Below are positions 1 through 37,028 of a stretch of DNA of 37,028 nt, piece by piece. A program made the position numbers and the translations under genes. A model generated the notes under the pieces. That model searched no databases, was not told the origin of the DNA, and saw nothing but the letters and a program-made list of their open reading frames with translations. Every line of letters starts with the position of its first letter. Position 1 is the first letter of the stretch. The DNA comes from Thermoflexus hugenholtzii JAD2 (GTDB taxonomy: Bacteria; Chloroflexota; UBA11872; UBA12225). The stretch spans positions 1 through 37,028 of the forward strand of contig CAMDTO010000011.1 in assembly GCA_945907765.1 (NCBI GenBank). Direction: 5' to 3'.

Positions 1-426
1 GTCTCGATCGCGATCGAGATGCACCAGCACTCCCTTGCCGATAACTCGTGGAGCACACTCCACCTCCTGGACCTCATCGACCTGCCTAACGTCGGGTGCA
101 ATCCTGACCTCGGCAACCTCTACTGGTGCTATGAAGAGCCTGAGGAGTCTGTCGAGCGGTGCATCGTTGCCCTCGCACCGCGTGCGACATACTGGCATTG
201 CAAGCAACTGATCCGCGTCCATGTGCCGGAAGTGCAGAAGGCCTACTACATCAAGGTGCCCCTGCCGGAGGGCGATATGGATTACCGGTTCGCTGTCGCC
301 GCGATGTTCGGTGCCGGCTACGCCGGTGCGATGGCCATCGAGGGTGTCCGCGAAGGCGACCAGATGTACCGTGACGGCAAAAGTGCCGAGTATTGCCGCC
401 AACTCTTCCGCGACCTCGGACACTGA
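1..426 (+). CDS. Sugar phosphate isomerase/epimerase family protein, C-terminal part (5' end outside window)
   Basis: The reading frame is open from base 1, so the gene begins upstream; the track's ATG at 19 is an internal codon. The visible ~141 residues read like the last strands of the AP-endonuclease-2-type TIM barrel found in sugar phosphate isomerases and epimerases. There is an E-x-H motif near the start (IEMHQHSL), and the stretch LPNVGCNPDLGNLYW resembles the segment carrying metal- and substrate-binding residues in this superfamily. The substrate cannot be told from the fragment. It sits just upstream of an MFS transporter (stop 20 bases before the likely GTG start), so both may belong to one carbohydrate-uptake or catabolism unit. 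The family is fairly clear; the exact reaction is unknown. Confidence 0.7.
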   Translation, partial: VSIAIEMHQHSLADNSWSTLHLLDLIDLPNVGCNPDLGNLYWCYEEPEESVERCIVALAPRATYWHCKQLIRVHVPEVQKAYYIKVPLPEGDMDYRFAVAAMFGAGYAGAMAIEGVREGDQMYRDGKSAEYCRQLFRDLGH

Positions 427-446
427 TCGTCGATGGTAGCCGCCAA

Positions 447-1703
447 GTGAGTCGGAGCCGCACGTTTTCGCTCATCCTGCCCGTGTACGTCCCGTCACTG
501 CTTCTTAGTGCGGGCCAGGGCATCCTTGTGCCCACGTTGCCGCTCTTCACCCAGCAGCAGTTTGAGGTCAACTTCAGCCTGGTGTCCCTTGTGGTCGCCG
601 GGGCGGGTCTTGGGACCCTTATCGGCGACGTTCCTGCCGGCATGTTGATCGAGAGGTGGGGACGCAAGCCAGTCATGGTCGCGGGCACCATCGCCGCCGC
701 CATCGCCACCCTGCTTATGGGCACCACTCCACTGCTTGCAGGTGCGTTCGGGTTGTTCCCGGCATTCGCTCTGCTTGTCCTGCTCCGCCTCATTGCCGGT
801 GTCGGGTCGGCCATGTGGAACCTGTCCAGAATGGCCTACATTGCCGATGTCGTGCCGCTTGCCGACCGAGGACGGGCACTTTCCACATTCGGCGGTGTCG
901 GACGCATTGGCACGTTTGTCGGTCCCTTCGTCGGCGGCGTCATCGGCCTCTGGTTCGGTCTCGAAGCCTCGTTCTATATTGCCGGTGCGATGTCCGCAAT
1001 CGGTGCAGTCATCTCGGTCTTTGCAATCACCGAGACCCGCCATGTGACCGGCCGTGCTGGAAAGCACATGCAGTGGTCGGTGGTCGGTGCCGTTGCCCGG
1101 CGTCACTGGCGTGATCTGACCGCGGCTGGCTCAGCGCAGATCTTCGCGCAGATGATCCGAGCCGGGCGCCAGTTGATCGTGCCTCTCTACGGTGCGAATA
1201 CCCTCGGCCTGACCGTTGTCGAGATCGGATCGATCGTCAGCATCTCGAGTGCCGTCGATATGTCCCTCTTTCTCCCTGCGGGCATCCTGATGGACAAGCT
1301 TGGGCGCAAGTTCGCGTCCGTTCCGAGTTTCATCGTGCTTGCGATCGGCATGGCGATGGTTCCATTTGCCGTCAACTACACCACCCTCCTGATCGCAACC
1401 TGCGTCATGGGGTTTGGTAACGGTATCGGATCAGGCACGATGATGACCTTGGGTGCCGACCTCGCGCCAAAGGAGGCAACCGGCGAGTTCCTTGGGGTGT
1501 GGCGCCTTATCGGCGATTCCGGCACGTCCGGTGGTCCGCTTGCGGTGGGTGCGACCGCCGACCTCATCGGCCTCGGTCCGGCTGCGTTCTTGCTCTCGGG
1601 TACGGGGATCCTGGCCGCCGTGGTCCTCGTGGTCTTCGTTCGCGAGACACTCGTGTCACCGCAACGCATCGTCAAGGCCCCTTCTCCCGTTAACTCGGTG
1701 TGA
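447..1703 (+). CDS. Major facilitator superfamily (MFS) transporter
   Basis: A polytopic membrane protein of about 418 residues with the size and hydrophobic pattern of a 12-helix MFS permease. The loop between helices 2 and 3 carries the MFS signature (GMLIERWGRKPVM), repeated in degenerate form in the second half (GILMDKLGRKFASV). The track begins at an ATG at 393, which would overlap the upstream gene by 34 bases. The in-frame GTG at 447 starts right before the first helix (SRSRTFSLILPVYV), avoids the overlap and is preferred, although neither start has a good Shine-Dalgarno. Substrate is unknown; drug or sugar efflux/uptake are both possible. Its stop overlaps the GTG start of the next gene (GTGTGA), suggesting co-translation with the recombinase. 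Confidence 0.85.
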   Translation: MSRSRTFSLILPVYVPSLLLSAGQGILVPTLPLFTQQQFEVNFSLVSLVVAGAGLGTLIGDVPAGMLIERWGRKPVMVAGTIAAAIATLLMGTTPLLAGAFGLFPAFALLVLLRLIAGVGSAMWNLSRMAYIADVVPLADRGRALSTFGGVGRIGTFVGPFVGGVIGLWFGLEASFYIAGAMSAIGAVISVFAITETRHVTGRAGKHMQWSVVGAVARRHWRDLTAAGSAQIFAQMIRAGRQLIVPLYGANTLGLTVVEIGSIVSISSAVDMSLFLPAGILMDKLGRKFASVPSFIVLAIGMAMVPFAVNYTTLLIATCVMGFGNGIGSGTMMTLGADLAPKEATGEFLGVWRLIGDSGTSGGPLAVGATADLIGLGPAAFLLSGTGILAAVVLVVFVRETLVSPQRIVKAPSPVNSV

Positions 1704-2812
1704 CAACCAGAAGCTTCTACGCCGACCAACCGGACGACTTCCTAGCGGATGACCCCTCTAGTTCTGAGGGGCCGTCCGGGTCTGTTTCCATAGCAGTTCC
1801 GAGGACTGCGGTTTCGCTTGGTGCCGCCCGGGTGCGCTTTGGTTCAAGTCTTGTTGGCCGTTCCCCCGAGACGACCCGCAGCTACATGCAGTCTCTTGAC
1901 CACTTCTTCAACTTTCTCGATGGGCTTGGGATCTCCGACGCATCGCCAACGACCTCCCTCCCGACTGGAGTTGCCGAACGGTTCGCGGCATGGTTGATCC
2001 GGCGCTATGGTCGACGCCCGCGTGGTACGCAGGTGACCTACCTGGCCGGCATGCGTGCCTTCTACCGGTACCTCGACCGGCACGACCTCCTGCCCGCCGG
2101 GGTCACGATCGAACGGACCCGCAGCGCTGTCAGGGACGTCATCGGCAGGCCCGGGCCGTACCTTGCGCCGCGCATCGATCCCCGCCTTCCGTCCATCGTC
2201 CTGTTGGCCGAAGCACTCCCGATTCCTGTGCCCGACGGGGCGGCCTCTCAGCGCGCGCGCCTTGAACTCCTGCGCGATCGCGCCATCCTGCGTGTCCTGT
2301 ACGCGACTGGCATGCGCCGCGCCGAGGTCGCGTCCCTCACCCGTGCATGTGTTGCCGACGGGCACGCCCTCGAGGCGCTGGTGACTGGCAAGGGCCAGAA
2401 GGAACGAACCGTTTTCTTCGATCCGGACACAATGGCGGCGATCCGCGTGTATCTCGAGGCGCGGGCTGATCGTTTCGAACCCCTTTTCTTGCGCCACGAC
2501 ACCGGTCGTGGTCAACCGGGCCCCGCGGGTCGTCACTACGCGATGAGTGAGAAGACCGTCTGGAATGTCGTCCGCAAGTACGGCGAACTTGCCGGGGTCT
2601 CTGCCTCGCCGCATGACTTCCGGCACGACAAGGCGACGACCCTCCTCAATCAGGGGGCCCAACTCTCGGAAGTCCAGGACATTCTGGGCCACGCGTCACC
2701 GGAGACAACCAAAACCATCTATGCCCATTACGACCGGTCACGACTTCGCGAGGCGTTCGACCGCTTCAGTGTGGCGCCCGAAGATCGCGGGCGACCAGGA
2801 AGCCCGGCCTAA
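1700..2812 (+). CDS. Tyrosine recombinase/integrase, XerC/XerD family
   Basis: A site-specific recombinase of up to 370 residues. An N-terminal SAM-like DNA-binding domain (from TTRSYMQSLDHFFNFLD) precedes the catalytic domain. The catalytic set is visible: Arg in YATGMRRAEVASL, Lys in TGKGQKERTVFF, H-x-x-R in HDFRHDKATTLL, His in ILGHASPETT and the Tyr nucleophile in KTIYAHY. In Xer proteins this enzyme resolves chromosome dimers. No phage or integron genes lie nearby, so a housekeeping role is likelier than a mobile-element integrase, but that is inference. The first ~45 residues are low-complexity and lie over two DNA hairpins. An in-frame GTG at 1832 begins just before the domain and is an alternative start. 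The annotated GTG overlaps the MFS stop. Confidence 0.88.
   Translation: MTTRSFYADQPDDFLADDPSSSEGPSGSVSIAVPRTAVSLGAARVRFGSSLVGRSPETTRSYMQSLDHFFNFLDGLGISDASPTTSLPTGVAERFAAWLIRRYGRRPRGTQVTYLAGMRAFYRYLDRHDLLPAGVTIERTRSAVRDVIGRPGPYLAPRIDPRLPSIVLLAEALPIPVPDGAASQRARLELLRDRAILRVLYATGMRRAEVASLTRACVADGHALEALVTGKGQKERTVFFDPDTMAAIRVYLEARADRFEPLFLRHDTGRGQPGPAGRHYAMSEKTVWNVVRKYGELAGVSASPHDFRHDKATTLLNQGAQLSEVQDILGHASPETTKTIYAHYDRSRLREAFDRFSVAPEDRGRPGSPA
1753..1771 (+). other. Hairpin in the 5' part of the recombinase gene
   Basis: CCCCTC, a 7-base loop, then GAGGGG form a perfect 6-bp stem. A second hairpin (GCAGT, 7-base loop, ACTGC) lies at 1793-1809. Neither is followed by a T-run. They fall inside the low-complexity N-terminal extension and could be an attenuator if the true start is downstream. 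The structure is visible; the function is a guess. Confidence 0.3.
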
Positions 2813-2836
2813 CTGCAAGGATCATCGATCTCCGAA

Positions 2837-2850
2837 CCTGACGTTTCAGG
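2837..2850 (+). terminator. Small stem-loop after the recombinase gene
   Basis: CCTGA-CGTT-TCAGG makes a 5-bp stem with a tetraloop 25 bases after the recombinase stop. It has no U-tract, so it is at best a weak terminator between this gene and the separately promoted sua5. Confidence 0.25.
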
Positions 2851-2918
2851 CTTCACCTTGGCTGTCCAGGTAGCGCGCGACTTCGGGCGACTTCCCAGAT
2901 TTGCCGTCTGGGCACCGG

Positions 2919-2924
2919 TAGACT
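2919..2924 (+). promoter_or_regulatory. Probable -10 element of sua5 (leaderless start)
   Basis: TAGACT fits the TANNNT -10 pattern and ends 7 bases before the GTG start at 2932, where transcription would be expected to begin. There is no Shine-Dalgarno, so a leaderless mRNA is likely. No convincing -35 box is seen. A perfect inverted repeat (CCCAGA-N7-TCTGGG, 2894-2912) lies just upstream and could be an operator. Confidence 0.45.
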
Positions 2925-2931
2925 CCCGACC

Positions 2932-4071
2932 GTGCCCCCGGCAGTAATCCTTCCGATCGACCCCCAGCATCCGGATCGCCGTCTCCTTGTGCGAGCCGGA
3001 GCTGTCATCCGGTCAGGTGGGCTTGTCGCCTTCCCGACCGAGACGGTGTACGGGCTTGGTGCGAACGCTTTTGACGACCACGCCATCGCCAGTCTGTACA
3101 AGGCGAAGCGACGGGACGCGCGCGACCCGCTGATCGTGCATCTTGCTTCGGCCAGTGGCCTTCCGCGCGTCGCGACCGATATTCCGGAGGCCCTTGGACA
3201 CCTGACCACGCGGTTCTGGCCGGGTCCGCTGACGATCGTCGCACGCAGGCACCCGGATGTTCCCGGGCGTGTCTCTGCGAATCGTCCTACCGTTGCCGTC
3301 CGTGTTCCCGCCCATCCGGTTGCCCGAGGACTTATCGAGGCCTCCGGTGTTCCCGTTGTTGCCCCAAGCGCCAACCGGTTCATGCGGTCAAGCGCGACCC
3401 GCGCATCGCATGTGGTCGCGGACCTTGGCGAAGTCATTGATCTGATACTCGATGGAGGGCCAACTGAGATTGGTCTCGAGTCGACGGTCGTCGCTACCGA
3501 CGACGACGGGTCTGTGCGTGTCCTGAGACCCGGCGCAATTCCGGTCGAGGCGATCGTCGTGGCCCTTCGCGACGCTGGCATTGATGTCCCGGTTCACGTT
3601 GGCGCTGTGCAGCGGGTGGCCTCGAACGATGGCGAACTCTCACCGGGACTTCTTGAGACCCATTACGCCCCCCGGGCCACGCTGGTCCTTGTCTCTGGGG
3701 CGCCGGCGAGTTCTGTGAGGTTGATGGTCCAACTCCTGCATGATGCGATTGCCGCCGGTGAACGGCCCGGTCTCATCGTGTATGACGAGGATGCTGATTC
3801 GTTGATTGACCCCCGGATGCCCCATCGGGTCACGATTTCGCATGTTGGCTCAGTTGCGAGTCCGGAAACCATCGCACACAACCTCTTCGCATCATTCCGT
3901 GACCTTGATGCTGCCGGTGTGACACGCATCGTCGCGCGCACCATCGATGCTGTCACCACCATGCCCGGACGACCGCCGATTCCCGGTGGCTTCGGCCTCG
4001 CGCGCGCGATTGACGACCGCCTGATCCGCGCCGCTGGCAGCCGGGTCCACCTCACTGGATCAATGAAATGA
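2932..4071 (+). CDS. sua5: L-threonylcarbamoyladenylate synthase (Sua5/YrdC family, long form)
   Basis: Makes threonylcarbamoyl-AMP from threonine, bicarbonate and ATP in the cytosol, the first step of t6A37 modification of ANN-decoding tRNAs. Residues ~15-200 form the YrdC domain: the substrate motif FPTETVYGLGANAF, the KRRDARDPLIVH loop, the PSANRFMRSSAT segment and the closing STVV...VLRPGAI. A linker (LSPGLLETHYAPRATLVLV) leads to the C-terminal Sua5 domain (to residue 379), so this is the long Sua5 type rather than the short YrdC type; 379 residues is typical. The GTG start is supported by the -10 placement and lack of a Shine-Dalgarno. The aminotransferase-like gene follows 10 bases after the stop and is probably co-transcribed. 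Confidence 0.93.
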   Translation: MPPAVILPIDPQHPDRRLLVRAGAVIRSGGLVAFPTETVYGLGANAFDDHAIASLYKAKRRDARDPLIVHLASASGLPRVATDIPEALGHLTTRFWPGPLTIVARRHPDVPGRVSANRPTVAVRVPAHPVARGLIEASGVPVVAPSANRFMRSSATRASHVVADLGEVIDLILDGGPTEIGLESTVVATDDDGSVRVLRPGAIPVEAIVVALRDAGIDVPVHVGAVQRVASNDGELSPGLLETHYAPRATLVLVSGAPASSVRLMVQLLHDAIAAGERPGLIVYDEDADSLIDPRMPHRVTISHVGSVASPETIAHNLFASFRDLDAAGVTRIVARTIDAVTTMPGRPPIPGGFGLARAIDDRLIRAAGSRVHLTGSMK

Positions 4072-4081
4072 GGCCGAGCCA

Positions 4082-4999
4082 ATGACCGCCGATGCTTCCT
4101 TCCGGAGTGCGCAGGGCTACGCACCTGACCCGCGCAACGACGACGTCCTTGTCTATGTCAACGGCGAATTTGTCCCCCGCCAAGAGGCACGCGTGTCCGT
4201 CTTTGACAGTGGGTTTGTCCTCGGTGACGGTGTCTGGGAGGGCCTTCGCCTTGTCAGTGGCACGTTGATCAGCCTCGATGCCCATATGGATCGCCTCTTC
4301 GAGGGTGCGAATTCCATCGCTCTCGACATTGGCATGACCCGTGAGGCCGTCGTGGATGCGGTCTGGCAAACCCTGGGCCGCAACGGCATGACCGACGGCG
4401 CCCATGTCCGCCTGATGGTGACCCGGGGTGTCAAACGCACTGTGAACCAGGATCCACGCTTCATCATCGGTGGCGCGACCATCGTGATCGTCGCCGAGTA
4501 CAAGATGCCGAACCCCGAATCGAAGGCGCGGGGACTTACCCTTTTCACTTCGACGTTCCGCACCAGTGGGCCTGATATCTTCGACTTGCGTCTGAACTCG
4601 CATAGTCGCCTCAACCTGATCCAGGCACTCATCCAGGCGATCAACGCCGGTGCCGACGAGGCGCTGATGCTTGACCCGCGAGGCTTCGTTGCGAGTTGCA
4701 ACTCAACGAACTTCTTCATTGTCCGCCGGGGCGAACTCTGGACCTCCTCCGGCCTCTACAGCTTCAAGGGGATCACCCAGCGCACCGTCATTGACGCCTG
4801 GGAGAGCGCAGGCAGTCGTGCGCGCGAGTGCGACTACACCCTTGCGCAGGTCTACTCGGCCGACGAGGCTTTTGTGACCGGGACGCTTGGTGGGGTCACG
4901 CCGGTCGTGCGGATTGACGGTCGGCAGATTGGGGACGGCAAGCCCGGACCACTGACGGCCCGGGCCTTTGAGCTCTACACGGCCGCGGTCATGCCCTGA
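4082..4999 (+). CDS. Class IV aminotransferase-fold protein lacking the canonical PLP lysine
   Basis: 305 residues with the fold-type IV aminotransferase pattern (branched-chain or D-amino-acid aminotransferase, ADC lyase). The N-terminal signature VFDSGFVLGDGVWEGLRL and the HMDRLFEGA segment are typical. Aligned by eye to the family, the Schiff-base lysine (K145 in D-amino-acid aminotransferase, K159 in IlvE) falls on Asn172 (LNSHSRLNLI). The glutamate that contacts the pyridine nitrogen falls on Ser205 (GFVASCNSTNFFIV). The spacing of 33 residues matches the family, so this is not an alignment slip. It may bind PLP without classical transamination, use another residue, or do different chemistry. 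The start is an ATG 10 bases after the sua5 stop with a weak GAGG upstream. Databases may call it branched-chain aminotransferase; I would not assert that. Confidence 0.8.
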   Translation: MTADASFRSAQGYAPDPRNDDVLVYVNGEFVPRQEARVSVFDSGFVLGDGVWEGLRLVSGTLISLDAHMDRLFEGANSIALDIGMTREAVVDAVWQTLGRNGMTDGAHVRLMVTRGVKRTVNQDPRFIIGGATIVIVAEYKMPNPESKARGLTLFTSTFRTSGPDIFDLRLNSHSRLNLIQALIQAINAGADEALMLDPRGFVASCNSTNFFIVRRGELWTSSGLYSFKGITQRTVIDAWESAGSRARECDYTLAQVYSADEAFVTGTLGGVTPVVRIDGRQIGDGKPGPLTARAFELYTAAVMP

Positions 5000-5017
5000 A
5001 CGGGGTTCTGGGGAACG

Positions 5018-5953
5018 TCACGCCTTCGACGGGTCGGTCATGTGGTCGGCCGGATTGCGCCATGAGCGCGTGGCCTTCCAACCCAGCAGTCGCTTGGCCC
5101 GCGCGTTGGAGATGCCCGCCTCGGTCGCACCGATCATCGCCATGCCCGGGACGTTGGCGGTGCCCGGATACGCCCGCGCGATCAGGTCTCGCGTCGGTTC
5201 CAGGCCCCATGAGTCATCTTGCACCGCATACAACTCGGTGCACGCTGCCTCGGGGTTGTCGCTCTCGAGTGCGAGCCGGAACATCGCCGCAAGGTCTCGA
5301 GGATCGGTGTAACTGAAGAGCGCCCGTTCTCCGGACAGCGGGTTGGCCTTGAAGTGGGTTTCCATGTTCGGGTAGTCCCACGGTCGGGCCACGAGGCTTG
5401 GTCGAATAGACACCACGCGCAGTTTCCCTGCCGTCCGACGGTGGATCTGTTCAGCGGTCAACTCGCCAAGCAGCTTCGACAGGCCGTACGGATCCTGTGG
5501 TCGGTTGGCGTGGGTCTCGTCGACGGGCACGAAGTCGGGCAAGTGCAGGTGCGTGCGGTACCCCTGCCCCAGCGTATTGATGCTGCTTGCCATTGCGAGT
5601 GCCTTGAGACCGAGTACGGCTGCTGCTTCGCACGCATTGAAATTACCGACGACGTTGGTCGTGAAGACGTGGGTGTCCGGGAACGTGCCTGGGGAAGCAA
5701 TGGCTGCGAGGTGGATCGCCGCATCGGCACTGGCGAAGACCTCTATGAGGTCGCCAAGGTTCTCATGGTTCCCGATCCGGTAGCGTACCCCCGGCACTGC
5801 CGGTTGGAGCCCCCGGGGTGTCGCATGCTGGGGTGGGCGTTCACGGTCCAGCACGGTCACGGTCCACCCGTGCGCGACCAGTTCGCGCACCACCCATCCG
5901 CCAATCCACCCGCACCCCCCCGTAACCGTCACTCGTCGTGTCATTTGTTCCAC
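5018..5953 (-). CDS. NAD(P)-dependent extended SDR (epimerase/uronate-dehydrogenase-like)
   Basis: A Rossmann-fold extended short-chain dehydrogenase of ~311 residues. The nucleotide-binding motif VTGGCGWIGGWVV is at the N-terminus, followed by an acidic residue after strand 2 (VLDRE, favouring NAD) and the active-site Y-x-x-x-K (PYGLSKLLGE), with ASSIN supplying the catalytic Ser. The overall pattern recalls sugar epimerases and uronate dehydrogenases. The track's ATG at 5995 overlaps the CYTH gene; a GTG at 5953 is preceded by GAGGAAGGGG, and an ATG at 5944 is another option. It is the last gene of a minus-strand unit after the methyltransferase and CYTH genes and converges on the aminotransferase-like gene with 18 bases between. 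Two sugar-acid dehydratase-like genes nearby suggest sugar or sugar-acid metabolism. Confidence 0.85.
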   Translation of the reverse strand: MEQMTRRVTVTGGCGWIGGWVVRELVAHGWTVTVLDRERPPQHATPRGLQPAVPGVRYRIGNHENLGDLIEVFASADAAIHLAAIASPGTFPDTHVFTTNVVGNFNACEAAAVLGLKALAMASSINTLGQGYRTHLHLPDFVPVDETHANRPQDPYGLSKLLGELTAEQIHRRTAGKLRVVSIRPSLVARPWDYPNMETHFKANPLSGERALFSYTDPRDLAAMFRLALESDNPEAACTELYAVQDDSWGLEPTRDLIARAYPGTANVPGMAMIGATEAGISNARAKRLLGWKATRSWRNPADHMTDPSKA

Positions 5954-5964
5954 TGTCCCCTTCC

Positions 5965-6690
5965 TCATGCCCTGTGTGACTGGCGTGCAAGCCACGCACG
6001 CGCCGCTTGCACTTTGCCAGAACGTGCCGGTCGCAGTCGCGTCATGCCTGCAACCAGGTTCGAGACCTCCGTGACCACTTCCGGTGCCCCGCGGGCCAGT
6101 TCGATCTCCACGTAGCGGCGCACATACGGGTGCCCTTCCAACCGGACCTCGTCTAGCGAAAGGATGACCTCGGCGTAGTCATGCGGGGCGCCTGTGTTCG
6201 CGTGACGACGCAGTCTCAGGTTGCGCCTCGGATTGACCAGGACCGCGCCGCCGGCAAGGTCGCCGGGGTACGCAATCCCCCGTGCCCGAAGCGCGTCAAT
6301 GACGGGACGGGCTTCGGCGACTGAGCCCCATTCACGGACCGGGACGCTGACCAGCATCGCCGCCGTGAGTTCCGTCCGCGCCATGACCCCCTCGCCCGTC
6401 TCCCCTGCATGTGCATTCGCTTCGCTTGGGCCACCCGGTGCATTCCCGGCCGGTCCCTTGAGGGTCAACTCGCCGATGTCGTCTCCATCAAGTGATCGGA
6501 TCCGCAAGGTGCACCGTTGCCTCGCCAACCCATGGCCGGGAGTGTCGAAGTAGGTATCCCTCAGACGGGTCTCGGTCTGTTCCACCACCCGCCAAGGGCC
6601 AAATGCGCCGGCCTCGGCAAGGACGGCGAACGCCTGACGCGACGCCCGCAACTTCACCTCGATTTCGATCAGCGTGGGTGCTCCCGGCAT
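5965..6690 (-). CDS. CYTH domain protein (triphosphate tunnel metalloenzyme)
   Basis: About 241 residues. The diagnostic N-terminal E-x-E-x-K motif is present (LIEIEVKLRA), followed by the alternating acidic and basic strand pattern of the tunnel fold (RDTYFDTPGHGLARQRCTLRIR, GELTLKG, YAEVILSLDEVRLEG, YVEIELARG). Known members are inorganic triphosphatases, thiamine triphosphatases and class IV adenylate cyclases; the specific activity cannot be read from sequence. The ATG at 6690 is chosen because it overlaps the upstream methyltransferase stop as TGATG, a typical coupling arrangement; the track's longer form reads into that gene. The SDR gene begins about 11 bases downstream. Confidence 0.85.
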   Translation of the reverse strand: MPGAPTLIEIEVKLRASRQAFAVLAEAGAFGPWRVVEQTETRLRDTYFDTPGHGLARQRCTLRIRSLDGDDIGELTLKGPAGNAPGGPSEANAHAGETGEGVMARTELTAAMLVSVPVREWGSVAEARPVIDALRARGIAYPGDLAGGAVLVNPRRNLRLRRHANTGAPHDYAEVILSLDEVRLEGHPYVRRYVEIELARGAPEVVTEVSNLVAGMTRLRPARSGKVQAARAWLARQSHRA

Positions 6691-7313
6691 CACCGTACCC
6701 GGCGAAGGATCGCGAAAAGGTCGGCACCATCCATCGGTGTCTCGAACTCGGGTTCGTGCGTCTCGTCGATCTCGAACCATGGCGCGAAGTGTGCCTTGAT
6801 GATCTCCCAGTCGGCGGCGAACGGTGGCCCGCCCTCGGCCGGTCCGATGAAGAAACTCGCAATCAGGCGTCCACCGGGCTTGAGGATTGCCCGGATGTTC
6901 TCCACGTACCGGTCACGGTCCGACGGGGAGATCGCGCAGAAGCATGCTCGTTCAAGGACGTAATCGAATGCCTCGTGATACCGCTCATGCAGGGTGAAGA
7001 CATCCGCCTGCTCGAAGCGTGCGTGAGCCTCAGCGCCATTGGTGCGCGCAAGTTCGGTCGCACCCGCAACCGCCGATGGCGCGAAATCGAACCCGACGAC
7101 GTCGAACCCGTGGGACGCGAACAGCAGGGCGTCATGACCGCGTCCGCACCCCGGTGCCGCCAGCCGTCCGGGTGGAAGGGCACTCGGGCCATCGAGGAGA
7201 TGGATGAATGCCGGTGTCGGCACACCTCGTTCCCAGCCGGTCCGGCCCTCCTTGTAGCGTGTTTCCCAATACGTCGGTTCGTGAACTGGAGTTGGCGTTG
7301 TCATGGGGTTCAT
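6690..7313 (-). CDS. SAM-dependent methyltransferase, thiopurine methyltransferase (TPMT)-like
   Basis: About 207 residues. The N-terminus has the TPMT-family signature (YWETRYKEGRTGWERG), then SAM-binding motif I (LAAPGCGRGHDALLFASHG), the acidic residue after strand 2 (VVGFDFAP) and ILKPGGRLIASFF. Members methylate small thiols, halides or selenium and arsenic compounds; the substrate here is unknown. The start is the ATG at 7313 (MNPMTTP) or 7304; the track's 304-residue form extends into the divergent thioesterase gene and is rejected. There is no clear Shine-Dalgarno, and a TACCGC 7 bases upstream could be a weak -10 of a leaderless transcript. It heads a minus-strand unit with the CYTH and SDR genes. 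Confidence 0.85.
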   Translation of the reverse strand: MNPMTTPTPVHEPTYWETRYKEGRTGWERGVPTPAFIHLLDGPSALPPGRLAAPGCGRGHDALLFASHGFDVVGFDFAPSAVAGATELARTNGAEAHARFEQADVFTLHERYHEAFDYVLERACFCAISPSDRDRYVENIRAILKPGGRLIASFFIGPAEGGPPFAADWEIIKAHFAPWFEIDETHEPEFETPMDGADLFAILRRVR

Positions 7314-7340
7314 CCGATGTGCGGTAGGAGGGGGAAACCT

Positions 7341-7358
7341 CCGCCATTTCCGCCATTT
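7341..7358 (+). repeat. Tandem 9-bp direct repeat in the divergent promoter region
   Basis: CCGCCATTT occurs twice in perfect tandem between the divergent methyltransferase and thioesterase starts. Next to it, GGAGGGGGAAACCTCC can form a 5-bp stem. Tandem sites of about one helical turn can bind a regulator, but nothing identifies one. Confidence 0.4.
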
Positions 7359-7386
7359 GCGTGGAAACCGGCCGGTCATCGGAGGG

Positions 7387-7392
7387 TACCCT
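7387..7392 (+). promoter_or_regulatory. Possible -10 element of the thioesterase gene
   Basis: TACCCT fits TANNNT and ends 10 bases before the ATG at 7403. No Shine-Dalgarno lies between, consistent with a leaderless or very short-leader mRNA. It also overlaps the palindrome GGGTACCC. Confidence 0.35.
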
Positions 7393-7402
7393 ACCTCCCG
7401 GC

Positions 7403-7852
7403 ATGATCTACGACCATCGGTTCCGAGTGCGCTACGCCGAAACTGACCAAATGGGGGTGGCGCACCACGCGGTGTACCTTGTCTGGTTTGAGATGGCACG
7501 GGTGGAATGGATTCGCGCGCTCGGGTTCCCGTGGGGCGACATCGAGGCCACTGGCTATGCCCAGGCGGTCCGCCAGACCCACCTGAACTATCGCCGTCCC
7601 GCACGGTTTGACCAGTTGCTGGTCATGCGTGTCGCCGTTGTGGAGATGCGCGGGCCAAGGATGCGCTTCGGCTACCGCCTTCACGATGCTGCTGATTTCG
7701 ACCAGCATTCCGCTAAGTCCGAGACACTTTCGTTCGGAAGCATCGAACTGGTGTGGGTGACCCGTGATGGACGCCCGACGCGCCTCCCGAAGGATCACCC
7801 GGCCAGCCTGATGTTCGCCTCGATGCCGGCGCATCCCGACTGGGACGCCTGA
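7403..7852 (+). CDS. Acyl-CoA thioesterase, 4HBT/YbgC-type hotdog fold
   Basis: About 149 residues, the usual size for a single hotdog domain. The active-site region YAETDQMGVAHHAVYLVWFE matches the 4-hydroxybenzoyl-CoA thioesterase/YbgC signature, with the catalytic Asp in ETDQMG. The second half keeps the typical strand pattern (THLNYRRPARFDQLLVMRV). It hydrolyses acyl-CoA (or acyl-ACP) thioesters in the cytosol; chain specificity is unknown. The track ORF starts at 7361, but MIYDHRFRVRYAETD at 7403 is the family-like N-terminus and follows a probable -10. It stands alone on the plus strand, divergent from the methyltransferase and convergent with a dehydratase-like gene, and a strong stem-loop includes its stop codon. 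Confidence 0.88.
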   Translation: MIYDHRFRVRYAETDQMGVAHHAVYLVWFEMARVEWIRALGFPWGDIEATGYAQAVRQTHLNYRRPARFDQLLVMRVAVVEMRGPRMRFGYRLHDAADFDQHSAKSETLSFGSIELVWVTRDGRPTRLPKDHPASLMFASMPAHPDWDA

Positions 7853-7873
7853 TCCTGGAGGATCTGGCGTCCC
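7842..7873. terminator. Strong stem-loop between convergent genes (bidirectional terminator candidate)
   Basis: GGGACGCC pairs perfectly with GGCGTCCC, and after one T-T mismatch GATCC pairs with GGATC around a TGGA loop, giving 13 base pairs. The thioesterase stop codon lies within the stem. There is no U-run on either side, so any termination is non-canonical, but the position between converging genes fits. Confidence 0.6.
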
Positions 7874-7881
7874 ACCAAGGA

Positions 7882-9090
7882 CTAGTTGCCCGACCGCCGA
7901 ACGACCGCATCCGGGCGTTCGGTCAGTCCCGGCAGGAGTGATGTTCCCAGGCCGGGGACATTTGGCAGCGTGATGTGCCCGTCGGCCACGATGGGCAGGC
8001 CAGTCACCAGTTCGGTGTACCACCCGGTGTAGAAGGCACGCACGACCTCCTGGATCAAGGTATTCGGGGCATTCATTGCCACATGCACGCCCGCCGCCCA
8101 GGTCACCGGACCGGTGCAGTCATGCGGTGCGACTGGCAGCCCGAAGGATTCCGCCAACGTCGCGATGGCCTTGCCTTCGGAGATGCCTCCGCACCAGCCA
8201 AGGTCCAGCATGACGTAACTGGCGGCTCGCGCTTCCATGAGCTCACGGAATCCACCACGGTTCCCGAGCAGTTCGCTTGCAGTCGTCGGGATCCGCGTCC
8301 CATGCGCAAATTGGGCCAGCGATGCGATGTCGTCAGGACGGACTGGGTCCTCGATCCAGAATGGCCGGATGTCCTCGCGCTCGAATGCCTGCGCGATCTG
8401 CAGGGCCGCCGGCGTCTGCCAAAGGCCATGCAGTTCGACCATCAGGTCCATGTCGTAGCCGACCACTTCACGTACCCGCCGGAATGGACGCATCGCGGTG
8501 TCGAGTTCACGTGGCGAAATCGAGGTCCCGTTCGTCCGGTACGCAGCCTCGTCAAAGGGCCACATCTTCATGCCCGAGATGCCCATGGCCAAGAGGCTCT
8601 GGGCAAGTGGACCCGCATCACCGGTCAACCAGGCGTCGAGGTCTTCGTATGGGCCGATGCTGTCGACGCCCACGCCCCAGTTCTCACGTGCCTGGCCGAC
8701 TGTCTTGCGGACGTACCGGTAGCCGGCGCAGGTGTTGTAGACCCGCACGCGGTCGTGGGAGGCTCCGCCAAGCAATTCGTAGACGGGTGCTCCCAGGTGC
8801 TTGCCCTTGATGTCCCAGAGCGCCATGTCGATCGCGGAGAGGCCCCGGCGTTCCACCCCGGTTCCCTTCGTTCCCACGTAGCCCGGCAAACTAGTGCGCA
8901 GTCGGTCGATGCGACCGGGATCCTGCCCGATCAGCTTCGGCGCTACGGTCTCGTGCAGGTATGACGCGACTTCGGGTGCGCCGAAGAACGTCTCACCCAA
9001 CCCGACAATCCCCTCGTCGGTATGAACCTGCACGAAGAGGATGTTGCCGAACTCCTCCAGTTGGATCGTTTCGATCCCGGTCACTTTCAT
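7882..9090 (-). CDS. Enolase-superfamily protein (mandelate racemase/muconate lactonizing family; sugar-acid dehydratase-like)
   Basis: 402 residues. The capping domain is at the N-terminus (MKVTGIETIQLEE, GLGETFFGAPEV) and the TIM barrel follows (SAIDMALWDIKGKHLGAPVYELLGG). Metal ligands are visible: the acidic residue in LMVELHGLW, Glu in FWIEDPV and Glu in TTASELLG. The His two residues after the first ligand (E-L-H) and the His in APHDCTGPVTWAA match the acid/base pair of galactonate-dehydratase-type enzymes rather than the Lys pair of racemases. The likely reaction is dehydration of an aldonic or aldaric acid to a 2-keto-3-deoxy acid; the exact substrate is unknown. The ATG is preceded by GGAAAGGAA. 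It follows the related gene 9184-10317 across a 93-base gap with a nested palindrome. Confidence 0.85.
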   Translation of the reverse strand: MKVTGIETIQLEEFGNILFVQVHTDEGIVGLGETFFGAPEVASYLHETVAPKLIGQDPGRIDRLRTSLPGYVGTKGTGVERRGLSAIDMALWDIKGKHLGAPVYELLGGASHDRVRVYNTCAGYRYVRKTVGQARENWGVGVDSIGPYEDLDAWLTGDAGPLAQSLLAMGISGMKMWPFDEAAYRTNGTSISPRELDTAMRPFRRVREVVGYDMDLMVELHGLWQTPAALQIAQAFEREDIRPFWIEDPVRPDDIASLAQFAHGTRIPTTASELLGNRGGFRELMEARAASYVMLDLGWCGGISEGKAIATLAESFGLPVAPHDCTGPVTWAAGVHVAMNAPNTLIQEVVRAFYTGWYTELVTGLPIVADGHITLPNVPGLGTSLLPGLTERPDAVVRRSGN

Positions 9091-9125
9091 CGATGCATTT
9101 CCTTTCCGGCCCCATCGTGGGCGCG

Positions 9126-9171
9126 CCTTGCCCCGTCCGCGGTCACCGATGACCGGTCTTCCGGGGCAAGG
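9126..9171. other. Nested palindrome between the two dehydratase-like genes
   Basis: CCTTGCCCCG and CGGGGCAAGG form a perfect 10-bp outer stem. Inside it CGGTCA-CCGA-TGACCG forms a second 6-bp hairpin. Transcription from 9184-10317 towards 9090 would pass through it. No U-tract follows on the minus strand, so it may be an RNA-processing or stability element, an attenuator, or a protein-binding site rather than a simple terminator. Confidence 0.5.
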
Positions 9172-9183
9172 ATCGATCGCGTC

Positions 9184-10317
9184 TCACCAGTTGGTGATGC
9201 TTCCATCGAGGCGACGCAACTGGGGCAGTTCGGCAATCTGGAACGGATGCTTGCGCGCCGCGTCACGGTCGAAGTCGATCCCGAGGCCCGGTCGCGTCGG
9301 TGGCAGGAGGTAGCCGTTCTCCCACGGAACCTGCACGGTCACGACGTCCATGAGTGAGGTGCCCGGTTTCCGGGGCTGTTCCTGCACGCCTACGAGTGGC
9401 GAGGCAAGATTGAGGTGCAGGCACGCCGCGGTCGAGACCGGTCCCAGCGGATTGTGGGTCGCCAACTTGATGTAATGCGTTTCGCACCAACCGGCGATCT
9501 TCTTGGCTTCGGTGAGACCACCGCAGATGCCAAGGTCGACACGGCAGAAATCCATCAGTTCTTCCTCAATGACCTGCCGGAACTCCCACTTGCTTGCGAA
9601 CTGTTCCCCGACCGCGATTGGCGAATGCACGTGTTGCCGGACCAGGCGCAGGCTTTGCATGCTTTCGGCGCGGATCGGATCCTCCATGAAGAAGGGGTTG
9701 AACTCCTCGACCGCCCGGCAAAGCCTGATGGAATCGGCCGGATCCAGCCTGGTGTGGATGTCGAAGCACAGCTCAACGCTGTCGCCAAGCGCCTTTCGGA
9801 GGGCCGCGAACTCCCGTACCGCCTGTGGAATGGCGACCGATGGTTCCAGGATGTTTCCGAACTCCGCCAGGCCCCAGCGGACGAACTTCCACCCTTCGGC
9901 AACATGCTTCTGGGCATTCTCAACCAATTCCTCGATGGACGGTCGCTGAATGTGCGGATAACACACGACCTTGTCGCGGCACAGGCCACCCAGGAGTTCG
10001 TACACCGGAACATTCAGGGCCTTCCCCTTGATGTCCCAGAGTGCGATGTCAATTGCCGCAATCGCCGAGGTCGCAATGTTCTGCGCCGGGAAGAAGCCGC
10101 CGCGCGACATCATCTGCCAAAGGTGTTCAATCCGGAACGGGTCCTGGCCGATCAGGAATGTCTTGAAGTGTTCGATGACTCCCTGGACCGCCAACTCACG
10201 ACCGGTCAGACCGGCTTCACCAATGCCCCAGATCCCTTCGTCGGTGTCGACCACCACGAAGAAGTAGTTCCGTGATCCTCCCCAGACCGGGTAGCACTCG
10301 ATATCCGTGATCTTCAT
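9184..10317 (-). CDS. Enolase-superfamily sugar-acid dehydratase (galactonate-dehydratase-like)
   Basis: 377 residues of the mandelate racemase/muconate lactonizing family. The N-terminal capping segment (VVVDTDEGIWGIGEAGLTG) precedes the barrel (AIDIALWDIKGKALNVPVYE). The metal and catalytic pattern is complete for the DgoD-type group: D-x-H (LCFDIHTRL), Glu (FFMEDPIRAE), Glu (IAVGEQFAS) and the later His (LATHNPLGPVSTAA). Such enzymes remove water from galactonate, gluconate or related acids to give 2-keto-3-deoxy acids; the substrate is not assignable here. The ATG at 10317 has the Shine-Dalgarno GAGGGAG about 7 bases upstream. Its leader region carries a 10-bp tandem repeat. It is the promoter-proximal gene of a minus-strand pair with 7882-9090. 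Confidence 0.87.
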   Translation of the reverse strand: MKITDIECYPVWGGSRNYFFVVVDTDEGIWGIGEAGLTGRELAVQGVIEHFKTFLIGQDPFRIEHLWQMMSRGGFFPAQNIATSAIAAIDIALWDIKGKALNVPVYELLGGLCRDKVVCYPHIQRPSIEELVENAQKHVAEGWKFVRWGLAEFGNILEPSVAIPQAVREFAALRKALGDSVELCFDIHTRLDPADSIRLCRAVEEFNPFFMEDPIRAESMQSLRLVRQHVHSPIAVGEQFASKWEFRQVIEEELMDFCRVDLGICGGLTEAKKIAGWCETHYIKLATHNPLGPVSTAACLHLNLASPLVGVQEQPRKPGTSLMDVVTVQVPWENGYLLPPTRPGLGIDFDRDAARKHPFQIAELPQLRRLDGSITNW

Positions 10318-10330
10318 TGCGTCTCCCTCG

Positions 10331-10376
10331 CTTCACCACGCTTCGCCACGCTTCGCCACGCTTCGCCACGCTTCGC
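10331..10376. repeat. 10-bp tandem repeat (about 4.6 copies) upstream of the dehydratase-like gene
   Basis: The unit CTTCGCCACG is repeated in register: one variant copy (CTTCACCACG), three perfect copies and a partial copy. Just beyond it (10393-10421) GCGATG occurs three times. It lies in the 200-base gap between divergent dehydratase-like and proC genes, about 15-60 bases upstream of the former. It could be iterated binding sites or a slippage-prone minisatellite. No gene or recognisable RNA is seen in this gap. Confidence 0.75.
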
Positions 10377-10517
10377 GATCGACTGGCTTTTCGCGATGCG
10401 CGCGATGCGAGGATAGCGATGATGCGCGAGTCGTGCCGGGATGGACGTGTTGCCACCACTGACGGGTCCAAGGCGCACCGGAAGTCGCGCAGTTGCAATC
10501 TCGGGCACAATGCATCC

Positions 10518-11363
10518 ATGACGATGAGTGCTGCGGACGGTTCTCCCCGGCGACGCCTTGCCGTGATCGGTGGTGGGCAGATGGGCGGCGCAATTCTGAC
10601 GAGGGCAATCGCCGCCGGGCTCTACTCGGCCGACGACGTTGTGGTCAGTGATGCCGATCCGGGGATCCGAGACCGGTTGCATGCAACATTGGGGGTCACT
10701 GCCATCTTTGACGCGCCCGCTGCGGTCGATGGCGCCACCTGCATTCTCCTGGCGGTCAAGCCCCAGATCTTGACCGCGCTAGGGCGTGACCTTCGCGGAA
10801 GGCTTCATCCGGGCCAGGTCATCCTCTCGATAGCTGCCGGCATTGAACTCGCGACCTTGCAGGATGCCCTTGGCCATACTGCAATCGTTCGCGCGATGCC
10901 CAATACCCCTGCACAGGTTGGACAGGGCGTGACTGCCTGGTGCGCAACCACGGATGTTGGGGAAGCCTCGCGTGCGGAAATCCGCGCCCTGCTGGCCGCC
11001 GTCGGCACCGAACTCGAGGTTGACGCCGAACGCTACCTGGACATGGTCACCGCGGTCTCCGGCAGTGGGCCGGCGTGGGCGATGGTCATCATCGAGGCGA
11101 TGACCGACGCTGGAGTCCAGCTGGGACTTCGGCGCGACTGGTCCTACGAACTGGTCCTTCAGACCCTTGCCGGTTCGGTTGCGCTTGCCCGCGCCACGGG
11201 GAGGCATCCCGCGGATCTGCGGAACATGGTCACGACGCCCGGTGGAACAACTGCCGCCGGCCTCGCCGCCATGGAACGGGCCGGCCTCCGGGCCGCCCTT
11301 GCCGATGGCATCGTTGCCGCCTATCAGCGCAGTGTCGAACTCGGGGCGGCGGCCCGGAAGTGA
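10518..11363 (+). CDS. proC: Pyrroline-5-carboxylate reductase
   Basis: Catalyses the last step of proline synthesis, NAD(P)H-dependent reduction of 1-pyrroline-5-carboxylate, in the cytosol. About 281 residues, normal for the family. The Rossmann motif VIGGGQMGGAILTRAI is at the N-terminus, followed by LLAVKPQ and RAMPNTPAQVGQG. The C-terminal signature is complete (TAVSGSGPAWAMVIIEAM, then RNMVTTPGGTTAAGLAAME). The track extends to 10317, but that part crosses the 10-bp repeat; the ATG at 10518 (MTMSAADG) is the sensible start, leaving an N-terminal tail of about 14 residues. There is no Shine-Dalgarno, and CACAAT 6 bases upstream might be a -10, so it may be leaderless. Confidence 0.95.
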   Translation: MTMSAADGSPRRRLAVIGGGQMGGAILTRAIAAGLYSADDVVVSDADPGIRDRLHATLGVTAIFDAPAAVDGATCILLAVKPQILTALGRDLRGRLHPGQVILSIAAGIELATLQDALGHTAIVRAMPNTPAQVGQGVTAWCATTDVGEASRAEIRALLAAVGTELEVDAERYLDMVTAVSGSGPAWAMVIIEAMTDAGVQLGLRRDWSYELVLQTLAGSVALARATGRHPADLRNMVTTPGGTTAAGLAAMERAGLRAALADGIVAAYQRSVELGAAARK

Positions 11364-11370
11364 CCGCGAC

Positions 11371-11379
11371 TGCTATCGT
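11371..11379 (+). promoter_or_regulatory. Extended -10 promoter upstream of the small unknown gene
   Basis: TGCTATCGT is an extended -10 (TGN-TATNNT), nearly identical to the one before hrcA (TGCTATGCT). It lies just after the proC stop and ends 7 bases before an ATG at 11387. No -35 is evident, as is usual for extended -10 promoters. Confidence 0.5.
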
Positions 11380-11386
11380 CCCGCCG

Positions 11387-11416
11387 ATGAGTGACCGGAT
11401 CAGGAGTGTCGAGTAG
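11387..11416 (+). other. Possible leaderless 9-codon upstream ORF
   Basis: ATG at 11387 opens a 9-codon frame (MSDRIRSVE, stop TAG) that ends 2 bases before the ATG of the next gene. It starts 7 bases after the extended -10, where a leaderless mRNA would begin. Its body contains AGGAG, which could serve as a distant ribosome site for the downstream gene. It may be a coupling or leader peptide, or chance. Confidence 0.3.
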
Positions 11417-11418
11417 CG

Positions 11419-11748
11419 ATGTCCTTCCTCGACCGTCTCTTTGGAAGCCTCTTCAGATCGGGCGGTCCGCGGTCCTCGGGGGACCCGAACGCGGTGTACA
11501 TCCACGTTCGTTGCCGGTTCTGCAAGGAAGCGATCCGTGTGCGTCTCAACCGCACCAGTGACCTGTCCCCGGATGATGACGGTGGCGGATTCGTGGTCCG
11601 CAAGTCGATTGTTGGTCAGAAGTGCTTCCGCCGCATCGAGGTCGACCTCGCATTTGATCGCAACTATCGTCTGGTTTCCGAGGATGTCACGGGTGGGACG
11701 ATGATCACTGCCGAGGACTGGCAAACCGAACACGCGCCTGCCTCCTGA
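11419..11748 (+). CDS. Small protein of unknown function
   Basis: 109 residues; I do not recognise a named family. The N-terminus is an amphipathic, basic stretch (MSFLDRLFGSLFRSGG). A compact domain follows, with one C-x-x-C (RCRFCKEAIRVRLN), an acidic loop (DLSPDDDGGGF), and RKSIVGQKCFRRIEVDLAFD carrying a third Cys, ending with a strand-rich GGTMITAEDW. The codon and base pattern matches neighbours and there is no competing frame, so it looks like a real gene. The Cys pair plus single Cys could bind zinc or be redox-active, but this is a guess. It lies between proC and the polysaccharide cluster with its own promoter. Confidence 0.75.
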   Translation: MSFLDRLFGSLFRSGGPRSSGDPNAVYIHVRCRFCKEAIRVRLNRTSDLSPDDDGGGFVVRKSIVGQKCFRRIEVDLAFDRNYRLVSEDVTGGTMITAEDWQTEHAPAS

Positions 11749-11810
11749 GCCAGGGGTTTCGCGTTCCCTTGGTGGTCATCCTGCCGGTGCCGCTACGAGA
11801 CCGGCACGGG

Positions 11811-13391
11811 ATGGCAAGCGGCATCGTTCTAGCGATTGAACCGATGGTGTCCACATCGCGGCCCTCGCCACACCCTGCGTTGCCTGCCGGTTCCCTCCGT
11901 CAGGCGGATCAAGGTGGATTAGCGCCTCGGCGTGAAGGGCCGGGCCCGACACACGAGTGGATCTCCACCCACCGCATCAGCGCCGTCATCGTGGGTTCCC
12001 TTGTCGCTTCAGTGCTTCTGGGGCTGGTGTCGGGGGCCGTTTCCCCGCTCGTTCCGGGAAGTGTCGTCGCATCCCTGATCGGCATCGCCCTCGCGTTTCT
12101 CTACCCGACACTTGCCTTGGCGGGCACCGTCGGCGTCATCGCCATCCTTCCGTTTGCGGTCGTGCCGCTTCGCCTTGGCGTGGCGCCCACGTTCCTGGAC
12201 ATCCTGACCGCCGTTGTCTGGGCCGTCTGGACCGTGCGTCTTGCGACAGGCCGGGATCGTGTGCGATTTCCGGCGCCGGTCTTCATGGCGTGTCTCGCCA
12301 CCGGGGTTGTCGTTACGTCCTATCTTGCTTCGCCGGACCCGCTCAGTTTGAACGAGACCGCCCGCATGTTTGCAAAGGTCTCGCTTGGGCACCTCATCGT
12401 GATCCCGGTGGCCCATCTTCTCCGTGACCGTGCGTCTATCCATGGTCTCGTTGGAACGGTCATCGTCGTGACGTCGATCGAAGCCGTGATCGGGATTGGC
12501 CTCTACCTGGTTCCGCGCGACATTGCCTACCGTTTGTTGGCGGCACTCGAACCACTTGGCTACCCAGTTGGCGATACCGTCCTCCGCTACCGGCCAGATA
12601 CCGACATCCTGCGCGCAATCGGCACGTCCATCGACCCGAACATGTTGGGCGCACTCCTGATGACCGGAGGGGCGCTTGCTATCCCGCAACTCCTGGCCAC
12701 CCACCCGATCTGGTCCCGACCGGTCACCATTGCCCTCCTGGCCCCGATCGCCATGGGGCTACTCCTGACCGAATCACGCGGTTCGTGGCTGTCCCTCGGG
12801 GCCGCGGTCATGATTGTCGGAGCGCTCCGGTACCGGCGCCTCTGGGTGGTGATCGGCGTGGCCGGCGCCCTCGCGGTCTTCCTGCCCCAGGCGCAACGGT
12901 TCACTGAACACCTGCTTTCCGGATTGCAGGCGCAGGACCGGGCGTCCTCGATGCGGCTCGACGAAATACGCAATGCCTATACCATTATTACTGGAGCGCC
13001 ATGGATCGGCGTCGGCTGGGGGATCGTTGGCCGGAGCATCGACCTAGAGTTCACGCGGGGTGTCTCGAACATCTACCTGACCATCGCGCAACGTTCCGGG
13101 ATACCCGCCCTTGTGGCATATCTTTCCGTCTGGGTGACCATTGCGTTGGGAATGTGGCCGGCAATCCGGCGCGCCAGCGTCGAGGTGCGCGACGATGGCA
13201 TCATGCTTGGAGGGATCGGTGCGATCGGTGGTGCCTTGGTCGCCGGAATGGTCGACCACCATTTCGTGTCATTTCCCCATCTGGTCACACTTCTCTGGGC
13301 ACTGACCGGGATGGTTCTGGCGCGTGCAGCGATCAACCTGGATGGCACTTCGGTCGTGAATGGTGCACCGCAGCGAGCCAGTGCCAAATGA
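11811..13391 (+). CDS. O-antigen ligase/polymerase-like membrane protein (Wzy/WaaL type)
   Basis: About 526 residues with a dozen or so hydrophobic helices, for example AVIVGSLVASVLLGLVSGAV, LALAGTVGVIAILPFAVV and LAIPQLLATHPIW. The region LTESRGSWLSLGAAVMIVGAL followed by a periplasmic loop with GVGWGIVGRSIDLE and SNIYLTIAQRSGIPALVAYL is characteristic of the O-antigen ligase/Wzy_C family. It would polymerise or transfer lipid-linked polysaccharide repeats at the outer face of the membrane. The start is uncertain: the track uses 11769, and ATG codons at 11811 and 11844 are alternatives with no clear Shine-Dalgarno. The first ~50 residues are polar and low-complexity. The stop overlaps the next glycosyltransferase start as ATGA. 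Confidence 0.8.
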   Translation: MASGIVLAIEPMVSTSRPSPHPALPAGSLRQADQGGLAPRREGPGPTHEWISTHRISAVIVGSLVASVLLGLVSGAVSPLVPGSVVASLIGIALAFLYPTLALAGTVGVIAILPFAVVPLRLGVAPTFLDILTAVVWAVWTVRLATGRDRVRFPAPVFMACLATGVVVTSYLASPDPLSLNETARMFAKVSLGHLIVIPVAHLLRDRASIHGLVGTVIVVTSIEAVIGIGLYLVPRDIAYRLLAALEPLGYPVGDTVLRYRPDTDILRAIGTSIDPNMLGALLMTGGALAIPQLLATHPIWSRPVTIALLAPIAMGLLLTESRGSWLSLGAAVMIVGALRYRRLWVVIGVAGALAVFLPQAQRFTEHLLSGLQAQDRASSMRLDEIRNAYTIITGAPWIGVGWGIVGRSIDLEFTRGVSNIYLTIAQRSGIPALVAYLSVWVTIALGMWPAIRRASVEVRDDGIMLGGIGAIGGALVAGMVDHHFVSFPHLVTLLWALTGMVLARAAINLDGTSVVNGAPQRASAK

Positions 13392-14554
13392 CTGTCCCGG
13401 TCGTCCTTGATGCCCGGATCATGGCGTACAACCGCACCGGGATCAGCCGGTACATCCGCCATCTTTATGAGGGCATGGCTTCGCTGCGCGACCGGTCATC
13501 AACCGGCACCGACCCGTTCCCGGTCGACGTAACGGTCCTCTCGGCCCGACGCGACACGGAACACTCGCTGGCAGCCTCTTGGGTGCGTTCGGCGACTGGC
13601 TGGACGCCTCCCCATCACCGCCTCGAACGCGTCACCCTGTCTGTCGAGATTGCGCGGACACTCATGCGTGCATTTCCGGCCCGATCGGGCGCCCGGCCCG
13701 TTCTGCACAGCCCGGATCATGTGTGCCCTGAACCGCTTTCAGTGCTCGGGGCACGCCAGTGGGCATCGGTCGTGACCGTTCATGATTTGTCATTCTTGCG
13801 CGTTCCAGAGACACATTCGGTAGAGAGCCGCCGGTATTATTCGGGCATCCACCGGACTGCGCGCACGGCCGAGCGCATCATCTGTCCATCCCAGGCGACT
13901 GCGGACGATCTGCTTGACATGACGACAGCAGACCCTGACCGGATCCGGGTCATCTACGAGGCGCCAGACCCTCGGTTTGGTGAAGTTGGACCAATCTTCC
14001 AGTCCGTCGGTGGCGCGCGACCGTACATCTTGACAGTCGGTTCAATCGAGAAGAGAAAGAATGTCAAGACAATTATCGACGCTGTTGCTGCGATGAGCCC
14101 GGCAGACAGACCAGATGTAAAGATTGTAGGATCGCCAGGATCGGCCTACGATGAATGCGTCAAACAAATAGCAATGTTTAGTATAGCAAATCGTGTCGAG
14201 TTTCTTGGCCGTGTGTCAACAGAAATGATCGCGAGTCTTTATCGTGGAGCCGCGGCAATGGTGTACCCATCACTCTATGAAGGGTTCGGGCTTCCGGTTG
14301 TCGAGGCAATGGCGTGTGGTGTGCCTGTTATCACGTCTACTTCATCCTGCCTGCCCGAAGTTGCAGGAGGTGCCGCCATTCTCGTCGAGGCGGAGGATGT
14401 GGATGGCTTGCGGGATGCGATCTCGAGGGTGATCGGTGACCGCGCCTTGTCGTCCGCGATGCGTGCGCGCGGACTGCGTCGGGCTGCGTCGTTTTCATGG
14501 GAGCGCGCGGCCACGGAGACGGTTGCGGTCTTCCTCGAGGCGTCACGCGCATGA
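13388..14554 (+). CDS. Glycosyltransferase family 4 (group 1)
   Basis: About 388 residues with a GT-B fold. The N-terminal domain (LDARIMAYNRTGISRYIRHL) has the donor/acceptor loop typical of mannosyltransferase-like GT4 enzymes, with VTVHDLSFLRVPE. The C-terminal nucleotide-sugar domain contains ILTVGSIEKRKNVKTII, VEFLGRVSTEMIASLY and the E-x7-E motif EGFGLPVVEAMACGVPV. It adds a sugar to the growing exopolysaccharide unit at the cytosolic membrane face. The ATG at 13388 overlaps the upstream stop (ATGA); the track's longer ORF from 13001 is a read-through of a shadow frame. Bases 14041-14280 are clearly richer in A+T than neighbours (about 47% GC by hand count) and use codons such as AGA and ATA, suggesting a mosaic segment. 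Confidence 0.92.
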   Translation: MTVPVVLDARIMAYNRTGISRYIRHLYEGMASLRDRSSTGTDPFPVDVTVLSARRDTEHSLAASWVRSATGWTPPHHRLERVTLSVEIARTLMRAFPARSGARPVLHSPDHVCPEPLSVLGARQWASVVTVHDLSFLRVPETHSVESRRYYSGIHRTARTAERIICPSQATADDLLDMTTADPDRIRVIYEAPDPRFGEVGPIFQSVGGARPYILTVGSIEKRKNVKTIIDAVAAMSPADRPDVKIVGSPGSAYDECVKQIAMFSIANRVEFLGRVSTEMIASLYRGAAAMVYPSLYEGFGLPVVEAMACGVPVITSTSSCLPEVAGGAAILVEAEDVDGLRDAISRVIGDRALSSAMRARGLRRAASFSWERAATETVAVFLEASRA

Positions 14555-16845
14555 GCGCCGACGCGCCATCGCCCGGTCGTGTCCTCTTCCTGATGCCCCA
14601 GATGCCATGGCCTGCCACGCAAGGTACCGCGCTCAGGAACTTCCATTTGATGAGAGCGATCACCGATGCCGGCCTGGAAGTCGACCTGATCACGTTTGGC
14701 GACCCTCGGCGTTCCATTCCAACGGAGATCGATGCGGTCTGCGGCCGGATTGAGATAGTCCCTCTACCAATACGGAGCCTTTTGACTCGCGTGCGCACGT
14801 TCCTTGCCGGCGAGCCCGACCTCGCCTGGCGCCTTTCCTCGTCTGAGTTTTCGACCCGGCTTGATGGCATGTTGCGTGATGGCAGGTACGACGTGGTCCA
14901 GATTGAGGGTTTCGAGATGGCCGGGTACCTGCTTGGGCCCGGCGCCTTGCGTCGAGAGGCGTGGGACCGTGCGCCGTGGACGCTTGCTGGTCACCGAGCT
15001 CCGCGCATTGTCTTTGACGATCACAATGCCGAGTACCAGTTGCAGGCGTCGGCCTCCCGGGTGGATTCGCAGCGCCCGCGCCGATGGCCACTCGCGCTGT
15101 ACTCGTGGGTCCAGGCCTCTCGCATCCGACGTCGCGAGGCACTCTACGCGTCGGCTGCCGATGCCTGTATTGCCGTGTCAGATGAGGATGCCAATCTCCT
15201 TCGCGAGATTGCCCCGGGTGTGGCTGTCCAGGTGGTGGCGAACGGGATTGATGTGCGGTCGTACCGCAACGTTTCGTCGCCGACCGTCCCGCCCATTGTC
15301 TTCTTTGCGGGAAAGCTTGATTACCGCCCGAATGTCGATGCGTGTGAGTGGCTTGTGCGTTCGGTCTTGCCAACCGTGCGTGCGTCGGTCCCTGATGCCC
15401 GGGTTGTACTCGCTGGTCGTGACCCTTCACCGTCAGTCCGGGCGCTCGCGGGTCCTGACATCGAGGTTACTGGGTACCTCTCCGACGCGGACATGCGTGC
15501 CCGTCTCGCCGGTGCGACCGTCGCGGTCGTTCCGATCCGGATGGGAAGCGGGACGAGGTTCAAGGTCCTCGAGGCGATGGCTTCGGGTGTGCCGGTGGTG
15601 GCTACCCGCTTTGGTGCCGCTGGATCCGGCATTGTTGACGGTGTGCACGGCCTCTTGTCCGAGAATGCGTCGGATTTGGCGTCTTCCCTCGTCCGTGTGC
15701 TTCGTGATGCGTCGCTGGGGAATGCCCTGACCGTGCGGGCAAGGGAACTCGCCGAGGCGCGACATGACTGGTCGGCAATCACCCCGCACTTGGTCGCAGT
15801 CCACCGTCATCTCATCGGTGACGTGATGCCTCCGGCCAGTGTGATTGCAACTGTCCGGAACGAGGCACGAACAATTGCTGAAGTGATTTCGGGTGTCGCC
15901 CGACAGCAACCAGTCCCGGCGGAGATGGTTGTTGTCGACGGTGGCTCGGACGATGGCACGCTGAGCGTGGTCCGCGAGTGCGCGTCGCGCCTGGACGCTG
16001 CCTCTGCGGGGCTGCACCTCACACTCAGGACGGAACCCGGTGCCAACATCTCACGTGGGCGGAATCTCGCTGTTGAATGCGCCAAGGGTGACGTCATTGC
16101 GGCCGTTGACGCAGGGACGGTGCTTGCCTCGGACTGGTTCTCGCGTCTCGTGGCGCCATTCAGGGGGGATGCCCGTGTCGGTGTTGTCAGCGGGTTCTTC
16201 GTTGGTGCACCAGAGACAGATTGGGAGCGCGCCCTTTCGGCGACGACCCTGCCCTTGGTTGAGGACATCGACCCGGTGCGGTTTCTGCCGTCCAGTCGGT
16301 CGGTGGGGTTCCGGCGGTCCGATTTCGTCCGGGCAGGGGGGTATCCGGAGTGGTTGGACTACGGTGAAGACCTTGTTCTCGATCTTGCCCTGCGTCGCCT
16401 GGGCGTCGTGTTCCGGTTTCAGCCGCGTGCGGTTGTCCGTTTCCGTCCCCGTCCCACTCCTCGTGCCTACTTCCTGCAGTACTACCGCTATGCGCGTGGT
16501 GATGGGAAGGCGGGACTGTTCGCACGTCGGCACGCCATCAGGTACGGCGCCTACATCGGTGGCGCGCTGCTTGCGATGGGTGCCCTTGACGGTCGGGGAG
16601 GAAGACTTCCAGCTACGCTGTTGGTAGCTGGCGCAGTGGGCTATTTGCGTCGGCCGCTGTTGCGCCTCGCGGTCACCGCCTCTTCGCCAGCAGACTTGAT
16701 GCGGTGCGCACCCCTCCTGCCACTCGTGCGCATCGTTGGGGACGTGGCAAAGATGGCCGGCTACCCCGTAGGGTTGTGGTGGAGACATTCGCGCGGGGTC
16801 CTCTCCCATGATCGCCGACCGATCACTGCCTGGACCACTGAGTAA
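14551..16845 (+). CDS. Bifunctional glycosyltransferase: GT4 domain fused to GT2 domain
   Basis: A single uninterrupted frame of about 764 residues. Residues ~10-410 form a GT-B GT4 enzyme: N-terminal VLFLMPQMPWPATQGTALRN, then VFFAGKLDYRPNVDACEWLV, VTGYLSDADMRARL and the donor-site GSGTRFKVLEAMASGVPV. From ~425 a GT2 (GT-A) domain follows: ASVIATVRNEARTIAEV, the metal/nucleotide motif VVDGGSDDGTLSV, AVDAGTVLASDWF in the position of the D-x-D region, and YGEDLVLDLALRRLG with the catalytic acid. A hydrophobic tail (YIGGALLAMGAL, LLVAGAVGYLRR) may tether it to the membrane. The protein could add two successive sugars. The ATG overlaps the previous stop (ATGA) and the stop overlaps the next start (TAATG). 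Confidence 0.88.
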   Translation: MSADAPSPGRVLFLMPQMPWPATQGTALRNFHLMRAITDAGLEVDLITFGDPRRSIPTEIDAVCGRIEIVPLPIRSLLTRVRTFLAGEPDLAWRLSSSEFSTRLDGMLRDGRYDVVQIEGFEMAGYLLGPGALRREAWDRAPWTLAGHRAPRIVFDDHNAEYQLQASASRVDSQRPRRWPLALYSWVQASRIRRREALYASAADACIAVSDEDANLLREIAPGVAVQVVANGIDVRSYRNVSSPTVPPIVFFAGKLDYRPNVDACEWLVRSVLPTVRASVPDARVVLAGRDPSPSVRALAGPDIEVTGYLSDADMRARLAGATVAVVPIRMGSGTRFKVLEAMASGVPVVATRFGAAGSGIVDGVHGLLSENASDLASSLVRVLRDASLGNALTVRARELAEARHDWSAITPHLVAVHRHLIGDVMPPASVIATVRNEARTIAEVISGVARQQPVPAEMVVVDGGSDDGTLSVVRECASRLDAASAGLHLTLRTEPGANISRGRNLAVECAKGDVIAAVDAGTVLASDWFSRLVAPFRGDARVGVVSGFFVGAPETDWERALSATTLPLVEDIDPVRFLPSSRSVGFRRSDFVRAGGYPEWLDYGEDLVLDLALRRLGVVFRFQPRAVVRFRPRPTPRAYFLQYYRYARGDGKAGLFARRHAIRYGAYIGGALLAMGALDGRGGRLPATLLVAGAVGYLRRPLLRLAVTASSPADLMRCAPLLPLVRIVGDVAKMAGYPVGLWWRHSRGVLSHDRRPITAWTTE

Positions 16846-17831
16846 TGGTGCAATCAATTGACCATAACGCCAACCCTCTAACGGTACATGGCTGGAGGTC
16901 TCCGGTGTCTCGAGCTGGTGCGATCGTCGACGGATCGGTCGTCCGACAAGGACCCATCGTGTCCGTCGTCATCGTCACCTACAACGTTTCCGACCTTGTC
17001 ATCCAGTGCCTTCAGTCGGTCATCCTCAGCGAGGTGACCTTCGGACTGGAGATCATCGTCATTGACGCAGGGACCGACGGATCGGCAGATCGGATCAGGT
17101 CACGGTACCCAGGAATCACGGTCATCGAGGCGCCTGAAAACCCCGGTTTCGCGACGGCGTCCAATCTTGGCCTTCGACGTTCCCGCGGTAACTTCCTTCT
17201 CCTGTTGAACCCGGACACCATCATTCCGCCCAATGCGCTGTCGTTGGCGGTCGCTGGCCTCGAGGCGAACCCTGGCCACGGGATCGTTGGTCCCAAGCTT
17301 GTCCGGGCTGATGGGACCCTGGATCTGTCGGCACGCCGGTCGTTCCCGACTCCACGCATCGCCCTATACCATTTCCTTGGTCTGCCCAGACGATTTCCAG
17401 AAGTTCGCGAGTTTGGTGCCTACAACCTGACGTATCTGGACCCAGACAAGCCGGCAATCGTCGATGCCGTCGCCGGATCATTCATGATGGTCCGTCGTGA
17501 GGCTCTCGAGATCGCCGGTCTCTTCGACGAGTCGTTCTGGATGTACGGAGAGGACCTCGACCTGTGCCTTCGGATCGGCAAGGCTGGTTGGAAGGCCCGG
17601 TACGTTCCCTCCATTGTGGTGACCCACCTCAAGGGCCAGAGCAGCCGGACCCGGCCGTTGCGGTGCACCATCGAGTTCTATCGGGCGATGCACATCTTCT
17701 ACCGAAAGCATCAATCGCCGCAGGCCGGTGTCGTCCAGAACTTCCTGGTGACCATTGGGATCGTCGCGTTGGGCGCGGTTGCCGTGCTGCGTGATCAGAT
17801 GCGCCCGGAGGCGCACCGACGCGTTTCCTAG
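16845..17831 (+). CDS. Glycosyltransferase family 2 (rhamnosyltransferase-like)
   Basis: 328 residues with a GT-A fold. After a polar N-terminal tail of ~35 residues come VSVVIVTYNVSDLVIQCLQS, the nucleotide-binding IIVIDAGTDGSADR, the APENPGFATASNLGLRRSRG segment and the metal site LLLLNPDTIIPP. The acceptor-side motif FMMVRREALEIAGLFDESF with MYGEDLDLCLRIGKAGW is typical of dTDP-rhamnosyltransferase-like members. A hydrophobic C-terminal segment (NFLVTIGIVALGAVAVL) is probably membrane-associated. The start ATG shares its A with the upstream TAA stop. It is the fourth gene of the polysaccharide operon; donor sugar unknown. Confidence 0.9.
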   Translation: MVQSIDHNANPLTVHGWRSPVSRAGAIVDGSVVRQGPIVSVVIVTYNVSDLVIQCLQSVILSEVTFGLEIIVIDAGTDGSADRIRSRYPGITVIEAPENPGFATASNLGLRRSRGNFLLLLNPDTIIPPNALSLAVAGLEANPGHGIVGPKLVRADGTLDLSARRSFPTPRIALYHFLGLPRRFPEVREFGAYNLTYLDPDKPAIVDAVAGSFMMVRREALEIAGLFDESFWMYGEDLDLCLRIGKAGWKARYVPSIVVTHLKGQSSRTRPLRCTIEFYRAMHIFYRKHQSPQAGVVQNFLVTIGIVALGAVAVLRDQMRPEAHRRVS

Positions 17832-17932
17832 CCTGACAGGAATTCCCATCGTGACAGCGATTGACCGGATCACTAGCCGTTTGGGCAACGCCTCAGCGAC
17901 TTGTGGGCAGTCACGGACGCTCGGAGTGGCCG

Positions 17933-19558
17933 ATGGGAACTGAACTGGGCGGGCGTCGACGGCGTACCCGGAGCAATGCGCCGGGGGCCGCGGTTGGGCT
18001 GTCAGACGACCATGCAGGGTCGCCGATGGAACCGGTCGGTGAGCGGGACCTCGGGAATCGTCCCGCGATCGCGGTTCAGGAGAGGCGCCCCGGCTCCTCG
18101 TCGATGTACCGTGCCGTCGCCCGGGCGGTCGGCGCTCCCGTGTCGTTGACGACGTTCCAGCGCATCGCCCTCACGCCCGCGTTCCTGATCGTGGTTGACA
18201 CCATCGCCATTGGTGCCGGTTTCCTGGGCGCCTATGTGTTGCGGTTCGTTCTGCAGTTGCCGGTCGCGGAGGAGGTGCATAGCCTCCGCTCCTATGCCGG
18301 TTTCCTGTCACTCGCCATTCCCGTCATCCTCATTGCCCTTGCGGCATACGGCCTGTACCAGAGCCGGCAACTCGTGAATGCCGTCGACCAGGTGTTCCGT
18401 CTGTTCACCGCCGTACTCGTGGGCCTGGTCGTCACGGTCGCCATTGCATCGTTCGTGATCCGCGGATGGCCGGACTATTCGAGACTGTTGGTCGCCTACG
18501 TCTGGCTTGCGTGTTCGCTCCTTTCCTTCCTCGGCCGGCTCATGTGGATCCGCTGGAGAGGTTGGTTGGCGTCCCGAGGGTCAGGAGTCCGCACCACCCT
18601 GATCGTCGGGGCCGGTTCCGCCGGTGTCCGGGTTGCACAGCACTTCACGCGGTCGTCACACCTCGGATACCGCGTTGCCGGCTTCATCGATGGCACGCTT
18701 CCGGTTGGTGCGACCCCTGCAGGGACGCTCATTCCGGTTGTCGGCAGGCTTGAGATGATCGACGACATCCTGATCGCGATCCAGCCTCAGGAACTGATCC
18801 TCGCCGATCCGACCCTCTCGAACCTGGAGTTGATGAAACTGGTCAGCCGGTGCGAAGGGCAGCCCGTCGGGATCCGTGTCTATCCGGACTTGTTCCAGAC
18901 CCTTGTCAACGACGCATCACTTGTGAACCTGCAGGGATTGCCGCTGGTTTCCTTGCGCGCGAGTGAACTTGAAGGATGGCAACGGACGGTCAAACGCATC
19001 TTTGATGTCCTGTTCGCGGGAACGGTCCTCATCCTGACCGCGCCGATGATGCTGGTCATTGCCTTGCTTGTCCGCCTTGGGTCCCCGGGTCCGGTCTTCT
19101 TTGCCCAGGAACGCCTCGGGCAGGACGGAAAGAGATTTCACGCCATCAAGTTCCGGTCGATGGTCCAGGACGCCGAGAAGCGCAGCGGCCAGTTCTGGAC
19201 CGTGCCCAATGACCCGCGTCGCACACGTGTCGGCACGTTCCTGCGTCGCCATTCCCTGGACGAATGGCCCCAGTTCATCAATGTCCTTGTTGGGGACATG
19301 AGCGTTGTCGGCCCAAGGCCCGAGAGACCGATGTTCGTGGCCCAGTTCAGCGAAAGTGTCCCGGACTACCTCCGGCGCTTGCGTGAACGCGCTGGCCTTA
19401 CCGGTTGGGCCCAAGTCAACGGCTTGCGGGGTGATGTTCCCATCGAGGAGCGCACGAAGTATGACCTGTATTACGTGGATAACTGGTCACTTTGGCTGGA
19501 CATCAAGATCATCATGCGAACGGCGATACTCCTGATCCGTGACCGCAGTGCGTACTGA
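17933..19558 (+). CDS. Exopolysaccharide initiating sugar transferase (polyprenyl-phosphate glycosyl-1-phosphotransferase, WbaP/WcaJ type)
   Basis: About 541 residues. After a disordered N-terminus there are four membrane helices (FLIVVDTIAIGAGFLGAYVL, LSLAIPVILIALAAYGLY, LFTAVLVGLVVTVAIASFV, LLVAYVWLACSLLSFLG), a Rossmann-like CoA-binding-3 domain (TLIVGAGSAGVRVAQHF) and the catalytic bacterial sugar transferase domain. That domain shows KRIFDVLFAGTVLILTAP, GSPGPVFFAQERLGQDGK, FHAIKFRSMVQDAE, LRRHSLDEWPQFINVL and VGPRPERP. It links a hexose-1-phosphate to undecaprenyl phosphate, the first step of repeat-unit assembly. The ATG at 17933 has a GGAG seven bases upstream and is preferred over the track's 17861. 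It ends the exopolysaccharide unit. Confidence 0.92.
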   Translation: MGTELGGRRRRTRSNAPGAAVGLSDDHAGSPMEPVGERDLGNRPAIAVQERRPGSSSMYRAVARAVGAPVSLTTFQRIALTPAFLIVVDTIAIGAGFLGAYVLRFVLQLPVAEEVHSLRSYAGFLSLAIPVILIALAAYGLYQSRQLVNAVDQVFRLFTAVLVGLVVTVAIASFVIRGWPDYSRLLVAYVWLACSLLSFLGRLMWIRWRGWLASRGSGVRTTLIVGAGSAGVRVAQHFTRSSHLGYRVAGFIDGTLPVGATPAGTLIPVVGRLEMIDDILIAIQPQELILADPTLSNLELMKLVSRCEGQPVGIRVYPDLFQTLVNDASLVNLQGLPLVSLRASELEGWQRTVKRIFDVLFAGTVLILTAPMMLVIALLVRLGSPGPVFFAQERLGQDGKRFHAIKFRSMVQDAEKRSGQFWTVPNDPRRTRVGTFLRRHSLDEWPQFINVLVGDMSVVGPRPERPMFVAQFSESVPDYLRRLRERAGLTGWAQVNGLRGDVPIEERTKYDLYYVDNWSLWLDIKIIMRTAILLIRDRSAY

Positions 19559-19619
19559 CGGATCCACCCCGGAGCCGGGTCCGCATTTCGCACCGCGTCA
19601 CCGGATTTACTGCCCCGTT

Positions 19620-19628
19620 TGCTATGCT
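19620..19628 (+). promoter_or_regulatory. Extended -10 promoter of the hrcA operon
   Basis: TGCTATGCT is an extended -10. It ends 8 bases before the CIRCE element, so the start of transcription would fall at its edge and HrcA binding would block initiation. No good -35 is visible. Confidence 0.55.
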
Positions 19629-19636
19629 GGGTGCTG

Positions 19637-19663
19637 TTAGCAGTCTCGTTCGGTGACTGCTAA
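19637..19663 (+). promoter_or_regulatory. CIRCE operator (HrcA binding site), compensated variant
   Basis: TTAGCAGTC, 9 bases, GACTGCTAA: a perfect 9-9-9 inverted repeat. The classical CIRCE is TTAGCACTC-N9-GAGTGCTAA; here position 7 of each arm is changed with the complement preserved. It lies directly after the extended -10 and ahead of hrcA, so HrcA autoregulates the operon through it. Confidence 0.9.
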
Positions 19664-19719
19664 CGCGATGGTCGTCACCGGTCCTGCGTTGACGTTGACG
19701 GTTGGTGAGGGTGATTGTC

Positions 19720-20850
19720 GTGGAGGGACGGAACGCCGCGGACCATGTGTTGACTGAACGCCAGGCTCGGATCCTGAAGGCGGTCGTCGACCAGTATGTC
19801 CGCCATGCGTCGCCAGTTGCCTCGGAAACGCTCGTCCGCGAGCATGGCCTGGGAGTCAGTTCCGCAACGGTCCGCAATGAGCTGGCCGAACTCGAGGCGC
19901 GAGGCTACATCTGCCAGCCCCACACCTCCGCCGGACGCATTCCGTCCGAAACCGGCTACCGGTATTTCGTGCAGCGCCTGATGGCGGAACGTCAACTCTC
20001 TCTGTCCGAACGGGTCACGTTGCGCCACCAGTTCCACCAGGTCGCCCTCGTCCGCGAGGAATGGTTGCAACTGGCAGCCGTCACGCTTGCCCGCGGTGTC
20101 CAGGCCGCCGCAATCGTCACCGCCCCCCACATGCGACAGTCGCGCCTCAAGCACGTCGAGGCGGTCCAGATGCAGGAACATCTCGGACTGATCATCGTCG
20201 TCCTGCACGACGGCACCGTGAAACAGCAATTGGTCGCACTGCCCGACGGCGTCACGCAAGCGCGCCTCTCCGCCGCGACCAGTCGCCTCAATCCGGTCTT
20301 CTCCGGGCGGACCCGTGTCGAGTTCAGCTTCAAGGTGTCCGAACTCCCCGAAGACCAGCCCCTCAGCACGGATGAGTCCTTCGTGTTCAGTCATGTGTCA
20401 AACATTGTCAAGGAAATCGACACCCGAGAGACACCTGTGTATCACTCGGGACTTGTCGAATTGCTTGACCAACCCGAATTTGCGCGGAGCGACCGTGCGC
20501 GGGCGATCGTCGAGCTTCTCGAACGACCCCAGACCTTGCGTGATGTCCTGATGCCAGGATCGGACTCGGACCTTCCCGCCGCCCTCGTGGACAGCAATCC
20601 GGTGCATGTCGTCATCGGAAGCGAGAACCGGTGGGACTGGATGCGCGAATGCGCTGTCGTGACGAGCCAGTACGGTCTCTTCGGCGAACTGACCGGGTTC
20701 ATCGGCGTTCTCGGTCCCGTACGTTTTCCCTACGGCGTAGCCGTCCCGGCTGTCCGGTACATTGCGCGCCTCATGACCGAGGTCCTCGTGAACGACTGGC
20801 CCTCGGGATCGTCGACCAGACCATCAGAGGAGATTGATCGTGTCAGCTGA
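19720..20850 (+). CDS. hrcA: Heat-inducible transcriptional repressor HrcA
   Basis: Represses class I heat-shock genes by binding CIRCE; activity depends on chaperones. About 376 residues. An N-terminal winged helix is visible (LTERQARILKAVVDQYVRHASPVASE, then SSATVRNELAELEARGYICQPHTSAGRIP), which is the family hallmark. GAF-like dimerisation regions follow, ending with the HrcA C-terminal pattern (VVIGSENRWDWMRECAVVTSQYG, GFIGVLGPVRFPYGVAVPAVRYI). Several in-frame starts exist (TTG 19702, GTG 19705, 19711, 19720); GTG at 19720 has GAGGG about 8 bases upstream and is chosen. The 3' end overlaps grpE by 11 bases. CIRCE and an extended -10 lie upstream. Confidence 0.95.
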   Translation: MEGRNAADHVLTERQARILKAVVDQYVRHASPVASETLVREHGLGVSSATVRNELAELEARGYICQPHTSAGRIPSETGYRYFVQRLMAERQLSLSERVTLRHQFHQVALVREEWLQLAAVTLARGVQAAAIVTAPHMRQSRLKHVEAVQMQEHLGLIIVVLHDGTVKQQLVALPDGVTQARLSAATSRLNPVFSGRTRVEFSFKVSELPEDQPLSTDESFVFSHVSNIVKEIDTRETPVYHSGLVELLDQPEFARSDRARAIVELLERPQTLRDVLMPGSDSDLPAALVDSNPVHVVIGSENRWDWMRECAVVTSQYGLFGELTGFIGVLGPVRFPYGVAVPAVRYIARLMTEVLVNDWPSGSSTRPSEEIDRVS

Positions 20851-21460
20851 TTCGCAGAACACCGAGGCCGGCATGCCGTCCGGGACACGCGCCGAAGTCC
20901 GTGAACTCGAGCGGCAGCTTGACGAGGCCCGTGCCCAGGTCAAGGCTGCCGAGGAACGTGCCCAGGAGAACCTGGACCGTTGGCAGCGTGCCCAGGCGGA
21001 TCTGGTCAACTACCGGCGCCGGACGCAATTCGACCGTGAACAGGAGCTCAAGTTCGCCGGGCTTCCCCTCATCACGGAAATGCTCCGCATCTTTGACGGC
21101 TTCGACCGCGCGTGGAAGTCCCTGCCGGTGGCCCTCCGGAACCTCTCGTGGATCGAGGGCATCTGGATGCTTGACCAGCAGTCCCAGGAGATCATCCGCC
21201 GGACAGGATTGACCAGGATTGACCAGGCTGACCTACCGTTCGATCCCCGGATCCACGATGCCATCGCGACCGAACCCGGTGAAGGCGATCCGTACGTGCT
21301 TGAGGTCTTTCAGGCCGGGTACGAATTGCACGACCGTGTTGTGCGGCCGGCGCTCGTGAAGGCTGGGCCTCGTCAAGTTTCCGGGACGTCCGCTGAAGGT
21401 GCAGATGGGTCAGACCCGGTCCACCAGCACGACCACACGCACGACGAGACCGGCCGGTAA
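20840..21460 (+). CDS. grpE: Nucleotide exchange factor GrpE
   Basis: Releases ADP from DnaK during the chaperone cycle in the cytosol. About 206 residues. A long N-terminal coiled coil (EVRELERQLDEARAQVKAAEERAQENLDRWQRAQADLVNYRRR) precedes the four-helix region and the C-terminal beta domain. The C-terminal family motif appears in degenerate form (FDPRIHDAIATEPGEGDPYVLEVFQAGYELHDRVVRPALVKAG). The GTG at 20840 has AGGAG seven bases upstream and is preferred to the TTG at 20834. It overlaps the hrcA stop and precedes dnaK by 9 bases. A 10-bp tandem repeat (GGATTGACCA twice) lies inside the gene without disrupting the frame. Confidence 0.95.
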   Translation: MSADSQNTEAGMPSGTRAEVRELERQLDEARAQVKAAEERAQENLDRWQRAQADLVNYRRRTQFDREQELKFAGLPLITEMLRIFDGFDRAWKSLPVALRNLSWIEGIWMLDQQSQEIIRRTGLTRIDQADLPFDPRIHDAIATEPGEGDPYVLEVFQAGYELHDRVVRPALVKAGPRQVSGTSAEGADGSDPVHQHDHTHDETGR

Positions 21461-21469
21461 GCGGGATAC

Positions 21470-23350
21470 ATGAGCAAGACCATTGGCATAGACCTCGGTA
21501 CCACCAACTCGTGCGTAGCGGTCCTCGAAGCCGGTCATCCGGTCATCATTCCGAATGCCGAGGGTTTCCGTACCACGCCGTCGGTGGTGGGTTTCACGCG
21601 ACAGAACGAACGCCTCGTTGGCGCGATGGCCAAGCGCCAAGCGGTCACGAACGCCGAGAACACCGTCGCATCCGTCAAACGGTTCATGGGCCGTCGGTTT
21701 GACACCCCTGACGTCGCCCGCGACGCCGTGAGAGTCCCGTACGCGGTCAATGCGTCCGAAAATGGCGATGTCCAGATCGTGGCGGCTGGTCGGGAGTTCG
21801 CTCCTCCGGAAATCTCCGCCATCATCCTTCAGAAGCTCAAGGCAGATGCCGAGGCGTACCTGGGCGAACCGGTTTCCGGGGCGGTCATTACCGTCCCCGC
21901 CTATTTCTCTGATGCACAAAGGCAGGCGACGAAGGATGCAGGTCGCATCGCTGGTCTCGAGGTCTTGCGCATCATCAATGAACCGACCGCATCGGCGCTT
22001 GCCTACGGGTTCGACAAGCGCCATGAGGGACGCATTGCCGTCTACGACCTCGGTGGCGGGACCTTCGACGTCTCCATCCTTGATATCGGTGAGGGCGTGT
22101 TCGAGGTCCGGTCCACCAACGGTGATACCCACCTCGGCGGTGACGACCTCGATGCACGGATCGTCGACTGGCTAGCCGGTGGGTTTGCGGCAAGCAACAC
22201 CATCGACCTCCGTCAGGACCGGATGGCCCTCCAGAGGCTCAAGGAAGCGGCCGAAAAGGCGAAGATCGAACTCTCGGGAGTGCTCGAGACCGAGATCAAC
22301 CTTCCGTTCATCACCGCCGATCTCTCCGGTCCCAAGCACCTGAGTGTCGTCCTTACCCGATCCAAGCTTGACCAATTGACCCAGGATCTTCTCGAGCGGA
22401 CCGTTGAGCCATGCCGGCGCGCGATGGCAGATGCCCGCCTCACCGCAGCCGACATCGACGAAGTGATCCTCGTGGGCGGTCAGACCCGCATGCCCGCTGT
22501 CGTGGAACTTGTCACGCGTATCTTCGGGCGTGAACCAACCAAGGGCGTCAACCCGGACGAGGTGGTCGCAGCCGGGGCGGCCATACAGGCCGGCGTCCTG
22601 GGTGGTGAGGTGACCGACCTGCTCCTCCTTGATGTCACGCCGCTTTCCCTCGGCGTGCGCACCCTCGGCGGCATCTTCACGCGCTTGATCGATCGCAATA
22701 CGACCATTCCGACCGCACGGACCCAGACCTTCTCGACGGCGGTCGATGGGCAGCGTCGTGTCGAGATCCAGGTCTTTCAAGGGGAACGGGAACTCGTCGA
22801 AGGCAATACCCTGCTTGGCAGGTTTGACCTCGACGGCATTCCTTCATCTGGCCGGGGCGTTCCCCAGATTGATGTGACCTTTGACATTGACGCAAACGGC
22901 CTCCTCCATGTTTCTGCACGGGAGCGGACCACTGGTGTTGAGCAGCAGGTGACCGTATCCGGAGCCAGTCGGCTCAACGAACAGGACGTCGAGCGAATGG
23001 TTGCGGAGGCACAGAAGGCCGCGACCGGCGACTTCCAGAAGCGGTCTCTGATCGAGGCACGAAACCTCGCCGATTCCCTTGTCTACCAGGCGGACCGGTT
23101 CCTCTTCCGCGCCGCCGACGGGCTTCCGGAAGAGTTCCGCGACCAAGTATCAGCGCAGGTTGACCGGGTGCGGACCGCCCTCGCGGGTGACGACGCCGTC
23201 GCCCTCCGTCAGGTGACGAGTGTCCTGCGCGATACCCTTCGTGACCTGAATCCCGGGGTGTCCGGGGCGCCGTTGCAGCAGGCTTCAGATCATCCCGATC
23301 AGGCCGACCCTCCCGGGCATGACCCGGACGTCTCGGTAACCGGAGAATAG
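21470..23350 (+). CDS. dnaK: Chaperone protein DnaK (Hsp70)
   Basis: ATP-dependent chaperone, 626 residues. The nucleotide-binding domain shows the phosphate-1 motif [44 protein letters not shown], the phosphate-2 motif [15 protein letters not shown] and the adenosine motif [13 protein letters not shown]. The linker is [18 protein letters not shown], where E. coli has VETLGG. The substrate-binding beta sandwich ([19 protein letters not shown]) and a helical lid follow, with a polar tail. The gene lies 9 bases after grpE and 4 before dnaJ, in one operon under CIRCE control. Length and motifs are normal. Confidence 0.97.
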
Positions 23351-23354
23351 CCCC

Positions 23355-24584
23355 ATGTCCAGCAAGCGTGACTACTACGAGGTGCTTGGCGTCGCCCGCA
23401 CCGCGACCGACGACGAATTGAAGAAGGCCTATCGGGCGCTTGCGCGCAAGCTTCACCCGGATGTCAACAAGGAGCCCGGCGCCGAGACCCAGTTCAAGGA
23501 CCTGTCCGAGGCGTACGAAGTCCTGTCGAATGCCCAGAAGCGTCAGATCTATGACCGCCATGGACACCAAGGCCTGCGTGCGGGTGGCGGAGGCGGTGGC
23601 CCCGCCGGTGCCGAAGGATTCCCGTTTGGCGACATTGGCGACATCCTCGAGTCGTTCTTCGGCGGTGGTGTCCAGGGCGGGCGTCCCGGTGCCACGCGTG
23701 GGTCCGATCTCCGGACGCAACTCGAACTCACCTTCGAGGAAGCCGTCTTCGGTTGCGAGAAGGAGTTGGAAATACCCCGCTGGGAGAATTGCCTGATCTG
23801 TGATGGTTCTGGGGCAGAACCGGGCAAGCCGCCAACCCGGTGTACCTCGTGCAATGGGTCGGGTGAAGTCCGGCGTGTCCAGCAAAGCCTGTTCGGGCAG
23901 TTCGTCAACGTCACGCCGTGTGACCGGTGCCGGGGCGCTGGCCAGGTCGTCACCCACCGTTGTGTCGAGTGCAATGGTCGTGGAAGCGTCCGCAAGACGC
24001 GACGCCTGACCGTTACCGTTCCCGCCGGTGTCGATAACGAGATGGAAATCCGCCTCAACGGGCAGGGCGAAGGCGGTGAGCGTGGCGGGCCGAGCGGGAA
24101 CCTCTACGTCCGCCTCGGGGTGAAGGCACACCCGCGTCTCAAGCGCGATGGTGCCGACGTCATCTGTGAATTGTCCCTCAACGTGGCCCAGGCTGCTCTT
24201 GGTGCCGAAGTGATGATCCCCACGCTTGCCGGTGACGAATCGTTCCGCGTTCCTGCCGGGACCCAGCACGGTCATGAGTTTCGCCTGCGGGACCGGGGCG
24301 CGCCTCGCCTGCAACGCAGTGGCCGTGGGCAGTTGCGCGTCGTGACCAAGGTTGAGGTGCCGACCGCGTTGACCGAGAAGCAGCGCGCGCTCTTCTCTTC
24401 CCTTGCGGAGTCGTTCGCGCCGCCCCCCGTTGCCGGCCCGCCTCCTTCTCCTGAACCCGGAACTGCCGGCGAGACATCCGCGCAGTCGCCGGATTCTGCC
24501 GAGGGTCGCACGGGCAAGTCCCGCAAAGGCAAGGGCATCATCGACAAGATGAAGGATGCGTTGGGCATCGACGGCGATGAGTGA
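23355..24584 (+). CDS. dnaJ: Chaperone protein DnaJ (type I Hsp40)
   Basis: Stimulates the DnaK ATPase and delivers substrates. 409 residues. The J domain with HPD is in KLHPDVNKE, followed by a Gly/Phe-rich segment ([20 protein letters not shown]). Four zinc-binding repeats are complete: [24 protein letters not shown] and CVECNGRG. Two C-terminal beta domains ([27 protein letters not shown]) and a Pro/Ser-rich, basic tail end the protein. The start ATG has GGAGA about 9 bases upstream. The 3' end overlaps prmA by 8 bases, so heat-shock and ribosome-modification genes are translationally linked. Confidence 0.97.
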
Positions 24585-25578
24585 CCCGGTGGTACCGAAC
24601 CCTGCCGCATCCTTGCAGCGCCCCCGTGCCCGATGGTTGGAGGCAAGTATCCGCGCAACTGCCGAGGCTGCCGAAGCAATCTGCGCGCTGTTCGAACAGG
24701 CTGGTCAGGGTGGGGTGGTCATTGAACCGGAGATCGTTCCCGGCCGGGATGCCGATGAGGGCACGGCGGACCCGAATGGGTTCACGCTGCTCAAGACCTA
24801 TCTTGCTGACGATCCCGGCATCAAGGCACGACGCGAGATCCTCGAGTCGCGCATCAGCCTCCTGCGTGCGTTCGACCTCGCGCCAATGGGCGAACTCGAG
24901 TGGCGGTGGCTTGACGAGGACGACTGGGCAAACGCCTGGAAGAGCCACTACGCAATCCAGAGGCTCGGACGGTCATGGGTTATCAAGCCCGAATGGCAGG
25001 AGTTCACTCCTGAACCGGGCGACATCGTGCTGGAACTCGATCCCGGCATGGCCTTCGGTACCGGTCTCCATCCGACAACCCAGACCGTTCTCATCTGCCT
25101 TGAGGAATTGGTCGGGAACGGCAGTCTTGCCGGGCTGGATATCCTGGATCTGGGCACGGGGTCAGGCATCCTTGCGGTCGGCGCAGCCCGTCTTGGGGCA
25201 ACGTCGATCCTTGCCCTCGATGTTGATCGCATCGCGGTCACCGCCGCTGCCCACAACGCGCGCCTTAATGGCGTGTCCGCATCGATCACCGTCGAGCATG
25301 GCACCATCGGCGAACCGTTGCCCGGACTCGATCCGGTACCCGGTCTGCTACCGGTCGAGGCATACGACGGTGTGATGGCAAACATCGTGGCAAGGGTGAT
25401 TGGTGAACGCGCATCCGCAATCGCCCAGGCGGTCCGTCATGGTGGGTGGTTGATTACCAGCGGGATCATCGTGGATCGCGAAAATGAGGCGACCGACGCC
25501 CTCGTGGCTTCTGGACTGCAACTGGTTGCTCGACACCTGCGGGGCGATTGGGTGACGCAGGTCTGGCATCGTCCCTAG
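24577..25578 (+). CDS. prmA: Ribosomal protein L11 methyltransferase
   Basis: Trimethylates lysines and the N-terminus of ribosomal protein L11 using SAM. About 333 residues. The N-terminal substrate-recognition part ends at [23 protein letters not shown], a PrmA hallmark. The catalytic domain has [20 protein letters not shown] motif [23 protein letters not shown], then [20 protein letters not shown] and the catalytic-region NIVA ([13 protein letters not shown]). The ATG at 24577 (MSDPVVPN) is inside the end of dnaJ; the track's start at 24556 is less likely. A location right after dnaJ and before rsmE is common in several bacterial phyla. Confidence 0.93.
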
Positions 25579-25611
25579 ACGACCGAGAGCCGCTTTCGAT
25601 CAGGAGTGCCG

Positions 25612-26346
25612 TTGGGACGTCCGCACCGCTTCCATGTCGACCTGCCTCTGACCCCGGGTGCGGGTTCGGTCGTAACGCTCGCCTCCCCAATCGCACACCA
25701 GGTCGCCCGCGTCCTGCGAATGCGGTCAGGCGACGTCATTCACCTGTTCGACGGCAAGGGTGGTGAGTGGCGCGCGTTCATCCAGATTGGTGGAGGGAAT
25801 GCCGCCACGGCGACCCTCGACACTTTCCTCGCTGACCCCACCCCCGTCGGTTCGGTCGTCCTCTGCCTGGGTCTTCTCAAGGGTGAGAAGTTTGACTGGG
25901 TCATCCAGAAGTCGACGGAACTAGGCATCGCGCACATCGTTCCCATGGTCACCGAGCGGTCGCTTCCCGGTTCCGGGCGTCCGGACCGGTGGCACCGGAT
26001 AGCCGTCGAGGCGTCGGAACAGTCCGGCCGGACCACGATCCCGGAAATCACGCCCCCGATGCCACTGCGCGATGCCTTGAACTTCCAGCCGAACCAGTCA
26101 GACCCGGCGCGCAGGCTTATCTGCTGGGAGGATGAGCGGACAGTCCCGTTTCTGGCACCGGTTCGGTTGGCGCGTGGGACCGGGACCCCGGTTTTCCTCT
26201 ACGTCGGCCCTGAAGGTGGGTTTTCCGCGTCCGAGGTTGACCTCGCGGTAGGATCCGGCGCGCAAGCCGTTTCGCTGGGATCGCTCATCCTTCGCAGCGA
26301 AACCGCCGCCATCGCCGCCGTCACCCTTGCCATGCACGCGATCTGA
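25612..26346 (+). CDS. rsmE: 16S rRNA (uracil1498-N3)-methyltransferase
   Basis: Methylates U1498 of 16S rRNA; a SPOUT-fold enzyme with a deep trefoil knot, cytosolic. About 244 residues. An N-terminal PUA-like domain (QVARVLRMRSGDVIHLFDGKGGEW) precedes LLKGEKFDWVIQKSTELGIAHIVPMVTERS and SEQSGRTTIPEITPPMPL. The knot carries the SAM site (FLYVGPEGGFSASEVDLA and AVSLGSLILRSETAAIAAVTLA), matching RsmE. The track starts with GTG at 25606, but the TTG at 25612 has AGGAG five bases upstream, which would overlap the GTG; TTG is preferred. It is in the same transcription unit as prmA. Confidence 0.92.
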   Translation: MGRPHRFHVDLPLTPGAGSVVTLASPIAHQVARVLRMRSGDVIHLFDGKGGEWRAFIQIGGGNAATATLDTFLADPTPVGSVVLCLGLLKGEKFDWVIQKSTELGIAHIVPMVTERSLPGSGRPDRWHRIAVEASEQSGRTTIPEITPPMPLRDALNFQPNQSDPARRLICWEDERTVPFLAPVRLARGTGTPVFLYVGPEGGFSASEVDLAVGSGAQAVSLGSLILRSETAAIAAVTLAMHAI

Positions 26347-26354
26347 CGTAGCCT

Positions 26355-26369
26355 GCCCGGACTTCGGGC
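26355..26369 (+). other. Small hairpin between rsmE and the HIT gene
   Basis: GCCCG-GACTT-CGGGC makes a 5-bp stem 8 bases after the rsmE stop, without a U-run. It could weakly attenuate the downstream gene. Confidence 0.2.
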
Positions 26370-26390
26370 CAAACCCACGGAGGAGTGCCG

Positions 26391-26741
26391 ATGACCGCAC
26401 TGACCTGCATATTCTGCAAGATTGCCCTCGGTGATATTCCCGCGCGCACTCTGTACCGCGACGATGAGGTCCTGGCATTCCACGATGTATCGCCACAGGC
26501 ACCCGTCCATATCCTGGTGATCCCGGTTCGCCACATCTCCGGTCTATCGGCACTCGGTCCAGACGACACGGGACTGGCGGGCCGGCTTGTGCAGGTTGCG
26601 AACCAGGTTGCGCGGGAGGCAGGCATCACCCCCAACGGGTTCCGTCTGGTGGTAAACGATGGCGCCGATGGTGGCCAGAGCGTTCCGCACCTGCACCTTC
26701 ACGTCCTTGGCGGACGCCAACTCGGTTGGCCTCCGGGATGA
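26391..26741 (+). CDS. HIT family protein (histidine triad nucleotide-binding, Hint-like)
   Basis: About 116 residues, the normal size. The N-terminal C-x-x-C (CIFCKIALGDIPA) and RDDEVLAFHDVSPQAPVHILVIP are typical of Hint proteins. The triad H-x-H-x-H is present in VPHLHLHVLGGRQLGWPPG, and the ending LGWPPG is a Hint-type C-terminus. Such proteins hydrolyse purine nucleoside phosphoramidates; the cellular substrate is unclear. The ATG at 26391 is set by the strong Shine-Dalgarno GGAGGAG five bases upstream; the track's GTG at 26385 overlaps that site. It is probably the last gene of the heat-shock/ribosome-modification unit. Confidence 0.93.
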   Translation: MTALTCIFCKIALGDIPARTLYRDDEVLAFHDVSPQAPVHILVIPVRHISGLSALGPDDTGLAGRLVQVANQVAREAGITPNGFRLVVNDGADGGQSVPHLHLHVLGGRQLGWPPG

Positions 26742-26899
26742 TCCACGGGTCGTCCCGGAACCCTGATCCGTCGAAGTCCCCGTGGGTGTGGAACAATCCA
26801 CCGGAGAGATGGTCCTGCCGGGTTGCCGCGCAGGTCACCAAACCCCGAAACAGGTGCGCCGGTCGCGCATCGTGACACTTCGCGAGCGAGACAGCGGCG

Positions 26900-29101
26900 A
26901 TGTGGCTACCCTGGGATCGTCGGGTACAAGCCGGACTTCCCCTGATCGATCCCGCCGCCGGGGATGACCCGGAGACCAACATCATCAATTTCCGGCCACC
27001 GCGCACCATCGTGCAGGAGGCTTGGCGTCGTCGTGCGTATGCGGTCGGCTTTGCTCTCGCTCTCTTTCTCGTCTCGATGACCGTGCTCGCGTGGCAATCT
27101 TCGCCCGGGCGCACCCCGGTAAAGCCAGGCGATACCGTCGTCGAATCCATCCGGGCACCAAGACGCGTGACGTTCGTCAGTCAGACGCGCACCCGAATCA
27201 GCCGCGATCAGGCTTCGGCCCAGAGCCCGGCAATCTACGACTACGACAGCAACCTTCTCCGTCAGTTCCGCGGTCGCGCCGCCGACCTCCTCCGGAACCT
27301 CTCGGCCGTCAAGGCCGACACACTCCTCCCCACGGAACAGCGTCGCCGCATGGTGATCCGCCTCGAGGCAGGTTTCAATGGCGATGCTGTCGAAGCGATG
27401 CTGTCCATGGATGACGTCGACTGGCGCGTGACGGTCGGCGAGGCCTTGCGCGTCCTGGACGAGAATGTCCGGGAGCGTCTGCGTGCCGAACAGATTGCCG
27501 AGCGCCGTGCCTCCATCATTGCGCAGATCAGTGCCCAACTGACGGAACCGCAGCAGGTCATCCTGACCGACATCTTGACCCTCTATCTCCGCCCCAATGT
27601 CCTCGTGAATGACGTCGAGACCGAGCGGGTTCGCAAGGAGGCACGCGATCGCGTCGTGCCAGTTTCGGTCACGATCGAACCGGGTGAAGTGATCGTCCGC
27701 GCCGGGGATGTCATCACTCCTGAGGACGCCGAGAAGTTGCAGGCACTCGGACTCGGAACGCGCGCGTTTGATGCCTTCGGTCTCGCCGGCGTGTCCGTCT
27801 ACGCCGCCGTCATCGTCACCCTGTTCACCGTCGCATTGGGATCCTTGTACGGGGACATCCTCCTTCGACCCCGGCGCCTCGCGATGATCGGCGTTGTCCT
27901 TGTTGGATCGATGGTCGCGGCCCGCTTGGTCATCCCGGGACAGCCGTGGGTTGCATACGCCTTTCCATCGGCCGTGGCAATCATGCTGGTCTCCAACCTG
28001 CTTGACGCCCCGTTGGCCGTCCTGGTCGCAGTCGTCCAGGCGGCACTGCTTGCGCCGATTACCGGGTACTCGTTCGAACTGGTCATCCTGTTCCTTGCCA
28101 AGGGCATCGTCGGCGCCATAGCGGCCCGCCGGATCGACCGCCTGAATGCCTTCTTCATTGCCGGCCTAGCCGTCGCCGTCACGAACCTTGCCGTCGCGTT
28201 TGCGTTCCGTTTGCTCAGTTCGGATCTCGATAGCCAGGCACTCCTGAACATCGCATCAGGTGCTGCGGTCGACGGCGTCCTGTCGGCAGTCCTGACGATG
28301 GGGAGTTTCAGCCTGGTCGGAAGTGTGTTCGGCGTCACGACGATGCTTCAGCTGCTCGAACTTGCGCATCCCAGCCAGCCATTGCTCAGGCGCATCCTCA
28401 CCGAAGCGCCCGGAACCTACCATCACTCGATCCTCGTCGGGAACCTGGCCGAGCGCGCTGCCGAGCAGATTGGGGTCGATTCTCTTCTGGTGCGCGTCGG
28501 GGCCTACTACCATGATGTCGGGAAGTTGCGACGTCCCTACTATTTCGTCGAGAACCAGTTCGACGGTGACAACATCCACCATCGCCTCTCCCCCGAAGCA
28601 AGCGCCACGGCGATCATCGATCATGTGATCCACGGCCTGGAACTTGCCCGCGAATACCGTTTGCCGGTCGCCGTGCAAGCCTTCATCGTCGAACATCACG
28701 GCACGCGCCTCGCGGGCTTCTTCTACCGGGAAGCACTCAAGGTGGCCGGGGCAGATAGCGTGGACGAGCGTGCGTTCCGGTACCCCGGTCCCCGGCCCCA
28801 ACGCAAGGAAACCGCACTCGTCATGCTTGCGGATACGGTCGAGGCAAGCGTCCGGGCGGCATCGAACCGTTCGGCGAACAGTCTCGAGAACCTCGTCGAG
28901 CGTGCGGTAAATGAGCGTATCCTCGAGGGTGAGCTCGACGACAGCACCCTCACCTTGCGCGACCTGGACACTGTCAAACGGTCCTTTGTCCAGCAATTGC
29001 GGGGTGTCTATCACCGGCGTCTCGACTACACGGATGGTGCCGATGCCGAACTTGCCATCTTGGGACGGCGAGGCGGAGAGTTGCCGGAACGTGAGGCCTG
29101 A
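26900..29101 (+). CDS. pgpH: 7TM-HD domain cyclic-di-AMP phosphodiesterase (PgpH/YqfF family)
   Basis: 733 residues. One N-terminal membrane helix (AVGFALALFLVSMTVLAW) is followed by an extracytoplasmic 7TMR-HDED domain (~65-285, with VKPGDTVVESIRAPRRVTF and VIVRAGDVITPED). Seven helices follow (~290-480, e.g. VYAAVIVTLFTVALGSLYG, FELVILFLAKGIVGAIA). The cytosolic HD domain has TEAPGTYHHSILVGNLAERA and the His-Asp pair in YYHDVGKLRRPYYFVENQ. Family members hydrolyse c-di-AMP to pApA, affecting potassium and cell-wall homeostasis. The ATG at 26900 follows a 158-base gap with no other gene; there is no clear Shine-Dalgarno. ybeY follows after 1 base, and phoH, often the preceding gene elsewhere, is absent here. 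Confidence 0.93.
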   Translation: MWLPWDRRVQAGLPLIDPAAGDDPETNIINFRPPRTIVQEAWRRRAYAVGFALALFLVSMTVLAWQSSPGRTPVKPGDTVVESIRAPRRVTFVSQTRTRISRDQASAQSPAIYDYDSNLLRQFRGRAADLLRNLSAVKADTLLPTEQRRRMVIRLEAGFNGDAVEAMLSMDDVDWRVTVGEALRVLDENVRERLRAEQIAERRASIIAQISAQLTEPQQVILTDILTLYLRPNVLVNDVETERVRKEARDRVVPVSVTIEPGEVIVRAGDVITPEDAEKLQALGLGTRAFDAFGLAGVSVYAAVIVTLFTVALGSLYGDILLRPRRLAMIGVVLVGSMVAARLVIPGQPWVAYAFPSAVAIMLVSNLLDAPLAVLVAVVQAALLAPITGYSFELVILFLAKGIVGAIAARRIDRLNAFFIAGLAVAVTNLAVAFAFRLLSSDLDSQALLNIASGAAVDGVLSAVLTMGSFSLVGSVFGVTTMLQLLELAHPSQPLLRRILTEAPGTYHHSILVGNLAERAAEQIGVDSLLVRVGAYYHDVGKLRRPYYFVENQFDGDNIHHRLSPEASATAIIDHVIHGLELAREYRLPVAVQAFIVEHHGTRLAGFFYREALKVAGADSVDERAFRYPGPRPQRKETALVMLADTVEASVRAASNRSANSLENLVERAVNERILEGELDDSTLTLRDLDTVKRSFVQQLRGVYHRRLDYTDGADAELAILGRRGGELPEREA

Positions 29102-29102
29102 G

Positions 29103-29627
29103 ATGAGACCGGTGTCGCGCCGTGCTGCCCCGTGGCGCCGTACGCAGGTGAAGGGCCGGCGTCGCGCACCGTCGGCGCTTGCCCGCATCACGGTCGTGCG
29201 TGAGGTGCCATTCCCGTTTGATGACACGTGGTTCACGACCGTTGCGACCGCAGCCCTGCATTCCACCGGCCGGATATCACCAGCCGACATTGCCGTACTG
29301 CTTTCGGATGACCAGACGTTGCGCCGCTTGAACCGGACCTACCGGGGGCATGATTACGCGACCGATGTCCTCTCGTTTTCCCCGGGTGGCCCATCCCCGT
29401 CCAGGTTCATCGGGGACGTTGCATTGTCCGTGGCCCGCGTCATCGAGCAGGCTGACACGCATGGGCATGGGCTACCCCGTGAGGCGGGATACCTGCTGGT
29501 CCACGGAATCCTGCACCTCCTCGGACACGATCACGAGAGTGACGAGGACCAGAAGGTCATGCGCGCCGCTGAGGAAGCCGCCCTTGCGATCGTCGGCCTC
29601 GGGCGTCCGATCAGCACGGAGGCGTAA
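29103..29627 (+). CDS. ybeY: Endoribonuclease YbeY (rRNA maturation factor)
   Basis: Zinc-dependent RNase for 16S rRNA 3'-end maturation and ribosome quality control. About 174 residues. The middle region has the family pattern LNRTYRGHDYATDVLSFS, and the metal site H-x3-H-x5-H is complete in LVHGILHLLGHDHESDED. The ATG at 29103 comes 1 base after the pgpH stop with GAGG about 8 bases upstream; the track's 28911 start reads into pgpH. The N-terminal ~30 residues are basic (RRAAPWRRTQVKGRRR), longer than in most homologues and perhaps RNA-binding. Confidence 0.94.
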   Translation: MRPVSRRAAPWRRTQVKGRRRAPSALARITVVREVPFPFDDTWFTTVATAALHSTGRISPADIAVLLSDDQTLRRLNRTYRGHDYATDVLSFSPGGPSPSRFIGDVALSVARVIEQADTHGHGLPREAGYLLVHGILHLLGHDHESDEDQKVMRAAEEAALAIVGLGRPISTEA

Positions 29628-29631
29628 CCGG

Positions 29632-30123
29632 ATGTCTGGGGGTCCGACGCGCCGGGCGGTGGTGACCGAGGTTCCGCGTTCGGGCACCTTCCGCGGGAAC
29701 GACCGACCGTCCGTCTCGGTCAAGCCGTCCCGCGCGCGCGGGACACCGCCGGGGCCGCCGTGGCGTCGCTGGTCGATCGCCATTGGACACGCAAGGGACG
29801 GCATCTCCCACGCATGGGAGACCCAACCGAACCTCCGGATCCACCTGGCAGTCGCGGCAATGGTGGTCGGGCTTGGAACATTCGTAGGCCTTGACGCCGG
29901 CGAATGGATTGCCGTTGTCTTGTGCACGACCCTGGTGATCGCGTTGGAACTGGTCAACACCGCGGTCGAGGCGTGCGTCGATTTGGTGACGCGAGAGGTG
30001 CACCCCCTTGCACGCACCGCCAAGGATGTCGCGGCTGGCGCAGTCCTTGTCGGTGCCGTCGGGTCCATCCTCATCGGTGTGATCATCTTTGCGCCCCGTC
30101 TCTACCACCTGATCGCTTGGTGA
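29632..30123 (+). CDS. dgkA: Diacylglycerol/undecaprenol kinase, DgkA family
   Basis: A small integral-membrane lipid kinase that phosphorylates diacylglycerol or undecaprenol. About 163 residues, with a ~45-residue polar N-terminal extension beyond the usual ~120. The core shows ARDGISHAWETQPNLRIHLAVAAM, three helices and the catalytic segment LVIALELVNTAVEACVDLVT followed by HPLARTAKDVAAGAVL, which matches the E..N.A.E...D and AKD motifs of DgkA. The ATG at 29632 has GGAGG about 9 bases upstream; the gene follows ybeY by 4 bases. It may recycle undecaprenyl phosphate used by the polysaccharide cluster, which is inference. Confidence 0.93.
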   Translation: MSGGPTRRAVVTEVPRSGTFRGNDRPSVSVKPSRARGTPPGPPWRRWSIAIGHARDGISHAWETQPNLRIHLAVAAMVVGLGTFVGLDAGEWIAVVLCTTLVIALELVNTAVEACVDLVTREVHPLARTAKDVAAGAVLVGAVGSILIGVIIFAPRLYHLIAW

Positions 30124-30130
30124 CCGCCCG

Positions 30131-30955
30131 TCACTCGGGTTTGAGGAGTTCGGTTTCGACCGCTGCCATGAGGTCGGGCCAGTCCGCCTCCGTGAGACCG
30201 ATCTCGCCAAGGTGCCCGATGTGGTCCCGCAACACGGACGCAACCTCCTCCTGGCGTGCCACGTCGACGGCAAGGGTCCTCGCCATTGCCATTGCGTCGA
30301 ACTCCGAGTGGACACCAATCTGGTAGAGGACCACACCCCGCCGGCGAATCTGAGAAAGTCCGACAAGTTTGATAGGAAGGCTTTCCGGATCGTCCAACGT
30401 GCGTTGCCAAGCGACTTCGTATGGGGAGAGGGTTCCGAAACAGACGGATTCGCGCCATCGTTCTGGCGTGCCCGCCGGACATGCCAGAACGATGGCGCGA
30501 TCACGGCGGGCGAGGGCGACCGGAACCGCGCTGATGCGGGTGTCGGTTTCATCGGCTGGATAGCCCCGATCTGCACGGACGCGACAGATCGCCCGACGCC
30601 ATGCCTCGCCGGGCCAACGGTACGCCTCGACGACGTCATGCCCGGCATGTGTCGAGGTTGAAGGCACGATCACGTCAAGTGCCAGGAACGATGCGTCCGC
30701 AAGGACCGCAGCGCCCCCTGACGACCGTTTGACGATGACGGGTGCGCTGGGATCTGACGCCAGACCGGGCCGGACAATCGTGTCTGGCTGCCCGACCCCA
30801 AGGATCACCGTCCAACCGACATAGCCATACCAGCGGAGCGTGGGTCCGCACTCGCCTCGCGCCACGGCAGCGGTGAGTTTGTCTGTGCATGCGATCTGTT
30901 CAGCTGCCGTCGCCCGCCCGAAAGGCAGGCGCGTCCACTCATCCGTCTTTCCCAC
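30131..30955 (-). CDS. Lipoate-protein ligase A family protein
   Basis: About 274 residues of the biotin/lipoate ligase superfamily. The signature R-x-x-G-G-x-A-V appears as IVKRSSGGAAVLAD (LplA has RRxSGGGAVYHD), and the catalytic-Lys segment K-L-V-G-x-x-Q-x-R is present (IKLVGLSQIRRRGVVLYQIGV). It may attach lipoate or octanoate to E2 or GcvH proteins in the cytosol; the precise acyl donor and target are not clear, and a scavenging or octanoyltransferase role is possible. The start is GTG at 30955 with AAGGAA about 7 bases upstream; the track's 31111 start has an unlikely basic extension. It converges on dgkA (7 bases between) and is divergent from ispE. Confidence 0.82.
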   Translation of the reverse strand: MGKTDEWTRLPFGRATAAEQIACTDKLTAAVARGECGPTLRWYGYVGWTVILGVGQPDTIVRPGLASDPSAPVIVKRSSGGAAVLADASFLALDVIVPSTSTHAGHDVVEAYRWPGEAWRRAICRVRADRGYPADETDTRISAVPVALARRDRAIVLACPAGTPERWRESVCFGTLSPYEVAWQRTLDDPESLPIKLVGLSQIRRRGVVLYQIGVHSEFDAMAMARTLAVDVARQEEVASVLRDHIGHLGEIGLTEADWPDLMAAVETELLKPE

Positions 30956-31048
30956 CGCATTTCCTTCCGTATGGCTGCGTCGCAGTGTCCGTTTACCTGA
31001 CGCGTGACGCAACCCGGTGCGGACCGCGATGGCGATCAGGCGAACGGA

Positions 31049-31054
31049 TACGAT
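31049..31054 (+). promoter_or_regulatory. Probable -10 element of ispE (leaderless start)
   Basis: TACGAT fits TANNNT and ends 8 bases before the ATG at 31063, where no Shine-Dalgarno exists. A leaderless mRNA would begin at or near the ATG. No good -35 is seen. Confidence 0.45.
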
Positions 31055-31062
31055 TTGGCGCC

Positions 31063-31983
31063 ATGATTGTGTCGGAAACACCCGGCCGGATCGAAATCTC
31101 CGCCCCGGCAAAACTCAATCTCACTCTGGAAGTCGTCCGCCGCCGCGATGACGGCTTCCATGAACTCCGGTCGGTCTTTCTCGCCCTGGACCTCGTCGAC
31201 ACGATCACTGTGGAGGGATCGCCATCCATCACCCTGTCGTGTTCCGACCCCGACCTCGAGACGCCTGAAAACCTTGTCTGGCGTGCCGCCGAGGCCCTGC
31301 GCAAGGAAGGCGGTTTGCGGACTGGTGCCTTGCTGACACTGGTGAAGCGTATCCCGGTGGCTGCCGGCCTGGGTGGCGGAAGCAGTGATGCCGCATCGAC
31401 CCTGCTCGCCCTGAACGCCCTCTGGAACCTTGGCTACCCTCGTGCGCGCCTCCAGGAGATCGGCGCCACGTTGGGGTCAGACATTCCATTCTTTCTTGGC
31501 ACAAGTCCGCTCGCCCGCGTGACCGGACGAGGCGAGCTCCTCGAGCCGTTGCCCATGCCATCCCACCTTGGCGCGACTCGGTTTATCCTGGTCAAGCCCC
31601 CTGTCGGCATCAGTGCCGGTGCGGTCTACCGGGCGTATCCGCCGTCACGGTGGTCGGATGGGCATGACCGGACCGGCTCATGGTTCCGGGAACTGACCGC
31701 CCTCCTGCCGTCTGGGGAGGTCCGCGTTCCGGCGCCATTCAATGATCTGGAAGCCATCGCGTTGCAAGTTGCCCCGGAGGCAGCGGTGGCCCGCGACCTG
31801 CTCCTCGAGGCCGGGGTGACGCGCCCGGTGATGGCGGGGAGTGGTTCCACCTTCTTCGCCCTGGTTCACGGTGATGATGAGGCAGCACACGTGGCCAAGA
31901 CGGTCATTGCGTCGCGCCCAACCCCGGCCATCTCCGTCTTCCGAGCTTCGCCGGGCATGCTTGCAAGTATAGAAATGGTTTGA
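31063..31983 (+). CDS. ispE: 4-diphosphocytidyl-2-C-methyl-D-erythritol kinase
   Basis: GHMP kinase of the MEP pathway; phosphorylates CDP-ME on the way to IPP and DMAPP. About 306 residues. The N-terminal ISAPAKLNLTLEVVRRRDDGFHELRS is the family signature with the catalytic Lys. The ATP-binding GHMP motif is VAAGLGGGSSDAASTLLALN, followed by GSDIPFFLGTSPLARVTGRGE with the catalytic Asp, and the C-terminal MAGSGSTFFALV loop. The track's ORF starts at 30889, inside the divergent lipoate-ligase gene; ATG at 31063 matches the family N-terminus and sits after a -10 element. Upstream of tRNA-Gln, which has its own promoter. Confidence 0.95.
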   Translation: MIVSETPGRIEISAPAKLNLTLEVVRRRDDGFHELRSVFLALDLVDTITVEGSPSITLSCSDPDLETPENLVWRAAEALRKEGGLRTGALLTLVKRIPVAAGLGGGSSDAASTLLALNALWNLGYPRARLQEIGATLGSDIPFFLGTSPLARVTGRGELLEPLPMPSHLGATRFILVKPPVGISAGAVYRAYPPSRWSDGHDRTGSWFRELTALLPSGEVRVPAPFNDLEAIALQVAPEAAVARDLLLEAGVTRPVMAGSGSTFFALVHGDDEAAHVAKTVIASRPTPAISVFRASPGMLASIEMV

Positions 31984-32007
31984 CATCAACGTACGGTCCT
32001 CAGGCGA

Positions 32008-32037
32008 TTGACAGTCTGCGGTGCCGGACGGTACGCT
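32008..32037 (+). promoter_or_regulatory. Sigma-70-type promoter of tRNA-Gln
   Basis: A consensus -35 TTGACA (32008-32013), 18 bases, then -10 TACGCT (32032-32037). The start of transcription would fall within a few bases of the mature tRNA 5' end at 32047, leaving almost no leader for RNase P. This is the best-matching promoter I see in the window. Confidence 0.8.
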
Positions 32038-32046
32038 GCCCCCAGA

Positions 32047-32120
32047 TGGGGCGTAGCCAAGCGGTAAGGCACGGGACTTTGAATCCTGCATCCTAGGTTC
32101 GAATCCTAGCGCCCCAGCCA
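32047..32120 (+). tRNA. tRNA-Gln (anticodon UUG)
   Basis: A cloverleaf can be drawn: acceptor TGGGGCG pairs with CGCCCCA; D-arm GCCAAGCGGTAAGGC; anticodon arm CGGGA-CTTTGAA-TCCTG giving anticodon TTG; T-arm CCTAG-GTTCGAA-TCCTAG-like with the TTCGAAT loop. The U1-A72 pair is typical of bacterial glutamine tRNAs. The discriminator is G (32117) and CCA is encoded (32118-32120). It reads CAA codons, and CAG by wobble. It lies between ispE and glmU under its own promoter. Confidence 0.95.
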
Positions 32121-32197
32121 CCCTTCTCCTGTGGGGTGATGTTGGTCCGTCCCACCCTTGGCGTTGTTCCCAAATCCCCGCTTGGCTGGACTGACGC

Positions 32198-33304
32198 ATG
32201 AGCTCGTTGCTTGCAGATGGTGCAGAGGCGTCGCCTTCGTCCCCGTCCCCAGATCGTGTCGGTGCGGTTGTCCTTGCGGCCGGATCTGGCACCCGGATGC
32301 GGTCTTCCCTGCACAAGGTCCTGCATCCTGTCGTCGGTCGCACCATGCTGTGGCACGTCCTGGAGGCGGTCCGCGGTGCCGGAGTTCTGCCTTCCTCGAC
32401 GGTGATCGTCGTTGGTGACCGCGCCGGACAGGTTGTGGCTTCGGTCGATCAGGACCGGGCTGGTGCCGGGTACACGTATGCCGAGCAGGCCGAACGGCTT
32501 GGGACCGGGCACGCCACGTTGGTTGCTCGTCCGCAGGTGAAGGGAAACCCGTCGACGATCGTGGTCGCCTACGGAGATACCCCCCTCTTGCAGGCGTCGA
32601 CCGTCGAGCGGTTGCTGCGTACACACCACGAAACCGGCGCGCTGGTCACCCTCGTGACTGGCGTTGTCGACGACCCGTCCGGGTATGGGCGCATTGTCCG
32701 CGACCCCGAGACTGGCGACGTCACCGGGATCGTCGAACACCGCGATGCGACGCCGGAACAGCGTGCCATCCGCGAGATCAACTCGGGTTTCTGTGCCTTC
32801 GATGCCGCGTGGATGTGGGCGAACCTGCCGCTTGTCCCGACGGCCCCGAACGGGGAGATCTACCTGACCACGCTTGCAGAACTGGCATCGCGCGAGGATC
32901 CGCGCCGGGTCGCCACCACCGTCCTCGACGATGTCTTCGAGACCGTGGGCGTGAACACGCGATTGCAACTTGCCCAGGCCGAGGCGCGGCTAAGGCGACG
33001 TCTTGTCCTCCAGATGATCGGCGCTGGTGTGACCTGTGAGGATCCGGCGACGGTCTACCTGGAACCGGGCGTTGAAATCGGTGAGGAGACGGTCATTCGC
33101 GCCAATACCCACTTGCGCGGAACGACACGCGTCGGGAGAGGCTGCATCATCGGCCCGAACGCAATCCTCACCGATGCGACCGTCGGTGATGGCGCGATGG
33201 TGGTTGCCTCGGTCATTGATGGCGTTGCGGTTGCGCCGGGTACGTCAGTCGGGCCGTTCTCCAATCTCGCGCTTCCGGGGGGCGCAGTTGCGCGCCACGT
33301 GTGA
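32198..33304 (+). CDS. glmU: GlmU-like UDP-GlcNAc pyrophosphorylase, truncated (no acetyltransferase site)
   Basis: 368 residues; full GlmU is about 450-460. The uridyltransferase domain is intact: LAAGSGTRMRSSLHKVLHPV (nucleotide loop and Lys), AEQAERLGTGHATLVA, VVAYGDTPLL with the metal Asp, GYGRIVRD, and EINSGFCAFDAAWMWANL with GEIYLTTL. The C-terminal left-handed beta helix begins (~270, VYLEPGVEIGEETVIRANT) but stops after about five coils at VGPFSNLALPGG, where bifunctional GlmU would continue with the acetyl-CoA and glucosamine-1-P acetylation site. The following 109 bases do not encode it in another frame. It would therefore make UDP-GlcNAc from GlcNAc-1-P only, unless acetylation is done elsewhere. 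ATG start, no clear Shine-Dalgarno. Confidence 0.88.
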   Translation: MSSLLADGAEASPSSPSPDRVGAVVLAAGSGTRMRSSLHKVLHPVVGRTMLWHVLEAVRGAGVLPSSTVIVVGDRAGQVVASVDQDRAGAGYTYAEQAERLGTGHATLVARPQVKGNPSTIVVAYGDTPLLQASTVERLLRTHHETGALVTLVTGVVDDPSGYGRIVRDPETGDVTGIVEHRDATPEQRAIREINSGFCAFDAAWMWANLPLVPTAPNGEIYLTTLAELASREDPRRVATTVLDDVFETVGVNTRLQLAQAEARLRRRLVLQMIGAGVTCEDPATVYLEPGVEIGEETVIRANTHLRGTTRVGRGCIIGPNAILTDATVGDGAMVVASVIDGVAVAPGTSVGPFSNLALPGGAVARHV

Positions 33305-33413
33305 CAGTTACGGCCGTGAGCGCGACCGGGGTTCTCGTGCGGCCGCATGGCTGTCGAGGTTTGACTGAAATGTTCGCGTTACCCGGTGTGCCGGATGGGA
33401 GGAACGCAGGTTG

Positions 33414-34439
33414 ATGGCCACGACGTCGCACTCGTTGGTCGAACAACAGTCCCGCACGGACGAGTTCATCCTCGATCAGGGCATGCCTCTTTATGGCACG
33501 GAGCGCGAAATGCTTGTCTTTTCCGGCACATCGAACCCGTCACTGGCCGCGGAGATCTGCCAGCACCTCGGCATGCGCCAAGGAGGTGCACTCGTCTCGA
33601 CCTTCAAGAATGAGGAAACCCGTGTACGAATAGAGGAAAACGTACGTGGTGCGGATGTGTTCGTCGTGCAGTCGACTTCATCGCCGGTCGACCACCACAT
33701 CATGGAACTCCTCCTCATGATCGACGCCCTTCGGCGCGCCTCGGCACGCCGGGTCACGGCGGTGATCCCGTACTACGGGTACGCCAAGCAGGAGAAGAAG
33801 CTCGCCGGTCGCGAACCGATCTCGGCCAAACTCGTCGCCAACCTCATCCGCACCGCCGGTGCCGACCGCATCGTGGCCATCGACCTCCATGCACCCGCCA
33901 TCGAAGGGTTCTTTGACATTCCGGTCGATCACTTGCGCGCCAACCCGATCATGGCCCGGTGGGTGCAGGAGCACCTGGGCGGTACAGACCTTGCAATCGT
34001 GAGCCCGGACTCAGGTGGGGTCGCCCGCGCCAATGACTTCCGTCTCCGCGTCGGTGGCCAACTTGCCATCGTTGCCAAGCAGCGTCCCCAACCGGACGTC
34101 GCCGAGGTCCTCGAGATGGTCGGTGACGTTCGTGGACGCACGGCAGTCATCGTTGATGACATGATTTCGACCGGTGGCACGCTGATCGAAGCTGCCGAGA
34201 TGCTCCGTTCACGCGGGGCTACCGAGGTCATCGCCTGCGCGACCCATGGAATATTCGCCGGCGACGCCGTCGACCAGATTGATCGATCCTGCATCTCCCG
34301 TGTGGTCACCACGAACACGATTCCACTCGCCGCCGGGGTACACTCGGAGAAGATCGTTCAGGTCAGCATGGCCCCATTGCTTGCCGAGGCCATTCGACGC
34401 ATCCACCACCATCATTCGGTAAGTGCGTTGTTCTCATAG
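33414..34439 (+). CDS. prs: Ribose-phosphate pyrophosphokinase
   Basis: Makes PRPP from ribose-5-phosphate and ATP for nucleotide, His and Trp synthesis. About 341 residues with an N-terminal extension of ~30 before LVFSGTSNPSLAAEIC. The family core is present: FVVQSTSSPVDHHIMELLLMIDALRRASA, VIPYYGYAKQEKKLAGREPISAKLVANL (flexible loop), DLHAPAIEGFFDIPVDHL (with the metal His), VSPDSGGVARANDF and the PRPP-binding VIVDDMISTGGTLIEAAEML. GYAKQEKK replaces the more common GYARQDRK. The start is ATG 33414 or the adjacent TTG 33411; GGGAGG lies 8-11 bases upstream. Confidence 0.94.
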   Translation: MATTSHSLVEQQSRTDEFILDQGMPLYGTEREMLVFSGTSNPSLAAEICQHLGMRQGGALVSTFKNEETRVRIEENVRGADVFVVQSTSSPVDHHIMELLLMIDALRRASARRVTAVIPYYGYAKQEKKLAGREPISAKLVANLIRTAGADRIVAIDLHAPAIEGFFDIPVDHLRANPIMARWVQEHLGGTDLAIVSPDSGGVARANDFRLRVGGQLAIVAKQRPQPDVAEVLEMVGDVRGRTAVIVDDMISTGGTLIEAAEMLRSRGATEVIACATHGIFAGDAVDQIDRSCISRVVTTNTIPLAAGVHSEKIVQVSMAPLLAEAIRRIHHHHSVSALFS

Positions 34440-34444
34440 GTGAT

Positions 34445-34467
34445 GGCGGGACGCGTGGACCGCCTTT
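34445..34467 (+). terminator. Possible weak terminator after prs
   Basis: GGCGG, a 10-base loop, CCGCC, then TTT. The stem is short (5 bp) and the T-run minimal, but it falls just after prs and before the separate promoter of the next gene. Confidence 0.3.
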
Positions 34468-34483
34468 CCGGGACGTAGACAGG

Positions 34484-34489
34484 TATCAA
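34484..34489 (+). promoter_or_regulatory. Probable -10 element of the CNNM/CorC-like gene (leaderless start)
   Basis: TATCAA ends 7 bases before the GTG at 34497. There is no Shine-Dalgarno between them, repeating the leaderless geometry seen for sua5 and ispE. Confidence 0.4.
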
Positions 34490-34496
34490 ACGCGGC

Positions 34497-35936
34497 GTGC
34501 GGATTGTAAATAGTGCACTTCTGGCCACCCTTGCCTCAGGCGTGGTCATCGTTGTTGCTCCCGATGTCGTCGTTGACACACTCCCGTTTGTCCGCAACTT
34601 GCGTCTGGAACTCGGCGGTGTCCTCCTCTCAATCGGCCTCCTCGGCCTTGCCGGAATGCTTGCCACCGTCGAGGCTGCGGTTGGGGCGACCCGGCGTTCC
34701 CGCCTGATGCAAGTCTCCGATGATGCTTCGGGCCGGGCCATGGATCTCCGGATGATCCAGGGCAGGATGGGCGAACTCGGTGCGGTCACCCGCTTTTTCC
34801 AGGCCTTTGCCATCGCGACTGCGTCGGTGCTTCTCGTCTCGGTCGCCGGCACCGATCTCGCAGCGTCGTTTGGGTGGCCGGGTACGTTGCTCGGCATCGT
34901 CGGAGTGGTCACGCTCGTCGCGGTCCTCTTCGGTGACCTCATTCCGCACGCAGCGGGTGTCGCGAACCCCGAGCCGATCGCGTTGGAACTGACTGGCACC
35001 GCACGGGTCTGCCTTGCGATTGGCGCACCCATCTTTGTTGTCTTGCGCTTCGTCGCACGGTTGATCCTGCGCGCACCGGTTGACATCGGCCACGCACGCG
35101 GGTCGGCCCCTGCGGTCTCAGAGGCGGGCATCATGCGTCAGGTCAATGTCGCCAAGGAGGAGGGTGTCTTCGAGGCCGATCAGGGCGCGATGATCGAATC
35201 CATCTTCACGCTCAATGAGACCATTGCCCGCGAGATCATGGTGCACCGCATCGATATCGTCGGTGTCCCCACGACCGCATCGGTTGCCGAGGCCGTCAAA
35301 CGTGGTCTCGACGCCGGACACTCCCGCATCCCCGTGTACGAGGGGACCGTCGACCAGATCGTTGGCATCTTCTACCTCAAGGACGCCCTCCGGCTCCGCC
35401 GGATCGAGGACACGAGGTCCGTTGGCGAGATGATGCGCCCGGCCTATTTCGTGCCTGAGACCAAGAAGGTGGACGACATCCTGCGGGAGATGCAATTCCG
35501 GCGGATCCACCTTGCGACTATCGTCGATGAATATGGTGGCACTGCCGGCCTCATCACCATCGAGGACATTCTCGAGGAGATCGTCGGAGACATCCGCGAT
35601 GAGTTCGATATCGAGGAACCGCCGGTCCAGCGTCTCAGTGAAGACATCGCGGTCGTGGACGCATCTGTGGCGCTTGACGACCTGAATGAAATCCTCGGTC
35701 TTGAACTGGCCTCCGATGATGTGGACACCCTCGGTGGCCTGATTTACGAATCCCTTGGACGTGTCCCGTTGGTCGGGGATGTCATCAGTACGCCGTCGGC
35801 ACGCCTTGTTGTTGAGGAAGTCGACGGGACGCGCATCAACAAGGTGCGTGTCGTCAAGTCCGTGCCCGGGTCCACACCCACGTCCAAGCCGGTTGCCCCT
35901 GACATCGCCATCACGCGTCCCCCTACAGGAGACTGA
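34497..35936 (+). CDS. CNNM/hemolysin-C family membrane protein with CBS pair (CorC/HlyC-like)
   Basis: 479 residues. The N-terminal DUF21-like membrane part has four or five helices (LLATLASGVVIVVAPDVV, LGGVLLSIGLLGLAGMLA, FFQAFAIATASVLLVSVAG, TLLGIVGVVTLVAVLFGDLIPHAAG). The characteristic helix EEGVFEADQGAMIESIFTLNETIAREIMVHR precedes two CBS domains (VGVPTTASVAEAVKRGL, HSRIPVYEGTVDQIVGIFYLKD; EMMRPAYFVPETKKVDDILREM, LATIVDEYGGTAGLITIEDILEEIVGDI). A CorC/HlyC C-terminal domain follows (LNEILGLELASDDVDTLGGLI). Relatives are Mg2+/Co2+ efflux-linked transporters; the classical name hemolysin is historical. cdd follows 6 bases downstream, so the two are probably an operon with recO. Confidence 0.9.
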   Translation: MRIVNSALLATLASGVVIVVAPDVVVDTLPFVRNLRLELGGVLLSIGLLGLAGMLATVEAAVGATRRSRLMQVSDDASGRAMDLRMIQGRMGELGAVTRFFQAFAIATASVLLVSVAGTDLAASFGWPGTLLGIVGVVTLVAVLFGDLIPHAAGVANPEPIALELTGTARVCLAIGAPIFVVLRFVARLILRAPVDIGHARGSAPAVSEAGIMRQVNVAKEEGVFEADQGAMIESIFTLNETIAREIMVHRIDIVGVPTTASVAEAVKRGLDAGHSRIPVYEGTVDQIVGIFYLKDALRLRRIEDTRSVGEMMRPAYFVPETKKVDDILREMQFRRIHLATIVDEYGGTAGLITIEDILEEIVGDIRDEFDIEEPPVQRLSEDIAVVDASVALDDLNEILGLELASDDVDTLGGLIYESLGRVPLVGDVISTPSARLVVEEVDGTRINKVRVVKSVPGSTPTSKPVAPDIAITRPPTGD

Positions 35937-35942
35937 CCGCGA

Positions 35943-36374
35943 ATGGCCGTGCACAATCTTGATGCCGATGTCGAAGCGCGCCTGATCGCCGCCGCCCGTG
36001 ACGTCTGGGACCGCGCGTATGCACCGTATTCCAGGTTCAAGGTTGGGTCTGCGGTCCTTGCCTCCACGCCAGAAGGCACCGGGATCTTCTCCGGGTGCAA
36101 CGTGGAGAACGCAAGCTTCGGCCTGACCATCTGCGCCGAGCGCAACGCGGTCTTCCACGCCGTCGCCTCGGGTGCCCGGTCCATCATCGCCGTCGCGGTG
36201 GTGACCGATGCGCCGGTCCCCACCATGCCGTGTGGGGCGTGCCGGCAGGTCCTCCGTGAGTTTGGCCCGGACATGGTTGTTGTCGGGGCGACGCTTGACG
36301 GACAGATCCGTCACTACCGGCTCTCCCATCTCCTGCCAGACTCCTTCGGTCCCGAGGACTTGCCCTCCCGCTGA
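35943..36374 (+). CDS. cdd: Cytidine deaminase
   Basis: Zinc hydrolase converting cytidine and deoxycytidine to uridine forms in pyrimidine salvage. 143 residues, the usual length of the homotetrameric type. APYSRFKVGSAVL is the N-terminal substrate loop; GCNVENASFGLTICAERNAVF carries the first zinc Cys and the catalytic Glu, and VPTMPCGACRQVLREF supplies the other two Cys. The ATG follows the CNNM gene by 6 bases; AGGAG overlaps the end of that gene (about 13 bases before the ATG, a long spacing). In many bacteria cdd sits next to era and recO; here recO follows directly. Confidence 0.96.
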   Translation: MAVHNLDADVEARLIAAARDVWDRAYAPYSRFKVGSAVLASTPEGTGIFSGCNVENASFGLTICAERNAVFHAVASGARSIIAVAVVTDAPVPTMPCGACRQVLREFGPDMVVVGATLDGQIRHYRLSHLLPDSFGPEDLPSR

Positions 36375-36410
36375 CCGTTCCCGCCTTCCCCGTGCGACAG
36401 GACCACGACC

Positions 36411-37028
36411 ATGCCCGCCGACCGCCTCTACCGGACAGATGCCGTGGTCCTGCGCCGTCACAACACTGGTGAGGCGGACCGCATCCTCACCCTCTTCACC
36501 CCCGGCTACGGCAAGGTCCGCGCGATCGTCAAGGGGGTGCGCCGTGCGAAAAGCCGGATGGGCGGTCACATCGAACTGTTCACACACGTCAATGTCCTGA
36601 TCGCGCGAGGCCGGTCACTCGACATCGTGACCCAGGCGGAGATGCGCCACCCGTTCGGACACCTGCGCGACGACCTCTGGAAGACCGCCTACGCCTCCTA
36701 TGTTGCCGAACTGATCGATCACTTTGCCGAGGAACGCCATGAAGGCCCGGAGAGTGATGACCTCTTCACCATCCTGGTGGATGCCCTCGGGTTCTTCGAT
36801 GCGCTTCCGGACCCGGACCCAGTCGACGGGTCATCGGGTGCGAGCGGGCCGGATGCCCACCTGGTGGCGCGCGCCGTCGAACTCAAGGTCCTCACGGTCC
36901 TTGGATACGCGCCGGAACTTTTCCACTGCGTGCACTGCCGGTCGCGACTGCAACCGGGTGAGAACCGCATCAGCGCACCTGCGGGAGGTGTCATTTGCCC
37001 GGAGTGCGGGCGCCGTGACCAATCCGCC
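36411..37028 (+). CDS. recO: DNA repair protein RecO (3' end outside window)
   Basis: Open to the window end, so it is absent from the ORF track; 206 codons are visible. The N-terminal OB fold is LYRTDAVVLRRHNTGEADRILTLFTPGYGKVRAIVKGVRRAKSRMGG, a good RecO match. The helical domain follows (AYASYVAELIDHFAEERHEGPESDDLFTILVDAL). The zinc-finger region is at the right edge, with all four Cys (FHCVHCRSRL ... VICPECGRRD). RecO loads RecA onto SSB-coated ssDNA together with RecR in recombinational repair. The ATG lies 36 bases after the cdd stop; CAGGA about 9 bases upstream may be the ribosome site. An insertion (DPDPVDGSSGASGPDA) lengthens the helical domain. Confidence 0.94.
   Translation, partial: MPADRLYRTDAVVLRRHNTGEADRILTLFTPGYGKVRAIVKGVRRAKSRMGGHIELFTHVNVLIARGRSLDIVTQAEMRHPFGHLRDDLWKTAYASYVAELIDHFAEERHEGPESDDLFTILVDALGFFDALPDPDPVDGSSGASGPDAHLVARAVELKVLTVLGYAPELFHCVHCRSRLQPGENRISAPAGGVICPECGRRDQSA

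Follow-up and report, generated by a model that had tools for sequence, protein, structure and literature searches.

The DNA analyzed here (the window, 37,028 nucleotides in all) carries at positions 4082 to 4999 (+) an open frame with an ATG start, which encodes a protein of 305 amino acids. The protein matched the Pfam family Aminotran_4 (PF01063) over the full model with 140.3 bits (gathering threshold, 28.5), and phmmer found class IV proteins of known structure. An AF2 model was built (pLDDT, 84.4; pTM, 0.83), and a Foldseek search with this model ranked the PDB entry 7z79 first (TM, 0.86 to 0.89), with branched-chain aminotransferases (BCATs) at a TM of about 0.8. A previous sequence-only reading of the locus had claimed a class IV aminotransferase fold and suggested an AlphaFold model as a check. 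The fold is supported by both the Pfam score and the model, whose closest solved structure, 7z79, is a class IV protein. The NCBIfam models for BCAT, DAAT, and PabC also matched the protein, none of them reaching its curated cut-off (TIGR01122, 191.9 versus 245.55; PRK08320, 243.1 versus 363). The supposition that databases label the subfamily as branched-chain aminotransferases needs adjustment, since annotation pipelines mostly call its members "aminotransferase class IV."

The class IV gene starts 10 bp downstream of a Sua5/YrdC gene (threonylcarbamoyl-AMP synthase; 2932 to 4071, +), and an NAD-dependent epimerase gene (5018 to 5995, −) converges on it from the other side; both neighbors are syntenic in the genus. 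The Sua5/YrdC and class IV genes are perhaps cotranscribed, and we know of no functional link between them. The epimerase gene is outside the class IV system. Between an MFS gene and Sua5 lies a tyrosine recombinase gene (Phage_integrase; 1700 to 2812, +). Two further species of the genus have it in the same syntenic position, so it is not a recent insertion.

Elsewhere in the window, two mandelate-racemase/enolase family genes (7882 to 9090, −; 9184 to 10317, −) are 99 to 100% identical between species of the genus, and the nearby Sua5, CYTH, and ProC genes show 78 to 97% identity between the same species. The two genes are thus either unusually strongly conserved or were recently exchanged between species. 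ARAGORN predicted a tRNA-Asn (16248 to 16338, +) inside a glycosyltransferase open reading frame, which is probably a false positive, because Rfam gives no support; a tRNA-Gln (32047 to 32120) is supported by both programs.

The active-site positions

In a phmmer alignment with the Archaeoglobus fulgidus BCAT 5mqz, Asn172 of the window protein faces the lysine of IKSLNYL and Ser205 faces the glutamate of VSEGSGDN, with zero gaps between the two sites. The Escherichia coli IlvE, aligned with MAFFT and used as a ruler (numbering with Met), gave the same assignment: Asn172 corresponds to Lys160, Arg176 to Tyr165, and Ser205 to Glu194. Accordingly, in the stretch Asn172-Ser-His174-Ser175-Arg176 (4595 to 4609, +) the Schiff-base lysine is replaced and Arg176 occupies the position of the tyrosine at the PLP O3', and in Ser205-Cys206-Asn207 (4694 to 4702, +) a serine takes the place of the glutamate that binds the pyridine N1. 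The two sites are 33 residues apart in the window protein and in a canonical relative, and 34 apart in IlvE, due to a one-residue insertion in the latter. These results confirm three proposals of the sequence-only reading, namely, that Asn172 stands at the Schiff-base lysine, that Ser205 stands at the pyridine-contacting glutamate, and that the spacing between them is conserved. A misalignment hiding the lysine was ruled out by the gap-free 5mqz alignment and by the depositors of 7z79, who chose N174K for their mutant.

The statement that the signature of the fold is intact held only in part. The segment DSGFVLGDGVWEGLRL retains the [ED]Gx[KR] portion of the BCAT motif YxxxxF[ED]Gx[KR] (PMC8401098), but not its Tyr and Phe, which are replaced by Leu47 and Trp52. 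Consequently, the window protein, with LGDGVWEGLR and HVR...TVN, matches neither this motif nor the second BCAT motif, YxR...[LMVI]G[VL] (PMC8401098). The DAAT motifs FxxxxYxV[IVA][KR] and HxY...[RK]xH were likewise not found in it.

Using the residue roles given in PMC8401098, transferred via the IlvE alignment, we found that all four ligands of the PLP phosphate are retained in the window protein: Arg71 (4292 to 4294, +), Ile231 and Thr232 (4772 to 4777, +), and Thr268 of the beta-turn (4883 to 4885, +). Among 88 family sequences, Arg71 and Thr232 are each kept in at least 86; position 231 is Ile in 80 and Leu or Val in the remainder, and at position 268, 86 sequences have Thr and 2 have Ser. 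By contrast, all three contacts to the ring are swapped (Lys to Asn, Tyr to Arg or Lys, Glu to Ser or Thr). The residue at position 176 always predicts that at position 205, the combinations being Arg176-Ser205 (61/61) and Lys176-Thr205 (27/27); since this pairing follows the tree, one or two events may account for it. As judged from the alignments, no structural clue to the nature of this protein is stronger than this combination of lost ring contacts and a preserved phosphate cup.

Family conservation, spread, and origin

A genome scan yielded at least 553 confirmed relatives, of which the best 80 were kept. These 80 are mostly from Pseudomonadota and also include sequences from Rubrobacter, Acidimicrobiales, Balneola, Fodinibius, Croceitalea, and one member of the Anaerolineae, so that the Asn family spans Pseudomonadota, Actinomycetota, Balneolota/Bacteroidota, and Chloroflexota. 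Position 172 is Asn in 88 of 88 family sequences, and position 205 is Ser in 61 and Thr in 27. The suggested widespread subfamily that shares the LNSHS and CNST blocks and lacks the catalytic pair therefore exists. In the family tree, which the sequence-only reading had recommended, it splits from seven canonical rows with an SH-aLRT of 99; the outgroup branches are long.

Seventeen residues that hardly vary within the family are missing or uncommon in the canonical proteins used for comparison, a small set made up of IlvE and seven class IV proteins from relatives: Arg18, Asn19, Trp52, His108, Met112, Lys118, Gln123, Glu139, Asn172, His174, Ser175, Gln185, Met196, Asn207, Phe211, Ser222, and Leu254. 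Arg18-Asn19 (4133 to 4138, +), part of an N-terminal D-x-R-N motif, is present in 88/88 family sequences and absent in the canonical relatives. His108 (4403 to 4405, +), at the position of BCAT Tyr95 (literature numbering), is also found in 88/88. Lys118 (4433 to 4435, +), in the O-pocket loop, and Glu139 (4496 to 4498, +), which is Trp in IlvE, are each conserved in 87/88. The window protein has the LN[SC]HS[RK] and [ST][CT]N[SA][TC] blocks together with His108, Lys118, and Glu139, and thus belongs to the 7z79-type family.

The Nei-Gojobori dN/dS of the window gene was 0.06 to 0.12 against four relatives of the same host family and 0.08 to 0.13 against three members from Pseudomonadota, the synonymous sites being near saturation in the latter comparison. 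In one other genome (G002), the protein is 93% identical, while Sua5 and ProC there show 81 to 85% and 84% identity, respectively. We conclude that the class IV gene is under purifying selection and that neither decay nor chance is at work. A sequencing error or decay as the source of the replacements was ruled out, since near relatives share the residues and dN/dS is low.

The conserved, family-specific Lys118 is the main candidate for any replacement lysine. Lys141 is kept in 85/88 sequences. A displaced lysine, best Lys118, could form the PLP aldimine and make this an unusual PLP enzyme. However, the single exception at position 118 is Arg, and the position lies in the O-pocket loop, two positions ahead of Arg98, the carboxylate trap of bsDAAT (PMC8401098); in the Curtobacterium pusillum enzyme, a lysine is reported to bind a carboxylate (PMC8401098). 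This location makes carboxylate binding likelier than a Schiff base. Furthermore, the ring-contacting Glu and Tyr are gone too, and we consider a displaced Schiff-base lysine very improbable.

Joint loss of the ring contacts and new invariant charged residues in the pocket region would also be compatible with a fully PLP-independent enzyme, in which His174, Lys118, Glu139, and their neighbors would carry out hydrolytic, lyase, or isomerase chemistry and the phosphate cup would be a structural relic. Yet a relic would not need its four phosphate ligands, which are conserved across phyla, and we regard this explanation as a rather unlikely one.

Canonical Lys/Glu class IV paralogues coexist with the Asn gene in 14 of 14 other genomes checked. 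Replacement of IlvE by the Asn gene was ruled out for the genus and ten other genomes, in which canonical Lys/Glu class IV genes coexist with it. A second class IV gene was not found in the host genome, a MAG of 87% completeness, which may explain the missing gene. No viral homologues were found.

Together with four relatives from two genera, the window sequence forms a clade inside the Pseudomonadota rows of the tree. Of 41 genomes of the host's class, 5 contained the nucleotide pattern of the block, and these 5 belong to one family. Among the matches listed, the window protein is 81 to 82% identical to its nearest Pseudomonadota members. In contrast, the host DnaK is about 61% identical to plasmid-borne Pseudomonadota DnaK, and the host 16S is closest to Thermomicrobium roseum, at only 75%, among plasmid-borne 16S copies. 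Since the host, apparently of a Chloroflexota-like phylum, is this far from Pseudomonadota by DnaK and 16S, the comparisons are most simply explained by horizontal transfer, and the host probably acquired the class IV gene from Pseudomonadota.

Gene neighborhood in relatives

For 93 loci of relatives, genes were predicted by a simple classifier based on composition, with tblastn as a check. About 40 of the 93 loci have SBP_bac_3, permease, and ATPase genes of an importer, mostly with a GntR/FCD regulator gene alongside (solute-binding protein, 36; permease, 41; ATPase, 44; GntR, 33). The class IV gene is often the last gene of the importer operon. On annotated plasmids of Paracoccus and Palleronia, the order is GntR, solute-binding protein, permease, permease, ATPase, class IV gene; an Agrobacterium plasmid shows the same order with ProC inserted, a Pseudomonas savastanoi plasmid carries a reordered operon, and Pantoea has an MmgE/PrpD insert. 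Additional neighbors in the 93 loci are ProC (8), MmgE/PrpD (7), HyuB (7), HyuA (6), and a ClC channel (5); in two loci, a mandelate-racemase family gene accompanies an ornithine-cyclodeaminase family gene, and an amidohydrolase gene is also among the neighbors. The importer and the amino acid catabolism neighbors point to uptake and catabolism of amino acid-like compounds. The solute-binding protein of the operon keeps the Arg of T-x-E-R and has F-H-P where amino acid-binding relatives have D-S-P, a hint that the importer ligand may lack the usual free alpha-ammonium group.

In five loci (L094, L097, L018, L019, and L029), from Paracoccus, Agrobacterium, Azospirillum, and Falsirhodobacter, a ClC chloride-channel gene accompanies the importer and the class IV gene; three of the five also have ProC. 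We considered whether the reaction releases chloride but dropped this idea, since 5 of 93 loci are too sparse a basis.

A Sulfotransfer_5 (PF19798) gene was found in 28 of the 93 loci. In most of the loci L052 to L081, it adjoins the class IV gene, usually as the next gene downstream, and the class IV proteins concerned are members of the Lys176/Thr205 clade. This context and the importer context are nearly exclusive of each other, and it is not obvious how the Sulfotransfer_5 context would belong to the same pathway. The sulfotransferase-like partner has an invariant Arg (position 107 of the first sequence) and an invariant Ser (position 115), which we take to resemble the PAPS 3'-phosphate motif. 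To our knowledge, no pathway joins Sulfotransfer_5 and the class IV gene.

In the window, neither importer nor Sulfotransfer_5 genes flank the class IV gene, its neighbors being Sua5 and the epimerase. No SBP_bac_3 match was detected in the 87%-complete host genome and no Sulfotransfer_5 match either, the latter in a search without a positive control. An importer operon or Sulfotransfer_5 neighbor is thus common, not universal, in the 7z79-type family. Since the importer is absent beside the host gene and SBP_bac_3 had no match, the importer is not essential to function.

The frequent position at the end of an importer operon, together with the loss of the catalytic pair, would suit a noncatalytic pseudoenzyme with a binding or regulatory task, such as sensing PLP or the imported compound. 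However, new invariant polar residues occupy active-site-homologous positions, and the operons already have a GntR/FCD regulator; such a pseudoenzyme appears improbable to us.

Proposed function and relation to known proteins

With a modest degree of confidence, we favor a class IV protein whose active site has been rebuilt, which has ceased to be an aminotransferase, and whose polar pocket turns over a small polar compound in a catabolic step. From the conserved residues and the gene context we infer catalysis, the non-transaminase status, the kind of substrate, and the cofactor state. Because neither the fold nor the phosphate cup has been lost, a phosphate ester probably still occupies the pocket; it could be noncovalent PLP/PMP or another phosphorylated ligand. 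The three ring-gripping residues are replaced as a set, so that an internal aldimine could not arise at its usual position. A new and highly polar group of residues, comprising His108, Lys118, Glu139, Asn172, His174, Ser175, Arg176, Ser205, and Asn207, would bind and turn over the substrate, a small polar compound that probably bears a carboxylate. In relatives, this compound would enter via the adjoining amino acid-type ABC importer under the GntR/FCD regulator, a context that makes one catabolic step the most likely role. More specifically, a lysine-free site with the phosphate cup kept may perform new chemistry on an imported amino acid-like compound, either without a cofactor or with noncovalent PLP/PMP or a different phosphate ester; we put this forward tentatively, at somewhat below an even chance.

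Class IV aminotransferases serve as biocatalysts, and their annotation rests on the fold. A multiphylum family in which every ring contact and no phosphate contact is swapped offers a natural test of a lysine-free scaffold. It also calls for caution: leucine, isoleucine, and valine biosynthesis cannot be assigned from the fold, and the gene at 4082 to 4999 is the only class IV match found in the host genome.

In the open-access literature searched, we found no paper on the function of the 7z79-type family, although such papers may exist, and nothing relevant on lysine-less aminotransferases or the plant proteins At3g05190 and At5g27410. The BCATs (IlvE and 5mqz) have the class IV fold and the phosphate ligands in common with the window protein, which lacks the equivalents of IlvE Lys159, Tyr164, Glu193, Tyr31, Phe36, and Tyr95 (literature numbering). 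D-Amino-acid aminotransferase and PabC share the fold, but their catalytic lysine and glutamate are likewise missing from the window protein. With 201 bits and about 38% identity, 5mqz is the next solved relative after 7z79 and 9j32.

The closest known protein, 7z79, belongs to the same subfamily. It matched residues 6 to 303 with 439 bits in phmmer, is 68 to 69% identical (TM, about 0.89), and has the LNSHS and CNST blocks with the same Asn and Ser. Its PDB title is "aminotransferase-like protein from Variovorax paradoxus" (2022), that of 9j32 (436 bits) is "mutant N174K" (2025), and phmmer describes both as "Aminotransferase, class 4." The depositors mutated the same Asn to Lys; the missing lysine had therefore evidently been noticed already, and the observation itself is not new. 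The Variovorax members differ from the window gene in lying within an ABC-importer operon. In summary, the kind of protein was already known through the solved structure 7z79 and the lysine-restoring mutant 9j32, and our analysis contributes the family-wide evidence, the split between phosphate cup and ring contacts, the gene context in the operons, and the gene's probable transfer to the host.
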